Of a stretch of DNA of 64,000 nucleotides, positions 1 to 64,000 are shown piece after piece. The notes under the pieces were generated by a model. The model was not told the origin of the DNA. It did not search any database and was given only the letters and a program-made list of their open reading frames with translations. The stretch lies in NCBI RefSeq assembly GCF_017358165.1, contig NZ_CP071446.1:1674001-1738000 (forward strand). Reading direction: 5' to 3'. Position 1 is the stretch's first letter. Every line of letters starts with the position of its first letter. The DNA comes from Thermosipho ferrireducens. GTDB taxonomy: Bacteria > Thermotogota > Thermotogae > Thermotogales > Fervidobacteriaceae. A program made the translations under genes and the position numbers.

Positions 1-357
1 TAAATCGTCAAGATTTAACCCTATTTCTTCTATAGCTTTCTTAACTTCGTCTTCCAGTTTTAAATTAAGTAAGTTATTGTACAAAAGTCTTCCTATTAAA
101 AATTCCATCGAAAGATAGTAAACCCTTTTAATATCATCTTTTGAATAATATTTTTTTTGAGTTCTCAACCATCGCTCCACAACTCTGTCTTTTACAAGCA
201 ATGCAAGAGCATAAAACTTATCCCAGTTAGTCGAGTTTTTCACATCTTTTCCAAGAGTAAGATTCAAATGTTCTATAAAATTTCTTTGAACTTCCCGTGT
301 GCCAGAAGCTGTTCGAGACTTTTCAGAAAGTTCCATAACCTTCACTAAACTTTTCAT
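1..357 (-). CDS. glgP: Glycogen/maltodextrin phosphorylase, N-terminal part (runs off window)
   Basis: Only the first 119 codons are present; the gene continues past base 1. The product would release glucose-1-phosphate from alpha-1,4-glucans in the cytoplasm with PLP as cofactor. The visible part has the family's signature stretch YYLSMEFLIGR followed by LLYNNLLNL, and upstream a TSGTREVQ-like N-terminus. The ATG at 357 is preceded by GGAGGGTGC. A consensus promoter and a LacI-type palindrome lie just upstream, so sugar-dependent control is likely. The catalytic and PLP-binding regions are outside the window; the family call is firm, the exact substrate is not. Confidence 0.9.
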   Translation of the reverse strand, partial: MKSLVKVMELSEKSRTASGTREVQRNFIEHLNLTLGKDVKNSTNWDKFYALALLVKDRVVERWLRTQKKYYSKDDIKRVYYLSMEFLIGRLLYNNLLNLKLEDEVKKAIEEIGLNLDDL

Positions 358-374
358 CTTTGCACCCTCCAATC

Positions 375-386
375 GGAAACGTTTCC
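375..386. promoter_or_regulatory. LacI/CcpA-type operator palindrome
   Basis: GGAAACGTTTCC is a perfect 12-bp palindrome with the central CG typical of LacI-family operators. It lies between the promoter (-10 at 416-421) and the start codon at 357, about 23-34 bases downstream of the expected transcription start, where a bound repressor would block elongation. No LacI-family regulator gene is in the window. Confidence 0.6.
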
Positions 387-415
387 AAATGCATTCCAGA
401 CAAAAAACCATTTTT

Positions 416-444
416 ATTGTACCTTCGGTTCATAGCTATGTCAA
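416..444 (-). promoter_or_regulatory. Consensus sigma-70 promoter of glgP
   Basis: On the minus strand, TTGACA (444-439) and TACAAT (421-416) are separated by exactly 17 bases. The -35 is perfect and the -10 has one mismatch. Such strength suggests that control comes from the repressor site downstream. Confidence 0.75.
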
Positions 445-642
445 GAAAAAATTAACTACAATGAATATTTCCATAAAAACAGCCCATAATTAATTGTAAT
501 CGCCGGAAATTAAAAAAGGTAAACTTCAAATAACTTTCAAATCCATCCTGAATATTAATAATAAATATTTATTTAACCATATAATTTCAAAAAACAGTCA
601 TGAAAAATTATGATACAGTTTATCGAAACTGGTTATTTATAT

Positions 643-650
643 GGTATAAT
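643..650 (+). promoter_or_regulatory. Extended -10 promoter of the KamA-family gene
   Basis: TGGTATAAT (an extended -10) sits about 80 bases before the start codon, with no good -35. An imperfect dyad follows at 669-690 (9 of 11 base pairs, centre at 679/680) and could be an operator. Apart from these elements and the glgP promoter/operator, 358-728 shows no gene. Confidence 0.5.
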
Positions 651-728
651 AGGAATTGGTTTCCTTCTATATGTTATTAAATAATCATATTTTGTTAATA
701 TAAAATCCAAAATCAGGAGGTGACATTG

Positions 729-1838
729 TTGGCAGTAACTTATATTGCTAAAATCGATAAGGTTAAAGAACTTACCCCTGAAGAAATTGAAAAACTAAAA
801 AAAGTAGAAGAAAAATTTAGATTCAGGGCAAATTCTTACTATCTAAGTTTAATTGATTGGGATAATCCAGATGATCCAATTAGAAAAATTATAATTCCAG
901 AAGAAGACGAGCTTGAAGAATGGGGTGCATTAGATGCATCAAGTGAAAGTACTTATACTGTAGCAAAAGGCCTTCAACATAAGTATAAAGATACTGCTTT
1001 ATTTTTGGTAAATGATGTTTGTGGAGGATTTTGTAGATTTTGCTTCAGGAAAAGATTGTTTATAAATGTGGGTGCCGAAGTTATCAGGGACATAACACCA
1101 CAACTTGACTATATTAAAAACCACAGAGAAATTACAAATGTGTTATTAACTGGCGGCGATCCTCTTTTACTCGCAACATCAAAACTTGAAAATATTATAA
1201 AAAGTTTGCGAGAAATAGAACACGTAAAGATCATCAGAATTGGAACCAAAATGGTTGCATTTAATCCTTATCGAATCATTGATGATCCTGAACTGCTGAA
1301 GGTAATAGAAAAATACAGCACTGATGAAAAGAAAATTTACATTATGACACAATTTAATCATCCAAAAGAAATCACAAAAGAAGCAATTAAAGCTGTTAAT
1401 ATGTTGTTAAAAGCCGGAGCCATTCTTTCAAATCAAACACCTCTTCTAAAAGGAATTAATGATAAACCAGAAATACTGGCTGAACTTATAAGAAAACTAT
1501 CTTTCATTGGTGTTACACCATATTACGTCTTTCAAAATAGACCTGTTTTGGGCAACCGAAAATTTGCAGTACCAATAGAAGAAGGCTATACAATATTCAC
1601 AAAAGCAGTTATGAACGTTTCGGGACTTGCAAAGAGATTGCGATACGCAATGTCTCACAAAACTGGTAAAATAGAAATAGCTGCTTTGACAGATAAATAC
1701 ATTATCTTCAAATACCATAGAGCACATGCACCAGAAAATGCTGGTAAGGTTATGATTTATAAAAGAAATCCTGAAGCTCTCTGGTTTGATGACTATACTG
1801 AATTAATTGATGAATATACAGTTCCATACAAAGTATAA
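729..1838 (+). CDS. KamA-family radical SAM aminomutase-like protein
   Basis: Member of the lysine 2,3-aminomutase family of radical SAM, PLP-dependent enzymes (369 aa; classical KamA is about 415). The cluster motif CGGFCRFC is at residues 98-105, and TGGDP follows at about 141. The likely PLP lysine is K314 in SHKTGKIEI, a pattern of KamA relatives whose substrate is often not lysine. A GTG at 720 lies inside the ribosome binding site AGGAGG (715-720), so TTG at 729 (or 726) is the better start. No ablB acetyltransferase is adjacent, so an N-acetyl-beta-lysine osmolyte pathway is not supported by context. Substrate unknown. Confidence 0.8.
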   Translation: MAVTYIAKIDKVKELTPEEIEKLKKVEEKFRFRANSYYLSLIDWDNPDDPIRKIIIPEEDELEEWGALDASSESTYTVAKGLQHKYKDTALFLVNDVCGGFCRFCFRKRLFINVGAEVIRDITPQLDYIKNHREITNVLLTGGDPLLLATSKLENIIKSLREIEHVKIIRIGTKMVAFNPYRIIDDPELLKVIEKYSTDEKKIYIMTQFNHPKEITKEAIKAVNMLLKAGAILSNQTPLLKGINDKPEILAELIRKLSFIGVTPYYVFQNRPVLGNRKFAVPIEEGYTIFTKAVMNVSGLAKRLRYAMSHKTGKIEIAALTDKYIIFKYHRAHAPENAGKVMIYKRNPEALWFDDYTELIDEYTVPYKV

Positions 1839-1872
1839 AGGTAAATCTTAACTTTTGAACTTACATAAATCA

Positions 1873-1905
1873 ACGCACCCTTTACTCCGCAGGGGTGCGT
1901 TTTTT
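1873..1905 (+). terminator. Rho-independent terminator after the KamA-family gene
   Basis: An 8-bp stem (ACGCACCC 1873-1880, GGGTGCGT 1893-1900) is followed by a T run. It abuts the stop codon of the convergent gene ending at 1904. Confidence 0.85.
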
Positions 1906-2560
1906 ATTCTTCCATAACATTTAAAAAAATTTCATATAAACTTTCGAGCTTTCCCAGATCATCTTTAGAAACCTCCGGAAAAAGATACGTATAATCTTTT
2001 CCAAATATTTTTAAAATAGGCGCAAACAACTTACGTTTAATTGGATACAAATTGTAAAGCAGTTTGAGAGATTTAATCATCGCTTCTACGGCTTCTTTAT
2101 AATTTACTTTCAAACCCAAATTGTTGTATACAACCTCATCAAACATTTCACATATATATTTATACTCTGAAAAAATTCTAATATCTAACAGCTTCCACCA
2201 CTTATGTTCAGCAAACGAAATATTAAAATATCTATTAGACAAAAGCTCGTCAAATTCAAATTCAAACTTAGTATGCTCTTTCCCAGACGGATAGTATCTC
2301 ATTATTTCAGGATGCAAAATTTCATCAAGAAGTAAGTGAGAATAAAACCCTTCTCTAAAATCCTCTGGTAAGTCTGATAAAAAAGTCTTCCATTGTTTTG
2401 AAGGCACTTTATGTAATTCATTACCAATTTTCTGGAATCTTTGACTTTGTAAATAAAAAAATACATCTGGACCCTGAGCTGCCATAAAAGCTACTGGTCC
2501 CCACTTGTTTGAAGGAACCATTTTTGTAGAAAACAAAACATGCGCAAGAATACTTGGCAA
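1904..2560 (-). CDS. Zinc-dependent phospholipase C-like protein
   Basis: 218 aa with the pattern of the PF00882 family: H7 in the N-terminal MPSILAHVLF, GPD at 30-32, then H75, D79 and H83 in a helix (SHLLLDEILHPE). These residues fit a trinuclear zinc site of the phospholipase C/S1-P1 nuclease fold. Many bacterial members of this family have no proven substrate. There is no signal peptide, so it should be cytoplasmic. ATG at 2560 follows GAGGGTGG. It stands alone, convergent with the KamA-family gene. Enzymatic activity is inferred only from the family. Confidence 0.65.
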   Translation of the reverse strand: MPSILAHVLFSTKMVPSNKWGPVAFMAAQGPDVFFYLQSQRFQKIGNELHKVPSKQWKTFLSDLPEDFREGFYSHLLLDEILHPEIMRYYPSGKEHTKFEFEFDELLSNRYFNISFAEHKWWKLLDIRIFSEYKYICEMFDEVVYNNLGLKVNYKEAVEAMIKSLKLLYNLYPIKRKLFAPILKIFGKDYTYLFPEVSKDDLGKLESLYEIFLNVMEE

Positions 2561-2622
2561 AATCCCACCCTCTCTATTTTTCGTTTAAGTCTATTATAAT
2601 ACTTTTGAAAAAAAATTAAAAT

Positions 2623-2795
2623 TGGCAAGATTGGCAAGGCCTGTCCTGAGCACGAAGTGCGAAGGATCTTGCGAGAGTTAGTAAAAAGAATAAGATCCTT
2701 CGTCGCTTGCGCTCCTCAGGATGACATCTGTTTCGTCATTGCGTTCTTCGGGATGACTTCCATTTCGTTGCAGGGGCTCCTCAAGATAGCAGAAA
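2623..2795. repeat. Dispersed hairpin repeat cluster, copy 1
   Basis: Holds modules shared with 15.7 kb and 51.2 kb: one at about 2651-2672 (CCTGAGCACGAAGTGCGAAGG core) and one at 2692-2725, which is close to the reverse complement of 15697-15730. Each module has inward-facing ATCCT/AGGAT arms and can fold as a hairpin. GCAAG/CTCGC-type spacer words flank them. A reading frame crossing it (2657-2857) is not a gene. The rest of 2561-2965 shows nothing else that I can support. Confidence 0.75.
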
Positions 2796-2965
2796 AAAGC
2801 TCCGTTCCAATGCGTGAAACAATGAGGTATTTCGCGCTATTCGTCATAAGTACATGAATAAATGGAAAGTGGTGGAAATTATTTAAAAAATGTTTGAAAT
2901 AAAATAGTAATTATGATAACATTGTATAAACTTTTACTAAAAATTTATCATAAGGGGGTTCGTTC

Positions 2966-4231
2966 ATGAAATCGCACTATTTTAGAAATTTCTGGTTGTA
3001 CGCTCTTGGCCGACTTGTGTCTTTAACTGGTAGTGGGATACAGGCACTTGCTTTATCTCTTTATATCCTTGATGTTACTGGTTCTGGAACAATGATGGGA
3101 ACCTTTTTAGTAGTTTCAATGCTTCCAAGACTTTTTTTCGCACCAATTGCTGGAGTTATTGGCGATAGGTTTAATAGAAAAGCTATTATGATTTACATGG
3201 ACTTTGCCCGTGGGTTATTAATAGCTGCGCTGGCATTTATCGCTTATGAAAATATGTTAACATTAACCATCATTTATATCTCTCAACTTATAATTTCTAC
3301 TATGGATATTTTCTTTGATCCTGCTACTGGTGCTATGCTTCCAGAAATTGTTCCAAAAGAAAATCTTACAAGGGCAAATTCCATTCTCGGAGCTATAAAT
3401 AGTTTTAGTTATATTATAGGTCCTGCAATTGGTGGTATTCTTTATCCCCTTGGAATAGGTATGGTTTTTATATTAAACGCTACTTCTTTCATAATTTCAG
3501 GAATAAGTGAAATATTTATACAATACAAACAAACTACCAAAAAGGTAAAAATGTCCACAAAACAATTTTTCAGTGATTTAAAAGAAGGAATTGTATTTTT
3601 GAAAAAACGCTCAGATATATCTTTAATAATGTTATTTGCAATGTTAACAAACTTCTTGCTTGCTCCAGTAATCTTTGTTGTAATTCCATACTTTGCAAGA
3701 ACAATAGTGGGATTCAGCAGTCAACAGTACGGTATTTTAAATTCAAGCTGGGTGGTTGGAAGTCTTATTGGAAACCTATTAATTGCCTCGTTTTTTTCAA
3801 AAAGTTCACCTGGAAAACTCTTTGATATAGGTCTTTTTGGACAAATATTTGCTTATTTTGTTTTCAACATTTTGATGTTCCCGTGGAGTCAAAACTTTTT
3901 TGGAGGAGCTACCTGGACCTATCTGGGAGTAATTGCTTTTATATTTGTAACAACAGGTACACTAAATGCCTTTGTAAACACTCCTTTGAACGTATTTTTT
4001 CAAAAGTCTATTCCTACGAACGTGCGCTCACGTGTTTTTTCAGTGCTTTCCGTTCTTTCACAGCTCATAGTTCCACTTGGAACAGCACTCTACGGCTTTT
4101 TAGTTGACAATATGCCAGCTCATTACCTGGTCCTTTTAGCATTAATTTTAACTGTTATAGTAACTATTCCATTTTTAATTACAGGAAAGTTAAATATTTT
4201 AAACAACGAAGGAGAAAAAGAGTATACCTAA
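2966..4231 (+). CDS. MFS transporter (EntS/MFS_3-like)
   Basis: 421 aa, about 12 hydrophobic segments across the whole length. The loop between segments 2 and 3 has GDRFNRK, the G-D-R-x-x-R/K signature of MFS carriers. The overall pattern matches drug or siderophore exporters of the MFS_3/EntS group (A-G-x-x-x-D motif in GVIGDRF, and DPATGAMLPEIV after segment 4). Cargo cannot be named. ATG at 2966 follows AAGGGGGTT. A zinc-peptidase-like gene and a second MFS gene follow on the same strand with gaps of 30 and 23 bases, so they may be one transcript. Confidence 0.8.
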   Translation: MKSHYFRNFWLYALGRLVSLTGSGIQALALSLYILDVTGSGTMMGTFLVVSMLPRLFFAPIAGVIGDRFNRKAIMIYMDFARGLLIAALAFIAYENMLTLTIIYISQLIISTMDIFFDPATGAMLPEIVPKENLTRANSILGAINSFSYIIGPAIGGILYPLGIGMVFILNATSFIISGISEIFIQYKQTTKKVKMSTKQFFSDLKEGIVFLKKRSDISLIMLFAMLTNFLLAPVIFVVIPYFARTIVGFSSQQYGILNSSWVVGSLIGNLLIASFFSKSSPGKLFDIGLFGQIFAYFVFNILMFPWSQNFFGGATWTYLGVIAFIFVTTGTLNAFVNTPLNVFFQKSIPTNVRSRVFSVLSVLSQLIVPLGTALYGFLVDNMPAHYLVLLALILTVIVTIPFLITGKLNILNNEGEKEYT

Positions 4232-4261
4232 CAGTCAATAACAAAAAAGGAGGCAAAAATA

Positions 4262-5659
4262 ATGTGCTCAAATTCACACGATGAATATGAGTGGAATAAA
4301 CTTAAACACAGTCTCTCTTCTTATAAAGAAAAAATTAAAAATCTTGAAAAAGAATACAGTATATCAGAAATTGAATATATTGCAAATTTAATAAATCAGC
4401 TTGATGCTCCTGAAAACATAAAAGAACTTTTTTATATCCAGCAAAAACAGGCAGAGCTTGGAGGGGGATTTTACGGTATTATTCCAGAACCAATTAAGCA
4501 CCCAGAGGAAATACCTGTACCAGATTCTCCTGAAAATTTTTTAGAACTTATTTCATATCTTCTCCATATTAGAAAGATGCAGAGAGAAGCAGTTTCAAGC
4601 GTAGGATTTCCTATTCAGTTTTCAGGAGACAGCTACATTCCAAAAAAGAATATCCTATCAAATAGTAAAATAAAAATCATTTTAGATTTTCAAGCAATAA
4701 AGGAAGTTTTAGCATATTTTTTCAGCAAAAATCCAACATACAATGAAGCTTATAGAATAGCAAATAACGAAATTTTCAAAGAAATGGTAAAACACAGAAA
4801 CTCTCTCGGATATGTTCCAGGTCCAGAGTTTACCACACAGTATCTGGCAGATTTTTTGTTTTTCGCTGCCAGTAAAAAACCTGTCTACGAAGTTTGGAAA
4901 TGGATAAATCCATGGAACTTTTTTGACTTTGCTGATATTTATTCCAACAAGGAAAGATACAAAACACTTATTGAAACCTTGGAAAAAAATAAAGAAGATA
5001 TTGAGTCATACATTTCATTTAAATTAGAAAAATATACTCCAGAAGGATTTGAATTTCAAGAAAAATTTGTCTTTGGAGTGGAATGGGCTATAAGAGGATG
5101 GGCAACAGATAAATTTGGTGGTGTAAATATCGAACATGTCAAGGACAACTACAAATTTCTAATTGACACTATAATTCATGAAACATTTCATAGAATTCAG
5201 GCGGTGCTTTATCCAGGTAACAATAATAAAGAATTTACCATGCTGGAAAAACCACTGCAGGATAAAAAATTAGACGCTTTTTATAAAGCAATGACCTATG
5301 TATTTCTTGAAGGAACAGCTACACATGTGCAAAAAGGAGCGTTCTCTAACAAAAGCATTCCTGATGTTCAAGCCGCTGTAAATATCTTTAACGAAATATA
5401 TAAAACAATTTTCCAGAAAAAAGAATATGAAAAACTTGAAACTCTATTAAATGAAGGATTGAGATCTAACGGACCTTTCTACGCTCTTGGACATTATATG
5501 TCACACATAATAGAGCAAAACTATAGCAACGAAGCAATTGCTGACTGCTTAGTAAAAGGCAGTCCTGAGTTTTTCAAACTTTTTTTAAACACAAAAGAGG
5601 GTAAAATATTTCCGAAAAACATCAGCGATATCATCAAAAATATCGATATTCCTTTATAA
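4262..5659 (+). CDS. Putative gluzincin-type zinc metallopeptidase
   Basis: 465 aa, not recognised by name. HETFH (306-310) in the helix [13 protein letters not shown] is an HExxH zinc site. E350 in FLEGTATH, 40 residues later, is a plausible third ligand, which would make it a gluzincin similar in layout to DUF5700/DUF2268 putative peptidases. The first 60 residues are charged and helical. No signal peptide or membrane segment, so it should act in the cytoplasm. AAGGAGG precedes ATG at 4262. It lies between two MFS transporter genes on the same strand, suggesting peptide or peptide-like substrate handling, but this is inference. Confidence 0.6.
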
Positions 5660-5682
5660 AATATTTCAACAGGGGGGATATT

Positions 5683-6909
5683 ATGTTTACAAAAGAAGAG
5701 AAAAGCTGGATTATGTACGATTGGGCAAATTCAGCGTTTTCGGTTGCCATTACAACTGCTATTCTACCCATTTATTTTAAAAATGTGGCTGCAAATAACC
5801 TTGACAAAGCTACATCTACTGCTTTCTGGGGGTATGGAAATACAATCGCAGTACTCATAGTTGCTCTTCTTGCCCCTATACTGGGGACAATCGCAGATTA
5901 TCGAGGTATGAAAAAAAGATTTTTAAGCTTTTTTTTGTTTCTTGGAATTACTTTTACTTTTTCGTTCTTCTTTGTAAAAGAGGGAGAATGGTTGAAATGC
6001 CTTATCTTTTACCTTTTTGCACTCGCAGGATTTTCCGGAGCAAATATCTTCTATGATTCTTTTATTACCGATGTCACATCTCCAGAAAGAATGGATATGG
6101 TTTCCTCGAGTGGATTTGCCTGGGGATATATTGGGAGTACTATTCCTTTTATCATCAGTATTATATTTATTTCAAAACCATCACTTCTTGGAATTGACAC
6201 TGTCACCGCTACCAGATTAGCATTTGTAATAACAGCTTCATGGTGGCTTATTTTCTCCATCCCAATATTAAAAAATGTAAAACAAAAATATTTTGTGGAA
6301 CCTTCGCCCCACCCAATAAAAAGTGCATTTAAAAGATTAATACACACGCTAAAAAAAATAAAACAATACAGAAATGTTGTTCTTTTCTTAATAGCATATT
6401 TTTTCTACATAGATGGAGTTAATACTATAATAAAAATGTCTTCGGTTTATGGGATAGATGTTGGATTGGACGCCAATGCTCTCTTACTAGTGTTTCTTGT
6501 GGTTCAATTTGTAGCATTCCCTTTTGCCCTGTTGTACGGATGGCTGTCAAACAAAACAAACGCAAAATTTATGATTACAATTGCTATTCTCATATACATA
6601 TTTATAACTGTATATGCTCTCTTTCTTAAAACTATTCTCCAGTTCTGGATATTGGCCATTCTGGTAGCATCGTCCCAGGGTGGTATCCAGGCACTCAGTA
6701 GATCATATTACGCACGTATGATACCCAAAGAAAATTCCGCGGAATTTTTTGGCTTTTATAGTGTATTTAGCAAATTCTCATCCATATTGGGACCATTTCT
6801 CGTTGCAGTGTTTACACAAATAACAGGTACTTCCAGATGGGGAGTCTTTAGCATTTTATTCTTGTTCGCCATAGGATTATTCTTATTTCTTCGTACAGAA
6901 GAAGTTTAG
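5683..6909 (+). CDS. UMF1-family MFS transporter (Atg22-like)
   Basis: 408 aa with about 12 membrane segments. It starts with [13 protein letters not shown], the hallmark (YDWANSA) of the UMF1/Atg22-like group. The first half has [12 protein letters not shown], the family's form of the MFS loop 2-3 motif. Atg22 in yeast exports amino acids from the vacuole; bacterial substrates are not known. GGGGGGAT precedes ATG at 5683. It is the last gene of the MFS-peptidase-MFS group and ends at a strong terminator. Confidence 0.8.
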
Positions 6910-6918
6910 TCCATAAAA

Positions 6919-6948
6919 ACATCTGGGCTTGAGCCCAGATGTTTTTTT
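6919..6948 (+). terminator. Rho-independent terminator after UMF1 transporter
   Basis: Perfect 11-bp stem (ACATCTGGGCT 6919-6929, AGCCCAGATGT 6932-6942) with a 2-base gap (so a 4-base loop in practice) and seven T residues. Confidence 0.9.
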
Positions 6949-6993
6949 ACAGGGTGTTTGTCAATAAATTCTTTCATTCAACACTTTTAACAA

Positions 6994-7152
6994 TTATTCA
7001 ATAGGTTCAAACATACTTTTATCTACACCACATACAGGACAAACCCAATCTTCTGGAAGGTCTTCAAAAGCTGTCCCCGCTTCAACACCGTTATCTGGAT
7101 CTCCCACTTCTGGGTCATAAATGTATCCACAAACTGTACATTTGTACTTCAC
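6994..7152 (-). CDS. Rubredoxin
   Basis: 52 aa, short and easily missed. It carries the two rubredoxin cysteine pairs: C5-x2-C8 in [10 protein letters not shown] and C38-x2-C41 in WVCPVCG, which bind one iron atom. [12 protein letters not shown] and the aromatic core (Y4, Y10, F29, W36) are typical. GTG start at 7152 behind GGGGGTG. In anaerobes rubredoxin passes electrons to rubrerythrins, superoxide reductase or flavodiiron proteins to remove oxygen species. A ferritin-like protein is encoded far away at 51.5 kb; no direct partner is adjacent. Confidence 0.95.
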
Positions 7153-7205
7153 AATAACACCCCCAATTTTGTAAACTGCAATAAAATTATATCATAAATG
7201 TTTTT

Positions 7206-8567
7206 TTAATAACCAAAAGAGAATATCCCCGTTGCTCCTTTAAAATAGTAAAATATAGCAACGTAATTTCCTTTTTTAACTTTTCGCACAACATTGTTCC
7301 AATCATTTACAGAATTGATATCGTAACTTTTTCCATTTACTGCTATCCTGAATATAACATAACCTTTCTCTATGTATGCGTTGCTTGATTCTTTTACAAT
7401 TACTCCTCTAACTGTTTCGGGAATTTGATACGTTTCTCTATCACCGAGCGAGATCTCAGCAACCTGCAGCCCTGCAAATTTTGTCGCCTGTAACGTTTCT
7501 TTTTCAACTTTTTCAGCAGAACCTAACACTACATTGAATTCTAACTCTTTTCCTTTCCTATTAACCACTATCTTAACTTTTGAGCCAGGAGTATAGTTAT
7601 GAATTATTGATGCAAGTTCACTTGCACTTGATACAGATAGATTTTCCACTCTTATAATTACATCACCAGCTTTTATACCTATCTTTTCTGCAGGAGAGTT
7701 TTTTATTACCTGAGTTACAAAGACACCTTTTTCAACTTTCAAGCCAAGTGCTTTTCTCAATTCCGCCGTTACAGTTTGCATATAAATTCCAAGATAAGCT
7801 TTTTGCGCCTTTCCAGTTTTGATAATACTGTCTATAAACCTTTTTGCTGTATTAATTGGAATAGCAAAACCTATATTCATTGCTTCAGAAGGAGCAATTA
7901 TAGCTGTATTTATTCCTATTACCTGGCCGTGGATATTTAGAAGTGGTCCTCCACTGTTTCCAGGATTTATAGCCGCATCTGTCTGAATTAAATTCGTATA
8001 ATACCCGCTGTTGTCAGGTTTTGGAATCTTTCTCCCAACAGCTGAAATAACTCCAACAGTTACTGTATGCTGAAAACCAAGAGGATTACCAATAGCTATT
8101 GCCCATTCACCTATTTTCAAACTTGCAGAATCACCAAGTTCCAGAGTTGGAAGTTCAGCGTTTCTATTTTTTATTTTAATTATAGCTATGTCTAATTCTT
8201 TATCTCCTCCTATATATTCCGCTTCATACGTGGTCCCATCGAGCAAAGTGACTTTTATGTTTTCTGCTCCATCTACAACGTGTTGATTGGTTAAAATGTA
8301 CCCTTCTTTATCAAAGATGAATCCTGAACCTAAACTCGTACCTCTTTGTTGATACTGCTTTGGAATATCTCCAAACCATCTTTTAAAGAAATCCTGGATA
8401 AACGGATCAATATATGTTGCTGAATAAACTGTTGCTTCGATTTTTACAACAGCAGGCGCCGCCTCTTCAACCACATTAACAATAGGACTTTCATAGTCAG
8501 GATTTACATATGCAAACAAAACAATTCCTAAAATTACGACAAAGAACATTGCCAGATGCTTTTTCAT
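7206..8567 (-). CDS. htrA: HtrA/Do-family serine protease
   Basis: 453 aa. An N-terminal hydrophobic segment (residues 5-20) exports or anchors it, so it acts in the periplasm under the toga. The trypsin-like domain has H96 (TNQHVVDG), D126 (KELDIAIIK) and S205 (NPGNSGGPL), a complete triad. A PDZ domain spans about 258-350; the C-terminal 90 residues look like a short or degenerate second PDZ. The reading frame extends upstream, but ATG at 8567 has CAGGAGGTG and starts the signal segment. It degrades or refolds damaged envelope proteins. Transcribed divergently from the TPR-pilD operon across a palindromic promoter. Confidence 0.92.
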   Translation of the reverse strand: MKKHLAMFFVVILGIVLFAYVNPDYESPIVNVVEEAAPAVVKIEATVYSATYIDPFIQDFFKRWFGDIPKQYQQRGTSLGSGFIFDKEGYILTNQHVVDGAENIKVTLLDGTTYEAEYIGGDKELDIAIIKIKNRNAELPTLELGDSASLKIGEWAIAIGNPLGFQHTVTVGVISAVGRKIPKPDNSGYYTNLIQTDAAINPGNSGGPLLNIHGQVIGINTAIIAPSEAMNIGFAIPINTAKRFIDSIIKTGKAQKAYLGIYMQTVTAELRKALGLKVEKGVFVTQVIKNSPAEKIGIKAGDVIIRVENLSVSSASELASIIHNYTPGSKVKIVVNRKGKELEFNVVLGSAEKVEKETLQATKFAGLQVAEISLGDRETYQIPETVRGVIVKESSNAYIEKGYVIFRIAVNGKSYDINSVNDWNNVVRKVKKGNYVAIFYYFKGATGIFSFGY

Positions 8568-8689
8568 CGTTTTCACCTCCTGTGTTTTGCTAAATATATA
8601 TAAAATAGTTTTAACGTTAATTAAATCCATTTTCCGTATTATTTGACAGTATTTTAGCATCTTGAGTTCTAAAGTGTTGTTTTCATTTT

Positions 8690-8712
8690 TTACATTATAT
8701 GTTATAATGTAA
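8690..8712. promoter_or_regulatory. Divergent promoter with perfect palindrome
   Basis: TTACATTATA (8690-8699) and TATAATGTAA (8703-8712) are perfect inverted arms with a 3-base centre. Each arm carries TATAAT reading outward, so the two -10 boxes for htrA (minus) and the TPR operon (plus) lie 3 bases apart. -35 boxes are weak (TTTTCA at 8680-8685 for the plus side). The two polymerases could not bind together, and the dyad could also be an operator. Confidence 0.6.
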
Positions 8713-8748
8713 ATGAAAAGTAACATTGCATTTTCGGAGGTGATAGCT

Positions 8749-9813
8749 ATGAAGGTCGAAATGATAATCAAAAATGAATCGATAATAATTACCGAAGAAA
8801 CTCCATTTTTTATTATGTTAAGGGATTTGTTTTATGGTGGTGCATGGGAAAGAATGGAAAAAGATTTCCAGAAAGGTGAATACTTAAAACAAATAAATTC
8901 TCTAAAATTTTTAGAAAAAAACGTGGCGATTTTAGATGAAACTTTTTATGAACCAATTATCTGGTCTGAACTCAGAAGCTTTTTAACAGAAAATAACATC
9001 GATTGGAAAATCATGCAAAACGCCACGCCAGATGGTTTGTATGATTTAGCCATAGAATACGCAGACAAGTCTTTATTTGGCGATGCCAAAGATATACTGG
9101 AATATGCTATAAAAATTGACAGGAATTATGCCCCAGCTTATGAATTTCTTGGAACATTGCTTGTGGAACAGGGAAAAGTTACTGAAGGAATAAAGTATCT
9201 TGACAGGGCAATTGAAATAGATCCCTGGCTCGTTCAGGCTTACTCAACCCTGGGCGAGGTTTTCTACAATATGGGAAATTACAATATGGCGATAAAGTAC
9301 TGGGAAAAAGAGATTGAATACGCTCCAAACGATATTTTCACCTATTTCATGGTGGCAGATGCCTTTACACGAGCTGGAGAATACCAAAAAGCTATTGAAA
9401 TTTTAAATAGACTACTTGAAATTGACAATGCTAATATAATTGCAATGTACGAACTTGCAGAATTATATCGAAAAATAGGAAAAGAAAATGAAGCGAAAAA
9501 AATAGAAATGGAAATTCTAAACTCTGAACCAAAAGATCCAAATGGCATAGAAATCTGGGCTCGTGTTCAATTAAAATACGAGAGATACGAAAGAGTTATA
9601 AAGGTAATAGAACCTTTAATTAACCAGAAAAAAGAAGCCTTTCATCTTAAAACTTTACTGATAGTGCCATACACAAAGTTAGGAGATATCACAAAAGCAA
9701 GACAATTGTTCGAAGAAGTGAAAGATAATGATTTCTGGTATGCTTACAGTAAAAAAGAAATATTCGATCAATTTTTAACCAAAAAGGAGAAGGAACTTTG
9801 TGGTATAGCCTAA
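8749..9813 (+). CDS. Tetratricopeptide repeat protein
   Basis: 354 aa. Residues about 98-265 are at least four TPR units with the usual A-x-x-x-L-G and P-spacing (for example APAYEFLGTLLVEQGK, VQAYSTLGEVFYNMGN). The N-terminal 90 residues are not recognised. No signal peptide, so a cytoplasmic scaffold is likely. ATG at 8749 follows CGGAGGTG; an in-frame ATG at 8713 lies in the promoter and is rejected. It overlaps the next gene (prepilin peptidase) by 16 bases, so the two are co-translated; a link to type IV pilus or secretion assembly is plausible but unproven. Confidence 0.75.
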   Translation: MKVEMIIKNESIIITEETPFFIMLRDLFYGGAWERMEKDFQKGEYLKQINSLKFLEKNVAILDETFYEPIIWSELRSFLTENNIDWKIMQNATPDGLYDLAIEYADKSLFGDAKDILEYAIKIDRNYAPAYEFLGTLLVEQGKVTEGIKYLDRAIEIDPWLVQAYSTLGEVFYNMGNYNMAIKYWEKEIEYAPNDIFTYFMVADAFTRAGEYQKAIEILNRLLEIDNANIIAMYELAELYRKIGKENEAKKIEMEILNSEPKDPNGIEIWARVQLKYERYERVIKVIEPLINQKKEAFHLKTLLIVPYTKLGDITKARQLFEEVKDNDFWYAYSKKEIFDQFLTKKEKELCGIA

Positions 9814-10487
9814 ATTTCATAGCTGGCTTAATATTTGGAAGTTTTTTGAATGTTATTTTATACAGGAGCGTGGAGGGAATTAAACTATGGAACCCTCCAC
9901 GTTCCTTTTGTCCTAACTGCGGTACTACCTTAAAATGGTACGACAACATACCCGTATTAAGTTATGTTCTGCTCAAAGGAAAATGTAGATACTGTGGTGT
10001 ATCTATTTCAAAGCGCTACCCAACTATTGAACTTACACTTGGAATTGCCTTTTTAATACACTCTATCATTTTCCAGCCACTAATTGCCGGAATATTAAAT
10101 GTTGTAATTTTCATTACCATAGCTGTTGTATATATAGACTTTTCAAAAATGTTGATTCCAGATTTTGCATGGATATCAATATTGTTAATTGCTGTGATAT
10201 ATTCTTTGATAAACAAACATTTTCTCCTCAATATGCTTCTGGCATCTTTTATTTTTTTTATACTATTAATTCTTAAGATACTTTACAAAGAAGGAATTGG
10301 AATGGGAGACGTTCTTTTAATGCCATCTTTTGTCTTCCTCGTAGGGTTCCCATGGGGAATATACCTGATGTTGATTGCCTCGATAAGTGGTATTGTCTAC
10401 ACGATCTTTTCAGGAAAAAAGATGATCCCATTTGGGCCATTTATTGCTTTATCCGGTTATATTCTAATGTTTGGATTACATGTATAG
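9798..10487 (+). CDS. pilD: Prepilin peptidase / N-methyltransferase
   Basis: 229 aa polytopic membrane aspartyl protease that cleaves and methylates type IV prepilins and pseudopilins. The N-terminal methylase domain has the tetracysteine zinc site C38/C41 and C63/C66 and the conserved WYDNIPVLSY. Catalytic aspartates are D114 (VYIDFSKMLIPD) and D171 in GMGD. About eight membrane segments. TTG start at 9798 behind AAAGGAGAAGG, inside the end of the TPR gene. Pilin genes are not in the window. The complete cysteine set suggests both activities are retained. Confidence 0.93.
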   Translation: MWYSLNFIAGLIFGSFLNVILYRSVEGIKLWNPPRSFCPNCGTTLKWYDNIPVLSYVLLKGKCRYCGVSISKRYPTIELTLGIAFLIHSIIFQPLIAGILNVVIFITIAVVYIDFSKMLIPDFAWISILLIAVIYSLINKHFLLNMLLASFIFFILLILKILYKEGIGMGDVLLMPSFVFLVGFPWGIYLMLIASISGIVYTIFSGKKMIPFGPFIALSGYILMFGLHV

Positions 10488-10519
10488 TCCTATGTGTTAA
10501 AATATAAAAAGGTGATGTT

Positions 10520-10981
10520 ATGCGCATCTGGATTCTTTTCATTATTTTATTTTTATATATAGGAATGTATTTACTTGTTAAAACATTTCCTATTATGTAT
10601 TATGATGTAGTGATAAATCACACGAAAAACATTGATCCATTACTTATTCAAAGTGTCATGCATGTGGAAAGTAATTTTAGACAGGAAGCTATTTCTCCTC
10701 TTGGAGCAGTTGGAATAATGCAAATTATGCCTTCGACAGCAAAGTGGATCAATGATTTTTTCGGTACAGATTTTGATTACCTTGATACAGAAGGGAACAT
10801 CGCACTTGGAATATTATACTTGGAATATCTTTTAGAAAAATATGAAAATTTAGATAAAGCTCTGATCTCTTATAACACTGGACCGTATGCCAGAGAAGAT
10901 ATTAAAAAAAGCGCTGGAATGCGGTATTTACACAAAATCAAAAGAGCTTATACCATATACAAAATTCTGTATAGGAGATGA
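10520..10981 (+). CDS. Lytic transglycosylase (Slt type)
   Basis: 153 aa with one N-terminal membrane anchor (residues 3-22) and a single SLT domain. Catalytic E50 lies in HVESNF, followed by GAVGIMQIMPSTA and the C-terminal ISYNTGP, the three motifs of Slt/MltE-like enzymes. It cleaves peptidoglycan to 1,6-anhydro ends at the cell envelope, which may make room for pilus or secretion machinery; the prepilin peptidase gene just upstream supports this. ATG at 10520 follows AAAGGTGAT. It is minimal for the family, lacking the superhelical domain of large Slt proteins. Confidence 0.9.
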   Translation: MRIWILFIILFLYIGMYLLVKTFPIMYYDVVINHTKNIDPLLIQSVMHVESNFRQEAISPLGAVGIMQIMPSTAKWINDFFGTDFDYLDTEGNIALGILYLEYLLEKYENLDKALISYNTGPYAREDIKKSAGMRYLHKIKRAYTIYKILYRR

Positions 10982-10987
10982 ATAAAC

Positions 10988-12502
10988 ATGCGAGTTGTAA
11001 CAGCCTCCGAAATGAAAAAACTCGATGAAAAAACAATAAAGAATATAGGAATTCCATCGTTAGTGTTAATGGAACGAGCGGGAATTTCTGTTGTGGAAGC
11101 GCTCTGGAGGGAATTAGGAAATCTATCAAACCAATCCTTTTTAATCATTTGTGGGAAAGGAAACAATGGTGGCGATGGTTTAGTAATTGCTCGCGAACTT
11201 TTAAACTTTACCGAAGCTGTAAAAGTTCTGCTATTTGATTCATCTGAAAAGCTTTCTGATGATAACAGAAAAAATCTTGAATTATTTAAAAATGTTGGTG
11301 GAGAGGTTATGTATATCCAGAATATGAATTATGATGATATAGCTCAACTAATAGAAAATTACGACGTCGTTGTGGATGCAATATTTGGAACCGGTTTATC
11401 GAAACCAGTAACCTCACCTTACAATGAAATAATAGATCTTGTTAATTTATATTCAAAATATACTGTCTCTGTAGATTTGCCTTCAGGAATTTCTGCCGAC
11501 ACTGGAAAAATCCTGGGCGCCGCGGTTAAAGCTGATCTTACTGTAACGTTTGAGTTTCCAAAAGTTGGCCATATACTGTTTCCTGGACGCAAACTTACTG
11601 GAAAATTAAAAATAGCCAAAATAGGTATTCCGCGCGCTTTGCAGGACATACTTCCAAGTGACCGCTTTTTAATCACTCCCAATACCATAAAAATTCCTGA
11701 AAGACTTAGAGAAAGCAACAAAGGTACCTTTGGAAAAGTTATAATTGTAGGCGGTTCACCAAATTACATAGGTGCACCGCTTTTAAGTGCGTTAGGAGCA
11801 ATAAGAGCTGGAGCCGGGCTTGTTTATTTATTTGGACCTGAAAAAGTTGTTTACAACGCTGTACAATTTGAACCAGGTATTATCGCCTGTCCTTTTAATG
11901 ATAATTACTTAACCGAAAAGGCTTTCGACTATCTTTTAAGATTTGTCGATAAAAAAACTGTAATAGTTCTGGGACCTGGCCTTGGCAGGGAAAAAGAAAC
12001 TGAAGATTTTGTAAAAAAGGTGCTTCAAAATTTAAGTGTTCCTATGGTAATTGATGCAGACGGTTTGTACCATTTATCAAATTTCAAAGATATATTAGGT
12101 TCGAAACAAAATATTGTTCTTACACCTCATCCTGGTGAGTTAGCACGTTTTGAAAACCTCAGCGTGGAAAAAGTAAAATATAATTATATCCTGGCAGAGG
12201 AAATAGCCATAAAATATCATACAATACTGGCTCTAAAGGATGTTACGACTATAATTACCAACGGAAAAAATGTTTATTTCAACATAACAGGAAACACTTC
12301 TCTTTCCAAAGGGGGAAGTGGAGATATATTGAGTGGATTAATAGCGGGATTTATTTCTCAGGGGGGAAGTTTGCTTGACAGTACCATCGCGGCAAGCTAT
12401 ATTCTTGGACGAGCAGCAGAATTGTATGACTTTGAAGGCAGAAACAAAATAACAGAAATTCTGGATTTAATTCCACAAGCAATCAGGGAGGTGGTCTCAT
12501 GA
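10988..12502 (+). CDS. nnrD: Bifunctional NAD(P)H-hydrate epimerase / ADP-dependent dehydratase
   Basis: 504 aa fusion that repairs hydrated NADH/NADPH, which forms readily at high temperature. The N-terminal YjeF_N epimerase domain (about 1-210) has GKGNNGGDGL. The C-terminal ribokinase-fold dehydratase domain (about 225-500) has VVGGSPNYIGAPLL, HPGELARF and GGSGDILSG. Both halves appear complete. ATG at 10988 follows AGGAGATGAA; the stop overlaps the next start by 4 bases (12499-12502). It belongs to the same operon as trmB and gpsA, a housekeeping context. Confidence 0.93.
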   Translation: MRVVTASEMKKLDEKTIKNIGIPSLVLMERAGISVVEALWRELGNLSNQSFLIICGKGNNGGDGLVIARELLNFTEAVKVLLFDSSEKLSDDNRKNLELFKNVGGEVMYIQNMNYDDIAQLIENYDVVVDAIFGTGLSKPVTSPYNEIIDLVNLYSKYTVSVDLPSGISADTGKILGAAVKADLTVTFEFPKVGHILFPGRKLTGKLKIAKIGIPRALQDILPSDRFLITPNTIKIPERLRESNKGTFGKVIIVGGSPNYIGAPLLSALGAIRAGAGLVYLFGPEKVVYNAVQFEPGIIACPFNDNYLTEKAFDYLLRFVDKKTVIVLGPGLGREKETEDFVKKVLQNLSVPMVIDADGLYHLSNFKDILGSKQNIVLTPHPGELARFENLSVEKVKYNYILAEEIAIKYHTILALKDVTTIITNGKNVYFNITGNTSLSKGGSGDILSGLIAGFISQGGSLLDSTIAASYILGRAAELYDFEGRNKITEILDLIPQAIREVVS

Positions 12503-13710
12503 ATGACCTATTAGTACATTTTGTTAGAGACCTTATAAAAAAGAGAGAGATTACTCTTGCGAGAAATATTGTAAGCATTGTTGAATCAGAATATCCATTT
12601 TTAAAATTTGAAGTAGAAATTGCCGCTGGAAACTATAAAACCGCCATGGAAATTTACAAAAAACTTCCAGAAAACTACAAAACATTATACAATGTTCAGG
12701 ATTATGAAAAAAAGGCTGAAAACTTTCCAACTGAAGATTTTGAGACTGTTATAGAAACCATAAGTTCCGAAAATTACACATCTTCTGTTATTCTTCTTGA
12801 AGAGTTAAAAAAAGAATTTCCCGAAGTTGTAGAAGCGATTGCATTAGAATTAGAAGCAGCACGAAGAAAAGGAGACAAAAAAAGGGCAAAAGAATTATCA
12901 AAAATTCTTGAACAAATAGATAAAACTCATCCTGGACTTTTAAAAAAGGAAACGGATTCTAAACCAAATATAGTAATTATGAGTCTCTTAATCGTTATTA
13001 TAACAATAAGTTTGATTGCTCTTTTCAACCCTATCATTTTGAGTTTAAATAAGGAAATAACCAATGTGAAAGCCAACCTGGATTACTTAGAAACGGAACT
13101 TTCAAATAAAACGGCTATTGTAAGTAACAAGATGGACTCTTTAAAAACACTTGTTACAACAAAAATGGATGATCTAAAATCAGATATGGAAAATACCATA
13201 AAAACCACGTTTTCAACAGAAAAACTTGAAAATGTCATAAACAATCAATTTGCAGAATTTAATAAAAAACTATCAGACCAAAAGTTTCTATTAAATTCTT
13301 TATCAGAAAGAGTCGTAGAATTATCTCTCTCCATTTCAAACCTGGAAAGAAATGTTAAAAACATGAAATTGCAGGTTTCATTAACACCCCCCACTCCAAC
13401 AGAATTAGAAAAATTCTTACCAACGCCGAGAAATACACAAATGCTCAGAGTTTTCTGGTTATTAGGTTATCAATACTACAAAATAAAAAATTACAAACTT
13501 GCTCTTGAGCTTATTGATAAAGTTATAGAATCTTCAAGTGGTTTAAATCTTTACTTTATCGATGATGCCTTTTATTATAGAGCACTTATATATTACGAAA
13601 TGGGAGATATAGAAAATGCCTATATCCTTTTTAAAGATTTTGTATTAAGATTTCCAGATAGTTTATACACTCCACACGCTCACTATTTCATCAATAAATT
13701 GGGAGGGTAG
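12499..13710 (+). CDS. Membrane-anchored coiled-coil TPR protein
   Basis: 403 aa, function unknown. Residues 1-150 are helical with a TPR-like look. A single membrane helix lies at about 155-177 (IVIMSLLIVIITISLIALF). A long coiled coil follows (about 183-290, regular leucine spacing with KMDSLK-type repeats). The last 90 residues resemble YbgF/BamD-type TPRs (YYKIKNYKLALELIDKV, FVLRFPDSLYTPHAHYF). The C-terminal part probably faces the periplasm. ATG at 12499 overlaps nnrD by 4 bases and trmB starts 2 bases after its end. An envelope scaffold role is inference. Confidence 0.7.
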   Translation: MNDLLVHFVRDLIKKREITLARNIVSIVESEYPFLKFEVEIAAGNYKTAMEIYKKLPENYKTLYNVQDYEKKAENFPTEDFETVIETISSENYTSSVILLEELKKEFPEVVEAIALELEAARRKGDKKRAKELSKILEQIDKTHPGLLKKETDSKPNIVIMSLLIVIITISLIALFNPIILSLNKEITNVKANLDYLETELSNKTAIVSNKMDSLKTLVTTKMDDLKSDMENTIKTTFSTEKLENVINNQFAEFNKKLSDQKFLLNSLSERVVELSLSISNLERNVKNMKLQVSLTPPTPTELEKFLPTPRNTQMLRVFWLLGYQYYKIKNYKLALELIDKVIESSSGLNLYFIDDAFYYRALIYYEMGDIENAYILFKDFVLRFPDSLYTPHAHYFINKLGG

Positions 13711-13712
13711 AT

Positions 13713-14657
13713 ATGAAAATTTTTTCAAAATTTGAGATTAAGCCACAACTTGAACCATATCTTCCATTAGAATGGAAACATATATTCGAAAACGATAACC
13801 CACTACACGTGGAGCTGGGTTTTGGGAACGGAGAATACATGGAAAAATATTGTCAAAAAAATCAAAGCGTAAATTATATAGGTTTTGAACTTTCAATAAC
13901 TTCGATGATAAAAGCGCAAAAAAAATTAGCAAAAACGAATATTAAAAACGCCAGAATAATATTATGCGATGCACGATTTGGTTTAAGAGAGCTCTTTCAC
14001 GACAACTCAATAGAACACATTATTATGAATTTTCCAGTACCATGGCACAAAAAATCACATGCACGTCGAAGAATTATTGTCGCAGACTTTTTTAGAACCC
14101 TGGCAGCAGTCTTAAAAGTCGGCGGAACATTTGAACTTATGACAGATGAAAAATGGTACGCAGAAGAAGCTCAGGAAAACGCTTTTTCCAATGGAAATTT
14201 TAAGGTATATAAAATCGAAAAAAATCCAGAAAGACGCGTAATGACCAGGTACGAAACAAAATGGCTCAAATACGGTCGGAATATTTATCGCTTAATTATC
14301 GAAAAGAAAAGTTATGAACCTGTCGAAAGATTAATAGGAGGTGTGCATGAAATGCCTCATTCAACTGGCAAAATAAATCCGGAAAAATTTTACTCTATAG
14401 TAAATTCTGTGTTTAAAAAAGAAAAAATGTCATTTGTAGTTAAAGGAATTTATAAATCACTCGATGGAAACGCACATATATTGAAAGTAATTTCCTCAGA
14501 TGATAGTTTCTCTCAGCACTACTTTTTAGTAGCATACCCCCAGGAATTCGATAACCCGGATAGTACCTGGGTAATTAAGTTAGATAGCACTTCAAATCCA
14601 TATAGAACTCCTGCTGTAAAATGGTCAGTAAAAAAATTAATGGAGGTGCTTTCTTGA
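13713..14657 (+). CDS. trmB: tRNA (guanine-46-N7)-methyltransferase
   Basis: 314 aa. Rossmann methyltransferase with the SAM loop VELGFGNGEYMEKY (about 31-44), the acidic GFELS strand end and the signature NFPVPWHKKSHARRRI (about 109-124; most TrmB have F-P-D-P-W-x-K-x-x-H-x-K-R-R). The domain ends near residue 205. The last 100 residues are an extension absent from E. coli-type TrmB and seen as a rule only in some thermophile lineages; its role is unknown. GGGAGGGTAG precedes ATG at 13713. The stop overlaps gpsA. Confidence 0.88.
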   Translation: MKIFSKFEIKPQLEPYLPLEWKHIFENDNPLHVELGFGNGEYMEKYCQKNQSVNYIGFELSITSMIKAQKKLAKTNIKNARIILCDARFGLRELFHDNSIEHIIMNFPVPWHKKSHARRRIIVADFFRTLAAVLKVGGTFELMTDEKWYAEEAQENAFSNGNFKVYKIEKNPERRVMTRYETKWLKYGRNIYRLIIEKKSYEPVERLIGGVHEMPHSTGKINPEKFYSIVNSVFKKEKMSFVVKGIYKSLDGNAHILKVISSDDSFSQHYFLVAYPQEFDNPDSTWVIKLDSTSNPYRTPAVKWSVKKLMEVLS

Positions 14658-15631
14658 AATACTGCGTTTTAGGCTCAGGAAGCTGGGGAACCGCCTTCTC
14701 AAACATGTTGCACAATAACGGAAAGAGTGTAATACTCTGGGCTCGACGTAAAGAAATTTGCAAAAAAATAAATGAAGAAAAATTTTCTCCCTATTTACCA
14801 CAGACAAATATTAATGTTTTTTGTTCCACAGATTTAAACGAATGCATTTCATACTCAGACGTTATAATAATAGCGATTCCTGTCCAGCATTTAAGGAATA
14901 TTTTAAAGCAAATTGACAAACACAAAATAGATTCTAAAATTATACTTAATCTTTCAAAAGGGATAGAAATTTCCACCGGTAAACGTGTCTCTGAGATAAT
15001 TTATGAATTCTTTGATAATGTTTCTTACGCGGTTCTTTCGGGACCTTCACACGCTGAAGAGGTAGTTCAAAAAATCCCGACAGCAGTTACTATTGCGGGA
15101 GAATATGCAGAAAGCTTACAAAAAGACATAAGCAATGACTTCTTTAGAGTATACACATCTTCAGATGTTACAGGCGTTGAACTTGCTGGAGCATTAAAAA
15201 ATATTATGGCAATTGCTGCTGGGATTCTCGACGGACTTGGGAACTGGGACAATGCCAAAGCTGCTTTAATGACCAGAGCTCTATACGAGATGATTAAATT
15301 TGGAAAAGCCTTTGGAGCTAAACACGAAACCTTTATGGGACTTTCCGGGATTGGTGATTTAATGGTCACATGTAATAGTAAACACAGTCGAAACAGATGG
15401 CTTGGCGAACAAATAGCCAAAGGTAAAAACATAAAAGAGATACTTTCACAAACTCGTATGATAGCCGAAGGTATGTATACCGTTGATGCTGTAATGAAAA
15501 TTGCAAAAAGATTAAAAATAGATATGCCCATTTCAAAAGAAGTATACGAAATAATATACAGAGGAAAAACTCCAAAGGAATCGATGATAAGCCTTATGTC
15601 ACGTCCTCTCAAAAACGAATGGTATGTATGA
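14654..15631 (+). CDS. gpsA: Glycerol-3-phosphate dehydrogenase (NAD(P)+)
   Basis: 325 aa. Reduces dihydroxyacetone phosphate to sn-glycerol-3-phosphate for membrane lipid synthesis. The N-terminus has the dinucleotide loop GSGSWGTAFS; the C-terminal domain carries the catalytic lysine region ELAGALKNIMAIAAG and the signature GLSGIGDLMVTC. TTG at 14654, overlapping the trmB stop (TTGA) and behind GGAGGTG, is preferred over an upstream in-frame start inside trmB. Last gene of the 8749-15631 operon; no intrinsic terminator was seen before the repeat cluster that follows. Confidence 0.95.
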   Translation: MKYCVLGSGSWGTAFSNMLHNNGKSVILWARRKEICKKINEEKFSPYLPQTNINVFCSTDLNECISYSDVIIIAIPVQHLRNILKQIDKHKIDSKIILNLSKGIEISTGKRVSEIIYEFFDNVSYAVLSGPSHAEEVVQKIPTAVTIAGEYAESLQKDISNDFFRVYTSSDVTGVELAGALKNIMAIAAGILDGLGNWDNAKAALMTRALYEMIKFGKAFGAKHETFMGLSGIGDLMVTCNSKHSRNRWLGEQIAKGKNIKEILSQTRMIAEGMYTVDAVMKIAKRLKIDMPISKEVYEIIYRGKTPKESMISLMSRPLKNEWYV

Positions 15632-15633
15632 CA

Positions 15634-15995
15634 GTGCTTGCTAATTTTACTAAGTTCACCAATCTTGCCAACCTCGCTAACTCTCGCTGTTTTCTGTCAT
15701 CCTGAGGAGCGTCAGCGACGAAGGATCTTATTCTTTTTACTAACTCTCGCAAGATCCTTCGTCACTATGTTCATCAAGACAAACCTTGCCGATTATAAGA
15801 TTCTTCGCCTGCCCGCCCCTCGGAATGACATTTTCTTTTTTTTGTCATCCTGAGCGTAGCGAAGGATCTTGTTTTTTACCAACCTCGCTAACTCTCGCCA
15901 ACTCTCGCTAACCTCGCAAGTTATAAGATTCCTCACCCTTCGGGTTCGGAATGACATGAGTGGGAGCCGCCCTCGCCAAGCTCGCCAATCATTAA
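15634..15995. repeat. Dispersed hairpin repeat cluster, copy 2
   Basis: The largest cluster. It contains modules at 15697-15730, about 15750-15775, 15843-15871 and 15925-15956, separated by runs of short CTCGCTAAC/CTCTCGC words (15672-15692, 15879-15920). 15925-15956 is identical over 32 bases to 51168-51199. Modules have opposed ATCCT or ATTCC arms and can form hairpins. A frame at 15638-15853 runs through it and is not a gene. 15996-16088 holds only the AT-rich promoter region of the next gene. Confidence 0.8.
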
Positions 15996-16088
15996 CACAA
16001 TCTTAATTTTTTTGAAATGCATAATTCCACTTAAAAATAGTAAAATCATAATATGATACTATACATATGTATATAGGAGGTCGTTTGT

Positions 16089-17324
16089 ATGGACCTTATA
16101 GAGAAACTGAAAATACTTTCTTCGGCAGCAAAGTACGATGTAACCTGTTCTTCAAGTGGTAGCACAGGAAAAAGGCAAAAAAATGGTGTCGGTAATACCT
16201 CCATAAATGGAATCTGTCATAGCTGGACAAGTGATGGTAGATGCATATCTCTTTTAAAAGTTCTTTTTTCAAACATATGCATTTACGATTGCGCTTACTG
16301 TATTAACAGAGTATCAAATAATACAAAAAGAGCAACATTTAAAATCGACGAACTTGTTAACCTCACAGTAAACTTTTACAAAAGAAATTACATTGAAGGT
16401 CTTTTTCTGAGTTCGGCTATCTTTAGAAATCCGGATTATACAATGGAGCAAATGTTGCGGGTAATAAAAAAACTTAGAATTGAGGAAAAATTCAATGGAT
16501 ATATACATTTAAAAATCATTCCTGGAGCTGATTTAAAATTAATAAAAGAAGCGGGACTGTATGCTGATAGATTAAGCGTAAACATTGAGCTACCAAGTGA
16601 AAAAAGCCTGAAATTACTCGCTCCTCAAAAGAAAAAAGAAAATATTATAAAACCGATGAATTTTGTTGGAAAAAATATACTTTCAAACATTGAAGAAAGA
16701 AAAAAGTACAAAAAAGTTCCTCTTTTTTCCCCGGCAGGTCAAACTACACAGTTGATAGTTGGTGCTTCTTCTGAAAGCGATTTCCAGATTTTAAAACTTG
16801 CAGAAAAAATGTATAAAAATATCCATTTGAAAAGAGTTTATTATTCAGCTTTTGTTCCTGTAACAAAAGACAGCAGACTTCCAAAAACCACTCCGCCTTT
16901 AAAAAGGGAAAATAGATTATACCAGGCAGATTTTCTGCTGAGATTGTACAAATTTTCTGTCAATGAAATACTGAATGAATCTGAGCAATTTTTAGATGAA
17001 GATCTTGATCCAAAAACCACATGGGCTCTTAGAAATTATCAATACTTTCCTTTAGAAATTACAAAAGCAAGTTACGAAGAATTATTGAGAGTTCCGGGAA
17101 TAGGCATCAAATCAGCCAGAATAATAATTAAGGCTCGAAAATATTCTCGAATTTCTTTCGAAGAACTTAAAAATATTGGGGTTGTTTTAAAAAGAGCAAA
17201 ATATTTTATAACATGCCATGGAAAATATTTGGAAAACACACCACTAAGCCCGGAAAGAATAAGAGAAGAATTAACAGGTAAAAATAAAATGCCTTTATTC
17301 TCATATAACTTTATTGAAAGGTGA
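16089..17324 (+). CDS. Putative DNA modification/repair radical SAM protein
   Basis: 411 aa, matches the TIGR03916-type family (radical SAM protein linked to uracil-DNA glycosylase). The cluster motif is C64-x3-C68-x2-C71 in NICIYDCAYC, preceded by an N-terminal KYDVTCSSSGS and GICHSW. A helix-hairpin-helix is at about 330-355 (LLRVPGIGIKSARIIIKAR), pointing to DNA binding. AGGAGG precedes ATG at 16089. The DUF4130 partner gene follows, overlapping the stop region. In many genomes a family 4 uracil-DNA glycosylase gene is part of the set; it is absent here. The reaction is unknown. Confidence 0.85.
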   Translation: MDLIEKLKILSSAAKYDVTCSSSGSTGKRQKNGVGNTSINGICHSWTSDGRCISLLKVLFSNICIYDCAYCINRVSNNTKRATFKIDELVNLTVNFYKRNYIEGLFLSSAIFRNPDYTMEQMLRVIKKLRIEEKFNGYIHLKIIPGADLKLIKEAGLYADRLSVNIELPSEKSLKLLAPQKKKENIIKPMNFVGKNILSNIEERKKYKKVPLFSPAGQTTQLIVGASSESDFQILKLAEKMYKNIHLKRVYYSAFVPVTKDSRLPKTTPPLKRENRLYQADFLLRLYKFSVNEILNESEQFLDEDLDPKTTWALRNYQYFPLEITKASYEELLRVPGIGIKSARIIIKARKYSRISFEELKNIGVVLKRAKYFITCHGKYLENTPLSPERIREELTGKNKMPLFSYNFIER

Positions 17325-17329
17325 TGATT

Positions 17330-18082
17330 ATGAAAATTTTCACCTATGACGGAACTTTTGCGGGACTTTTGTCGTTGATTTCCTATTGTTACAAACAAAA
17401 AATTTTACCGGATTTTATATACAAAGAATGCTCACCGGGATTTTTTGATATTTTTGAGATTCACAAAGAGATAAAAACAAACCAAAAAGATTCAAAATTC
17501 GTCGTTAACCTCATTATTCAAAAAACTGATCTGAATGTCTTAAAAAATATTTTTTTAGGCTATCTTTCTGATATGGAAAACATAGAAGCAACTATTGTAA
17601 AATACTTTTTTCTATGTATAAATTTAAATAAAAACGCAGAAATGTTTATAAAAAAAGACTGTGTCATAAAATTAAAAAGGGTACTACACAAAGTAAAAAA
17701 AGAAGCCCACAAGTTTACCGGGCTACTGAGGTTTCGAAAAATTTCAAATGAGCTTTATTATGCACCCTTCGAACCTGACCACAATATCATTCCATTACTT
17801 CGAAATCATTTTGTTAAACGCTTCCCCACGCAAAACTGGATAATTCATGATCTGAGAAGAAATATTGCTTTATTTTACAATAAAGACACAGCATCTACTC
17901 TGTTAAAATTTTCTTCAGACATCCCGGTTTTGAAAAAAGAGCAACTTCCACATGACGAAGTTTTCTTTCAAAAACTATGGAAAGAGTATTTTAATTCTGT
18001 TACCATAAAAGAACGAAAAAATCTTAAATTACAACGTCAGTATATGCCCTTAAGATACTGGAAATATCTGACAGAACTTTAA
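17330..18082 (+). CDS. DUF4130 protein, partner of the radical SAM protein
   Basis: 250 aa, matches the TIGR03915/DUF4130 family that is almost always encoded beside the radical SAM protein upstream. It opens with the family's FTYDGTFAGLLSLI and has the C-terminal FVKRFPTQNWIIHDLRRNIALFYN, where WxIxDxxR is conserved. Two nearer in-frame starts (GTG 17321, ATG 17324) sit in the ribosome binding site AAAGGTGAT; ATG at 17330 is properly spaced. No catalytic motif is recognised. The two proteins presumably act together on DNA. Four bases separate it from the convergent chemoreceptor gene. Confidence 0.85.
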   Translation: MKIFTYDGTFAGLLSLISYCYKQKILPDFIYKECSPGFFDIFEIHKEIKTNQKDSKFVVNLIIQKTDLNVLKNIFLGYLSDMENIEATIVKYFFLCINLNKNAEMFIKKDCVIKLKRVLHKVKKEAHKFTGLLRFRKISNELYYAPFEPDHNIIPLLRNHFVKRFPTQNWIIHDLRRNIALFYNKDTASTLLKFSSDIPVLKKEQLPHDEVFFQKLWKEYFNSVTIKERKNLKLQRQYMPLRYWKYLTEL

Positions 18083-18086
18083 TTTT

Positions 18087-19679
18087 TTAGATTTTATACC
18101 TTAAAACTATGTCTTTAAGTTTTACAGCGTTATCCCTTATGTTTTTCACCTGCGTTGTTATTTCTTCAATACTGCTACTCGTTTCCTGAAGCGCTCCACC
18201 AATTGTATGTATGCTGACATTAATTTCTTCAACACTTTTTGCATTTTCTGTCATAGCAGTTGATATCTCATCCACAGCCGCCGTTTGTTCTTCCACTGAT
18301 GCTGCTATATTTTGCAACATTTCGTTAATTTTCTCAATTGCCCCTATTATCTCATCAAGTTTTTTATCTGCCACATCGGTTAGTTTTGTACCCTCTTCAA
18401 CCTGAGCGGTAATTTCCTGAGAAACATTCTGCGCTTCCTTTGCTATTCCTCCTATTTCATCCACTACTTCTTTTATCTTTTCTGACGCAATTTTACTCTC
18501 TTCAGCCAGTTTTCTTATCTCATCTGCTACCACAGCAAAGCCCTTGCCAGCCTCTCCAGCTCTTGCCGCCTCTATTGCAGCGTTTAACGCGAGAAGATTT
18601 GTTTGTTCTGCTATTGCATTGATTGTTTCAATGAATTGCGTTATATCCTGGGCTCCTCTATTGAAACTATCAACCACTCTTTCAACATCTTTTGCTGAAT
18701 CTGATATTTTTCTTGTTATATTTATAACAGATTTCAAAATTTCCCCCGCATCTTTCGCAAGATTTGTGCTTTGCTCTGCAAACAGTGCTGAATCCTGAGC
18801 ATTGTTAGCTATATGCCTTGTTGCAGAACTTATCTCCTCAGAACCAGCTGTAGTTTCCTGAATAGAAGCGGATATAGCCTGGATTCTTGACGATATTTTA
18901 TCAAGCTCTTCAACAATGTTCTCAGTCTGTTCTGAGACAGATTCACTGGCAATTGATATCTCCTCAATACTCTCAGACACACCTACAGCTTCTTCCTGCA
19001 CTTCTTTAAGATTGCCACGAAGATATTCAATAGAAGCCTTAAATTCATTTAAAAGAATCCCCAACTCATCTTTCGCTCTGACTGATTTTATATCAACTGT
19101 CAAATCATTTGCTCTCAAAGACCTTGACGCGATCATCACAGGAGAAAGCATTTTCAAAATTTTAGAAACAAGTATTACAACACCAATTCCAGAAAGTACA
19201 ACAATAGCTACTGGAACTATAAACAACGTAACTCTAATTAATGAACCAGTATAATTTACCGTGTTTTCAAGTTTCAACCTTTTTTGCTCAAGGTTTGAAA
19301 GAATATCTCTTTTCACATTTTCTGTCAATTGCTCCAGATTTGAAACAACGTTACTGTTTCCATATTTGATTTCTTTTATGTTTTCTGCAAGTAAATCCAT
19401 GTTCTTTTTTAAAGAAGAAATCTTATCTGCCACCTTTTTTAAATCAAAAAAAAGATTATCCAGTTCTTCAAAATTTTCAGCACCATTTACATAAGCTTTT
19501 ACACTTGATTGAAGCTCTGAAAGTTTATCAAGAGCATCAACTGCAACCTCATATTCTTTAATAGCAACTAAAACATCATGATTGTTCCTGTTCATAAAAA
19601 TCCCAGAAAACATACCAACACCAAATAAAATCAAAAGAGGTATCAGGGCCAGCAAAAGAAATTTCACTTTTAAACTCAT
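18087..19679 (-). CDS. Methyl-accepting chemotaxis protein
   Basis: 530 aa. Membrane helices at about 5-28 and 147-171 enclose a helical sensor of some 118 residues with no recognised Cache or PAS fold (a four-helix bundle is likely). A HAMP domain follows (about 172-225), then the signalling domain with the conserved hairpin tip [38 protein letters not shown]. Methylation helices flank it. AAGGAGGTG precedes ATG at 19679. There is no C-terminal CheR-tethering peptide. It reports to CheA/CheW, which are not in the window. Ligand unknown. Confidence 0.93.
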
Positions 19680-19730
19680 GTCCAGACACCTCCTTTTACC
19701 GGCTTTAATTCTTACACTTTCTTAGTATTT

Positions 19731-19789
19731 ATTATAACATGCATCCAGTAATCTAAAGTGTTTTTTACATCAGCATAACATGCTATAAT
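19731..19789. promoter_or_regulatory. Divergent promoters for the chemoreceptor and double-HD genes
   Basis: On the minus strand an extended -10, ATGTTATAAT, lies at 19740-19731. On the plus strand TGCTATAAT lies at 19781-19789, preceded by the small dyad GCATAACATGC (19773-19783). -35 boxes are poor on both sides, as expected for extended -10 promoters. Confidence 0.5.
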
Positions 19790-19859
19790 CTTAAATGAAA
19801 CATTTAAAAATACAACAAAGAAACTCGCAAAAATTGACAGGTAAAGGAGCTTGTTAATT

Positions 19860-21131
19860 ATGTTAAAGTTAAACAACTTTATATCAATTTTTCAAAAAAT
19901 CGGGCACAATGAGTATGAAAACTTTGTTCTGCATTCTTTTCAGGTGGCCAAAATCTCATCACTTATTGCAAAAGAATTAGGTTTAAACCATGAAAACGTC
20001 TATATTCTTGGCCTTGCTCACGATATTGGATTTTTATTAAGAGATCTTGAAAAAGACGCTTACCACATATTTTTGCAGGATAATAAAAATATAGAAAATA
20101 TCATAGACACGTTTGAACTCAAAAGAATCCATCCGGTAGTTTCCTATCATTTGTTAAAACAAACAGGACTATTTAAAGAGGAAGAAGTAAAAGGGATACT
20201 TTTCCATCACGCAAATTTTTCAGATGTTAACAAAGAGCGATTAATAGGAAGTATCCTTAAATTATCGGATATGATATCAAGAAAGTTTTCTTTAATAAAA
20301 AGTTACGAAGACTATGCAACTATTCTTCCACAGACCTGGAAAAAAATAGACAACGAAAAAGTTCCAGAATATCTTAAAAAAATTGCCAGAGAGTTATTGC
20401 GAAATTACAGACTTATAGAAACATTAATTGAAAATGACCCACATTTCGAAATTTTTGGAGATTTTAACAAAAAACTCAGTATGGAGCAGGCTATAAGGTT
20501 TGCTAAAATTATTTCTTTAATTCAGGGAACAAGAAGTTTCATAACAAGAAATCATGTATTTCTTGTATCTTCAATATCGCAAAAAATAGGAGAAAACATG
20601 CTGGGAAGTTTTGATGGAAAATTAATGAAAGTTGCAGGATATTTTCACGACTTGGGCAAATTAAAAGTCCCGTTAAAATTACTCCATAAAAAAGACAGGC
20701 TTACAGAAGAAGAATGGTTATTAATGAAAAAACATGTTGTTGACACCTATGATATCCTTATAGATTCCAATATAGAATTTATAGCAGACATTTGTTACGC
20801 CCATCATGAAAGGCTCGATGGTTCGGGATATCCTCAAAAATTAAAAGGTGAGCAAATGAGTATATACCAGAGAATATTACAGGTTGCTGATGTTTACGCA
20901 GCCTTAATAGAGAACAGACCGTATAAAAAAGCTTTACATTATAAAGAAGCTCTGGATATAATTAAATCAGAAGTAGATTCCGGTAAGCTGGATAAAAGGA
21001 TTTTCAACGAACTTAAAAATATTGCTAAAGCAGAGCAAAATTTTCAAAGCGCATCATTTAAAAATGTAATAAGGGACATTTTCGAAGAACAATTTGAAAC
21101 AATTTATAGAATCTCCAGAAGTATTATTTAA
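19860..21131 (+). CDS. Double HD-domain protein with C-terminal HD-GYP
   Basis: 423 aa. The N-terminal HD domain (about 15-185) has H25 and AHD (about 51-53), plus FHHANFSD. The C-terminal HD-GYP domain (about 215-400) has the HD pair in GYFHDLGKLKVP and HHERLDGSGYP, the motif set of c-di-GMP phosphodiesterases. No membrane or sensor domain. ATG at 19860 has AAAGGAG at 10-base spacing; a TTG at 19851 is too close. Its neighbour, a chemoreceptor gene, and three GGDEF genes elsewhere in the window make c-di-GMP turnover its probable role, but the N-terminal HD substrate is unknown. Confidence 0.85.
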   Translation: MLKLNNFISIFQKIGHNEYENFVLHSFQVAKISSLIAKELGLNHENVYILGLAHDIGFLLRDLEKDAYHIFLQDNKNIENIIDTFELKRIHPVVSYHLLKQTGLFKEEEVKGILFHHANFSDVNKERLIGSILKLSDMISRKFSLIKSYEDYATILPQTWKKIDNEKVPEYLKKIARELLRNYRLIETLIENDPHFEIFGDFNKKLSMEQAIRFAKIISLIQGTRSFITRNHVFLVSSISQKIGENMLGSFDGKLMKVAGYFHDLGKLKVPLKLLHKKDRLTEEEWLLMKKHVVDTYDILIDSNIEFIADICYAHHERLDGSGYPQKLKGEQMSIYQRILQVADVYAALIENRPYKKALHYKEALDIIKSEVDSGKLDKRIFNELKNIAKAEQNFQSASFKNVIRDIFEEQFETIYRISRSII

Positions 21132-21158
21132 CATCCCAGAGAATAAAGGGGGTATTAC

Positions 21159-22355
21159 ATGTTAAAAGACATATTTTTTGATCAGGTGAGGCCCGCTTAT
21201 GGATGTACTGAACCAATAGCAGTAGCCCTTGCAGTTGCAACTGGAAAAAAATACTTAAAAGGCGAATTAAAAGAAGCTTATATAACCCTGGACAAAAACA
21301 CATACAAAAATGGTCTTGTAGTTACTATACCAGGAACACATTTTTCGGGACTGGAAATTGCCGGGGCTTTAGCATACATTTGCGGAAATCCAGAACTTGG
21401 TCTTGAAGTATTAAAACACGTTGATAAAAATTGTACTTTAGAAGCCAAAAAGCACGTCAAAAAGTTTAATGTTTCAATCGCAAAAGAAAGTCCCACTCTT
21501 TCAATAGATGTCACATTAAAAGGAGAAAATACCGTTAGAGTCACAGTCAAAGGAAAACATGATAATATTGTTCACATAGAAGTTGAAGGAAAACAAATCT
21601 TAGATAAACCCTTCAAAAACAACGGAACCTTGCTGGAGAAAATCAAACAGTACACCTTAGATGACATTATAGGTTACATAGAAAATCCTGAAGAAGACGT
21701 TATCAAACATGTTGAAAAAGCAATAGAGATGAATCTTAACATAGCAAAATTTGGATTGGAAAATCACAATAGTTTCTCCAAAATTGCACCAAACAATAAT
21801 ATCAAATTCGTTGAGGCAGGCATTGAAGCGAGAATGGATGGCGCACTTATGCCTGTTATGACTGTAGCTGGAAGTGGTAACCAGGGGTTATCGTGCATCC
21901 TTCCAGTAGCTTCTGAAATTGAAAATTTTCCCAGAATAAAAATTATAAAAGCTGTTCTTCTCAGCATACTTACCACTATTTATATAAAAGCCCACACTGG
22001 ACTTCTAACTCCCATTTGTGGAGCAGGGGTTATTTCCGCTGCCGGAGCAGCTGCAGGCCTTACATATTTGAATAATGGCACAAAAGAACAGATAAAAAAT
22101 GCAATAAACGACACACTTGGAACACTTTTTGGTTTAACATGTGACGGTGCCAAACGTGGATGTGCTTTAAAAGCAGGAACAGGAACATTTGTTGCGCTTC
22201 AGAGCGCCAGATTAGCATTAGCCGGGATAAATGTCCCATGTGGAAATGGAATTGTTGCAAAAAACGTCGAAGAAACTATAGATAGAGTTGAGAAACTAAC
22301 TCTGTCAGTTAAACAGTTTGACAACGATGTTCTGGATTACATAGGAAAATGTTAA
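21159..22355 (+). CDS. L-cysteine desulfidase / UPF0597 family protein
   Basis: 398 aa, member of the UPF0597 family distantly related to the Fe-S domain of L-serine dehydratase. Conserved cysteines occur in YGCTEPIA (C16 region), CGAGVISAAGAAAG and TCDGAKRGCALKAG; three of them should hold a 4Fe-4S cluster as in archaeal L-cysteine desulfidase (cysteine to pyruvate, ammonia and sulfide). Bacterial members may act on cysteine or serine. GGGGGTATT precedes ATG at 21159. It lies near DUF1015 and sdaAB/sdaAA genes, so a joint role in serine/cysteine breakdown is likely. Confidence 0.8.
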   Translation: MLKDIFFDQVRPAYGCTEPIAVALAVATGKKYLKGELKEAYITLDKNTYKNGLVVTIPGTHFSGLEIAGALAYICGNPELGLEVLKHVDKNCTLEAKKHVKKFNVSIAKESPTLSIDVTLKGENTVRVTVKGKHDNIVHIEVEGKQILDKPFKNNGTLLEKIKQYTLDDIIGYIENPEEDVIKHVEKAIEMNLNIAKFGLENHNSFSKIAPNNNIKFVEAGIEARMDGALMPVMTVAGSGNQGLSCILPVASEIENFPRIKIIKAVLLSILTTIYIKAHTGLLTPICGAGVISAAGAAAGLTYLNNGTKEQIKNAINDTLGTLFGLTCDGAKRGCALKAGTGTFVALQSARLALAGINVPCGNGIVAKNVEETIDRVEKLTLSVKQFDNDVLDYIGKC

Positions 22356-22356
22356 A

Positions 22357-22381
22357 AAAAGCGGGGACTGCCCCGCTTTTT
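22357..22381. terminator. Bidirectional terminator between UPF0597 and DUF1015 genes
   Basis: AAAAGCGGGG (22357-22366), a 4-base loop and CCCCGCTTTT (22371-22380) with A/T runs on both sides; serves the converging genes that end at 22355 and 22392. Confidence 0.88.
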
Positions 22382-22391
22382 CAATTTAACT

Positions 22392-23630
22392 TCAAATCAA
22401 ATGAACAACTAACCCACTTTTCAACTTTGGTTCAAACCAGGTTGATTTTGGAGGCATTATCTTTCCTTCATCTGCAACCGCAAGTAATTCTTCTATTGAA
22501 GTTGGATACATAGAGAAAGCTACTTTAAACTCTCCATTGTCCACAAGTCTCTGCAACTCTTTTACTCCCTTTATTCCTCCAACAAAACTAATTCTTTTAT
22601 CAGTTCTTGGATTTTCTATACCAAGAATTGGTTTCAAAAGATTCTCCTGAAGAATCGATACATCAAGTGACGAAACCACATCGTTTTCATCGTATGTACC
22701 CTTTTTAGCCGTTAGTTTATACCATTTTCCGCTTAGATACATACCAAATTCGTGCTTTGTCTGAGGTTTATAAGGAGACTCTGGAGCATCTTCTATCAGG
22801 AATTTTTCTTTCAGTTTTTCTATAAACTCTTCTTCACCAAGACCATTTAAATCTTTCACTACTCTATTGTAATCAAGTATGTTCAATTGATTGTGAGGAA
22901 ATAAAACTGCAAGAAAATAGTTATACTCTTCTTTACCTGTATGCCCTGGGTTTTCTTTAGCAAAAGCCTCGGCAGCTCGTGCGGCAGCTGCTGCTCTGTG
23001 ATGACCATCTGCAATGTAGAATGCGTTTATATTTTTGAAAGCTTCTTCAATCTCCTTGACTTCATTTTCATCTTTTACAACCCACAAGGTATGATGAACT
23101 CCTGAATCATCAGTATAATCGTAAACCGGTGTTTTTTCCGTATGCTTGATTATAAGCTCATCAACTTCTGGTTTTGCTCTATACATTAAAAACACCGGTC
23201 CAGCATGAGCCTTTAAAAGCTGAACATGTTTTGCTCTTTCATCTTCTTTATCCTTTCTTGTTAACTCATGCTTTTTTATTTTTCCTTCCTGATATTCCTT
23301 TGTAGAAAACGTTGCATATATTCCTATTTGCGAATAATCTCCCATAGTTTCTCTGTATATATAGAATGCAGGTTTATCTTCAAGTATCATTACACCTTCT
23401 TTTTGAAACATTTCAAGAATTTCTTTTCCTTTCAAAATAACCTCATCAGATTGAGTATCAACTTCACTATCAAAATTTATCTCCGGACGCGTCACCCGAT
23501 AAAACGTATACGGATTCTTTTCAGCCTCTTTTCTGGCTTCTTCAGTTGTTACCACATCATAAGGTTTCGCAGCCACTTTTTCAACCATATCTTCACGTGG
23601 TCTTAAACCTTTGAAAGGTCTTACTACCAT
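22392..23630 (-). CDS. DUF1015 family protein
   Basis: 412 aa, full length for the family. N-terminal RPFKGLRP and KPYDVVTTEEA, and the central ADGHHRAAAA (about residue 215), which resembles the D-G-x-H-R motif of ParB-fold enzymes such as the archaeal free-serine kinase SerK. The similarity is visual, not tested. Two adjacent ATG codons exist; the second (23630) is better spaced from AAGGAGG. It is flanked by a cysteine-desulfidase-like gene and by L-serine dehydratase genes, and family members in clostridia are often near serine-synthesis genes, so a serine-linked activity is a reasonable guess. Confidence 0.75.
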   Translation of the reverse strand: MVVRPFKGLRPREDMVEKVAAKPYDVVTTEEARKEAEKNPYTFYRVTRPEINFDSEVDTQSDEVILKGKEILEMFQKEGVMILEDKPAFYIYRETMGDYSQIGIYATFSTKEYQEGKIKKHELTRKDKEDERAKHVQLLKAHAGPVFLMYRAKPEVDELIIKHTEKTPVYDYTDDSGVHHTLWVVKDENEVKEIEEAFKNINAFYIADGHHRAAAAARAAEAFAKENPGHTGKEEYNYFLAVLFPHNQLNILDYNRVVKDLNGLGEEEFIEKLKEKFLIEDAPESPYKPQTKHEFGMYLSGKWYKLTAKKGTYDENDVVSSLDVSILQENLLKPILGIENPRTDKRISFVGGIKGVKELQRLVDNGEFKVAFSMYPTSIEELLAVADEGKIMPPKSTWFEPKLKSGLVVHLI

Positions 23631-23842
23631 CATATCCCTCCTTCTTTGAACTGATTTTCCACGGTGATTTTAACACAGGCAAATGAAAGATACAACATCG
23701 ATTTAAACTAATTGTTTTAAAATTTGTTTCTTTAACGCTTTTACACATTTTTTCACGCAACTATTCTAAAATTTCCAGAGACTTAATACAAAAACTGTGC
23801 TAAAATCAACATGAAATTATTTGAATAATTGGAGGAGATACT

Positions 23843-24490
23843 ATGGGATTATTAAATGTTATGGGACCAGCGATGGTTGGCCCATCCAGTTCGCACACTC
23901 TTGGAGCCCTGAGAATTGCAAGGTTCGCACACAAACTTTCTGAAGGAATCCCGGAAAATGTAGAATTCGTCCTGCACGGTTCATTTTCAAAAACGTACAA
24001 AGGTCATGGTACTGATAGAGCATTACTTGCGGGTATTATGGGACTAAAACAGGACGATCCCAAAATAAAAGAGGCATACAAAATAGCAGATAAAACGGGG
24101 ATAAAATACCGCTTTGTGTTCGAAGATTTGGGCGACGTTCACCCAAATACTGTAAGAATAAAGACATATAAATCGGGCATAACCCATGAAATAGAGGGCG
24201 CGTCAATTGGAGGAGGAGCAATAAAAATAACATTTATAGATTCAGTGGCATGTGAACTATCATGGGATTACGACACATTAATAATAGTAAACAAAGACGC
24301 CCCGGGTATATTAGAAAAAATACTCGAAAAAATAAATGTTAACGTTGCCAATCTATATCTAAGAAGAATCAACGCACTTTTAGAAAGGGCATTAACCATA
24401 ATAGAACTTGATGAACCCATCAAAGACCTTTCACACATCAAAAAACTACCATATATTTATGAATGTTACTTCATCAGGAGGGATATTTAA
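23843..24490 (+). CDS. sdaAB: L-serine dehydratase, beta subunit
   Basis: 215 aa. One half of the anaerobic two-subunit Fe-S L-serine dehydratase (serine to pyruvate and ammonia). MGLLNVMGPAMVGPSSSHTLGALRIA is the start of the beta domain; GAHTDRA-like GHGTDRALLAG and SIGGGAIKI follow. Residues about 145-215 form an ACT domain (IIVNKDAPGILEKI), the usual amino-acid sensing module. GGAGGAGAT precedes ATG at 23843. A possible extended -10 (GTGCTAAAAT) ends at 23806. The stop shares one base with the alpha subunit start. Confidence 0.95.
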   Translation: MGLLNVMGPAMVGPSSSHTLGALRIARFAHKLSEGIPENVEFVLHGSFSKTYKGHGTDRALLAGIMGLKQDDPKIKEAYKIADKTGIKYRFVFEDLGDVHPNTVRIKTYKSGITHEIEGASIGGGAIKITFIDSVACELSWDYDTLIIVNKDAPGILEKILEKINVNVANLYLRRINALLERALTIIELDEPIKDLSHIKKLPYIYECYFIRRDI

Positions 24491-25356
24491 TGAACACATG
24501 GAAAGAGTTGATTGAATTCTGGAAATCATCAGAAATGCCATTTCACGAAGTTATACTAACAGCAGAAATGCTTGAAACAGGAGATGATCCAGAAATTATA
24601 AAAAAAGAGCTTCTAAATTTGCTTTCCATAATGATGGAAGAAGCAGAAAAGCAATTTGGAAAAAAGCAGGAGACTCTGACAAACCTTACTGGAAATAACG
24701 CTTATAAACTTGCAAATACAAGTCCTACATATTTCGGAAGATTTAATTATATCGCAACAACAACAGCTCTTTCAATATCAGAAAGTAACGCTGCTATGGG
24801 AAAAATAGTAGCATGCCCAACTGCAGGGGCTTCCGGCATTATACCTGGTATTTTTTACGCTTTAAAAAAAGAATTTAAAGAAAAAACAGAAAAACTTTTA
24901 CCAGCATTTATAGTTTCAGGTGGAGTGGGAAATATAATTGCAAAAAAAGCCACCATTTCTGGTGCAGCAGGAGGCTGTCAGGCTGAAATAGGAACGGCAA
25001 CGGCAATGGCCGCAGCCGGGCTTGTTTATTATGTGTCCAGAGATGGTGTAAAAGCAGGTCACGCTGCATCTTTAGCCTTGAAATCTCTTATGGGACTTGT
25101 GTGTGATCCAGTTGGAGGTTTTGTAGAAGTTCCATGTGTAAAGAGAAATGGAAATGCTGTTAATGTTGCCATTTCATCTGCTGAAATGGCTTTAGCAAAT
25201 ATTGAAAGTAAAATCCCACTGGATGAAGTGGTTGATGCCATGAGAATAGTTGGAAAATCACTCCCTGAGTCTCTTCGAGAAACTGGTGAAGGTGGTATTG
25301 CTGCAACTCCTACTGCCAGAAGACTAATTGAAAGCATAAGACATTTCAGCAACTAA
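24490..25356 (+). CDS. sdaAA: L-serine dehydratase, alpha subunit
   Basis: 288 aa. Catalytic subunit carrying the 4Fe-4S cluster that acts as Lewis acid on serine. Cysteines C109 (ACPTAGASG), C163 (GGCQAEIG), C205 (VCDPVGG) and C216 (VPCVKRN) are conserved; the last three are the probable cluster ligands. ATG at 24490 follows AGGAGGGAT and overlaps the sdaAB stop (TAATG). With sdaAB it feeds serine carbon into pyruvate, which the por enzyme encoded 3 kb downstream can oxidise. Confidence 0.95.
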   Translation: MNTWKELIEFWKSSEMPFHEVILTAEMLETGDDPEIIKKELLNLLSIMMEEAEKQFGKKQETLTNLTGNNAYKLANTSPTYFGRFNYIATTTALSISESNAAMGKIVACPTAGASGIIPGIFYALKKEFKEKTEKLLPAFIVSGGVGNIIAKKATISGAAGGCQAEIGTATAMAAAGLVYYVSRDGVKAGHAASLALKSLMGLVCDPVGGFVEVPCVKRNGNAVNVAISSAEMALANIESKIPLDEVVDAMRIVGKSLPESLRETGEGGIAATPTARRLIESIRHFSN

Positions 25357-25422
25357 CAACAATAACACTTAAATATAAGAAAATATAGACGATTAACCAT
25401 CGAATATAGTATATTACATTCA

Positions 25423-25451
25423 TTTACAACATATTTTCAATATGTTATAAT
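25423..25451 (+). promoter_or_regulatory. Promoter with palindromic spacer, before DUF4912-GH57
   Basis: TTTACA (25423-25428) and TATAAT (25446-25451) are 17 bases apart. The spacer holds the perfect dyad AACATATT-TTC-AATATGTT (25428-25446). A second half-similar pair (GTTGTAAC, TATAACATC) follows at 25463-25488. The dyad could be an operator covering the core promoter. Confidence 0.65.
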
Positions 25452-25514
25452 TTTTGGTGAAAGTGTTGTAACATTTTTTATAACATCAAGGTTCTTTGAA
25501 AGGGGGAACTTAAT

Positions 25515-26321
25515 ATGTCAAAAAAGAACGAAGTTACACAACTAAAAGATTGGTTGAATACCAATCCCACAATCCAGGAACTTAAAAAAATGGCAAAAGA
25601 TTTAGGTTTAAGAGTGAAACGAATGATGAAAAAAAGAGAAGTTATAAAACTTTTTGAGCAGTACATTGAAGAGTTAGAAAACAGAGAAAAAAGTCCCTCT
25701 TCCTCTTCATCACAGATAAAACCTTCCTACGAAAAAGAAATCAAGCCTTTAGAAAGAAAAGAAATTACTCTCCCGGAAACTTACGGCAAAGACAAACTTA
25801 TTCTCATGCCTGTGAATCCTAACTGGATTCATATTTACTGGGATTTTTCCATTAGAACACAAAAAATTTTATCAGATTTACCATATGGTTCAAGAACGGC
25901 CCTTCGAATTTACGACGTGACTTACATTCGATTCGATGGTAACAACGCACATAGAACATTCGAATTAATTGTTGATGTAAGAAAAACAAAAAATTATTAC
26001 TTTAATGTTCCAATGCCAGATGCAAACTATTTAGCCGAATTAGGATACATTACTAAAGATAGAAGATTTGTCCCCCTGCTTCGTTCAAATGTTTGCAAAA
26101 CCCCGGCAAATTCCCCGAGTCCAAGCTCCAGGGAAAGATGGCTTGATATAAGAAAAAAGAGAAAAATAGTCACACCATCTCAAGGTCCTGTCATAAAAGA
26201 GATTGAACATGTTGCAGGATCAATGTTTGGTATAAACAGAGAAATAATTCACCAGGCTGTTTCAGGTGAAGGAATGTTGTGGCAATTGATCAGTATATTA
26301 CGAAGTGGAAGGGGGATATAA
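25515..26321 (+). CDS. DUF4912 protein upstream of GH57 branching enzyme
   Basis: 268 aa. Residues 1-50 look like a Rho-N/SAP-type helical domain (WLNTNPTIQELKKMAKDLGL). A Ser-rich linker follows (59-66), then the DUF4912 domain (about 85-195) with TYGKDKLILMPVNPNWIHIYWDF. DUF4912 proteins are often encoded beside glucan enzymes; an adapter or regulatory role is inferred from this. The C-terminal part is basic. No catalytic residues recognised. AAAGGGGGA precedes ATG at 25515; four bases separate it from the branching enzyme gene. Confidence 0.8.
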   Translation: MSKKNEVTQLKDWLNTNPTIQELKKMAKDLGLRVKRMMKKREVIKLFEQYIEELENREKSPSSSSSQIKPSYEKEIKPLERKEITLPETYGKDKLILMPVNPNWIHIYWDFSIRTQKILSDLPYGSRTALRIYDVTYIRFDGNNAHRTFELIVDVRKTKNYYFNVPMPDANYLAELGYITKDRRFVPLLRSNVCKTPANSPSPSSRERWLDIRKKRKIVTPSQGPVIKEIEHVAGSMFGINREIIHQAVSGEGMLWQLISILRSGRGI

Positions 26322-26324
26322 AAT

Positions 26325-27932
26325 ATGCCAAAGGGAAATATTGTTTTTGTGCTCCACGCGCACCTGCCATATATTCATCATCCAGAGTATAATTATTTTC
26401 TGGAGGAACACTGGTTATTTGAGGCTATAACAGAAACTTACATACCACTTCTTAGAATGTTCAGAAAATTAGAAAGCGAAGGCAAGAAATTCAGGCTCAC
26501 AATGTCCATAACTCCACCCCTCATGGAAATGCTGGCCAATAAAGAACTTCAAAATAAATATGTTGAACACATGGAATTAATGATAGATCTTGCCCGCAAA
26601 GAAATTGAACGAACAAAATCTGAACATCCCCTTAAACATAAAATGGCAAAATTTTATTATGAGGATTTTCAGAAAATTCTTTACATATTTAAAGATATAT
26701 ACCAGAACAATATACTTAACGGTTTTAAAGAGTATTTAGACAAAAATTATCTTGACATTATTACCTGTAATGCTACGCACGGTTTTCTACCATTTATGGA
26801 ACAATATCCCCAGGCAATTCGCGCGCAAATCGAGCAGGGAATAAAAACTTATGAGAAACACATTGGACGAAAACCACGTGGTATCTGGCTGGCAGAGTGT
26901 GCTTATTTTCCAGGACTTGATAAATACCTTGCAGAGTATGGTATTGAATACTTTTTTGTAGATTCTCACGGATTATGGTATGCAGACGAAAGGCCTCGTT
27001 ATGGCGTCTACAGACCGGTTATTACACCGAGCAATGTTTTTGTTTTCGCAAGAGATCCTAAAAGCAGCGAGCAGGTCTGGAGTTCTCAAATAGGTTATCC
27101 CGGTGATTCAAGATATAGAGAATTTTACAGAGATATTGGTTTTGATAGAGAGTTTGACTATATAAAACCATACATCGATCCTATTGGAACAAGAACAAAC
27201 ACTGGTATAAAGTATCATAGAATCACTGGAAAAGATGTTCCTCTTAATATGAAAGATTATTACGATATAGATGCGGCAAAGACAGCTGCCAGAGAGCATG
27301 CTCGGGATTTTTTAAGAAAAAAAGAAAGTCAGGTTTCACGTTTAATGAAACTTTTCGAGGGCCTTGAACCGGTTATAGTAGCACCATTTGATGCGGAATT
27401 ATTTGGCCATTGGTGGTATGAAGGGCCAGTGTTTCTGGAAGAATTTATGCGCTATGTCTCTGAAAGCTCAAAAGTTCGCGCTTTAAAAGCGTGCGATGTT
27501 GTTGACATTACTGAAAAAGTTCAGATAGTAACGCCAGCGGCTTCTACCTGGGGAGCAAACGGTTACAATGAAGTCTGGCTTAATGGAAGTAACGACTGGA
27601 TATATCCTCATCTTCATGAACTGGTTGAAAAAATGACAGAAGTTGCGAAAATTTATCCCGTTCCTGAAAACACCAACCCAAAAATAAGAAGAACATTGTG
27701 CCAGATGGCAAGAGAATTGCTTCTTGCCCAATCAAGTGACTGGGCCTTCATTATGACGACTCAGACCAGTGTGGATTATGCTGTTAACAGAACTAAAACA
27801 CATGTGAAACGTTTTTTAGATTTGTACGATATGGTAAAGAGTGGTAAAATAGATATGGGAAGACTTTCACATTATGAATGGGTTGACGATATATTCCCGG
27901 AAATTGATTATACTATGTACCTAAAAACCTAA
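26325..27932 (+). CDS. 1,4-alpha-glucan branching enzyme, GH57
   Basis: 535 aa. Retaining glycoside hydrolase family 57 enzyme that makes alpha-1,6 branches in glycogen. Starts with VLHAHLPYI (GH57 region 1); the nucleophile is E191 in WLAECAY and the acid/base D356 in APFDAELFGHWW. The C-terminal helical domain (about 430-520, DUF1957-type) has WGANGYNEVWLNGSNDW. Length and motifs match the Thermus and Thermotoga GH57 branching enzymes rather than GH57 amylases. Cytoplasmic, no signal peptide. With the phosphorylase gene at the window start it points to glycogen storage. Followed after 25 bases by the por operon. Confidence 0.92.
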   Translation: MPKGNIVFVLHAHLPYIHHPEYNYFLEEHWLFEAITETYIPLLRMFRKLESEGKKFRLTMSITPPLMEMLANKELQNKYVEHMELMIDLARKEIERTKSEHPLKHKMAKFYYEDFQKILYIFKDIYQNNILNGFKEYLDKNYLDIITCNATHGFLPFMEQYPQAIRAQIEQGIKTYEKHIGRKPRGIWLAECAYFPGLDKYLAEYGIEYFFVDSHGLWYADERPRYGVYRPVITPSNVFVFARDPKSSEQVWSSQIGYPGDSRYREFYRDIGFDREFDYIKPYIDPIGTRTNTGIKYHRITGKDVPLNMKDYYDIDAAKTAAREHARDFLRKKESQVSRLMKLFEGLEPVIVAPFDAELFGHWWYEGPVFLEEFMRYVSESSKVRALKACDVVDITEKVQIVTPAASTWGANGYNEVWLNGSNDWIYPHLHELVEKMTEVAKIYPVPENTNPKIRRTLCQMARELLLAQSSDWAFIMTTQTSVDYAVNRTKTHVKRFLDLYDMVKSGKIDMGRLSHYEWVDDIFPEIDYTMYLKT

Positions 27933-27957
27933 CAAATCTCGGTAAGGAGGGATAAAA

Positions 27958-28533
27958 GTGCCGGCAAAATATTTTGAACTGAGATGGCACGCAAGAGCAG
28001 GCCAGGGTGCTAAAAGCGCATCTCAGATGTTCGCTGAAGCAGCGCTTGAAATGGGAAAATATGTTCAATCTTTCCCGGAATATGGTGCTGAAAGAACAGG
28101 CGCACCAATGAAGGCTTTTAACAGAGTGTCAGATGAACCTATCCTTGTTCATAGTTCTGTGGAAAATCCCGATGTCGTAATTGTTATTGATGACACACTT
28201 TTAGGAAATCCAGATATAGTATCAGGTATGAAAGATGATAGCGTCTTAATTGTAAACACTGTTAGAGGAGAAGATTTTGTACGAGCAAAAACTGGTTTCA
28301 AAGGTAAGGTATGCACAATACCTGCTACAGATATTGCCCTTGAAGAATTCGGGAAAGGTATTCCAAATACTGTTATGCTTGGCGCTATAGCAAAAGTTAC
28401 AGGAGTCATTACACTTGAAAGTGCTGAAGAAAGAATAAGAAAAACATTTGGGAAGAAATTTTCTGAAGAAATAGTTGAAGCTAACATTAGGGCTCTACGT
28501 CGAGGTTTTGAGGAGGTGAACTGCAGTGCCTGA
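27958..28533 (+). CDS. porG: Pyruvate:ferredoxin oxidoreductase, gamma subunit
   Basis: 191 aa. Subunit of the four-part CoA-acylating enzyme that turns pyruvate, CoA and ferredoxin into acetyl-CoA, CO2 and reduced ferredoxin. The start LRWHARAGQGAKSASQMFAEAA and FPEYGAERTGAPMKAFNRVS are gamma-subunit signatures. GTG start at 27958 behind AAGGAGGGAT. The order gamma-delta-alpha-beta matches Thermotoga maritima por. It overlaps porD by 8 bases. A different 2-oxoacid substrate cannot be excluded from this subunit alone. Confidence 0.93.
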   Translation: MPAKYFELRWHARAGQGAKSASQMFAEAALEMGKYVQSFPEYGAERTGAPMKAFNRVSDEPILVHSSVENPDVVIVIDDTLLGNPDIVSGMKDDSVLIVNTVRGEDFVRAKTGFKGKVCTIPATDIALEEFGKGIPNTVMLGAIAKVTGVITLESAEERIRKTFGKKFSEEIVEANIRALRRGFEEVNCSA

Positions 28534-28858
28534 ACTAAAAGGATGGAAAGAAGTTCCAATAGGTGGTATTATTGATAAACCTGCCACTGCAAAAGAATAT
28601 AAAACAGGTACCTGGAGAGTTATCAGACCTGTTCACCAGATTGAAAATTGTATACATTGTATGATGTGCTGGTTGTATTGTCCTGATCAGGCGATTGTAA
28701 TAGAAATAGTTGATGGAAAACCAAAAATGAAAGGTTACAATTACGATTATTGTAAAGGCTGTGGACTTTGTGCAAATGTCTGTCCAAAAACCAACGATAA
28801 ACTCCCTGTAGACAAGAGAGCCATTATCATGAAACCCGAAACGGAATTCCAGGAATGA
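28526..28858 (+). CDS. porD: Pyruvate:ferredoxin oxidoreductase, delta subunit (2x 4Fe-4S)
   Basis: 110 aa ferredoxin-like electron-transfer subunit. Two complete cluster motifs: CIHCMMCWLYCP (about 44-55) and CKGCGLCANVCP (about 79-90). The N-terminal 40 residues (KGWKEVPIGGII) form the docking extension seen in por delta subunits. GTG start at 28526, GAGGAGGTGAA upstream, overlapping porG. It carries electrons from the TPP-site subunit to soluble ferredoxin. Confidence 0.95.
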   Translation: MPELKGWKEVPIGGIIDKPATAKEYKTGTWRVIRPVHQIENCIHCMMCWLYCPDQAIVIEIVDGKPKMKGYNYDYCKGCGLCANVCPKTNDKLPVDKRAIIMKPETEFQE

Positions 28859-28871
28859 GGAGGTGTATGAC

Positions 28872-30050
28872 GTGCCAGAAGTAAAAAACAGACAGGCTGT
28901 TACAGGTGCACAAGCTGTGGCTAATGCCATGCGTCAAATAAATCCCGATGTGGTTGCAGCGTATCCCATCACACCACAAACACCAATTGTTGAATATTTT
29001 GCTCAATACGTAGCAGACGGACTTGCAGATACAGAAATGATCCCTGTTGAAAGTGAGCATAGTGCAATGAGTGCTGTTGTTGGAGCAGCAGCATCAGGCG
29101 CTCGTGCAATGACTGCAACTGCTGCAAATGGACTTGCGCTCATGCATGAAATTGTTTACATAGCAGCATCTTTGAGACTTCCTATTGTTATGCCAGTTGC
29201 CAATAGAGCTCTTTCCGGTCCAATAAACATCCACTGTGATCACAGTGATGCTATGGCAGAAAGAGATTCTGGATGGATTCAATTATGGGCAGAAAATGCA
29301 CAGGAAGCCTATGATTTTACACTTATGGCTATAAAAATAGGCGAACATGAAGATGTAAGACTTCCAGTGATGGTTAATCTTGATGGTTTTATAATTTCAC
29401 ACGGAGTTGAAGTGGTGGATTTTATAGATGATGAAGCTGCTAAAAAGTTTGTAGGAAAACCTATAGTAAAATACCCACTCCTTGACCTGAATAATCCCGT
29501 TACATATGGTCCACTTGATCTATACGACTATTATTTTGAACACAAACGCCAGCAGATAGAAGCCATGAAACACGTGAAACATGTGTTCAAACAGGTTGCC
29601 AAAGAATTCGAGAAAATTTCCGGAAGAAAATACGATATTATAGAGAAATACAAAACAGATGACGCTGAATATATTATGATTGCGCTCGGATCTACTGCTG
29701 GAACCATAAAATACACTGTTGACCTTTTAAGAGAAGAGGGACACAAAGTTGGTCTTGTTAAGCCCTGGGTCTTCAGACCATTCCCAAAAGAAGAACTTCA
29801 GGAAATTTTAAACGGACGTAAAGCTGTAATTGTTCTTGACAGAGCTGCCTCATTTGGAGCTGAAGCACCGCTTTATGAAGCTGTAAAAAGTGCTTTATAT
29901 GAAGCTGCGGTAAGACCACAAATTGGAAGCTACGTTTATGGACTCGGTGGAAGGGATATAAAAGTTGAGGATATAAGAAAAGCATTTGAAGATGCGTTCG
30001 AAGGTAACCTTATAGCAGATGAAGAAAGATACCTGGGACTCAGAGAATAA
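28872..30050 (+). CDS. porA: Pyruvate:ferredoxin oxidoreductase, alpha subunit
   Basis: 392 aa. Contains the TPP pyrimidine-binding domain and the transketolase-C-like domain. AYPITPQTPIVEYF and EPVESEHSAMSAVVGAAASGARAMTATA (here IPVESEHS) are alpha signatures. An in-frame GTG at 28863 coincides with the ribosome binding site GAGGAGG, so GTG at 28872, 8 bases beyond it, is chosen. Makes the active site with porB. Stop is followed after 13 bases by porB. Confidence 0.94.
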   Translation: MPEVKNRQAVTGAQAVANAMRQINPDVVAAYPITPQTPIVEYFAQYVADGLADTEMIPVESEHSAMSAVVGAAASGARAMTATAANGLALMHEIVYIAASLRLPIVMPVANRALSGPINIHCDHSDAMAERDSGWIQLWAENAQEAYDFTLMAIKIGEHEDVRLPVMVNLDGFIISHGVEVVDFIDDEAAKKFVGKPIVKYPLLDLNNPVTYGPLDLYDYYFEHKRQQIEAMKHVKHVFKQVAKEFEKISGRKYDIIEKYKTDDAEYIMIALGSTAGTIKYTVDLLREEGHKVGLVKPWVFRPFPKEELQEILNGRKAVIVLDRAASFGAEAPLYEAVKSALYEAAVRPQIGSYVYGLGGRDIKVEDIRKAFEDAFEGNLIADEERYLGLRE

Positions 30051-30063
30051 GGAGGTGTAATGG

Positions 30064-31041
30064 ATGGCTCTTAATATAATGCAGCTTGCTACATTGTTTG
30101 CTGATAAAAATCCTGGAATAACTCAGGGTCATAGACTCTGTCCAGGATGTGCCGCGCCAAACGTTGTTAAATTTGCACTCATGATAGCGAAAGCTAAGGG
30201 TTTTGAACCGGTAGTTGGACTTGCAACAGGATGTCTGGAAGTTTCTACAACAATCTATCCATACTCTGCATGGAACGTTCCTTATATACATAATGCATTC
30301 GAAAACGTTGCAGCTACAATAAGTGGTGTAGAAACCGCGTATAGAGCTCTTGCCAGAAGAGGAAGATTAGTTGATCCAGATAAAAAATACGCGTTCTTTG
30401 CATTTGGTGGCGATGGAGGAACATATGACATAGGACTTCAATCACTATCTGGAGCTATTGAAAGGGGTCATAAATTTATTTATATAGTTTATGATAACGA
30501 AGGATACATGAACACAGGAAACCAGCGTTCTGGTTCAACTCCTCCAGGTTCTCAAACCACTACCGCTCCAGTTGGAAAAAAACTTTCAGGTAAGGTTCAG
30601 ATAAAGAAAAATATTGTCGAAATAATGGCTGGTCATGAAAATGTCTATGTAGCCACAGTTTCAACCTCAGAACCTATGGATTTCTTCAAAAAAATTGAAA
30701 AAGCTCTCGAATTTGATGGGCCATCGTTTATCGCCGCTTTCTCACCATGTGTAAGGTTCTGGAGAGTTGGCGATGATAAAGCAGTTGATATATCGAAACT
30801 TGCCATTGAAACAGGCTATTGGCCTCTCTATGAAGTAGAAAGGGGAGTCTATAGAATTACAAAACGTTTAAAAGAATTAAAACCTGTCAGACAATTTATT
30901 GAAGCACAAGGTAGGTTCAAACCTCTCTTGAAAAAAGCAGATGCAGATGATATCGTAAACGAAATTCAGGAGTATGTAACAAGCAGGTGGGAAAGACTCC
31001 TGGCTCTTGAAGAAGCAACTAAAGACAAACCAATAAGATAA
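30064..31041 (+). CDS. porB: Pyruvate:ferredoxin oxidoreductase, beta subunit
   Basis: 325 aa. TPP diphosphate/Mg site GGDGGTYDIGLQSLSGA with the trailing N in YDNEGYMNTG. Cysteines in LCPGCAAPN, TGCLEV and FSPCVRFW fit the proximal 4Fe-4S cluster. NTGNQRSGSTP is typical of pyruvate-specific enzymes. GGAGGTG precedes ATG at 30064 (an out-of-frame ATG at 30060 is ignored). Last gene of the operon, followed by a strong terminator. Confidence 0.95.
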   Translation: MALNIMQLATLFADKNPGITQGHRLCPGCAAPNVVKFALMIAKAKGFEPVVGLATGCLEVSTTIYPYSAWNVPYIHNAFENVAATISGVETAYRALARRGRLVDPDKKYAFFAFGGDGGTYDIGLQSLSGAIERGHKFIYIVYDNEGYMNTGNQRSGSTPPGSQTTTAPVGKKLSGKVQIKKNIVEIMAGHENVYVATVSTSEPMDFFKKIEKALEFDGPSFIAAFSPCVRFWRVGDDKAVDISKLAIETGYWPLYEVERGVYRITKRLKELKPVRQFIEAQGRFKPLLKKADADDIVNEIQEYVTSRWERLLALEEATKDKPIR

Positions 31042-31053
31042 AAAATTATTTTA

Positions 31054-31089
31054 AGAAAGCCCCGAAAACTATCGGGGCTTTCTGTTTTT
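31054..31089 (+). terminator. Terminator of the por operon
   Basis: 12-bp stem AGAAAGCCCCGA (31054-31065) / TCGGGGCTTTCT (31072-31083), then G and five T. The 3' arm is also the last coding codons of the convergent GGDEF gene (stop at 31069-31071). Confidence 0.92.
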
Positions 31090-32550
31090 CATCTCGTACA
31101 TTTTTTCATCAACTTTTCGAAGATTATCTTCAACTGAAACATCTGGATCAAATTCTACAATACCATAAGAAAATTTTATTGGAAATTCCAGGCTACTTAA
31201 TTTTTTCTTTAACCTTGAAACTATTTTTTCCGCTTCTTTAGAATTTATTGTCGGGAGTAAAAGAATAAATTCATCTCCACCATATCTTACCACAAAATCC
31301 ATAGTCCTAATATTTTTTTGAGTTATTCTCACGAAATCTTTTAACACTCTATCACCAAAAAGATGTCCGTACTTATCATTCATACTTTTAAAATCATCTA
31401 TATCAATAAATACTATGCATAACTTTTCCGGCTTTCTTTTTATCCTTGCATGCATTTTTATAAGATATTCAACAAGAAATGCTCTATTGTACGCTCCAGT
31501 CATAGTATCTTTTATTGACATATTGTAATACCTGTCTCTCTCTTTTAAAGCTATGTCATAATACTCTTTTAATTTCAAAGTTATAGCTATAATATTGGCA
31601 AGATGTTCAAAAACTGGAAAAGTTGCAGGACTGAATAAATTCTCTCCAGACTTTTCAAATAAAACCGCTCCAAAAACATCCCCCCGAAATGATATAGGAA
31701 CACCGTATATAGAATAATCTTTTTTCACTATGATTTTTGGTTTATATCCATTTGTCAGATTAACTTTCAGTATGTTTGAAAAGTACTCTGGTTTACCTTT
31801 ATCAATAAAATACCTCAGAAGTGTTTTTTCCTCTTTTGGAACCTTTAAACCTGAAATCTCCTTATTTCCCACAATTCCAAAACGAACAGTAATCTCTCCT
31901 CTTTTATCTATTGTTCCTATAATAAAAGAATCGATTACTTTCGCAGAATAAAGATTATTGTATATAGCTTTTCCTATCTCACGCATCTGCCTGTTTTCGA
32001 GGACTAAAGGTATTACATTGGTAACAACACTTGAAAATACTTCAGCAGTTTTAAGCTGGGCACCTGTAAACTCCTGAGTAATGTTTTTAATGTTCACAGT
32101 TGTATATAAATCCTTACCCAGCATAAACCTAGTAAAATTAATCATAAAGGCAGTTTTGTCTATTTCTCTAATCCAATTTAAACTTACATCATTAGAATCA
32201 AGGTTGCCTTTTATCGTATCTAAAACATCTTCTAAAAGTTTAAACTTCGGATATTTTTCAAACAGCCTCTCCCATGACTCTACGAACTCCTGTGCATTCT
32301 CAAAGTCTTTCGTATCCACCTCTATGGTTTTCAGAAATTCATCAAAGACATCATTTTTATATACAAGTTTGCAACGTTTCCAGACTCCTATACCAAGTTC
32401 TATTTTCCTGAATATTTCGTGAAATATGAGAAACAGTTCATCATACATTTGATTATCTTTTTTTCTCTGCGTTCTCAATTTCAATCTTCTAAAAAGATAA
32501 AAAATTAATAACGCCATAAAAACAATAATTGCTAACAAAAATTCTGTCAT
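31069..32550 (-). CDS. Membrane-anchored GAF-GGDEF diguanylate cyclase
   Basis: 493 aa. One N-terminal membrane helix (3-20), a helical region, a GAF-like sensor (about 185-330, with PISFRGDVFGAVLFEKSG) and a C-terminal GGDEF domain. RYGGDEF is intact and RTMD, five residues before RY... matches the inhibitory I-site spacing, so it should make c-di-GMP with product feedback. The ATG at 32550 has no strong ribosome binding site (GGAGTG upstream). It is convergent with porB and shares the terminator hairpin. Signal sensed is unknown. Confidence 0.85.
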   Translation of the reverse strand: MTEFLLAIIVFMALLIFYLFRRLKLRTQRKKDNQMYDELFLIFHEIFRKIELGIGVWKRCKLVYKNDVFDEFLKTIEVDTKDFENAQEFVESWERLFEKYPKFKLLEDVLDTIKGNLDSNDVSLNWIREIDKTAFMINFTRFMLGKDLYTTVNIKNITQEFTGAQLKTAEVFSSVVTNVIPLVLENRQMREIGKAIYNNLYSAKVIDSFIIGTIDKRGEITVRFGIVGNKEISGLKVPKEEKTLLRYFIDKGKPEYFSNILKVNLTNGYKPKIIVKKDYSIYGVPISFRGDVFGAVLFEKSGENLFSPATFPVFEHLANIIAITLKLKEYYDIALKERDRYYNMSIKDTMTGAYNRAFLVEYLIKMHARIKRKPEKLCIVFIDIDDFKSMNDKYGHLFGDRVLKDFVRITQKNIRTMDFVVRYGGDEFILLLPTINSKEAEKIVSRLKKKLSSLEFPIKFSYGIVEFDPDVSVEDNLRKVDEKMYEMKNRKPR

Positions 32551-32620
32551 ATTTTCACTCCATTCAAATTCAAAAGACTATATTACTTTCAATAGATCAG
32601 TAATTCATATGAACAAATAA

Positions 32621-32698
32621 AAGGAAAGGGAATTAGAACAAAGCCTCGATGAAATGGTGGAAGAAGACTACCATAAAGCATATGAACAGTTAATTTGA
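32621..32698 (+). pseudogene. Possible C-terminal remnant of an unknown gene
   Basis: In the 318-base gap between the GGDEF gene and fapA, one frame reads KERELEQSLDEMVEEDYHK then AYEQLI and a stop at 32696-32698. It has no start codon and is closed upstream by TAA at 32618-32620. The charged helical composition is protein-like and denser than the AT-rich flanks, suggesting the tail of a deleted gene. Too short to assign. The remainder of the gap (32551-32620 and 32699-32868) is AT-rich with no gene seen. Confidence 0.3.
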
Positions 32699-32868
32699 AA
32701 TTACCGTTTTAAAATAAATCTTGTACTTTATAGTATCAATATTATACCATTTTCTTTAACAAATCCATACTTAACTGTTTAGAAAATATACCTTTAATTT
32801 CTTAAAACAATCGCAAAATATATATGATAAAATATTTAATTAATAATTCTCTGGAAAGGAGAATTACT

Positions 32869-34536
32869 ATGAGCGAAATAATAGCAAATTCTCTTGAAGA
32901 ATTATACAGCAAAATCGAAAAAGATTATGGTCCTAATTGGTGGCTTACCTATCATATAGATATAAATGAAAAACCAGATGGAAAAATTGTCGCAAAATTA
33001 ACCCCTATCTCCGAGCTAAAAGTTTCTGATAAAACCATTTCACAAATAAAATTACCAGAAGAAATAGATGCAAAAAAGATTTCACAAGAAAACTTTGAAA
33101 AGCTCTTAGAAGAACATTCCGAACCAAAAATAGATGTGTCAATATCTGAAGATAAAATGGAAGCATTTTTAACAATAATACCTGGTCTGGTAAAAGAAGT
33201 GCCAACCTATGAAGAATTAATAAAAGCATTAAAAGATGCTGGAATTAAAGCGGGTATTGACAAAAATGCTATTGAAAAAATTGTAAAAGAGAAAATTACA
33301 CTAAAACCCGTGATTGTAGCTCGTGGAGTAGCACCCACACCGTCAAAGGATGCTACTCTTGAATTTTTGTTTCCAAAAGATGGAATTTCAATTTCCAATG
33401 ATTCAGAATCTTTTGAGCGCAAATTTAATATATTTACATGCAAAAAAGATGATATTTTAGTTAAAAAAAATCCTCCATTATACGGAAAACCAGGTTATAA
33501 CGTGTTAGGTGAAACAATACCTGCCACTGCTCCAGAAGATATTAATTTGAACCTTTACACAGGGAAAAATACCAGATTATCTGAAGATGGCACAAAAATA
33601 CTTTCGGATGTAAATGGCCAGCCTTATATATCGTCAGATGGAAAAGTAAATGTAAGGGAAATTCTCGTAATAGAGGGGAATTTGACCTATGAAACCTATC
33701 AAACAAAAATCATAGACTTTCCTGGAACAATATGGATTAAAGGAAACGTAGAAGGTGATTTTAAATTAGTTTCCAAAAAAGATATTTACATTGATGGTAT
33801 TTTAAGCGGAGGATTTAATTTACAGGCAAACGAAAGTGTCATTGTAAAAAAAGGGATATTTGGAAGAGGCATCGGAAAGTTAGAAGCAGAAAAAAACGTT
33901 ATTGCAAAATTTATAAATGAAACAATTATACTGGCTGGAAATGAAGTTAAGACAGGAGAGTATATAATGAATTCAACAATAGTTGCTAAAAATAATGTAA
34001 TTGTTTCAGGAAAAGGTTTAATAATAGGTGGCGAAATATCAGCTGGATATTCTATTATTACAAAAACATTGGGAAATTTCAGCGGTATTAAAACAAGCCT
34101 GAGAGTAGGAATAAATTTTGAGTATCAAAAAAGATATACCGAATTAAATTTTAAGCTTTCAATGAATTTTAAAAAATTATCGGAACTTTCACTGGCATAC
34201 AAGAGAATATTAGATTTACTACGCTCCACAGAAAATAAAAAAGAAAAGGAAAAACTGTCACTAACTATAATAAAGATTAATCATGCGAAAAATAAGATCA
34301 TAAATGATATGAGAAAAATAAAAACTGCTATAACTGCCTTAAAAATAGAACGTTATAGGGAAAAAATAACCCAAAACGCTTATGTACTTGCCTCCGAAGA
34401 GTGCTTCCCGGGTGTTGTTATCCAAATCTACGACGAAACAATTAAAATCCAGGACAAACTTGGTCCAACATTGTTTACACTATCTAAAAAAAGTGGAAAA
34501 ATTGTATCTCGACCTTATAAGTCCTGGAAAGGTTAA
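32869..34536 (+). CDS. FapA/DUF342 family protein
   Basis: 555 aa. The central region (about 170-420) is the DUF342/FapA right-handed beta-helix with repeated V/I-x-G steps (GTIWIKGNVEGDFKLVSKKDIYIDGILSGG, GEISAGYSIITKTLG) preceded by PPLYGKPGYNVLGETIP, the family signature. A coiled coil (about 430-515) follows. FapA of Vibrio binds unphosphorylated EIIA-Glc and affects flagella; most bacterial members have no known role, and this organism may lack flagella. GGAAAGGAG precedes ATG at 32869; an upstream in-frame start at 32824 is rejected. Confidence 0.88.
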   Translation: MSEIIANSLEELYSKIEKDYGPNWWLTYHIDINEKPDGKIVAKLTPISELKVSDKTISQIKLPEEIDAKKISQENFEKLLEEHSEPKIDVSISEDKMEAFLTIIPGLVKEVPTYEELIKALKDAGIKAGIDKNAIEKIVKEKITLKPVIVARGVAPTPSKDATLEFLFPKDGISISNDSESFERKFNIFTCKKDDILVKKNPPLYGKPGYNVLGETIPATAPEDINLNLYTGKNTRLSEDGTKILSDVNGQPYISSDGKVNVREILVIEGNLTYETYQTKIIDFPGTIWIKGNVEGDFKLVSKKDIYIDGILSGGFNLQANESVIVKKGIFGRGIGKLEAEKNVIAKFINETIILAGNEVKTGEYIMNSTIVAKNNVIVSGKGLIIGGEISAGYSIITKTLGNFSGIKTSLRVGINFEYQKRYTELNFKLSMNFKKLSELSLAYKRILDLLRSTENKKEKEKLSLTIIKINHAKNKIINDMRKIKTAITALKIERYREKITQNAYVLASEECFPGVVIQIYDETIKIQDKLGPTLFTLSKKSGKIVSRPYKSWKG

Positions 34537-34596
34537 ATAAAAGATTTAGATGAAAAATTTTCCTTATTTTACACTATTGCGCAAATTTAATAGCAT

Positions 34597-34625
34597 TTTT
34601 AAACTCTCCCAGACACAAATATAAT
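34597..34625 (+). promoter_or_regulatory. Probable promoter of the ygeY-preA operon
   Basis: TATAAT at 34620-34625 with a weak -35 (TTTTAA, 34597-34602) at 17 bases. The start codon is 33 bases further on. The last gap of any size before the five-gene operon, so it probably drives all five. Confidence 0.5.
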
Positions 34626-34657
34626 ACTGGTAAAACAAACGGGGGAGGTGTTTTTCC

Positions 34658-35872
34658 TTGAATCATGCTTTAGAATTTGCAAAAAACTATAAAAAAGATA
34701 TTGTAAACTTTATGAGTCGATTAATACAGGCAAGAAGCTATTCTGGAGAAGAACAAAAAGTTATTCAGGTTATAAAGTCTGAAATGGAAAAAGTGGGTTT
34801 TGATGATATCAAAGTAGATAAACTCGGTAATATAATTGGAAGAATAGGAAATGGAAAGCATATAATAGCTATGGATGCTCATATTGACACAGTTGACATT
34901 GGAAATGAAAAATTGTGGGAAAGAGATCCTTTCAGCGGTGAATATGACAATGAATGGGTCTATGGGAGAGGTGCGTCAGATCAAAAAGCGGGTATGTGTT
35001 CAATGGTTTATGGAGCAAAAATACTAAAAGAGCTGAATTTATTTGATGATTTCACCCTGTACATCACAGGAACTGTTATGGAAGAAGATTGTGACGGACT
35101 GTGCTGGAGATACATTATTGAAAAAGAGGGTATAAAACCAGATTTTGTTGTTATCACAGAACCAACTTCTTTAAAAATTTATAGAGGACATAGAGGAAGA
35201 ATTGAGTTCAGAATTCGAACAACCGGTTTATCTGCTCATGCAAGCGCACCAGAAAGAGGTGTGAACGCGATATATAAAATGGCAAAAATTATCAACGAAA
35301 TAGAAAAACTAAACGAAGAACTTAAAAGCGATTCTTTCCTGGGAAAAGGTACAATCGTTGTTTCACAGATCTTTTTTAAATCCCCTTCACATAACGCCGT
35401 CCCTGATGAATGTGAAATTCAAATTGACAGACGAATAACTGAAGGAGAGACAAAAGAAACCGTTTTTGAGGAAATCAAAAGGGTATTTAAAAGGGCAGGA
35501 ATTGAAGATGCAGAAATTATAGAACTTGAATACAAAAAGCCATCTTATACTGGTGTAGTTTATCCAGTGGAAAAATATTTCCCGGTGTGGAGTTTTCCAG
35601 AAGATAGTTTTATTGTCCAGGCAGCAAAGGAAAATTTCAAAGATACTTTTGGTGAAGAACCAGTTGTAGATAAATGGACATTTTCCACAAATGGTACAGT
35701 TACTGCAGGGGTTTATCAAATTCCTACAGTTGGTTTTGGACCAGGCGAAGAGAAATTTGCACATGCCCCCAACGAAAGAGTGGCAATTGAACATCTTATT
35801 AAGGCTGCTGCTTTTTACGCTACTTTCCCTAAAAAAATAATCAGTATGTTAAATTCGAAAGGGAGGGATTAG
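34658..35872 (+). CDS. ygeY: YgeY-type M20 family metallohydrolase
   Basis: 404 aa. M20/ArgE-DapE fold. Metal ligands H75 and D77 (DAHIDTVDI), D107 region in GRGASDQKAGM, EED at about 140 (VMEEDCDG), and the dimerisation-domain histidine in LSAHASAPERG. The extended pattern fits the YgeY subgroup tied to selenium/purine catabolic clusters, whose members hydrolyse amide or carbamoyl compounds. GGGGAGGTG precedes TTG at 34658. One base separates it from ygeW, so translation is coupled. Substrate is inferred as a ureido or diamino intermediate. Confidence 0.88.
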   Translation: MNHALEFAKNYKKDIVNFMSRLIQARSYSGEEQKVIQVIKSEMEKVGFDDIKVDKLGNIIGRIGNGKHIIAMDAHIDTVDIGNEKLWERDPFSGEYDNEWVYGRGASDQKAGMCSMVYGAKILKELNLFDDFTLYITGTVMEEDCDGLCWRYIIEKEGIKPDFVVITEPTSLKIYRGHRGRIEFRIRTTGLSAHASAPERGVNAIYKMAKIINEIEKLNEELKSDSFLGKGTIVVSQIFFKSPSHNAVPDECEIQIDRRITEGETKETVFEEIKRVFKRAGIEDAEIIELEYKKPSYTGVVYPVEKYFPVWSFPEDSFIVQAAKENFKDTFGEEPVVDKWTFSTNGTVTAGVYQIPTVGFGPGEEKFAHAPNERVAIEHLIKAAAFYATFPKKIISMLNSKGRD

Positions 35873-35873
35873 A

Positions 35874-36863
35874 ATGTCAACATTTTTCCGGGGAAGGCAC
35901 CTTATTACCACTCAGGATTTTACAAACGAGGAAATAGAGATGATGCTTGACCTTGCAAAAGAACTGAAAATCAAATTCAGCTATGGCGAACCAACACCTT
36001 ACTTGCTGTACAAAACGCTCTTTTTAATTTTCTTCGATGAAAGTACAAGGACAAGAAATAGTATGCAGGCAGGTATAGCTCAGCTCGGTGGAACAGGTAT
36101 ATTCTTAACTCCTGACAAAATGCAGATCGCCCACGGAGAAGTGGCAAAAGACACGGGTATTATTCTTTCAAGGTTCGGGGATGGTATTGGTATAAGATTT
36201 TGTAAATTTGGTCAGGGAAACAAATACCTTAGAGAAATGGCTGCACATTCTAAAGCTCCAATAATGAATTTGCAGGACGACGTGTACCATCCATTCCAGG
36301 TATTGGCAGACTTAATGACTATTCAGGAAAGATTCGGAAAAAATCTTAGAGGATTAAAAGTCGGTATTAGCTGGGCATACGCCGAAAGTCATCTGAAACC
36401 ACTTTCTGTTCCCCAATCGCAGATCCTGTTATTCACAAGGTTTGGGATGGATATCACTCTTGCCTATCCTGAAGGATTTGATTTAATGCCAGAAATCGTT
36501 GAACAGGCCAAGAAAAATGCAGAAAAATTTGGAGGTAGCTTAAAAATAAGCCACAAAATGGAAGACGCCTTTGTTGACGCAGATGTAGTCATACCAAAGA
36601 ATTGGGGCGGTTTCTTCGTATCAGATAATCCGGATGAGATTCGTGCCGAACAGGCGAAACACAAAAACTGGATTTGTACTGAAGATTTAATGAAACTCAC
36701 CAAAAAACACTCTATTTACATGCACGCTTTGCCAGCCGATAGAGGAAAAGAAGTTGTCGATAGTGTAATAGACGGACCACATTCTGTTGTATATGACGAA
36801 GCGGAAAATAGACTGCACACAGCAAAAGCTGTAATGACACTGCTCATGGGAGGACGTTTCTAA
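35874..36863 (+). CDS. ygeW: YgeW-type knotted carbamoyltransferase
   Basis: 329 aa, aspartate/ornithine carbamoyltransferase superfamily. The carbamoyl-phosphate loop is FDESTRTRNSMQAG (about 54-67), followed by HPFQVLADLMTI and the C-terminal HALPADRGKEV, which match the YgeW branch (many have a knot). E. coli YgeW is longer (about 396 aa); this one lacks part of that length. The physiological reaction may run towards carbamoyl phosphate, which a carbamate kinase could turn into ATP; no such kinase gene is in the window. AGGGAGGGA precedes ATG at 35874. Confidence 0.9.
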   Translation: MSTFFRGRHLITTQDFTNEEIEMMLDLAKELKIKFSYGEPTPYLLYKTLFLIFFDESTRTRNSMQAGIAQLGGTGIFLTPDKMQIAHGEVAKDTGIILSRFGDGIGIRFCKFGQGNKYLREMAAHSKAPIMNLQDDVYHPFQVLADLMTIQERFGKNLRGLKVGISWAYAESHLKPLSVPQSQILLFTRFGMDITLAYPEGFDLMPEIVEQAKKNAEKFGGSLKISHKMEDAFVDADVVIPKNWGGFFVSDNPDEIRAEQAKHKNWICTEDLMKLTKKHSIYMHALPADRGKEVVDSVIDGPHSVVYDEAENRLHTAKAVMTLLMGGRF

Positions 36864-36866
36864 AAC

Positions 36867-38171
36867 ATGTCCAGAACTCATGATTTAGGCATAGTCGATG
36901 GATTAGTATATCTCGAAGGCACTTTTTTAGAAGCAAATATTTATATAAGTAAGGGTAAAATTGTTGATATAACAACTAACTATTATGCAGCAAAAGAAGA
37001 GTATACTGCCAGGGAGAAGTGGGTTCTCCCTGGTTTTATTGATCCTCATGTCCATTTTTCTTTAAACCTTGGAAAATATACATCAGTTGATGATTTTAAA
37101 ACGGGATCAATAAGCGCGCTCTTTGGTGGTGTTACAACTTTTATAGATTTCCTTGACCCCATAACAACTGTTTCAGAATTTGAGAAAGCATTCTCAAAAA
37201 GGCTAAAAGAGGCACAATCTTCTTATGCCGATTACTCTTTTCACCTAACATTAGCAAACACAAAAGAATCTGCAGAAAATTTTATTAAAAAGGCTATTGA
37301 GTCTGGACTTCCATCGATAAAAGTTTTTACCGCTTATTCTTCAAGCAATCGAAAGACATTTGATGGGTATTTGTACAGTCTTATGGAAGCTGCCTCAAAG
37401 TACAACTTAACCATTTTAATACATGCCGAAAATGAAGAAATGATAATAGAAAATGTGCCAGTTTACGAACATTCAAAAGCAAGACCTGAGATGTCTGAAA
37501 TAACTCAAATCATAAAAATAGCTGAAATGGTGAAACATACTGGAGCTAAAGTCTACATAGTGCATACCACATGTGGCACCATAATTGAAGAACTCTCGCT
37601 GAGGTTCAAAGATATACTCAATGAAAAACTATTCATCGAAAGCTGTCCGCATTATTTTTATTTTAATTCTGAAGCTTATTTAAAAGAAAACGGTTATCTG
37701 TACACAATGACACCACCGCTTCGTTCAAAAAATGAACAAAAAAAGCTTATTAAAAATATCTCTGGAATATTTTCAATTGGTACTGATCACTGTACTTTCA
37801 ATACCAAGGAAAAGAACAAAAAATATACCGGGGACATTCCAATGGGCATAGGTGGAATTGAGCATTCGTTTATTTTAATGTACACATTATTTGGAAAACA
37901 AATTATAGACAAATTTACTTTAAATCCTGCAAAAATGTTTAACCTTTATCCCAGAAAGGGTACATTGTATCCAGGTGCCGATGCAGATGTTGTAATTTTT
38001 AATCCAAATTATTCGGGATTTATTAAATCCACTCACACAAATGCTGATTATGACCTTTATATTAACACAAAAGTGAAAGGAAAAGTAGAAAAAGTCTTCA
38101 AGTCAGGAAACCTAATAATTGAGAACGAAAAACTTGTGAAAACCGCTCCAGGAAATTTTTTGAGGAGGTAA
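36867..38171 (+). CDS. hyuA: Dihydropyrimidinase/hydantoinase-like amidohydrolase
   Basis: 434 aa, D-hydantoinase/dihydropyrimidinase branch of the amidohydrolases. PGFIDPHVHF gives the first metal histidines; K in SIKVFTAYSS is the likely carbamylated lysine; further ligands in LIHAENEE, VHTTCG and GTDHCTF. The C-terminus has YPRKGTLYPGADADVVIF. It opens cyclic ureides such as dihydrouracil or hydantoin-like compounds. ATG at 36867 lies 3 bases past the ygeW stop with GGGAGGAC inside ygeW. In E. coli the homologous hyuA is part of the ygeW-ygfK cluster. Exact substrate unproven. Confidence 0.88.
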   Translation: MSRTHDLGIVDGLVYLEGTFLEANIYISKGKIVDITTNYYAAKEEYTAREKWVLPGFIDPHVHFSLNLGKYTSVDDFKTGSISALFGGVTTFIDFLDPITTVSEFEKAFSKRLKEAQSSYADYSFHLTLANTKESAENFIKKAIESGLPSIKVFTAYSSSNRKTFDGYLYSLMEAASKYNLTILIHAENEEMIIENVPVYEHSKARPEMSEITQIIKIAEMVKHTGAKVYIVHTTCGTIIEELSLRFKDILNEKLFIESCPHYFYFNSEAYLKENGYLYTMTPPLRSKNEQKKLIKNISGIFSIGTDHCTFNTKEKNKKYTGDIPMGIGGIEHSFILMYTLFGKQIIDKFTLNPAKMFNLYPRKGTLYPGADADVVIFNPNYSGFIKSTHTNADYDLYINTKVKGKVEKVFKSGNLIIENEKLVKTAPGNFLRR

Positions 38172-38174
38172 ATT

Positions 38175-39452
38175 ATGAAGGCCATTATAAATGCTAAAAT
38201 ATACGATTTTGAAAATTACATTGAAAACGGATACATACTCTACGATAAAAAAATTCTTGAAACAGGAAAAATGGAAGATTATCCAGGAGCTTTATTTGAA
38301 ATCAATGCTAAAGGTAATCTGGTAATACCAGGACTTGTGGTGGGACATACACACATATACTCTACATTCGCAAGAGGATTATCTGTCCCCTTTAATCCGA
38401 AAAATTTCAAGGACATTTTAACACAATTATGGTGGAAATTAGACGCCAAACTTGACAAGGAAGCAAACTATTACAGTGCTCTTGTTGCGGGGCTTGAGTT
38501 TTTAAAAAATGGGGTAACCACAGTGATAGATCATCACGCAAGTGGCTTACAAATCAAAGGGAGTTTGTCGACACTTAAACAGGCAATTTGCGAAGAGATA
38601 GGATTACGTGGCATCTTTTGTTTTGAAACAAGCGATAGATTTAACGTTAAAGAATGCGTAGAAGAAAACGTAGAATTCGCAGCTCACAGTAATGAGATGC
38701 ATGCTGGAATCTTTGGACTTCATGCCTCTTTAAGTCTCTCCGAAGAAACTTTAAAAGTGGTAAGTCAACACTACGAGGGCCCAATACATATACATGTTGC
38801 CGAAAGTCCTGATGATGAAAAAGATTCTATCGAAAAATATGGTATGAGAGTAGTAAAAAGGCTGGAAAAACATAGTCTATTGAGAGAGAATTCTATTTTA
38901 GCACACTGTGTACATGTTAATGAAGAGGAAATGGCACTAATTTCGCAATATAAATGCTATGTAGCATATAACGTTACGTCTAACATGAACAACGCAGTTG
39001 GACTTCCAGATTATCAGAAGATGAAAAGATATGGAATAAATGTGATAGCGGGAAATGATGGGTTAGGATTTAACTTTTCAAGGGATCTACTCAATATTTT
39101 CTTCTCTATGAAACTGGCGGGAAATTCTCCTATTTCATTTGATTTCAATGACTTCATAAAAATCATTAACAATACGTACGAACTTGCTGGAAAATATTTA
39201 GGAGTAAAACTTGGAAAAATAAAACCTGGTTATGCCGCAGATTTACTTATAATTCCATATGATATACCTACACCTATGAATTCTTCAAATATTATTGGAC
39301 ATTTTATATTTGGTGTGCTGGATAATTTTAAACCATCTCATGTGATAGTCAATGGAAAAACATTAATCGATAATTTTAACGTACTTCTTCAAACAGAAAT
39401 TATTTATAAAGAAGCTTCTAAAATCGCCGAAACGGTGTGGAAAAGACTTTGA
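38175..39452 (+). CDS. ssnA: SsnA-type aminohydrolase
   Basis: 425 aa, amidohydrolase of the atrazine/guanine-deaminase group, best fit to SsnA. Metal ligands: HTH in GLVVGHTHIYS, H in HIHVAES, H in LAHCVHVNEEE and D in AGNDGLG. CYVAYNVTSNMNNAVG matches the family's N-P-x-S-N-M region. SsnA is thought to deaminate a purine-related or ring-opened intermediate in anaerobic purine use. GAGGAGGTAA precedes ATG at 38175, 3 bases past hyuA. The 13-base gap after it holds a GAGGGGGG site for the next gene. Confidence 0.88.
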   Translation: MKAIINAKIYDFENYIENGYILYDKKILETGKMEDYPGALFEINAKGNLVIPGLVVGHTHIYSTFARGLSVPFNPKNFKDILTQLWWKLDAKLDKEANYYSALVAGLEFLKNGVTTVIDHHASGLQIKGSLSTLKQAICEEIGLRGIFCFETSDRFNVKECVEENVEFAAHSNEMHAGIFGLHASLSLSEETLKVVSQHYEGPIHIHVAESPDDEKDSIEKYGMRVVKRLEKHSLLRENSILAHCVHVNEEEMALISQYKCYVAYNVTSNMNNAVGLPDYQKMKRYGINVIAGNDGLGFNFSRDLLNIFFSMKLAGNSPISFDFNDFIKIINNTYELAGKYLGVKLGKIKPGYAADLLIIPYDIPTPMNSSNIIGHFIFGVLDNFKPSHVIVNGKTLIDNFNVLLQTEIIYKEASKIAETVWKRL

Positions 39453-39465
39453 GGGGGGATTATAA

Positions 39466-40554
39466 ATGGAACTTTTAACAAACATAGCTGGAATAAAAAT
39501 TAAAAATCCTCTTATGCCAGCCTCTGGACCGCTGGTTGGAGATTCCAAAAAAATACTCTATATAGCAAATCTTGGTGTAGGGGCGATAGTTACAAAAACT
39601 ATTTCAACGAAAGCTGCAGTAGTACCACGACCATGTATTTATGGTGAAAGAGAATTTGCCATGAACGCCGAACTATGGTCTGAATTGCCTCCAGAAAAAT
39701 GGATTAACGAAATACTTCCAGAGATAAAAAGCAAACTGGATGTTCCCATAATTGTAAGTGCCGGATACTCAAAAGAGGATATGGAAACATTAATTCCAGA
39801 GCTCGATAGATTTGCAGACGCATTTGAAATATCAACTCATTATGTGGGAAAAAGTTTAGACACTATAGCTGAAATAGTAAAAGCTATAAGAAAAAATACT
39901 GAAAAACCAATATTTATGAAAATGAGTCCACATATTCCTGATCCGATAGGTTTTGCAAAAGTTGCTGTAGAAAATGGAGCAAATGGAGTCGTTGCTATCA
40001 ATTCATTAGGCCCCACTATGAAAATAAATATTGAAAAAAGAAACGTTCTACTTGGAAATGAAAAAGGTCAGGTATGGTTATCTGGACCTGCTATAAAACC
40101 CCTGGCTCTTGCAATGGTTAACATGCTCAGAGAAGCTTTACCAGATATAACCATTATAGGCGTTGGAGGAATTAAAAGTGCTGACGATGTTATAGAGTTT
40201 CTTCTTGCTGGTGCCGATGCTGTTCAGATGTTATCCTCTGCTTTGATATACGGAAAAGATCTATATGAAAAAATAATAAAAGAACTTCCAGAAAAACTTA
40301 AAAAATATGGATTTGAAAGCATTGAAGATGTTAAAAACACCGGATTAAAAAAGGAATCTCCTAAATATGAACCTGTCCATCCAATCATCGACCATGAAAA
40401 ATGTACACTTTGTAGAATATGTGAAAAGGTTTGTCCATACTTTGCAATAGAAATAAAAGATAAAGTAATCGTTAATGAAGAAATGTGTTTTGGCTGCGGT
40501 TTGTGCGAAAGCCGATGCCCTGTTAAAGCAATAAGTGGCGTCCTTTCGTCTTAA
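39466..40554 (+). CDS. Dihydroorotate dehydrogenase-like protein with two 4Fe-4S clusters (PreA-like)
   Basis: 362 aa. Residues 1-300 form a DHOD-type FMN barrel (GIKIKNPLMPASGPLVGD, FEISTHYVGKS, KMSPHIPDP, IGVGGIKSADDVIEFLLAGADAVQM). The tail has CTLCRICEKVCP and CFGCGLCESRCP, two 4Fe-4S motifs. This is the layout of NAD-dependent dihydropyrimidine dehydrogenase subunit PreA. The PreT (flavin/NAD) partner gene is not adjacent, so ferredoxin could be the direct donor. It takes the place of YgfK in this otherwise ygf-like operon. The 3' end overlaps the convergent REC-GGDEF gene by 32 bases. Confidence 0.85.
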   Translation: MELLTNIAGIKIKNPLMPASGPLVGDSKKILYIANLGVGAIVTKTISTKAAVVPRPCIYGEREFAMNAELWSELPPEKWINEILPEIKSKLDVPIIVSAGYSKEDMETLIPELDRFADAFEISTHYVGKSLDTIAEIVKAIRKNTEKPIFMKMSPHIPDPIGFAKVAVENGANGVVAINSLGPTMKINIEKRNVLLGNEKGQVWLSGPAIKPLALAMVNMLREALPDITIIGVGGIKSADDVIEFLLAGADAVQMLSSALIYGKDLYEKIIKELPEKLKKYGFESIEDVKNTGLKKESPKYEPVHPIIDHEKCTLCRICEKVCPYFAIEIKDKVIVNEEMCFGCGLCESRCPVKAISGVLSS

Positions 40555-41920
40555 ACATGGAAACATAGAATCGATTTTTTCCATCTTTTTTTGCTTTATA
40601 TAACAACATATCTGCGGCGGAAATTAAGTCAGTTACAGTATAACCTTCCTGGTTTCTTGCAATTCCGCCGCTTATTGTTATTTTTTTATCGTCTCCAATA
40701 ACTTTTTTCCAATTATAGCTTTGAATTTTTTCATAAATTTTTTCTACAAACTTGATTGCCATATCTGGAGATTTAAAGACTATTATAAACTCTTCTCCAC
40801 CATATCTACCTGCCATTGCTTTTTCATCTATCACTTCAAGAAAAATTTTTGCAATTTCCTTTAAAACAAGATCTCCAGTCAAATGACCATAAATATCATT
40901 CACCTGCTTGAAATTGTCTATGTCAAACATTGCAAGTGTAAGATCATTTTTGTATTTTTCCATCATATTTTCAATACTTTCAATAAGACTTTTTTTATTT
41001 AGCAATCCAGTTAAACCATCTAACAATGCCGCATTATTATATTCTTTAAAATTGTTCAACGTTGAAAAGAGCATTCCCAGGCTTTCAATAGCTTCTTTCA
41101 AAAACTCACGCAAACCTACAGTAAAAGCGGGATTTTCAAGTAATATTATCCCTATCTCTTCATTCTCATAACATATTGGTTGAGCGTAATAATTCTTTAT
41201 TCGTCTCTGGCTATTTTCATCGAATGCACCTGTATACGACCATTTTGAGGGTGTTATTGGCTTATTTAAAAACGAAAGTAAAAGTGCCTTTAAGTGGTTG
41301 GGATTAACTTTTTCGGAAAGGTTATAAATCCTACCTTCAGAAGGAGAAAGCAAAGCCGAATAAAAACCTGTAAAACTTGTAAAATGACTAATCAATTTTT
41401 TTAGAGAATTCATAACGTGCTTTTCATCTCTTATATATTTTAAAAATCCTAAAATTTCCCTCTTTATTATTTCGCTTTTCATTTTTTTCTCAATAACTTG
41501 ATAAATATCCTCAAAGGTAAAGCTTCGATTATCATTCAAGTTCCCAGCATAAAAACCATTATCTAAAAAAACGGAAAGTTCGCTTTTTATTCTATCTTTT
41601 CCTATCAGTTTGCTTAAAAACTTATTGGCCCCACTTTTTTTAGCCCAATACTCATTTATAACATCTTCAGAGCCTGTTAAAATAATTATTCCAATACTTT
41701 GAAATTCAGGGATACTCCTTAAAACCATCGAAACATACAAACCTGATATATCAGGCATATTATAATCAGTTATCACCAGATCAGGCAAAAACTTTAAAGC
41801 TTCATTTACACCTGATATACCAGACTCTGCCGTTTTAACTTCACACCCGAGAGAATTTACAACATCTGAAAGAAATAGACGCCAGAATTTACTATCATCA
41901 ATCACTAAAACTTTTTTCAA
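40523..41920 (-). CDS. Response regulator with GGDEF output
   Basis: 465 aa. An N-terminal receiver domain (1-120) has the acidic pair DD at 8-9, phospho-acceptor D52 (VITDYNMPD) and T/S-K positions TGS and K. A middle helical/GAF-like region follows, then GGDEF (about 300-460) with RYGGEEF. There is no RxxD I-site before it, so no product inhibition is predicted. ATG at 41926 abuts the weak CAGGGGG; TTG at 41920 (MKKVLVIDDS) has better spacing. No histidine kinase is adjacent. It ends inside the PreA-like gene on the other strand. Confidence 0.88.
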   Translation of the reverse strand: MKKVLVIDDSKFWRLFLSDVVNSLGCEVKTAESGISGVNEALKFLPDLVITDYNMPDISGLYVSMVLRSIPEFQSIGIIILTGSEDVINEYWAKKSGANKFLSKLIGKDRIKSELSVFLDNGFYAGNLNDNRSFTFEDIYQVIEKKMKSEIIKREILGFLKYIRDEKHVMNSLKKLISHFTSFTGFYSALLSPSEGRIYNLSEKVNPNHLKALLLSFLNKPITPSKWSYTGAFDENSQRRIKNYYAQPICYENEEIGIILLENPAFTVGLREFLKEAIESLGMLFSTLNNFKEYNNAALLDGLTGLLNKKSLIESIENMMEKYKNDLTLAMFDIDNFKQVNDIYGHLTGDLVLKEIAKIFLEVIDEKAMAGRYGGEEFIIVFKSPDMAIKFVEKIYEKIQSYNWKKVIGDDKKITISGGIARNQEGYTVTDLISAADMLLYKAKKDGKNRFYVSMFKTKGRHLLL

Positions 41921-41954
41921 AAACATCCCCCTGTGAAATAAAAATTCTTACTTT

Positions 41955-41981
41955 ATTATATCACAAATGATATGTTAAAAT
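41955..41981. promoter_or_regulatory. Divergent extended -10 promoters, REC-GGDEF and mrnC
   Basis: On the minus strand TGATATAAT (41963-41955) and on the plus strand TGTTAAAAT (41973-41981) are spaced 9 bases apart, back to back. Neither has a good -35. Confidence 0.4.
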
Positions 41982-42089
41982 GTAGATAAGAAAAATTCCT
42001 ATCATAAACCGGACTTTTTTAGTATTATAAAAACTAAAGGAATGAAATACGGTCTAATATATAAATAAAAAATAAACGGGGGAAAAGAA

Positions 42090-42470
42090 TTGAACATTTT
42101 TGAAAAACTAAGTCCAGAAATAGATCCAAGGGAAATACCAACAGATTCTTTAGCATACTTAGGAGACGCTGTATATAACTTATACATAAAACTATATCTT
42201 TTTAAAAAAACATCGGCTTACAATCTTCACAAAGAATCTCAAAAACTTGTTAATAGAAAAACTCAAGCCGCATTACTTGATAAGTTATTGCCTTTTCTTT
42301 CCGATGGGGAAAAAACATATGTAAAAAGAGGAATCAACAGCAAAGGTGCTGGTAAATATGGAAATGATCCCGCCTACCGGAAAAGCACAGGGTTTGAAGT
42401 GCTAATAGGTTATCTTTATCTTACCAATCAAGAACGTTTAGATTCTTTATTGAAAGGGGTGTTAAAATGA
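42090..42470 (+). CDS. mrnC: Mini-ribonuclease 3
   Basis: 126 aa catalytic RNase III domain without a dsRNA-binding domain. DSLAYLGDAVYNLYIKLYL has the conserved L-G-D-A; later KGAGKYGNDPAYRKSTGFEVLIGYLYL ends with the second acidic helix (E-x-L-x-G-Y-L). In Bacillus, Mini-III matures 23S rRNA as a homodimer. GGGGGAAAAG precedes TTG at 42090. The stop overlaps the start of the next gene by 4 bases. Confidence 0.93.
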   Translation: MNIFEKLSPEIDPREIPTDSLAYLGDAVYNLYIKLYLFKKTSAYNLHKESQKLVNRKTQAALLDKLLPFLSDGEKTYVKRGINSKGAGKYGNDPAYRKSTGFEVLIGYLYLTNQERLDSLLKGVLK

Positions 42471-44191
42471 AAAGAAGTGTGATTATTGATGGTTCAGTGA
42501 TTTACACAAACTATAGTCAGATCATGGGGCAAAGAAAATTTGAATCTTTACTTAAAGATTTTATTGAAATCTTAAAGAAAAAAAATAGCCCACTTCTTGA
42601 AACTTTGAATCCTTTTAAAGTAGGGAATGAAATTGATTTGCACAGACTTGTAGAATATTTACATTTGCTTACTATGCGAAATATCAAAGAATTAAGCAAC
42701 ATAATTAATTATGTTAATCCAAAAGAACTTGCCAGATTCATAGAATCGTTTTACTCTTTCTGGAGAAGTAAGCATAGATTTATGGTCAGGAAAGAGAGAT
42801 ACGTAGAAGATTACAACCGTCGTGCAAGTATTGAATATACGATGACCATGATAGGCGATCAATTTAAGGCAGTTGTAAAAAACCTTTATAGACAACTAAT
42901 CTCCAACGTAACTAATGAATTTCCAAATGTTATGAGACAACTGCCAAGCGGAGCACAGGTAATGTTTTTAGTTGATGATGTAGAAAATGAAAAATTTAAA
43001 GATTACCAATGGATGCATAATATCCCAACAATCTGGGGAGCCATTTTTGATCCACCTGCTATATTTTACACAAAATCCAACAAAAGAAGAGGAATAATTC
43101 CTATAGTTGAAAAGAACATTCTTGACAGGATTAGTCTTGATCCAAGGGAATGGTATAGATTTCCAATAATGGTTGGCGATTTACTATTTTATAATTTTGT
43201 TCACAGAGAATATTTAGCTCACGGGGCAGGACTTGCAAATCTCTTCGAAATAGCCACACCAAAAATTGTTAAAAATACAAAACCTGAAGGCATTGTAATA
43301 TTTGGCATAAAACCGGAAGACATACCTGATTATGACGAAAGATGGAAAAATGCTGTTGTCTTTAAAGATAACAATTTTTATGTGGGGGTTATTCCAGGAA
43401 CAAAAGAAAATGATTATTTCGGTTACATGAAAAAAACTACTCTCACTGTTCATAACCTCATTCGTATATCTCAAAATAGACTTCCAATTCATGGCTCAAT
43501 GGCAAGAATCACTCTGCAATCTGGAAAAAGTGCAGTTGCTATGTTCATAGGAGACAGTGGAGCTGGAAAAAGTGAAACATTAGATGCGCTAAACAGATTG
43601 GATGAAGTAGCTGAAGTTGATATTATAATAGATGATATGGGAAGCCTTGATATTGTAAACGGCCAGATAGTTGCTTACGGCACTGAAACAGGCGCTTTTG
43701 TAAGGCTCGATGATTTGCCACCGGGATATGCATATCACACTATGGACAGAAGTATTTTCATGAATCCTGATAAAATAAACGCAAGAGTGATAGTTCCTTT
43801 CAATAACTATACTGATGTTATCACTCCAACACCAATAGATTTCTTTTTGTATGCAAACAACTATACGGAAGTCAGCAACGATGAAGATAGAATTAAATTT
43901 TTCAATTCTCCACAAGAAGCTTTAGAAGTATTTTCTGAAGGTAAGCGAATGGCAAAAGGCACCACAGCAGAAGTTGGAATTACCACTTCTTACTTTGCAA
44001 ACCCATTTGGAGCTGTTCAAATGAGAAAAAAACATCACGAAATAGCCAAAAAATTCATTGAAAAAATGTTTGAAACAGGAATAAAAGTCGGTGAAATTAG
44101 AACAATGCTTGGAATAGCAGGTTATGAAAAAGATGGCACGTTGCTTGCTGCAAAAGCTCTTTTAAAATTAATAGAAAAAAAGGGGGGATAA
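42467..44191 (+). CDS. HprK/PEPCK-like P-loop protein of unknown function
   Basis: 574 aa. The C-terminal half holds GDSGAGKSE (P-loop, 362-370) preceded by IHGSMARI and followed by DIIIDDMGS (385-393): the spacing of histidine, Walker A and acidic pair is that of HPr kinase and PEP carboxykinase. The 300-residue N-terminal part is not recognised. A true HprK is about 310 aa and PEPCK uses G-x-x-G-x-G-K-T, so this is a third branch. ATG at 42467 follows GAAAGGGGTG and overlaps mrnC by 4 bases; tldD follows 3 bases after its end. A protein or small-molecule kinase is possible. Confidence 0.65.
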   Translation: MKRSVIIDGSVIYTNYSQIMGQRKFESLLKDFIEILKKKNSPLLETLNPFKVGNEIDLHRLVEYLHLLTMRNIKELSNIINYVNPKELARFIESFYSFWRSKHRFMVRKERYVEDYNRRASIEYTMTMIGDQFKAVVKNLYRQLISNVTNEFPNVMRQLPSGAQVMFLVDDVENEKFKDYQWMHNIPTIWGAIFDPPAIFYTKSNKRRGIIPIVEKNILDRISLDPREWYRFPIMVGDLLFYNFVHREYLAHGAGLANLFEIATPKIVKNTKPEGIVIFGIKPEDIPDYDERWKNAVVFKDNNFYVGVIPGTKENDYFGYMKKTTLTVHNLIRISQNRLPIHGSMARITLQSGKSAVAMFIGDSGAGKSETLDALNRLDEVAEVDIIIDDMGSLDIVNGQIVAYGTETGAFVRLDDLPPGYAYHTMDRSIFMNPDKINARVIVPFNNYTDVITPTPIDFFLYANNYTEVSNDEDRIKFFNSPQEALEVFSEGKRMAKGTTAEVGITTSYFANPFGAVQMRKKHHEIAKKFIEKMFETGIKVGEIRTMLGIAGYEKDGTLLAAKALLKLIEKKGG

Positions 44192-44194
44192 CTG

Positions 44195-45583
44195 GTGCTT
44201 GAACATGGACTAATTCAAGATATTTTAGGTGCTGTCTTAAAACACGGCGGAGATTTTGCAGAAATATTTTTTGAAAAAAAGTATTCAAATCGTTTTGAAC
44301 TAAAAGATGGTAATCTTGAAACTGCTTCAAGTGATCACACTATTGGTGTTGGAATAAGAGGTTTTTTTGGAAAAAAAGCTATCTATGCGTATACAAATGA
44401 TTTAACCAGAGAAAATTTATTGTTAGTGGCAAAGCGTGTTGGTGAAGCACTCGGAGAAACAAAATTTGAAAATATGATATTTAACTTCGACAAAAAAGAT
44501 ATAAAAAATAAACACTTCGTGATTTTTTATCCTGAAGATATCCAAAAAAATCTAAAAGTAAACATTATGAAAAAAGCTTATCTTGCTGCTAAAAATTATT
44601 CAAAACTAATAACGCAGGTGGCAATATGGTACTGGGAATATGATCAGGAAGTTTTGATTGTAAACTCAGAAGGTACATGGGCAGAAGACAGGAGGGTAAA
44701 AACCAGATTAATGATTAATGCCATAGCAGAACACAATGGAAACATGGAACGTGGTTTCTATGGACCAGGTGCCAGTATGGGATACGAATTTTTTGAAAAG
44801 ATAGATGTAGAGGAAGCTGCAAAAAGAGCCGCAAGAATTGCTGCAAGAATGGTAGATGCTGAACCTGCTCCTGCTGGTAAAATGCCCGTAATTATATCAA
44901 ATGAATTTGGTGGTGTTATATTTCACGAGGCAGTTGGACACGCACTCGAAGCCACATCAGTAGCAAAAGGCGCCTCGGTATTTGCAGGTAAGCTGGGGGA
45001 AAAAGTGGCAGCTGAATGTGTCTCTGCTGTAGACGATGCCACAATTCCAAATGCCTGGGGTTCTGCAAATATCGACGATGAAGGCACCCCAACGAGAAGA
45101 AATTTACTTATCGACAAAGGAATACTTGTGGGATATCTCATAGACAAACTTGGAGCACGCCGTATGAATATGGAAAGTACAGGAAGCGCTCGAAGACAGG
45201 ATTATACCTTTCCACCAACATCGCGCATGAGCAATACTTTTATCTTGCCAGGAGACTATCACCCGGAAGAAATAATTTCAGCAACTGAATATGGACTTTA
45301 CGCTAAGACTATGGGCGGCGGTTCTGTAAATCCTGGAACCGGAGAGTTTAATTTTGCAGTTAACGAAGCATATCTTATAGAAAAAGGAAGAATAACCAGA
45401 CCTGTGAAAGGGGCTACACTCATTGGAAAGGGCTATGAAATAATTCAAAAAATAGATATGGTTGGAAACGACATTGCACGTGGACAGGGAGTATGTGGCT
45501 CTTTCTCGGGAGCTGTTCCAGCTGATGTTGGACAACCGACAATAAGAGTATCAGAGATAACAGTTGGGGGGCGAAATAAATGA
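44195..45583 (+). CDS. tldD: TldD metallopeptidase subunit
   Basis: 462 aa. Contains HEAVGH (244-249), the zinc motif HExxxH of TldD, inside EFGGVIFHEAVGHALEA. The downstream N-T-F-I-L-P-G-D and GGGSVNPGTGEFNF patterns are typical. TldD/TldE cleave unfolded peptides in a closed cylinder and mature some ribosomal peptides such as microcin B17. GGGGGGAT precedes GTG at 44195. It overlaps tldE by 4 bases (45580-45583). No RiPP precursor or maturase is adjacent. Confidence 0.93.
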   Translation: MLEHGLIQDILGAVLKHGGDFAEIFFEKKYSNRFELKDGNLETASSDHTIGVGIRGFFGKKAIYAYTNDLTRENLLLVAKRVGEALGETKFENMIFNFDKKDIKNKHFVIFYPEDIQKNLKVNIMKKAYLAAKNYSKLITQVAIWYWEYDQEVLIVNSEGTWAEDRRVKTRLMINAIAEHNGNMERGFYGPGASMGYEFFEKIDVEEAAKRAARIAARMVDAEPAPAGKMPVIISNEFGGVIFHEAVGHALEATSVAKGASVFAGKLGEKVAAECVSAVDDATIPNAWGSANIDDEGTPTRRNLLIDKGILVGYLIDKLGARRMNMESTGSARRQDYTFPPTSRMSNTFILPGDYHPEEIISATEYGLYAKTMGGGSVNPGTGEFNFAVNEAYLIEKGRITRPVKGATLIGKGYEIIQKIDMVGNDIARGQGVCGSFSGAVPADVGQPTIRVSEITVGGRNK

Positions 45584-46893
45584 ATCTTAAAAATTTCAAA
45601 GACAAAGTTTTCAAAATAGCCAGAAAAAAAGGTTTTGAAGCACAAATAGAGTTTCATGAAATAAAAGAATTTTCTGTACGATTTTCAAATGGAGAGCTTG
45701 ACCAATACACAGATGCAGGAAAATTTTATCTCTCAATAAAAGTTTTAAAAGAAGGAAAAATAGGAAGTTCTTACACAGAAACTATAGAAACTCCTGAAAA
45801 ATATGTTGAAGAGGCTATTTCAAATTGGGAAATAATCGATTCTAAAGATGAAAATTTCTTTCACGATGGAACTGGAAAATATATTAAAATGGAAACGTAC
45901 AATGGAGAATTTGAAAAACTTCCAGTAAAAGAAAAATTGGGATTTGTTAAAACAATTTATGAAAGTGCAAAATCGGATCCAAAAATAGTTATGGTACCCC
46001 TTGCACTTTACGAAGATTTTGTACAAAGTGTACAGATTTCAAACACATTGGGACTGGAAGTAGAAATGAAAAGCGATGGAGCAAGAGTATTTTCAATGGC
46101 TATCACAGCCGACAAAAGTAAACATTCAGGAATATGGGGAACAGTTGCAAAAAAAGTTTCAGAATTAAACCCGGAAAAAATAGGAAAAAAAGCCCGTGAT
46201 GAAGCACTTGCCATGCTTGGAGCAAAATCTGTTAAATCTGGAAAATATAGAGCTATAATAAGACACACTGCTTTGCAAGATATTTTATCTTTGCTAAATT
46301 CCATGGTTTCAGCCGAAAATATACAAAAAAACATGTCACCTTTGAAAGAGAAAATTGGAAAGCAAATAGCAAGTACATGTGTCAATATTTTAGATATGCC
46401 CTTCCATCCCTTAAGCATACAAAATAAGCCTTTTGACAGTGAAGGTGTTCCTACAATAGAAAAGGCTGTTATTGAACAGGGAATCCTTAAAACATATTTA
46501 TATAATCTAAAAACTGCTAAAAAAGATAATACAAAGTCTACTGGAAATGCACACAATGGCGCTATTTCATTCATAAATATGACATTGGTCCCGGGAAACA
46601 AATCTTTTGAAGAATTAATTGACGAACTTGACAACGGACTTATCATAATAGGAGTTGATGGGATACACTCTGGAGCCAATCCAATTTCTGGAAATTTCTC
46701 ATTGGGTGCAAGAGGCTATGAAGTAAAAAACGGGAAACTTTCTGGAGCGGTGGAACAAATAACAATTTCTGCTAATTTTCTTACATTATTAAATAATATA
46801 GAAACAGTGGGCAATGACGTGCATGCCGCCCCGTTTAGAGCGGTCATCTGCCCGAGCGTTTTAGTAAATGAAATAGATGTTGCTGGAGAATAA
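45580..46893 (+). CDS. pmbA: TldE/PmbA subunit
   Basis: 437 aa, the non-catalytic partner of TldD. It lacks HExxxH; the corresponding place reads RHTALQDILSLLNSMVSAEN. SFINMTLVPGNKSFEELI and GANPISGNFSLGARGYEV are PmbA signatures. ATG at 45580 overlaps the tldD stop (ATGA), so the heterodimer is made in step. Last gene of the mrnC-HprK-like-tldD-tldE group. Confidence 0.93.
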   Translation: MNLKNFKDKVFKIARKKGFEAQIEFHEIKEFSVRFSNGELDQYTDAGKFYLSIKVLKEGKIGSSYTETIETPEKYVEEAISNWEIIDSKDENFFHDGTGKYIKMETYNGEFEKLPVKEKLGFVKTIYESAKSDPKIVMVPLALYEDFVQSVQISNTLGLEVEMKSDGARVFSMAITADKSKHSGIWGTVAKKVSELNPEKIGKKARDEALAMLGAKSVKSGKYRAIIRHTALQDILSLLNSMVSAENIQKNMSPLKEKIGKQIASTCVNILDMPFHPLSIQNKPFDSEGVPTIEKAVIEQGILKTYLYNLKTAKKDNTKSTGNAHNGAISFINMTLVPGNKSFEELIDELDNGLIIIGVDGIHSGANPISGNFSLGARGYEVKNGKLSGAVEQITISANFLTLLNNIETVGNDVHAAPFRAVICPSVLVNEIDVAGE

Positions 46894-46961
46894 GTCTGTA
46901 GTATCTTTCGCGTCTCTATGCAACGAAATTAAATCCAAATTTCAAAGAAAGGAGAGGAGTC

Positions 46962-47603
46962 ATGGTAAGATTTAGTGCTTCTATACTTGCTGCTGATCTT
47001 TCTAAACTTGAAAAAGAAATAAAACGTGTAGAACCATACATAGATGAAATCCATCTTGATGTTATGGACGGTCATTTTGTTCCAAATCTCACATTTGCGT
47101 ACCCAATTTTTGAAGCTGTTAAAAGTTCTACTCAACTTCCAATTGATGTACACCTGATGGTAACAAATCCAGAATTTCATGTGGAAAAGTTTTTACAATT
47201 AGGAGTTTCAAGAATCACCGTCCACGTTGAAGCGTGTACTCACCTTCATAGAACGATCTGGCAAATTAAAGAAGTCGGCAGCGAAGCCTTCGTGTCTTTA
47301 AATCCAGCAACTCCAGTAAGTCTACTGGAACAAATAATTGGCGATGTTGATGGAGTTCTTGTAATGAGTGTAAATCCTGGCTTTTCCGGACAAAAATTTA
47401 TAGCAAAGTCGTTAGAAAAAATCAGAAAATTGCATGAGTGGAAAGAAAGATACGGACTCGACTTTTACATAGCTGTCGATGGAGGAATAAATGAATTAAC
47501 CGCTCATCCAGTTGTAGATGCGGGGGCAAACATACTTGTTATGGGTTACGGCATATTCAAAAACGATAATTTAAAAGCTTTAAGCGATAATTTCAGAAAA
47601 TAA
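46962..47603 (+). CDS. rpe: Ribulose-phosphate 3-epimerase
   Basis: 213 aa, a TIM barrel of the pentose phosphate pathway that interconverts ribulose-5-phosphate and xylulose-5-phosphate. SASILAADLSKL, HLDVMDGHFVPNLTFA (metal and catalytic D) and VMSVNPGFSGQKF are present, and the second catalytic aspartate is in AVDGGI. GAAAGGAGAGG precedes ATG at 46962. dnaE follows after 11 bases, so the two may share a transcript. Confidence 0.96.
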   Translation: MVRFSASILAADLSKLEKEIKRVEPYIDEIHLDVMDGHFVPNLTFAYPIFEAVKSSTQLPIDVHLMVTNPEFHVEKFLQLGVSRITVHVEACTHLHRTIWQIKEVGSEAFVSLNPATPVSLLEQIIGDVDGVLVMSVNPGFSGQKFIAKSLEKIRKLHEWKERYGLDFYIAVDGGINELTAHPVVDAGANILVMGYGIFKNDNLKALSDNFRK

Positions 47604-47614
47604 GGTGTTTATTA

Positions 47615-50089
47615 ATGATAACTGGTATTGTATCACCATACTCATTTGAAGGCTCTGTGCTAAAAATTGAACTTGCAGTAAAACACGCCAGAAGTCTTGG
47701 CGCTAAAACGTTGTTTTTATGCGATACAAACTTTCACGGTACAGTTGAATTCATTAAAAGCTGCAAAAAATACAATATTAATCCAATAATTGGTTTGAGA
47801 TTAAAAGATAAAGTTCTTTATGCAAGAAATACTGAAGAATTTTATCAGCTTATAAATGCTTATAATAGAAACGATTTTAAAAATTTAAAACTTCCTGAAA
47901 TCCCACTTGAAGAAATAAAACTCGTATACCATCTCCCAGGTCAAAAAGCGGCATACGAGTTTTTTGCACGCTATTTTGGCAAAGAACCTGTTAAAAATGC
48001 AGAATTTAACTCTTACAAAGATGCTCTGGAATGTAAAGGATATAATTTATATTCTTCTCAAAAACTTCCAGGCGCTCCAAAAGACTTTTTTAAGGTGCTG
48101 GAAACAAACATTAAATCATATGAAAGAGAAAGATTTGAAAGAGAAAAAGCTCTTATAATAAAATTGGGGTTTGTAGATTACTTTTATACAATCTTCGACA
48201 TTGTTACCACTGCTCGCAAACTGGGAATAAAAGTTGGTCCAGGACGTGGAAGCGCAGTAGGATCATTTATTGCTTACAAGCTTGGAATAACAGAAATTAA
48301 TCCTTTAAAATATAACCTTATGTTTGAGCGATTTTTAAATGAAGGTAGAAAAGAGCTTCCAGACATAGACTTAGATATAGAAGATGAAAGAAGAAAAGAA
48401 TTAATTGAACAACTACGTGAAAAATATCGTTATGTGTATCATATAACCACTTATTCAAACGCAGGAGAAAAATTCATTAAAAAAATAGTTTCAGAAAACA
48501 ACATCCCCAGAAAAATTGCAGAGTACATTTTGGGACTTCCCCTGCATAAAAGTATTCACGCCGCCGGAATAATCATATCCACAGTTCCTCTAAATGCTCC
48601 TGTAATTTCAGGGGAATATACACTTGAATGGGATATGAACTCTCTTCAGCAATGTGGGTTCGTAAAAATAGATATTTTAGGGTTAAAGACATTATCTATT
48701 CTTTCAAAACTTGAAAAAAAATTCGGAAGAATTAAAAACCTTGATGATAAAAATGTCTATAAAAAAATTTCAACTGGGGAAACCACAGGAATTTTCCAAC
48801 TTGATAGCACTATTGCACGAAAAATTTCACGACGCATAAAACCAAAAAGTCTGGAAGAATTAGCTGTGGTGTTATCACTAAACAGACCTGGACCCCTAAA
48901 AAGCGGGTTAGACAAACAATATGTTTTGTCTAAAAAAAACACTAATTCAACCCTATCCAATATTTTTGATGAGACCAGAGGAGTGCTTATATATCAAGAA
49001 CAAATAATGAGAATTGCAATGAATTTAGCAAATTTTTCAGCTGAAGAAGCTGATGCGCTTCGAAAAGCTGTTTCAAAAAAAGATAAAGAACTTATGAACA
49101 GTCTGATCAAAAAATTGAGAATAAATCTTTCACAGAAAATGGAAAAGGAAGAAGTTAATAATCTTATAAAAACTATATATGATTTTTCAGAATACGCTTT
49201 TAACAAGTCACACGCCGTAGCATATTCTCATATTTCATATTTTCTCTCGTATTTCAAGTTATATTTTCCCAAAGATTTTTTCAGAGTTCTTATAAGTTAT
49301 GATAGTCAAAAAATAGCTGCCTCAATTTACGAACTACAGGCACTTGGATATAAAATATTACTACCAAACATCAATAATAAGAAAGAAAACGAAAATGAAT
49401 TCATAATACCACTTTCGTGCATATCAGGCATTGGAAAAAATACAGAAGAACAAATCAGGAAATCTGCTCCCTATACTTCTTTTGAAAATTTCGTTGAAAA
49501 GAATAAAACACTACATTATTCCACAATTGAAGCTCTTATAAAAGCCGGGGCTTTTGATGATTTCTCCTCCAGCAGGAGAAAATTACTTAAAAAGTTAAAA
49601 GATTTTCGAGTAGGTATAAACCCACAACTTCTTGACATATCAAGTAAATTGTTTGGAAAGAAACTCGAACATGATATAAAAATTGAAAAAGAATGGGAAA
49701 AAGCGGATATGGAAAATAGTGTTTTAGGTGTCCCTATAACAAAGCCTGTAGAAAACGTTGAAAACAATTTATCACCTTACTGTGTAGCTTTTTCTCGCCA
49801 GCAAAAACTGGCTACTCACATTGTTGTAAAAGGCGGATATGCCACAGACGGTATCTCAGTATTCAAGATAACAGTACCTGATGGGAAATATACATACGTT
49901 TACGAAAAAAATCTCACAATATATGAAGGCTTTAAAAAAGTCGAATATATTTTAAAAGAATTTTTGTCGGAAAATGATCTGGAACGCGGTGGAAAAATGG
50001 AAAGCGTAAAATTTAAATATAATCGGAAAAAATATGCAGTTTTAAAATCAAGGCCTGTGCTTGATGAATATACAATAAACATTGTTTAA
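47615..50089 (+). CDS. dnaE: Compact DNA polymerase III alpha subunit (DnaE type)
   Basis: 824 aa, far below the usual 1,100-1,160 but like the short DnaE of Thermotoga. The catalytic core is intact: GPGRGSAVGSFIAYKLGIT (208-226), PDIDLDIE (249-256) with two metal aspartates, FERFLNEGR, and HAVAYSHISYFLSYFK. The N-terminal PHP domain is about 150 residues shorter than in E. coli and has lost its histidines (VSPYS in place of HSxYS; CDTNFHG in place of TDHG). The C-terminal OB and tau-binding parts are reduced. AAGGTG precedes ATG at 47615. A PolC probably replicates the chromosome, leaving this as the second polymerase. Confidence 0.88.
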   Translation: MITGIVSPYSFEGSVLKIELAVKHARSLGAKTLFLCDTNFHGTVEFIKSCKKYNINPIIGLRLKDKVLYARNTEEFYQLINAYNRNDFKNLKLPEIPLEEIKLVYHLPGQKAAYEFFARYFGKEPVKNAEFNSYKDALECKGYNLYSSQKLPGAPKDFFKVLETNIKSYERERFEREKALIIKLGFVDYFYTIFDIVTTARKLGIKVGPGRGSAVGSFIAYKLGITEINPLKYNLMFERFLNEGRKELPDIDLDIEDERRKELIEQLREKYRYVYHITTYSNAGEKFIKKIVSENNIPRKIAEYILGLPLHKSIHAAGIIISTVPLNAPVISGEYTLEWDMNSLQQCGFVKIDILGLKTLSILSKLEKKFGRIKNLDDKNVYKKISTGETTGIFQLDSTIARKISRRIKPKSLEELAVVLSLNRPGPLKSGLDKQYVLSKKNTNSTLSNIFDETRGVLIYQEQIMRIAMNLANFSAEEADALRKAVSKKDKELMNSLIKKLRINLSQKMEKEEVNNLIKTIYDFSEYAFNKSHAVAYSHISYFLSYFKLYFPKDFFRVLISYDSQKIAASIYELQALGYKILLPNINNKKENENEFIIPLSCISGIGKNTEEQIRKSAPYTSFENFVEKNKTLHYSTIEALIKAGAFDDFSSSRRKLLKKLKDFRVGINPQLLDISSKLFGKKLEHDIKIEKEWEKADMENSVLGVPITKPVENVENNLSPYCVAFSRQQKLATHIVVKGGYATDGISVFKITVPDGKYTYVYEKNLTIYEGFKKVEYILKEFLSENDLERGGKMESVKFKYNRKKYAVLKSRPVLDEYTINIV

Positions 50090-50105
50090 ACAGGGAGGAA
50101 AAACA

Positions 50106-50552
50106 TTGTATATAAACGACAAATTATGTAAAAATTGCAAAGGCAAATGTTGCAAATATTTCCCAGGCGTTACACTTCCAGAAGATTTTGGAGCAAATAT
50201 AAACAAAGAAACATTTTACAATGAGCTTGTAAAGGCTTTTAAATCAGGGAAATGGGCAATAGACTGGATAGATAGAAAAAAAGATATGTACTTTATAAGG
50301 CCTGCCATAAAAGGTTTTGAAGGTTGGCTGTTTGACCACAGATTATCCGGTGAATGTTCATTTCTCACACCAGATGGTTGTGAACTTGATCCATCACACA
50401 GGCCATCGGGTTGTTTGTTACTTGAACCTAAAAAAGATGGCATCTGCTTACCTCACCTTACCACAGAGGAAGCTGCAAAATTCTGGAAAAATTACATAGA
50501 TATTATAATGGAAGCAGCAATAGAAGCTGAGAAAATAGATTTTGAATTTTGA
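50106..50552 (+). CDS. YkgJ-like cysteine-cluster protein
   Basis: 148 aa. The N-terminus has CKNCKGKCCKYF, the C-x2-C-x3-CC pattern of the YkgJ/zinc- or iron-chelating domain; further cysteines occur in ECSFLTPDGCEL and SGCLLL, spaced to complete a metal site. TTG at 50106 is set by GGGAGG at 50093-50098; the longer frame from 50082 contains that site. Starts 17 bases after dnaE and likely shares its transcript. Function unknown; family members are thought to bind an Fe-S or zinc centre. Confidence 0.78.
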   Translation: MYINDKLCKNCKGKCCKYFPGVTLPEDFGANINKETFYNELVKAFKSGKWAIDWIDRKKDMYFIRPAIKGFEGWLFDHRLSGECSFLTPDGCELDPSHRPSGCLLLEPKKDGICLPHLTTEEAAKFWKNYIDIIMEAAIEAEKIDFEF

Positions 50553-50558
50553 AAGAGT

Positions 50559-51080
50559 TTACAAAGATAAAATATCCAATTTGCATCTTTCTATACTCGT
50601 AATTGTAGCTTCTTTATCTGTGTTATATTCTATTTCAAAAAGGTACACTCCTTTCTTTTCAAAAATGTATGGAATGATTTTTTTGTCGATATCTGATAAA
50701 TTTTCATTATTCAATCTGGAACGTTTTACCCACCGCAATTCACCTTCGGCTGAATGATTTACTCTATCTTTTTTTATTTTATCTTTAAAAATAAACAAAA
50801 TCCAGTTATAATGTTCAGGTCCAATTTCTGTGGTGACTACTTTAATTTCTGGGGAATTAAGTTTTAAACCAGTCTCTTCAAAAAACTCTCTAAAAACAGC
50901 TGAGTAAACTTTTTCGCCTGGTTCAACTTTCCCACCAGGTGGGACTAATTTTCCGGCAAAAGGTTCTTTTTTCCTTTCTAAAAGTAAAACCTCATCAAAC
51001 TCGTTCACGGCGTAACAAATAACTGCAAGTTTCTGTCTTAATGATTTTTGCAGCTCTTTAATATTATTTATAGGTTTCAA
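50559..51080 (-). CDS. Nudix hydrolase
   Basis: 173 aa. Nudix box GGKVEPGEKVYSAVFREFFEETGL has the full G-x5-E-x7-REUxEExGU pattern (about 69-91). The N-terminal 25 residues are extra. These enzymes hydrolyse nucleoside diphosphates linked to another moiety; substrate not predictable, but LLLERKKEPFAGKLVPPGG resembles MutT-like 8-oxo-dGTPases. TTG at 51080 has AAAGGAGGAGG; an upstream ATG at 51131 is rejected. Six bases separate its stop from the convergent YkgJ-like gene. Confidence 0.85.
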   Translation of the reverse strand: MKPINNIKELQKSLRQKLAVICYAVNEFDEVLLLERKKEPFAGKLVPPGGKVEPGEKVYSAVFREFFEETGLKLNSPEIKVVTTEIGPEHYNWILFIFKDKIKKDRVNHSAEGELRWVKRSRLNNENLSDIDKKIIPYIFEKKGVYLFEIEYNTDKEATITSIERCKLDILSL

Positions 51081-51134
51081 GCTACCTCCTCCTTTTAAGT
51101 TTTTAATAGTTGCGTATATTAATTTTACCATTTA

Positions 51135-51378
51135 CATTTTACCAACCTCGCTAACCTCGCCAAATAGAAGATTCCTCACCCTTCGGGTTCGGAATGACAA
51201 AAAAAGAATGTCATCCCGAGGAACGAAGTGACGAGGGATCTTACTTTTTTGTCATCCTGAGCGCAGCGAAGGATCTTATTTTACTAACACTCGCTAACCT
51301 CGCTAATTACAAGATTCCTCGTCGCATACGCTCCTCGGAATGACAAAAAAGGAAATGCTAACACTCGCCAGATTCATG
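51135..51378. repeat. Dispersed hairpin repeat cluster, copy 3
   Basis: Modules at 51168-51199 (identical for 32 bases to 15925-15956), 51209-51242, 51250-51280 and 51309-51343. Orientation alternates, so neighbouring modules could pair with each other. CTCGCTAAC-type words separate them (51147-51160, 51284-51305). 51379-51493 holds a promoter and the ribosome binding site of the next gene. Confidence 0.8.
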
Positions 51379-51403
51379 ACAGAGGTTCAATTAAATCTAC
51401 TAT

Positions 51404-51433
51404 TTGCAATTTGAATGTATAAAATGATAAAAT
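51404..51433 (+). promoter_or_regulatory. Promoter of the ferritin-like gene
   Basis: TTGCAA (51404-51409), an 18-base spacer and TAAAAT (51428-51433) with the extended TGA before it. The start codon is 61 bases downstream. Confidence 0.6.
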
Positions 51434-51493
51434 ATTTACAGGCAAAATAAGTAAAAAACTGGTTTATTATTGAATTTTCGGGGGGGTGAAATC

Positions 51494-51973
51494 ATGACGG
51501 TAAATGAATTATTAGGTATAGCGTTAAAAATTGAAGGAATGGGATACTCTTATTACTCCAGATTAGCATCAAATGCAACAGGTGAAATAAAAAAGTTGTT
51601 TGAAGAGCTTGCTATTCAGGAAAGAGAACATGCAAAAAAGTTTGAAGAATTATTGAAAAACTATGGAGAAAGCAATCAAAATGATTGGTTTTATGAAGAA
51701 GTAACTGGATATGCCACAGCTTATGCTGAAGAATTGATTCTTTCAAAACTTGAAAATACAGAAATTCCAGAACATTTCAAAGATGCAGTGAAAAAGGCGA
51801 TTGATGTTGAAAAAGATTCTATATTGTTTTACACAGAAATAAAAGCCCTTGTTCCAGATAAAGAGGCACTGGAAAATGTCATAAACGAAGAAAAAAGACA
51901 CTTAAACACTCTTGTTGAAAAATTAAGGGATTATGACAGTTTTGACATGTTCAGTGAAGGAAGTAAAATTTAG
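51494..51973 (+). CDS. Ferritin-like di-iron protein (rubrerythrin-type)
   Basis: 159 aa four-helix bundle without a rubredoxin tail. Candidate di-iron ligands: E in ALKIEGMGYSYY, the E-x2-H pair in IQEREHAKKFEEL, E in IDVEKDSILFY and E-x2-H in INEEKRHL. These match rubrerythrin-like peroxide-reducing proteins. Rubredoxin (encoded at 7.0 kb) could be its electron donor; this is inference. ATG at 51494 follows GGGGGGGTGA. sfsA starts 13 bases after its stop. Confidence 0.85.
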   Translation: MTVNELLGIALKIEGMGYSYYSRLASNATGEIKKLFEELAIQEREHAKKFEELLKNYGESNQNDWFYEEVTGYATAYAEELILSKLENTEIPEHFKDAVKKAIDVEKDSILFYTEIKALVPDKEALENVINEEKRHLNTLVEKLRDYDSFDMFSEGSKI

Positions 51974-51985
51974 TTTCGATAATAT

Positions 51986-52690
51986 ATGTCTGAGAAAATT
52001 TTACATATTCCATATGATTACAGGGGAACTTTCATAAAAAGGTTAAATAAATTTGTGGGAGTAGTAAGCATTAATAACAAAGAAGAATTAGTGCATATTC
52101 ATGATCCTGGAAGACTTCAGGAACTTTTATTTCCGGGAAATTATGTAGTTGTAAAACATATTAACAATTCTAAAAGAAAAACAAAATATGACCTGGTTGC
52201 TGCAGTTAAAGAAAAAAACTGGATAATTGTAAATTCATCATATCATAGAAAAATAGCTGAATACATTTTAAACTCCCCAAAAATTTCACCTTTAAAAAAA
52301 ATAAAATTTGTAAAAGCTGAACAGATGTTTGGAAACAGTAGGTTGGATTTTTATGTTGAAACAGACAGTAAAAAGATCTGGATAGAAGTTAAAGGGTGTA
52401 CACTTTCCAGAGACAAAATAGCTCTTTTTCCAGACGCTCCTACCAGACGAGGAACCAAGCATATTGAAGAACTTATACATGCTAAATCTTCAGGGTTTTC
52501 AGCAGCTCTTTTAATACTAATTTTTGCTCCAGCCAGATGCTTTAAACCCAACATCGAAACTGACAGAAGATTTGCAGAAACATTTGTTAATGCATTAGAT
52601 AATGGAATAGAAGTGTACGCAATTCAACTGGAATATCAGATTAAAACCCAGAATCTTATGTTTAAAACCTTCCTGCCTCTTTGTTTATAA
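51986..52690 (+). CDS. sfsA: SfsA family protein
   Basis: 234 aa. RLDFYVE, WIEVKGCTL and LFPDAPTRRGTKHIEEL are the SfsA signatures, consistent with an N-terminal OB-like part and a C-terminal PD-(D/E)xK nuclease-like domain (D, E-x-K in IEVK). First described as a sugar-fermentation stimulator in E. coli; the real role is unclear. ATG at 51986 has no clear ribosome binding site, so translation may rest on coupling to the ferritin-like gene. Confidence 0.9.
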   Translation: MSEKILHIPYDYRGTFIKRLNKFVGVVSINNKEELVHIHDPGRLQELLFPGNYVVVKHINNSKRKTKYDLVAAVKEKNWIIVNSSYHRKIAEYILNSPKISPLKKIKFVKAEQMFGNSRLDFYVETDSKKIWIEVKGCTLSRDKIALFPDAPTRRGTKHIEELIHAKSSGFSAALLILIFAPARCFKPNIETDRRFAETFVNALDNGIEVYAIQLEYQIKTQNLMFKTFLPLCL

Positions 52691-52884
52691 TCTATGATTA
52701 TAACTCACCTCATTATGTTACTATTTATTTACGAATATCCGATAAGTTAAGTAACACGAAACAATTTTGGTAACTTTTTAGTAACCTAAATTTTCCCACA
52801 TCTTTTCAAATGTGAAGTATTTTTAATTGATTTTTGCGTCCTTTATAATATACTTAATTTAGTAACTAAAGGTAGGTGAAAGTT
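52691..52884. other. Leader region of ffh with repeated GTAAC words
   Basis: GTAAC occurs at 52751, 52770, 52781 and 52862, and GTTAC at 52717. The possible -10 TATAAT is at 52844-52849 with a weak -35. No gene fits in this gap. The repeated words may be chance in AT-rich DNA or binding sites. Confidence 0.3.
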
Positions 52885-54192
52885 TTGTTTGAAGGGCTTC
52901 AGGAAAAACTTTCCCGAGCATTTAAAGTATTATCTGGAAAAGGGAAAATAACAGAAAAAAACATTCAAGAAGCTATAAAAATTGTTAAACTTTCGCTTCT
53001 TGAAGCAGATGTAAATTATAAAGTTGTCAAAAAATTCATCGAAGATGTAAAGAGAATTGCTTTAGGTGAAGAGGTTCTTCGCTCATTAACACCAGATCAA
53101 ATGTTTATAAAAATAGTAAAAGATGAGCTTATAAAAATCATGGGAGAAAAAGCTCCTCTGAAGATTGTTCACAACCCATCGTACATAATGTTAGTTGGTT
53201 TACAGGGTAGCGGTAAAACCACAACTGTAGCAAAATTAGCTAACTTTTTAAAAAGAAAAGGCAAAAATCCTATTCTTATTGCAGCAGATACGTACAGACC
53301 GGCCGCTATTGATCAACTTATAACCCTTGGGAACAAAATAAGCGTACCTGTTTTTACCGGTGATCGAAAAAATCCAGTAAAAATCGTCAAAAAAGCCGTT
53401 GAATCTGTTAAAAATAGTGGATACGACGTAGTTATACTCGATACAGCTGGACGACTACATATAGACGATGAAATGATGAAAGAGCTTGAAGAAATTAAAT
53501 CCTTAACAAACCCTGACGAAATCCTTTTTGTAGTGGATGCTATGGCAGGGCAGGATGCTGTAAACTCTGCTAAAACTTTTAATCAAAGATTAGATGTTTC
53601 AGGTTTCGTTATAACCAAGATGGATGGAGATGCTCGCGGTGGTGTAATACTTTCAATAAGATATGTTACAAATAAACCTGTTAAATTTATAGGTGTAGGC
53701 GAAAAAATAGAAGATTTTGAAGAATTTTATCCAGATAGAATCGCCGGAAGAATTCTCGGGCTTGGAGATGTATTAACCCTTATTGAAAAAGCTGAAAAAG
53801 AACTCGATCAGGAAAAAATTAAAAAATTGGGTTCTAAATTCATAAGGGCAGAATTCACTCTGGAAGATTTTCGCGAGCAAATCAAAGAAATTAAAAAATT
53901 GGGTTCTCTGTCAAAGATAGTTGAAATGTTACCAGGGGCTCCCAAAGTAGACGTTGTAGCAGGCGAAAAAGAACTAAAAAGAATCGAAGCTATAATTAAT
54001 TCTATGACTCCAGAAGAACGGAATAACCCAAAAATACTTAACGCAAGTAGAAAAAAACGAATAGCAACCGGAAGTGGAACAACCGTTCAAGATATAAACA
54101 AACTTCTCAAAAATTATGAAGATATGAAGAAAATGATGAAAATGTTTAAGAAGGGAAAATTGCCTTTTGGAATCAGGGGATTAAAATTTTAA
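52885..54192 (+). CDS. ffh: Signal recognition particle protein Ffh
   Basis: 435 aa GTPase that delivers nascent membrane proteins to FtsY and SecY. N domain helices 1-85, then G domain with GLQGSGKTTTVAKLA (G1), DTYRPAAIDQL, DTAGRLHID (G3) and TKMDGDARGG (G4). The M domain (about 315-435) has IEAIINSMTPEERNNP; its tail is short and basic. TTG at 52885, behind AGGTAGGTGA, gives the standard MFEGLQEKLSRAF start; a GTG at 52876 lies in that site. First gene of a translation and export operon. Confidence 0.96.
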   Translation: MFEGLQEKLSRAFKVLSGKGKITEKNIQEAIKIVKLSLLEADVNYKVVKKFIEDVKRIALGEEVLRSLTPDQMFIKIVKDELIKIMGEKAPLKIVHNPSYIMLVGLQGSGKTTTVAKLANFLKRKGKNPILIAADTYRPAAIDQLITLGNKISVPVFTGDRKNPVKIVKKAVESVKNSGYDVVILDTAGRLHIDDEMMKELEEIKSLTNPDEILFVVDAMAGQDAVNSAKTFNQRLDVSGFVITKMDGDARGGVILSIRYVTNKPVKFIGVGEKIEDFEEFYPDRIAGRILGLGDVLTLIEKAEKELDQEKIKKLGSKFIRAEFTLEDFREQIKEIKKLGSLSKIVEMLPGAPKVDVVAGEKELKRIEAIINSMTPEERNNPKILNASRKKRIATGSGTTVQDINKLLKNYEDMKKMMKMFKKGKLPFGIRGLKF

Positions 54193-54227
54193 CTATTCCA
54201 TAATAAATTAAAACCGGAGGTGTTAGT

Positions 54228-54509
54228 GTGGTAAGGATTCGACTTACACGTATGGGAAAGAAAAAGCAACCCTTTTACAGAATCGTAGTTGTAGATCAAA
54301 AAAAGAGGAGAGATGGTGCCTATATAGAAAGCCTGGGGTATTACAATCCTATTAAAGATCCTTACATTCTTGAAGTAAACGTTGAAAAAGCGGTAGAGTG
54401 GATATTGAAAGGTGCACAGCCAAGTGAAACCGTTAGAAAATTATTAAGTAAAGTGGGCGTGTTTTCAAAAGTTGACGAATTAAAGAGACAAAAGAAGGAG
54501 GATAATTAA
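54228..54509 (+). CDS. rpsP: 30S ribosomal protein S16
   Basis: 93 aa. [29 protein letters not shown] is the S16 start, [13 protein letters not shown] follows. GTG at 54228 behind GGAGGTG. It binds 16S rRNA early in assembly. Stop overlaps khpA by one base (TAATG). Confidence 0.97.
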
Positions 54510-54733
54510 TGAAGGAGCTCCTTGAGTACATACTCAAGGGAATTGTGAAACATCCCAACGAGGTTGTTGTTATGGAATTCACTGAAGATGGAAAAAAGGT
54601 TTTCGAAATTTCTGTCAATTCTGAAGACGTAGGACAGGTCATTGGAAAAGATGGAAGAACTATCAAGTCAATTAAAATATTGTTGTCATCTGTTAGTGAT
54701 GAAAGTAATTTCATTCTGAAGGTGGTAAGATGA
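54509..54733 (+). CDS. khpA: KH-domain RNA-binding protein KhpA
   Basis: 74 aa. A single KH domain: VGQVIGKDGRTIKSIKILLSSV has the G-x-x-G loop (GKDG). In Firmicutes KhpA pairs with KhpB to bind RNA and influence cell-wall growth. The rpsP-khpA-rimM-trmD order is widely conserved. ATG at 54509 with AAGGAGGA upstream; it overlaps rimM by 4 bases. Confidence 0.93.
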   Translation: MKELLEYILKGIVKHPNEVVVMEFTEDGKKVFEISVNSEDVGQVIGKDGRTIKSIKILLSSVSDESNFILKVVR

Positions 54734-55259
54734 TTAAAACCCTTCAGGAGCTCTTGAGTGAAAAAATAGCCGTCGGAATTATAGGTAAAACTCATGGGCT
54801 CAATGGAGAACTAAAGCTACATCCATTTACTAACGTTCTTGAAATTATAGAAAATTTAAAAGAAGTAGTTTTATACAACGAAAAACAAAAAAAGTTCTTT
54901 GTTGCAAAAATAACTTCAATAAGAAAGGCCAACAAATTTTACCTCATAAAGCTTGAAGGCATAAATAACATAGAAAACGCAAAAGCCCTTTCAGGAAGCA
55001 AAATTTATATTGATGAAAAAGAGCTCCCAGAAATAAAGGAAAACGAATATTATTTTTATGAAATTATTGGCTGTAAGGTATTTGACGAAAATGAAAAAGA
55101 AGTGGGTATTGTAGAGGAAATTCTTCAAACAGGAAGCAACGATGTGTTTGTTGTAAAAAATGAAAAAGAGGAAATTTTAATACCTGTAACTGAGGAATAC
55201 GTAAAAAGCATTGATAAAAAAGAAAAGTTAATAAAAATTAAACTCCCGGAGTGGTTGGA

Positions 55260-55263
<4 letters not shown>
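54730..55263 (+). CDS. rimM: Ribosome maturation factor RimM
   Basis: 177 aa. Assists 30S head assembly and binds S19. The N-terminal beta barrel has VGIIGKTHGLNGELKLHPFTN; the PRC-barrel half has YYFYEIIGCKVFD and SNDVFVVKNEKEEILIPVTEEYV. ATG at 54730 overlaps khpA (ATGA). The stop overlaps the trmD start (TTGA). Confidence 0.95.
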
Positions 55264-56556
<1,293 letters not shown>

Positions 56557-56570
56557 AGGAGGGAACTAAC

Positions 56571-56918
56571 ATGAGTATGGACAACCTTGTCAGAATCATA
56601 GAAAAGGATCAGTTCAAAGAAGTACCTGATTTCAGGCCCGGCGATACTGTAAGAGTTTACGTAAAATTCAAAGAAGGAAACAAAGAAAGAATACAGGCAT
56701 TTGAAGGAATTGTAATTTCAAAAAGAGGCTCAGGTATCAGCAAAACATTCACTGTAAGAAGAATCGGCGCAGCTGGTGTCGGCGTTGAGAGAATTTTCCC
56801 GCTTTACGCTCCAGTTATCCAAAAAATAGAAGTTGTAAGGCGAGGTAAAGTGAGAAGAGCAAAACTTTATTACATAAGAAATATTCGCGGAAAGGTGAAA
56901 ATTAAAGAGAGAAGGTAA
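56571..56918 (+). CDS. rplS: 50S ribosomal protein L19
   Basis: 115 aa. [29 protein letters not shown], and [44 protein letters not shown] are the L19 core, sitting at the 30S-50S interface. AAGGAGGGA precedes ATG at 56571. Six bases (5 untranslated) separate it from lepB. Confidence 0.97.
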
Positions 56919-56923
56919 AATAG

Positions 56924-57787
56924 ATGAAAAAATCTCCTAAAGAAATAATCTGGGAAACTGTTAAAACCTTTCTTTATGCAATAGTCGCGGCAACCATAGT
57001 AAGGCTATTTGTCTTCGAAACCATGCTGGTCCCCACAGGTTCCATGATACCTACGATAAATATCGGGGACCGTCTTTTTATTGAAAAAATCACCTATCAA
57101 GCAAGAGAACCTGAAATTGGTGAAATAGTTGTCTTCTGGACACCTTTCCGCGATGAACGGGCCGAAAGAATGCTCAGGCCTTTTGACAAATTTATGGATG
57201 TTTTTTCACCAAAGGAATTTAGAGGTCATGTGAAATATGTAAAACGACTGGTTGGAAAAGAGGGAGACGTATTAACTTTAAAATTAATCAATGGAAAATG
57301 GAAATTATTTGTCAATGGTAAAATACCAGAGAACTTAAAAAACGTAAGTTACCAGCTTGATGGAATATTTAAATATCCAGATTTCTGGAAATATTTAGAT
57401 GAGGCCAGTAGACTCAGAAAAAATCCTGCAAAATACAAAAATTATCTTTACACCCTTAGCTTAAAGAAAGGCAGCCGTCTGGCAAATCTTGTCTTTGGAA
57501 TAATCGGAGGATTAGATCCAGTACCTTACGGTATCCCCTATCATGAATATGTGGATAAATATTTGAAAGATATCAATATTTCCGATTACGTCTGGGAAAA
57601 AGATGGACAGGTTTATGTAAAAATCCCAAAAGGATTTTACTTTTTTATGGGAGACAACTCTTCTGAAAGCCTTGATAGCAGATTTTTCGGTTTTGTTCCA
57701 AAAGAAGCTGTCATAGGAAGACCCATACTCAGAATATGGCCCCTGAAAAAATTCGGACCAGTTCAACCTTTGATAAATAACAATTAA
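56924..57787 (+). CDS. lepB: Signal peptidase I with insertion
   Basis: 287 aa. One membrane helix (about 15-33) and the Ser/Lys dyad: S40 in PTGSMIPTI and K107 in KYVKRLVG. The final box MGDNSSESLDSRFFGFV is intact. About 110 residues lie between boxes D and E (roughly 130-225), much more than in compact Gram-positive enzymes; this insertion is hydrophobic in part (LANLVFGIIGGL). It removes signal peptides at the outer face of the membrane. Last gene of the ffh operon; its 3' end meets a bidirectional terminator. Confidence 0.94.
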   Translation: MKKSPKEIIWETVKTFLYAIVAATIVRLFVFETMLVPTGSMIPTINIGDRLFIEKITYQAREPEIGEIVVFWTPFRDERAERMLRPFDKFMDVFSPKEFRGHVKYVKRLVGKEGDVLTLKLINGKWKLFVNGKIPENLKNVSYQLDGIFKYPDFWKYLDEASRLRKNPAKYKNYLYTLSLKKGSRLANLVFGIIGGLDPVPYGIPYHEYVDKYLKDINISDYVWEKDGQVYVKIPKGFYFFMGDNSSESLDSRFFGFVPKEAVIGRPILRIWPLKKFGPVQPLINNN

Positions 57788-57812
57788 AATCAAAATAATT
57801 TCTTATAAAGTC

Positions 57813-57848
57813 AAAAACCTGGCTTTGGTGACAACAAGCCAGGTTTTT
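57813..57848. terminator. Bidirectional terminator between lepB and Cache-GGDEF genes
   Basis: 13-bp stem AAAAACCTGGCTT (57813-57825) / AAGCCAGGTTTTT (57836-57848) with a 10-base loop; A and T runs make it work both ways. Confidence 0.9.
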
Positions 57849-57904
57849 AACTTTGTTATTAATGCCTGTCTTACCCTCTTTTCAGATTGTATTTGTAAAC
57901 CTTT

Positions 57905-59467
57905 TTAACTTATAGTTTTATATCCTACTTGATTTTTTCCACGCAGTTTTGCTTCATATAACAATTTGTCTGCTTGGTCTATTAATTTTGAAAGGGTTAT
58001 ACCATCATCTGGATATATTGAAATTCCTATACATATACCAAGTTCTAAAACCTTTCCTTCCACTTTCATTGCCCTGTTTACATTTTCACGAATACGTTTT
58101 GCAACCATTAAAGCCTCTTCTTCTTTATCTATTTCTGGAATTATAATTAAAAATTCGTCTCCCCCATACCTGATCAAAATTGTATCTTTTCTCACTGATT
58201 CTTTCAGTCTCTTAGCTACAATCTCAAGAACTTTATCTCCGATTAAATGCCCATAAGTATCATTAACCTTTTTAAACCCATCAAGATCCGCCATCAAAAC
58301 CGCTAATTTTTTACCTGTCAGAAATTTTACTTCATCAAATTCTTTTAGCAATCTTTTCAAAAAAGTTCTATTTGCAAGTTTCGTTAATTCATCGAGTTCA
58401 GCTTTTTCCTGCCAGAGTATCGTTTCTTTTCTATACTTTGTAATTTCATTGATTATACAAATTATGCTTTTAAATTTTTCTGTTTCACCCACAACAGGAA
58501 TTCTCCACTCTCCGTACCATTTATTTTCGCCGGAAAAGTTAACGCAATACTCAAAATATACGCTGTTACCAGTTTTGAGCGCTTTTTCATCAGCTTTTAT
58601 GCTTTTTTCTATATAATCTTTTTCTTTAAAAATTTCTGAATCTTTGTAACCTATTATCTCCCCACGAACTTTCCCTGCAAACATTGAAAACGCATCATTA
58701 ATATAAATATATTTAAGTTGAGAATTTTTTAACGCCACTGGCTGTGGAAGTGATAAAACAAGCGTCTCCAGCTGTTTTCTTTCATTTTCTATTCTCAAAA
58801 CCATTTCTTTTCTTTCTGCCTCTGCTTTTCCTGTAAAAAATATAAGTATTCCAAGCAAAATAAAACTCCCTACAAAAAATGTAATGGTAAACCTAAAAAT
58901 GGTAGATGTTAACTCCTTGAATCTGTTTTTCATATAATACTCATATACACCTGTTCCTATAATCCAGTCCCACGGTTTAAACACTTCAATTGCACTTATC
59001 TTTTCTTCAACAAGTTTTGTCTCATACACATACCATCTATACTCTACAAAAGTTTCACCATTTTTAGCTGCTTCAACAATCTCACTTATCGTAGAACGCG
59101 CAACGGGATCATTTATCTCCTCCAGTGGCTTGTTTTTCAAAGAAGTATAATATGGATGAGCTATCAATTCTCCATTTAAATTCACTATCCAGAAATAATC
59201 ACGGTTTTCGTAACCATACCGAAGCTTTTCTATTTCTGATATAGCCATCTCCATTGCTCGTTGTTTTGAAAGTTCCCCTGATTTGTAACGTCTGTAATAA
59301 TCATCCACTATTTTCGTTGCTATTTGCAGTTCTACTTTTGTTCTCTCAAGTAGTTCTTGAAATGCTATATTTTTCATTCCTGGAATGATATACAAAAAAA
59401 TATAAGACACAAACATTAAAAACAAAATTATTCCTATTAAAGCTGGTAACCATATCCTGAGTTTCAT
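57905..59467 (-). CDS. Cache-PAS-GGDEF diguanylate cyclase
   Basis: 520 aa. TM1 at about 5-28, an external single Cache domain (YFWIVNLNGELIAHPYYTSLKNK; WDWIIGTGVYEYY), TM2 at about 190-215, a PAS domain (about 235-350) and GGDEF with RYGGDEF. The I-site position reads RKDT rather than RxxD, so feedback inhibition is doubtful. ATG at 59467 with GGGTGA is preferred over the TTG at 59479. It lies after DUF364 on the same strand (28-base gap), and may share its transcript. Ligand likely a small organic acid, as for other sCache_2 sensors. Confidence 0.9.
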   Translation of the reverse strand: MKLRIWLPALIGIILFLMFVSYIFLYIIPGMKNIAFQELLERTKVELQIATKIVDDYYRRYKSGELSKQRAMEMAISEIEKLRYGYENRDYFWIVNLNGELIAHPYYTSLKNKPLEEINDPVARSTISEIVEAAKNGETFVEYRWYVYETKLVEEKISAIEVFKPWDWIIGTGVYEYYMKNRFKELTSTIFRFTITFFVGSFILLGILIFFTGKAEAERKEMVLRIENERKQLETLVLSLPQPVALKNSQLKYIYINDAFSMFAGKVRGEIIGYKDSEIFKEKDYIEKSIKADEKALKTGNSVYFEYCVNFSGENKWYGEWRIPVVGETEKFKSIICIINEITKYRKETILWQEKAELDELTKLANRTFLKRLLKEFDEVKFLTGKKLAVLMADLDGFKKVNDTYGHLIGDKVLEIVAKRLKESVRKDTILIRYGGDEFLIIIPEIDKEEEALMVAKRIRENVNRAMKVEGKVLELGICIGISIYPDDGITLSKLIDQADKLLYEAKLRGKNQVGYKTIS

Positions 59468-59495
59468 TTTTTCACCCAATTCAAAATGAAATATC

Positions 59496-60278
59496 TTAAA
59501 ACTCGCTTATCAAATTTACTTTTTCTATAGCTTTCTCTGCAACTAATTTCTTTGTACCTGCCCCTCGTGCAATAAGTTTAAAAACTTTCTCTGAATCTAC
59601 TACTTTCATACCTGCAAGTATTTTTACTGGAAACACCCCATGAACGAGAGGAGTTGAAGGTCCTACAATAGCCACCCTATCAGTTTTTACGTAATTTAAC
59701 ACCCAATCTATTGTGCCATTCACCACTGAAGAGCCTGTAATAACTACCACGTTGCACTTTGGCAATAAATCAACTATAGCCCAATCCGGAAAGACTGTAT
59801 CGTCCTTCCTATTCCGATCAAAAATTAAGAGATCCCATACTTTCATCTTCCATGAGGTGACTAATGGTGTTATTTCACCTACCATTCCTACAATATCGTC
59901 CATTGTTACTGAAAGATATTCACTTATATCACCTTTTATATAATGCTTTTCTATTTCTTCAACTGAAAATACAGCATTAACACAGGCATAAGCTACTGAT
60001 CTCAATAAAGGATCGCCAGAGAACAATCCTATTTTAAGCAAATCTATAGCTTTCATTCCAACTTCTACTTTACTTTGAGGATTTCCTTCAACTCCTGTGC
60101 ATTTGTAAAATTCCTCACATCTTCCAAGAGTATCCTGTTTGTTTGTAAAGCCTATTCCAGTCCTTCCATCACTAAGTTTTACCGCAGTGATTCCTATACC
60201 TACAATGAAATCCTCAATTGTTTCGTTTTCAAGATATTCCTGAGCTTTTTTTAAAAGTTTTTCGGAAATCGTACTCAC
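59496..60278 (-). CDS. DUF4213/DUF364 protein
   Basis: 260 aa. The N-terminal DUF4213 part is followed by a Rossmann-like DUF364 domain (about 115-250; MVGEITPLV, NVVVITGSSVVNGTIDWVL, AIVGPSTPLVHGVFP). Family members are proposed heavy-metal chelators; C54/C60 (GRCEEFYKCTGV) are visible. GTG start at 60278 behind GGAGGG. Gene order ogg2-DUF364-GGDEF on the minus strand suggests one transcript, but a shared role is not apparent. Confidence 0.8.
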   Translation of the reverse strand: MSTISEKLLKKAQEYLENETIEDFIVGIGITAVKLSDGRTGIGFTNKQDTLGRCEEFYKCTGVEGNPQSKVEVGMKAIDLLKIGLFSGDPLLRSVAYACVNAVFSVEEIEKHYIKGDISEYLSVTMDDIVGMVGEITPLVTSWKMKVWDLLIFDRNRKDDTVFPDWAIVDLLPKCNVVVITGSSVVNGTIDWVLNYVKTDRVAIVGPSTPLVHGVFPVKILAGMKVVDSEKVFKLIARGAGTKKLVAEKAIEKVNLISEF

Positions 60279-60292
60279 CTGTTTCCCTCCCT

Positions 60293-60925
60293 TTATTTAT
60301 CTACCTGTCCTTTTACATAATACCAGAGATATAAATCAAGCTTTCCCAAACACTCACCCAGCTTATTAGATACACCCCTCAATTTCTCTTCGTACATCAA
60401 ATACTTTTTTTTACTCCATCCTTTAGGAATTTCATTTATCAATCTAAATTTTTTCATAAGCTTTAAAATATGCTTATCAAGTATAGCAATATCACAAAAT
60501 CCTGCATTTCTCAGAAAATGAGAAGCTTCTTTCCAGCCAATTCCCATAACATTCTTAACCAAAAACTCTCTTGCTTCAAATAAAGGCAAATTGATTATTT
60601 TTCGTAATTTTCCAATAATCCATCTATTTTCTACAATGTATTTTGCTCTTGCTTTTGGAAACCGATGTCCTACCTTTCTTAATGCCTCTTCAAGTTCTTC
60701 TTCTGAGAACCTTATAAACCCGGAACCTATTTCTTTTTGAGCTTTGATCCCGCCCCTGGCAGTCCAATTTGCCGTCAACACGCAAAAAGAAAGCTCTAAA
60801 AACAAATCCTCTTCGCTACCTTTTTTTCCCAGAATTTCAAACTCAGCCCATCGCTCTTCCACTAATGGTTTCGCTTTATCAAAGATGGACTCTATTTCCT
60901 GAGAAAATAATCCAACACCATCCAT
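60293..60925 (-). CDS. ogg: 8-oxoguanine DNA glycosylase / AP lyase (Ogg2)
   Basis: 210 aa, Ogg2 family as in Thermotoga and Methanocaldococcus. ELSFCVLTANWTARGGIKAQK near the N-terminus, and the helix-hairpin-helix GIGWKEASHFLRNAG followed by CDIAILDKHILKLM, which gives the catalytic lysine (KEASHF) and aspartate (LDKH). It removes 8-oxoguanine and nicks the abasic site. GAGGAGTGA precedes ATG at 60925; an extended -10 lies just upstream. The product ends in a C-terminal K as in family members. Confidence 0.92.
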   Translation of the reverse strand: MDGVGLFSQEIESIFDKAKPLVEERWAEFEILGKKGSEEDLFLELSFCVLTANWTARGGIKAQKEIGSGFIRFSEEELEEALRKVGHRFPKARAKYIVENRWIIGKLRKIINLPLFEAREFLVKNVMGIGWKEASHFLRNAGFCDIAILDKHILKLMKKFRLINEIPKGWSKKKYLMYEEKLRGVSNKLGECLGKLDLYLWYYVKGQVDK

Positions 60926-60950
60926 GAATTTATCACTCCTCTGTGAAACA

Positions 60951-60959
60951 ATTATATCA
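60951..60959 (-). promoter_or_regulatory. Extended -10 promoter of ogg
   Basis: TGATATAAT reads on the minus strand from 60959 to 60951, 26 bases before the start codon, with no clear -35. The rest of the gap (60960-61218) is AT-rich; only a 28-codon frame without a ribosome binding site was seen there. Confidence 0.55.
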
Positions 60960-61218
60960 TGAGGAGAAATTACAAAATAAAGAAAAATATGATATTTAAA
61001 TTACTTTAATCGAATATATTTTCCACCTAAATTTGCATATGGCAAAATGTGGACAAATACCTATCCCCCTTGTTTCCCCCATTTAAGCTCTCAAAACTTA
61101 CTTTATAAAATAAAAAAGACTAAAATCTTTTCTATATAAGCTTTTATTAACCAAAAAATATTCTACAAAAAGTTTTCTCGATTTTTAGTAATCCGCTTTC
61201 AGGAAACATCTTATAGTA

Positions 61219-61962
61219 TCAACGTATTATCAAAAGCGATGTCACATCAATTTCTTCAAAACCAACTTTCCTGTAAAGTCTTTTTGCAAAATTATCGTCC
61301 GTTACAAACAAAAAAGCTTCTTTATACCCCTTCTTTTGTGCTGTATATAACACCTTTTTTATTAATTTTGTCCCCAACCCCTGTCTTCTGAACTCAGGTA
61401 AAACAACCACATCCCCTATAAGAATACCAGAATCGTTTTCCTCAAGAGTAAAAATAAATCCTCTAAACGGATTTTCCAGTTGAAACGATAGTTCTTTTAG
61501 CACATATCCATAATTTCCTCTATCCACTTCTTCAAAAAACTCGTTTAATTCGTAAGGATTTTTCACACCCATTAACAATTTGTCATACCACGGTATCGCT
61601 TCGTATATCTCATTCGCATAACTTTCTAACTTTTCAAATCTTAATGGCACGAAGTTTTCTTCAGGTTCTTCAAATAAGTTTCCAAGTTTAATGGACATAA
61701 ATATTCTATCCAGAATAATGTAATCACTTGAATTGGATTCATAATTAATCTTTTGTTCAAAATTTAAAATAAGCGAATGTTCTGGATAAACTTTTTTAAA
61801 TTCCCTGGAAAATCTTTTCAGAAATTTTGAAAAATCATGAAACTTTTTTTCAACAACTCTTCCTCCACAGAACCTTTCATGCTTTTTCCACTTTCCTACA
61901 TGCAACACTATCTCTTCGTCTTCAATCACATAAAGTTTTCCGTTATCTTCTTTAAATTCCAT
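61219..61962 (-). CDS. GNAT-family N-acetyltransferase
   Basis: 247 aa. The C-terminal 110 residues are the GNAT fold: VVVLPEFRRQGLGTKLIKKVL carries the acetyl-CoA loop (R/Q-x-x-G-x-G/A, here RRQGLG), then NFAKRLYRKVGFEEID. The first 135 residues (a KFHDFSKFLKRF-type region) are unrecognised and presumably bind the substrate. GGGAG lies 9-10 bases before ATG at 61962; the TTG at 61983 would put it inside the coding region. It is 40 bases after the other GNAT gene. Acceptor unknown. Confidence 0.82.
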   Translation of the reverse strand: MEFKEDNGKLYVIEDEEIVLHVGKWKKHERFCGGRVVEKKFHDFSKFLKRFSREFKKVYPEHSLILNFEQKINYESNSSDYIILDRIFMSIKLGNLFEEPEENFVPLRFEKLESYANEIYEAIPWYDKLLMGVKNPYELNEFFEEVDRGNYGYVLKELSFQLENPFRGFIFTLEENDSGILIGDVVVLPEFRRQGLGTKLIKKVLYTAQKKGYKEAFLFVTDDNFAKRLYRKVGFEEIDVTSLLIIR

Positions 61963-62002
61963 AGTTATCTTCTCCCTGAGCAATATTTTTCATGTTCTCT
62001 TA

Positions 62003-62545
62003 TCAAGCTTTGTTAATTTTCTTCCATTCATTTCTCAAAATTCCCATAACGAATATATCATGATATTTACCTTCACGAAAAATTTCTTCCCTCAAAATAC
62101 CTTCTACTTTAAACCCAACTTTTTCGTATGACTTTATTGCTCTTTTGTTAAAACTGTAAACATCAAGTCTGACTTTGTTTATATTCATTTCATTGAAAAT
62201 AAAATTTACAAGTACTCTCATTGCATCTGTTCCATAACCTTTGTTCCAGAATGGTTTTCCAAGGAAAATGCCTACAGTTGCTACAGAATTTTTCCAATAA
62301 ACATTATTAATTCCACACCCACCTATGTATTCCCCATCACTCAAAGTTTCTATTGCAAATGAATACGACTTCTCGCTAAAAGGATTAAGATTTTGATACC
62401 ATTTTTCTTCATCTTCTTTTCTAAAAGGAAAAGGAATACCAGGCGTCAAACACTTTTTCACTTCAGAATCGTTAATATACTCCAAAACTTTTTCCAGATC
62501 ATCCTTACTATATGCTCTTAACCTTACAAGTTTACCTTTTAACAT
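62003..62545 (-). CDS. RimJ/RimL-type GNAT acetyltransferase
   Basis: 180 aa. LRAYSKDDLEKVLEYINDSEVKK, then GIFLGKPFWNKGYGTDAMRVLVNFIF with the acetyl-CoA loop (NKGYGT) and the ending AIKSYEKVGFKVEGILREEIFREGKYHD, all typical of RimJ/RimL and SpeG-like enzymes acting on protein N-termini or small amines. GGGGGTGAT precedes ATG at 62545. A 41-codon gene lies 39 bases upstream on the same strand and may be co-transcribed. Confidence 0.88.
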   Translation of the reverse strand: MLKGKLVRLRAYSKDDLEKVLEYINDSEVKKCLTPGIPFPFRKEDEEKWYQNLNPFSEKSYSFAIETLSDGEYIGGCGINNVYWKNSVATVGIFLGKPFWNKGYGTDAMRVLVNFIFNEMNINKVRLDVYSFNKRAIKSYEKVGFKVEGILREEIFREGKYHDIFVMGILRNEWKKINKA

Positions 62546-62584
62546 TTTATCACCCCCAAATAATTTCAATTACGTTTAATTTAG

Positions 62585-62710
62585 CTATCTGATCACCCAA
62601 AAATCATTCATGGATTCCTGAGAACTTTTCAAAACCTCTAAAACAACTTTTACTTTTCCTGCCTTCAACATCTTTTTTATAACACTCAACACAAATCTTA
62701 TCCCTAACAT
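62585..62710 (-). CDS. Small basic peptide, 41 aa, unknown
   Basis: Starts MLGIRFVLSVIKKMLKAGK and ends in FWVIR. The first 28 residues can form an amphipathic basic helix (K at 12, 13, 16, 19, 21). GGGGAGGTG is ideally placed before ATG at 62710, and a near-perfect promoter (62744-62773) lies 34 bases upstream. No homologue is recognised. It may be a leader for the GNAT genes downstream, a membrane-active peptide, or an acetylation substrate; these are guesses. Coding is supported only by its signals. Confidence 0.5.
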   Translation of the reverse strand: MLGIRFVLSVIKKMLKAGKVKVVLEVLKSSQESMNDFWVIR

Positions 62711-62743
62711 GATAACACCTCCCCGTTAACTGAAACCAAAATT

Positions 62744-62773
62744 ATTATATCATATACCAAATATTTTTGTCAA
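62744..62773 (-). promoter_or_regulatory. Near-perfect promoter of the 41-codon gene and GNATs
   Basis: TTGACA (62773-62768), an 18-base spacer and TATAAT (62749-62744), with TGA just before the -10. Both hexamers are perfect. Confidence 0.8.
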
Positions 62774-62820
62774 TAACTAAAAATATTTTTTAGATAGTAA
62801 TATTTTTTTGGATGAGGAAA

Positions 62821-62850
62821 TAAAAAAAGTCGCGGCATCTGCCGCGACTT
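62821..62850 (-). terminator. Terminator of the 34-codon gene
   Basis: AAGTCGCGGC (62850-62841) pairs with GCCGCGACTT (62836-62827) across a 4-base loop, then seven T residues on the minus strand. Confidence 0.9.
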
Positions 62851-62875
62851 CACATATATTCAAGGTCTTTCTATC

Positions 62876-62980
62876 TTAACTGCTTAAATAGTAATTATTA
62901 TACTCTTCTCTTATTAACCGCGGAAAGATGCCGTATAGTTTATATTTAATTTCCTTTATTATCTTTGTATCTACTGTCAT
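62876..62980 (-). CDS. Small peptide, 34 aa, unknown
   Basis: Reads MTVDTKIIKEIKYKLYGIF then PRLIREEYNNYYLSS. AAAAGGAGGGG precedes ATG at 62980. It has its own promoter (63054-63082) and its own terminator (62821-62850), so the 240-base unit exists to express this frame or an RNA. It is rich in K, Y and I with one P. No family recognised. Thermotoga has small expressed peptides in peptide-export loci, but no radical SAM or ABC gene is adjacent here. Confidence 0.55.
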   Translation of the reverse strand: MTVDTKIIKEIKYKLYGIFPRLIREEYNNYYLSS

Positions 62981-63053
62981 TCTTACCCCTCCTTTTCTCA
63001 TTTCACCATTAAAAACTTTTAATATATCGGATAATTTAAATTAATATGTTAGT

Positions 63054-63082
63054 ATTCTCCCATAGAGTTTTTCTTTTGTCAA
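63054..63082 (-). promoter_or_regulatory. Promoter of the 34-codon gene
   Basis: TTGACA (63082-63077), 17 bases, GAGAAT (63059-63054) with TGG before it. The expected transcript has a leader of about 65 bases. Confidence 0.6.
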
Positions 63083-63126
63083 CACTTTGAACGTTACTAT
63101 TAGATTATTTAATGTTTACACCAAAT

Positions 63127-63156
63127 AAAAAAGGCCACATTTTGTGTGGCCTTTTT
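63127..63156. terminator. Terminator of the DUF302 gene (bidirectional)
   Basis: AAAAAAGGCCACA (63127-63139) and TGTGGCCTTTTT (63145-63156) form a stem flanked by A and T runs; it separates the DUF302 gene from the small-gene promoter. Confidence 0.88.
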
Positions 63157-63183
63157 AGCATAATAATATTAATCTTAAAATTT

Positions 63184-63567
63184 TTAAACATTTTCAACAG
63201 CAGTTTCAAGTTTTTTCTCAATTTCTTTTGCTATTTCAGCCACCTTTGCATTATCACTTACCATCATTGCAGCTGTCGGTTTTATCGCAGCCACAACTGT
63301 TTTATCACCTTTTTCATATACTACAATATTACAGGGCAAAAGCAATCCAATAGTTTCTTCTTCGGTAAGAGCCTTATATGCATTTTGTGGATTACACGCG
63401 CCAAGAATTGCATATTTTTTAAAGTCAATTCCAAGTTTTTCTTTAAACTTTTCATCAATATCTATGCGGGTTAAAATACCAAAACCTTCTTTTTTCAATG
63501 AGTCTGTAATTTTTGCAATAGCTTCGTCGAATCCGTACTCAGTTTCTTTTAAGATTGCGTATTTCAT
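63184..63567 (-). CDS. DUF302 protein
   Basis: 127 aa. YGFDEAIAKITDSLKKEGFGILTRIDI, KKYAILGACNPQNAYKAL and GLLLPCNIVVYEKGD are family signatures; C in GACNP and LPCN are conserved and may bind a metal or haem-like ligand. Function unknown, often in stress or redox settings. AAAGGAGTGA precedes ATG at 63567; an upstream GTG (63576) falls in that site. A promoter lies at 63615-63644. Confidence 0.9.
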   Translation of the reverse strand: MKYAILKETEYGFDEAIAKITDSLKKEGFGILTRIDIDEKFKEKLGIDFKKYAILGACNPQNAYKALTEEETIGLLLPCNIVVYEKGDKTVVAAIKPTAAMMVSDNAKVAEIAKEIEKKLETAVENV

Positions 63568-63614
63568 GCAAATCACTCCTTTCGTTTTTAACCCCCCTAC
63601 CCCCGGTTATATTT

Positions 63615-63644
63615 ATTTTACCACAAAAACACCAATAAAAACAA
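63615..63644 (-). promoter_or_regulatory. Promoter of the DUF302 gene
   Basis: TTGTTT (63644-63639), 18 bases, TAAAAT (63620-63615) with an extended TGG. About 48 bases upstream of the start. Confidence 0.5.
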
Positions 63645-63790
63645 GTTCACAATCTATAAATTTATGTATTTGTTTTCAACTAACGTTAAAAAAATCGTTT
63701 TTACTAAATATAGATAGGCTCGATAATCCTCGCAATTTTTTATTAAATAAGTTATAATTACTTCGACAGTATTGGAGGGGAGGGATTTAT

Positions 63791-64000
63791 GTGTACGATG
63801 CAATAATTATCGGTGGAGGTCCTGGAGGTTATGTGAGCGCTATAAGACTTTCCCAGCTTGGTAAAAAAGTCGCCTTAATAGAAAAAAGTCTTATTGGAGG
63901 AACGTGCACAAATGTAGGGTGTATACCCACAAAAGCTATTTTAACAGCTGCTCATTTGTACACAGATATAAAAGAAAAAGCAAAGAAATTTGGTATAAAT
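63791..64000 (+). CDS. lpdA: Dihydrolipoamide dehydrogenase-like flavoprotein, N-terminal part
   Basis: Only the first 70 codons are in the window. [27 protein letters not shown] is the FAD-binding fold and [14 protein letters not shown] carries the redox cysteine pair C-x4-C of the dihydrolipoamide dehydrogenase group. GTG at 63791 follows GGAGGGGAGGGA; an ATG at 63789 is out of frame. A -10 (TATAAT, 63753-63758) lies upstream. Related disulfide reductases cannot be excluded without the C-terminal half. Confidence 0.88.

Follow-up and report, generated by a model that had tools for sequence, protein, structure and literature searches.

A gene of the DUF1015 family in Thermosipho ferrireducens lies among genes for serine breakdown, which raises the question of what its product does with serine, if anything. 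A preliminary description of this DNA had proposed that the protein phosphorylates or senses serine at a branch between phosphoserine and pyruvate. Our analysis of the surrounding 64,000 nucleotides (the window), and of related loci in other genomes, partly supports that interpretation. The DUF1015 protein is predicted to be a phosphotransferase of the SerK/SbnI superfamily acting at the step between serine and O-phosphoserine, a reading to which we assign a probability of roughly 0.7. Its predicted SerK-type fold, taken together with the frequent adjacency of SerC and SerA genes, makes it a strong candidate for this interconversion.

Gene Organization of the Locus

Open reading frames, Pfam and the TIGR00718 and TIGR00719 models bear out that a DUF1015 gene with an ADGHHR motif lies between a CyuA/serine-dehydratase-like gene and sdaAB-sdaAA (Table 1). 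The PF06245 match scores 376.7 bits (cut-off 25.8; E = 1e-112) and spans profile positions 1-325 of 325. At E ≤ 1, the Pfam scan returned DUF1015 and one sub-threshold 20-residue match, with no helix-turn-helix (HTH) DNA-binding or dimerization domain, and no NCBIfam model matched. The SDH_alpha match of the 398-aa neighbor appears compatible with a UPF0597/CyuA-type name. No DUF1015 relatives were found by a scan of viral contigs.

Table 1. Coordinates of genes, motifs and the hairpin at the DUF1015 locus (window positions).
Feature	Position	Strand	Basis or remark
CyuA/serine-dehydratase-alpha-like gene, 398 aa	21159-22355	+	Pfam SDH_alpha, E 7e-43
Hairpin GCGGGGCAGTCCCCGC, flanked on both sides by A/T runs	22354-22384	unstranded (.)	Spotted by eye
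DUF1015 (PF06245) gene, 413 aa	22392-23633	-	ORF call and Pfam
MPPKSTWFEPK motif, residues 393-403	22425-22457	-	Paired by hhalign with SerK SPKTTR
ADGHHR motif, residues 208-213	22995-23012	-	DGHHR string identical to SerK residues 69-73
HE motif, H122-E123	23265-23270	-	E123 invariant (144/144 relatives); proposed counterpart of SerK H29-E30
PYD motif, residues 24-26, N-terminal extension	23556-23564	-	D26 invariant (144/144 relatives)
sdaAB, L-serine dehydratase beta subunit	23843-24490	+	TIGR00719 over cut-off
sdaAA, L-serine dehydratase alpha subunit	24463-25356	+	TIGR00718 over cut-off

The DUF1015 gene is convergent with the CyuA-like gene and divergent from sdaAB, from which it is separated by 209 bases; being opposite in strand to all three neighbors, it cannot form a single operon with them. 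The hairpin, judged by its sequence, is likely a terminator shared by the CyuA-like and DUF1015 genes, and is absent from the terminator scan output. Among 20 other Thermotogota genomes, sda genes occur near DUF1015 in one (locus L129), a CyuA-like gene and SerC in none, and a SerA-like match in one, a weak one (L128, 26% identity). The sda/CyuA neighborhood on which the preliminary description had relied was dropped as functional evidence, given the opposite strands, the terminator-like hairpin and the rarity of the arrangement. Elsewhere in the window genome, a SerC-like and a SerA-like gene adjoin each other away from DUF1015; the former encodes a class V aminotransferase with 33% identity to the query, which itself passes no SerC cut-off.

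Predicted Fold and Conserved Residues

The AlphaFold (AF2) model of the window protein has a pLDDT of 96.3 and a pTM of 0.91. Searched against solved structures with Foldseek, it gave just nine matches at E ≤ 1e-3, all of them SerK-type (5x0e, 1vk1, 5x0k, 5x0g, 5x0b, and 5x0j) or SbnI (6nr6, 5uje, and 5ujd), the next match having an E of 0.057. VIA-align 2 superposed the nine chains with Z-scores of 11.5-13.3 and rmsd of 3.9-5.5 Å over 212-225 residues of 232-254-residue chains; the ParB-N domain 5k5d reached a Z of 3.2 over 82 residues (rmsd 2.9 Å). Foldseek TM-scores were moderate, at 0.33-0.38 when scaled by query and 0.49-0.59 when scaled by target. The shared fold covers about residues 90-413, and residues 1-90 fall outside most matched ranges: seven of the nine matches start at residues 88-97, and the six SerK-type matches span residues 92/97-413 in four cases and 27-413 in two. 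In the model, the protein appears to have the two-domain fold of SerK.

Profile comparison with two SerK sequences gave E-values of 9e-5 and 6e-5 (probabilities of 59 and 65%), while neither phmmer with the window protein nor hmmsearch with a 79-sequence DUF1015 profile found true relatives in the PDB. The HMMER result argues against close membership of the SerK/SbnI families and leaves remote homology intact. Computation shows a predicted SerK/SbnI superfamily fold over residues ~90-413. A fold comparison had been set beforehand as the check on ParB-fold similarity, and it found that similarity.

Judged against the SerK sequence, DGHHR and the C-terminal P-K-[ST]-T are both present, and hhalign pairs both. 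Besides D26 and E123, the residues G210, H212, R257, P394, and K396 are invariant in all 144 relatives, a set in which one gene is counted twice. DGHHR, itself one of the two patterns of the scan that found them, is present in 79 of 79 relatives. In a motif-independent set of 60 loci found via the Pfam model, H211 and R213 are kept in 16/16 class A proteins, in 40/40 and 39/40 of class B, respectively, and in 0/4 of class C. The alignments listed by hhalign (sub-regions, local and global) do not pair E123 with SerK E30; E123, invariant within its HE motif, lies about where an E30 counterpart would be expected, and we infer that it acts like E30. The invariant residues look catalytic as far as conservation can indicate.

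Neighborhoods and Regulation in Other Genomes

SerC and/or SerA is encoded within four genes of DUF1015 at 29 of 80 diverse loci, and both at 19; at three of the 29 the partner is on the other strand. Neither gene is in the flank at 51 loci, where some flanks are ended by contig ends. The next commonest neighbor is ilvB (7/80). When 60 loci were drawn without regard to context, SerC was near DUF1015 in 12 of 16 window-type loci, in a clostridial phylum, and SerC with SerA in 5 of 40 class B loci. The annotated order serC - dehydrogenase - DUF1015 occurs in Bacteroides finegoldii, Listeria and Enterococcus raffinosus, and in Streptomyces the gene two before DUF1015 encodes a protein that NCBIfam matches best, under cut-off, to the SbnA family. 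These recurrent contexts, rather than the window's own neighbors, are what sustain the earlier proposal of a role at serine or phosphoserine.

All 61 sampled Thermotogota genomes have one copy of DUF1015 together with SerC/SerA-like genes. DUF1015 is present in 59 of 119 genomes of the clostridial phylum; there SerC type 1 is found in 23/59 genomes with DUF1015 and 11/60 without it (Fisher p = 0.015), a weak association obtained with a model that misses the other SerC type seen adjoining DUF1015. That other type was left uncounted because a protein search for it mixes in paralogs.

T-boxes read as UCC (Ser) precede serC-serA-DUF1015 at loci L094 and L155, and weaker ones are found at L139 (UCC) and L176 (GGC, Gly); two of the four fall under the Rfam gathering score. 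Of 47 loci that have a SerC or SerA gene nearby, 4 show T-box-like cores upstream. These serine/glycine T-boxes suggest biosynthesis more than a catabolic branch. A scan for glycine riboswitches over 29 loci and the window gave no match at the gathering score.

Distribution of SerB

SerB was counted with the canonical HAD-type model only. By this measure SerB is over cut-off in 0/61 Thermotogota genomes, including the window genome (G000; TIGR00338). Among Pseudomonadota it is found in 7/48 genomes with DUF1015 vs. 128/152 without, a strong contrast in counts that ignore kinship; those with DUF1015 are spaced regularly through the genome list and so probably come from few groups. Where both genes are present, the two matches lie within about 3 kb in five of seven genomes (L197-L201), and these five look like one lineage. 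A count over 49 DUF1015 genomes found SerB in 4 and weaker 50-104-bit matches in nine more, and two controls, Bacteroides ihuae and Methanosarcina acetivorans, carry both genes. None of 119 clostridial-phylum genomes has SerB over cut-off, with or without DUF1015 (weaker matches in 4/119), and its absence there is therefore uninformative.

Proposed Role and Alternatives

DUF1015 would transfer phosphoryl groups to or from L-serine, with a small molecule as donor or acceptor (candidates being ATP/ADP, ADP/AMP, PPi/Pi, or water), working beside SerA and SerC. Its probable substrate is serine or phosphoserine. With less certainty, in the window genome, which lacks a canonical SerB, DUF1015 may supply serine from phosphoserine, as the last step of serine synthesis and not in serine catabolism. 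The catabolic phosphoserine-pyruvate branch of the preliminary description is not favored, as the T-boxes and the apparent replacement of SerB lean toward serine formation. A broader proposal, tentative and with somewhat less than an even chance of being right, is that Thermotogota, along with many anaerobes and proteobacteria without SerB, complete serine biosynthesis with DUF1015, their missing last enzyme, which would dephosphorylate O-phosphoserine by means of a ParB/SerK fold. A kinase-family fold would then replace a phosphatase at the SerB step, and the acceptor might be a nucleotide or phosphate (yielding PPi) and not water. Reversal of a kinase with ATP formation is thermodynamically uphill, so serine formation requires hydrolysis or a strong pull. 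A diphosphate-serine phosphotransferase, EC 2.7.1.80, is known from Propionibacterium. There may be existing work on PPi-dependent serine kinases; neither it nor EC 2.7.1.80 turned up in our literature search, most subscription papers being outside its scope.

The opposite direction, in which DUF1015 is a serine kinase and serine passes through phosphoserine and phosphohydroxypyruvate to 3-phosphoglycerate by reversed SerC and SerA, alongside serine dehydratase, is possible but doubtful. (It stands close to the reading of the preliminary description.) COG4198 is presumably the DUF1015 family. A 2007 paper (PMC2211319) reports glycine riboswitches with a single aptamer ahead of COG4198 genes, and a 2013 paper (PMC3766115) places serC and serA of one Clostridium species under a glycine riboswitch; both reports would fit serine kinase activity, whereas our own scan found none at gathering score. 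The fold is that of SerK, which runs in this direction, and assimilation of serine by a SerK-type kinase with reversed SerC and SerA is proposed for Thermococcus (PMC5120207). SerA/SerC co-occurrence is equally expected of a kinase, genomes with both SerB and DUF1015 fit it, and the SbnA-family-like neighbor in Streptomyces would require phosphoserine. Against it, the T-boxes at four loci, two of them under the gathering score, imply expression in starvation, canonical SerB is missing alongside DUF1015 in Thermotogota and in 41/48 Pseudomonadota, and the sda neighborhood is not conserved.

Related substrates are suggested by isolated contexts: in Monoglobus DUF1015 lies upstream of homoserine dehydrogenase, thrB, and aspartate kinase genes, and in Thiodictyon across from cobD and other cobalamin genes. 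Together with class B and C motifs unlike the window type, these could point to a kinase or phosphatase for homoserine, threonine or phosphothreonine in at least some subfamilies. We consider this unlikely, since each context was noticed once, serC-serA is found beside class B genes too, and the window protein's own class shows the most frequent serC-serA linkage. It is very unlikely that DUF1015 is a non-catalytic sensor or regulator that binds nucleotide and serine and switches by way of its ParB fold. Proteins with this fold can act as switches, operon linkage by itself would fit, and the part consulted of a PNAS 2025 survey has "DU1015" among the fusions in 50 ParB-CTPase-fold proteins chosen for nucleotide-binding tests (PMC12704722); DUF1015 is not, however, among the nucleotide binders named in that part. 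The best structural matches are moreover the enzymes SerK and SbnI, aligned along most of their chains, with ParB-N far lower; the Pfam scan shows no DNA-binding domain, the invariant positions resemble catalytic residues, and a single copy in each of 61 genomes with SerA/SerC-like genes suits an enzyme.

The literature searched, with most subscription papers outside its scope, does not describe DUF1015 as a kinase of serine or as an enzyme acting on phosphoserine; its heading in a cysteine database is "electron transport chain" (PMC12828279). With its predicted SerK fold, its place beside serC-serA and its largely exclusive distribution relative to SerB in Pseudomonadota, the family makes a gap in serine synthesis testable with one purified protein. 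If the proposal is true, a widespread domain of unknown function would gain a function, and DUF1015 perhaps supplies a step apparently missing from many anaerobes.

Comparison With Known Systems

SerB, of the HAD family, would share a pathway step with DUF1015, phosphoserine to serine after SerA and SerC. Its fold is unrelated to the SerK-type fold, and in Pseudomonadota the distributions of the two are largely complementary. ParB/Noc CTPase clamps have a nucleotide-binding fold in common with DUF1015 and carry HTH and dimerization domains, whereas the window protein has neither by Pfam and has a SerK-type C-terminal domain instead. SbnI of Staphylococcus, a serine kinase for staphyloferrin B, matches the DUF1015 model with Z-scores of 11.5-12.2 and rmsd of 3.9-4.4 Å, and the Streptomyces locus offers a further link; by sequence SbnI is another family, and many DUF1015 genes adjoin serC-serA instead. 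Another close parallel is the ADP-dependent free serine kinase SerK (TK0378 of Thermococcus kodakarensis; P. furiosus homolog 1VK1), for which PMC5120207 describes conversion of serine to phosphoserine using ADP. SerK and DUF1015 have in common the fold, DGHHR, the C-terminal P-K-[ST]-T, an HE pair upstream of DGHHR (structures of the SerK mutants E30A and E30Q are solved) and a metabolic link to SerA/SerC. DUF1015 differs in its length (413 vs. 242 aa), its ~90-residue N-terminal extension, 47 extra residues between HE and DGHHR, a similarity to SerK that phmmer and hmmsearch do not detect, and its tendency to exclude canonical SerB in Pseudomonadota.

Locus and Genomic Context

The DUF1015 (PF06245) gene of the window is most likely a transcription unit of its own, because it converges with a CyuA-like gene across a hairpin that has A/T runs on either side in the window sequence, and diverges from sdaAB-sdaAA (see table). 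The preliminary description argued for a serine connection from these catabolic neighbors, but the arrangement is not maintained: within approximately 6 kb on each side of DUF1015 in 20 other Thermotogota genomes, representing five of the six sampled families, sda genes were found in one (locus L129) and the CyuA-like gene in none. All 61 sampled Thermotogota genomes carry a single DUF1015 match.

Features of the window and of other regions discussed in the text
Region	Feature	Coordinates	Strand	Remarks
Window	DUF1015 gene	22392-23633	-	413 aa
Window	ADGHHR motif	residues 208-213 of DUF1015		
Window	CyuA/serine-dehydratase-alpha-like gene	21159-22355	+	tail to tail with DUF1015
Window	sdaAB-sdaAA	23843-25356	+	divergent from DUF1015; above curated SdaAB/SdaAA cut-offs
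Window	DUF4912 gene, then directly a GH57-type glycosidase-like gene	25515-27932		second gene named by eye
Window's genome, outside window	SerA-like and SerC-like matches	C1:1792079-1794090		131 bases apart
L036, Streptomyces longwoodensis plasmid	SbnA-family-like PLP enzyme, MFS transporter, DUF1015	2439-6182		consecutive
L035, Monoglobus pectinilyticus plasmid record	DUF1015, homoserine dehydrogenase, thrB, aspartate kinase	3107-7927		same strand
L034, Thiodictyon syntrophicum plasmid	DUF1015; cobD-bluB-cobyrinate a,c-diamide synthase cluster	2205-7266		divergent

A different association emerged from 80 named loci, the best among 582 relatives, whose ORFs were clustered without gene preselection. 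SerC and SerA, the two enzymes leading to phosphoserine, were encoded within six genes of DUF1015 at 24 and 22 loci, respectively, followed by ilvB at seven. Looser clustering gave SerC at 26, SerA at 22, either at 29 and both at 19 of the 80, all at most four genes away, with one partner on the opposite strand at L044, L065, and L079. A second draw took 119 genomes from the phylum to which the Clostridium MAG G071 belongs (we take this phylum to be Bacillota_A in GTDB); DUF1015 was present in 59, giving 60 loci that were assigned to classes by the better tblastn score. Window-type (class A) loci had SerC in 12/16 and SerA in 10/16 cases, seven of these directly upstream; SerC and SerA occurred together at 5/40 Monoglobus-like (class B) loci, and neither occurred at the four divergent (class C) loci. 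No other same-strand family occurred at more than 4 of the 60 loci; opposite-strand families reached as many as 10, in class B. The SerC counts pool classical SerC with a class V aminotransferase, which at L144 scores below every NCBIfam SerC cut-off (serC_3, 89.8 bits vs. 401.65) and resembles the SerC3 reported beside serA in Clostridium (PMC9026213). In annotated records, serC, a dehydrogenase, and DUF1015 stand in a row in Listeria, Enterococcus raffinosus, and Bacteroides finegoldii, where the dehydrogenase is annotated merely as an NAD(P)-dependent oxidoreductase.

Fold and Conserved Residues

HMMER searches of the PDB found no relative. An AlphaFold2 model of the window protein (79-sequence alignment; pLDDT 96.3, pTM 0.91) gave nine Foldseek matches in the PDB at E ≤ 1e-3, all of them free-serine kinases: six are SerK-type, among them the P. 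furiosus homologue 1VK1, and three are SbnI. A tenth row, at E 0.057, was unrelated. TM-scores were moderate (0.33-0.38 by query, 0.49-0.59 by target). With VIA-align 2, SerK and SbnI aligned at Z 11.5-13.3 and rmsd 3.9-5.5 Å over 212-225 residues of their 232-254-residue chains, whereas for 5k5d, a plain ParB N-domain, Z was 3.2 over 82 residues. This difference in score and aligned length indicates that the modeled protein resembles most of the free-serine-kinase architecture, beyond the nucleotide-binding ParB fold alone. Compared profile to profile with two SerK sequences, DUF1015 scored E 9e-5 and 6e-5 (probability 59% and 65%), DGHHR aligning with SerK DGHHR and MPPKSTW with SerK SPKTTR.

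Conservation was assessed in 144 relatives (78 from genome contigs, 6 from plasmid records, and 60 from clostridial-phylum genomes), in which a single gene, L089 and L144, is counted twice. D26, E123, G210, H212, R257, P394, and K396 were invariant in 144/144. H122, H211, and T398 were altered only in the four class C sequences, and R213 in these and one class B sequence. Class C (L191, L192, L194, and L195, from clostridial-phylum genomes) has GDGNHS for DGHHR and LPRKTFS or LPKKAFS for MPPKSTW. Structures 5x0e and 5x0j carry replacements of SerK E30, a catalytic residue that lies within KPHEQ; DUF1015 E123 lies within KKHEL. From order and secondary-structure context we take E123 as the counterpart of E30; the alignment tools did not bring the two into register.

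Proposed Activity and Direction

Taken together, the proposed fold and substrate are well supported, on better grounds than those originally offered, and we put the probability that DUF1015 performs serine/phosphoserine phosphotransfer at roughly 0.7. SerK converts serine to phosphoserine with ADP, and the study describing it suggests roles in cysteine synthesis and serine assimilation (PMC5120207). For DUF1015 the opposite direction is indicated by three observations: the absence of canonical SerB, a phosphoserine phosphatase, from the sampled Thermotogota, a contrast within Pseudomonadota, and T-boxes. All 61 Thermotogota genomes have SerA-like and SerC-like genes (best SerC-like match per genome, 30-36% identity), and none has canonical SerB above cut-off, with one weaker match at 107 bits. 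SerB was above cut-off in 4/49 genomes (48 of the genomes that carry the 80 loci, plus that of the window), nine more scoring 50-104 bits. Among 200 genomes of Pseudomonadota, the phylum to which the betaproteobacterial MAG G089 belongs, SerB was present in 7/48 with DUF1015 vs. 128/152 without (Fisher p ~1e-18, kinship ignored). As an exception to this general exclusion, DUF1015 and SerB matches lie at most ~3 kb apart in five Pseudomonadota genomes (L197-L201), probably one lineage. Against this direction, canonical SerB was found in 0/119 clostridial-phylum genomes irrespective of DUF1015, and the controls Bacteroides ihuae and Methanosarcina acetivorans each carry SerB as well as DUF1015.

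T-box leaders activate their genes in response to the cognate uncharged tRNA. They precede serC-serA-DUF1015 at L094 (126.4 bits) and L155 (132 bits), both with the serine specifier UCC, and, below the Rfam gathering score of 93, at L139 (83.6 bits, UCC) and L176 (84.9 bits, GGC, glycine). Specifiers were read by eye as the codon after GAA, that of L139 by comparison with L155; at L082, ahead of a TrpB-like gene (named by eye), this rule yields UGG as one of two candidates. The L139 operon is less certain because of a terminator-like hairpin between serA and DUF1015, and at L137 a serine T-box precedes serC-serA with DUF1015 upstream of it. A pattern scan for T-box cores found them ahead of 4/47 loci where SerC or SerA lies nearby (29/80 plus 19/60, one shared), so such regulation is the exception.

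The catabolic branch between phosphoserine and pyruvate suggested earlier is not favored. It is a tentative extension to regard DUF1015 as the enzyme missing between phosphoserine and serine, and we consider this somewhat less probable than its negation. A further point against it is that making ATP from phosphoserine is thermodynamically disfavored, so a serine-forming enzyme would have to hydrolyze, make PPi that is later removed, or be pulled. The gap DUF1015 might fill is the phosphoserine step in 450 gut genomes that have SerA and SerC and carry none of four phosphoserine phosphatases (PMC9026213).

Comparison With Known Systems

In the accessible portions of the literature, we found no paper that assigns DUF1015 a serine or phosphoserine function. 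Those portions place DUF1015/COG4198 genes under glycine riboswitches (PMC2211319), a link that scanning 29 loci did not reproduce, beside serC in two Porphyromonas species (PMC11316588), and in the "electron transport chain" part of a table (PMC12828279); they also list "DU1015" among fusions in 50 ParB-CTPase-fold proteins chosen for nucleotide-binding tests, and it is absent from the binders named there (PMC12704722).

The Monoglobus DUF1015 (L035) is divergent, with 24% identity to the window protein; its neighbors hint that this subfamily may act on another amino-acid phosphate. In Thiodictyon (L034), the neighboring cluster includes cobD; CobD uses threonine phosphate. The Streptomyces row (L036) is possibly part of a natural-product locus, and its SbnA-like protein has the SbnA family as best NCBIfam match (252.8 bits, under the cut-off of 349.95). 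In the SbnA/SbnI pair the kinase supplies phosphoserine, and the Streptomyces row recalls that pair and the logic of 2,3-diaminopropionate synthesis.
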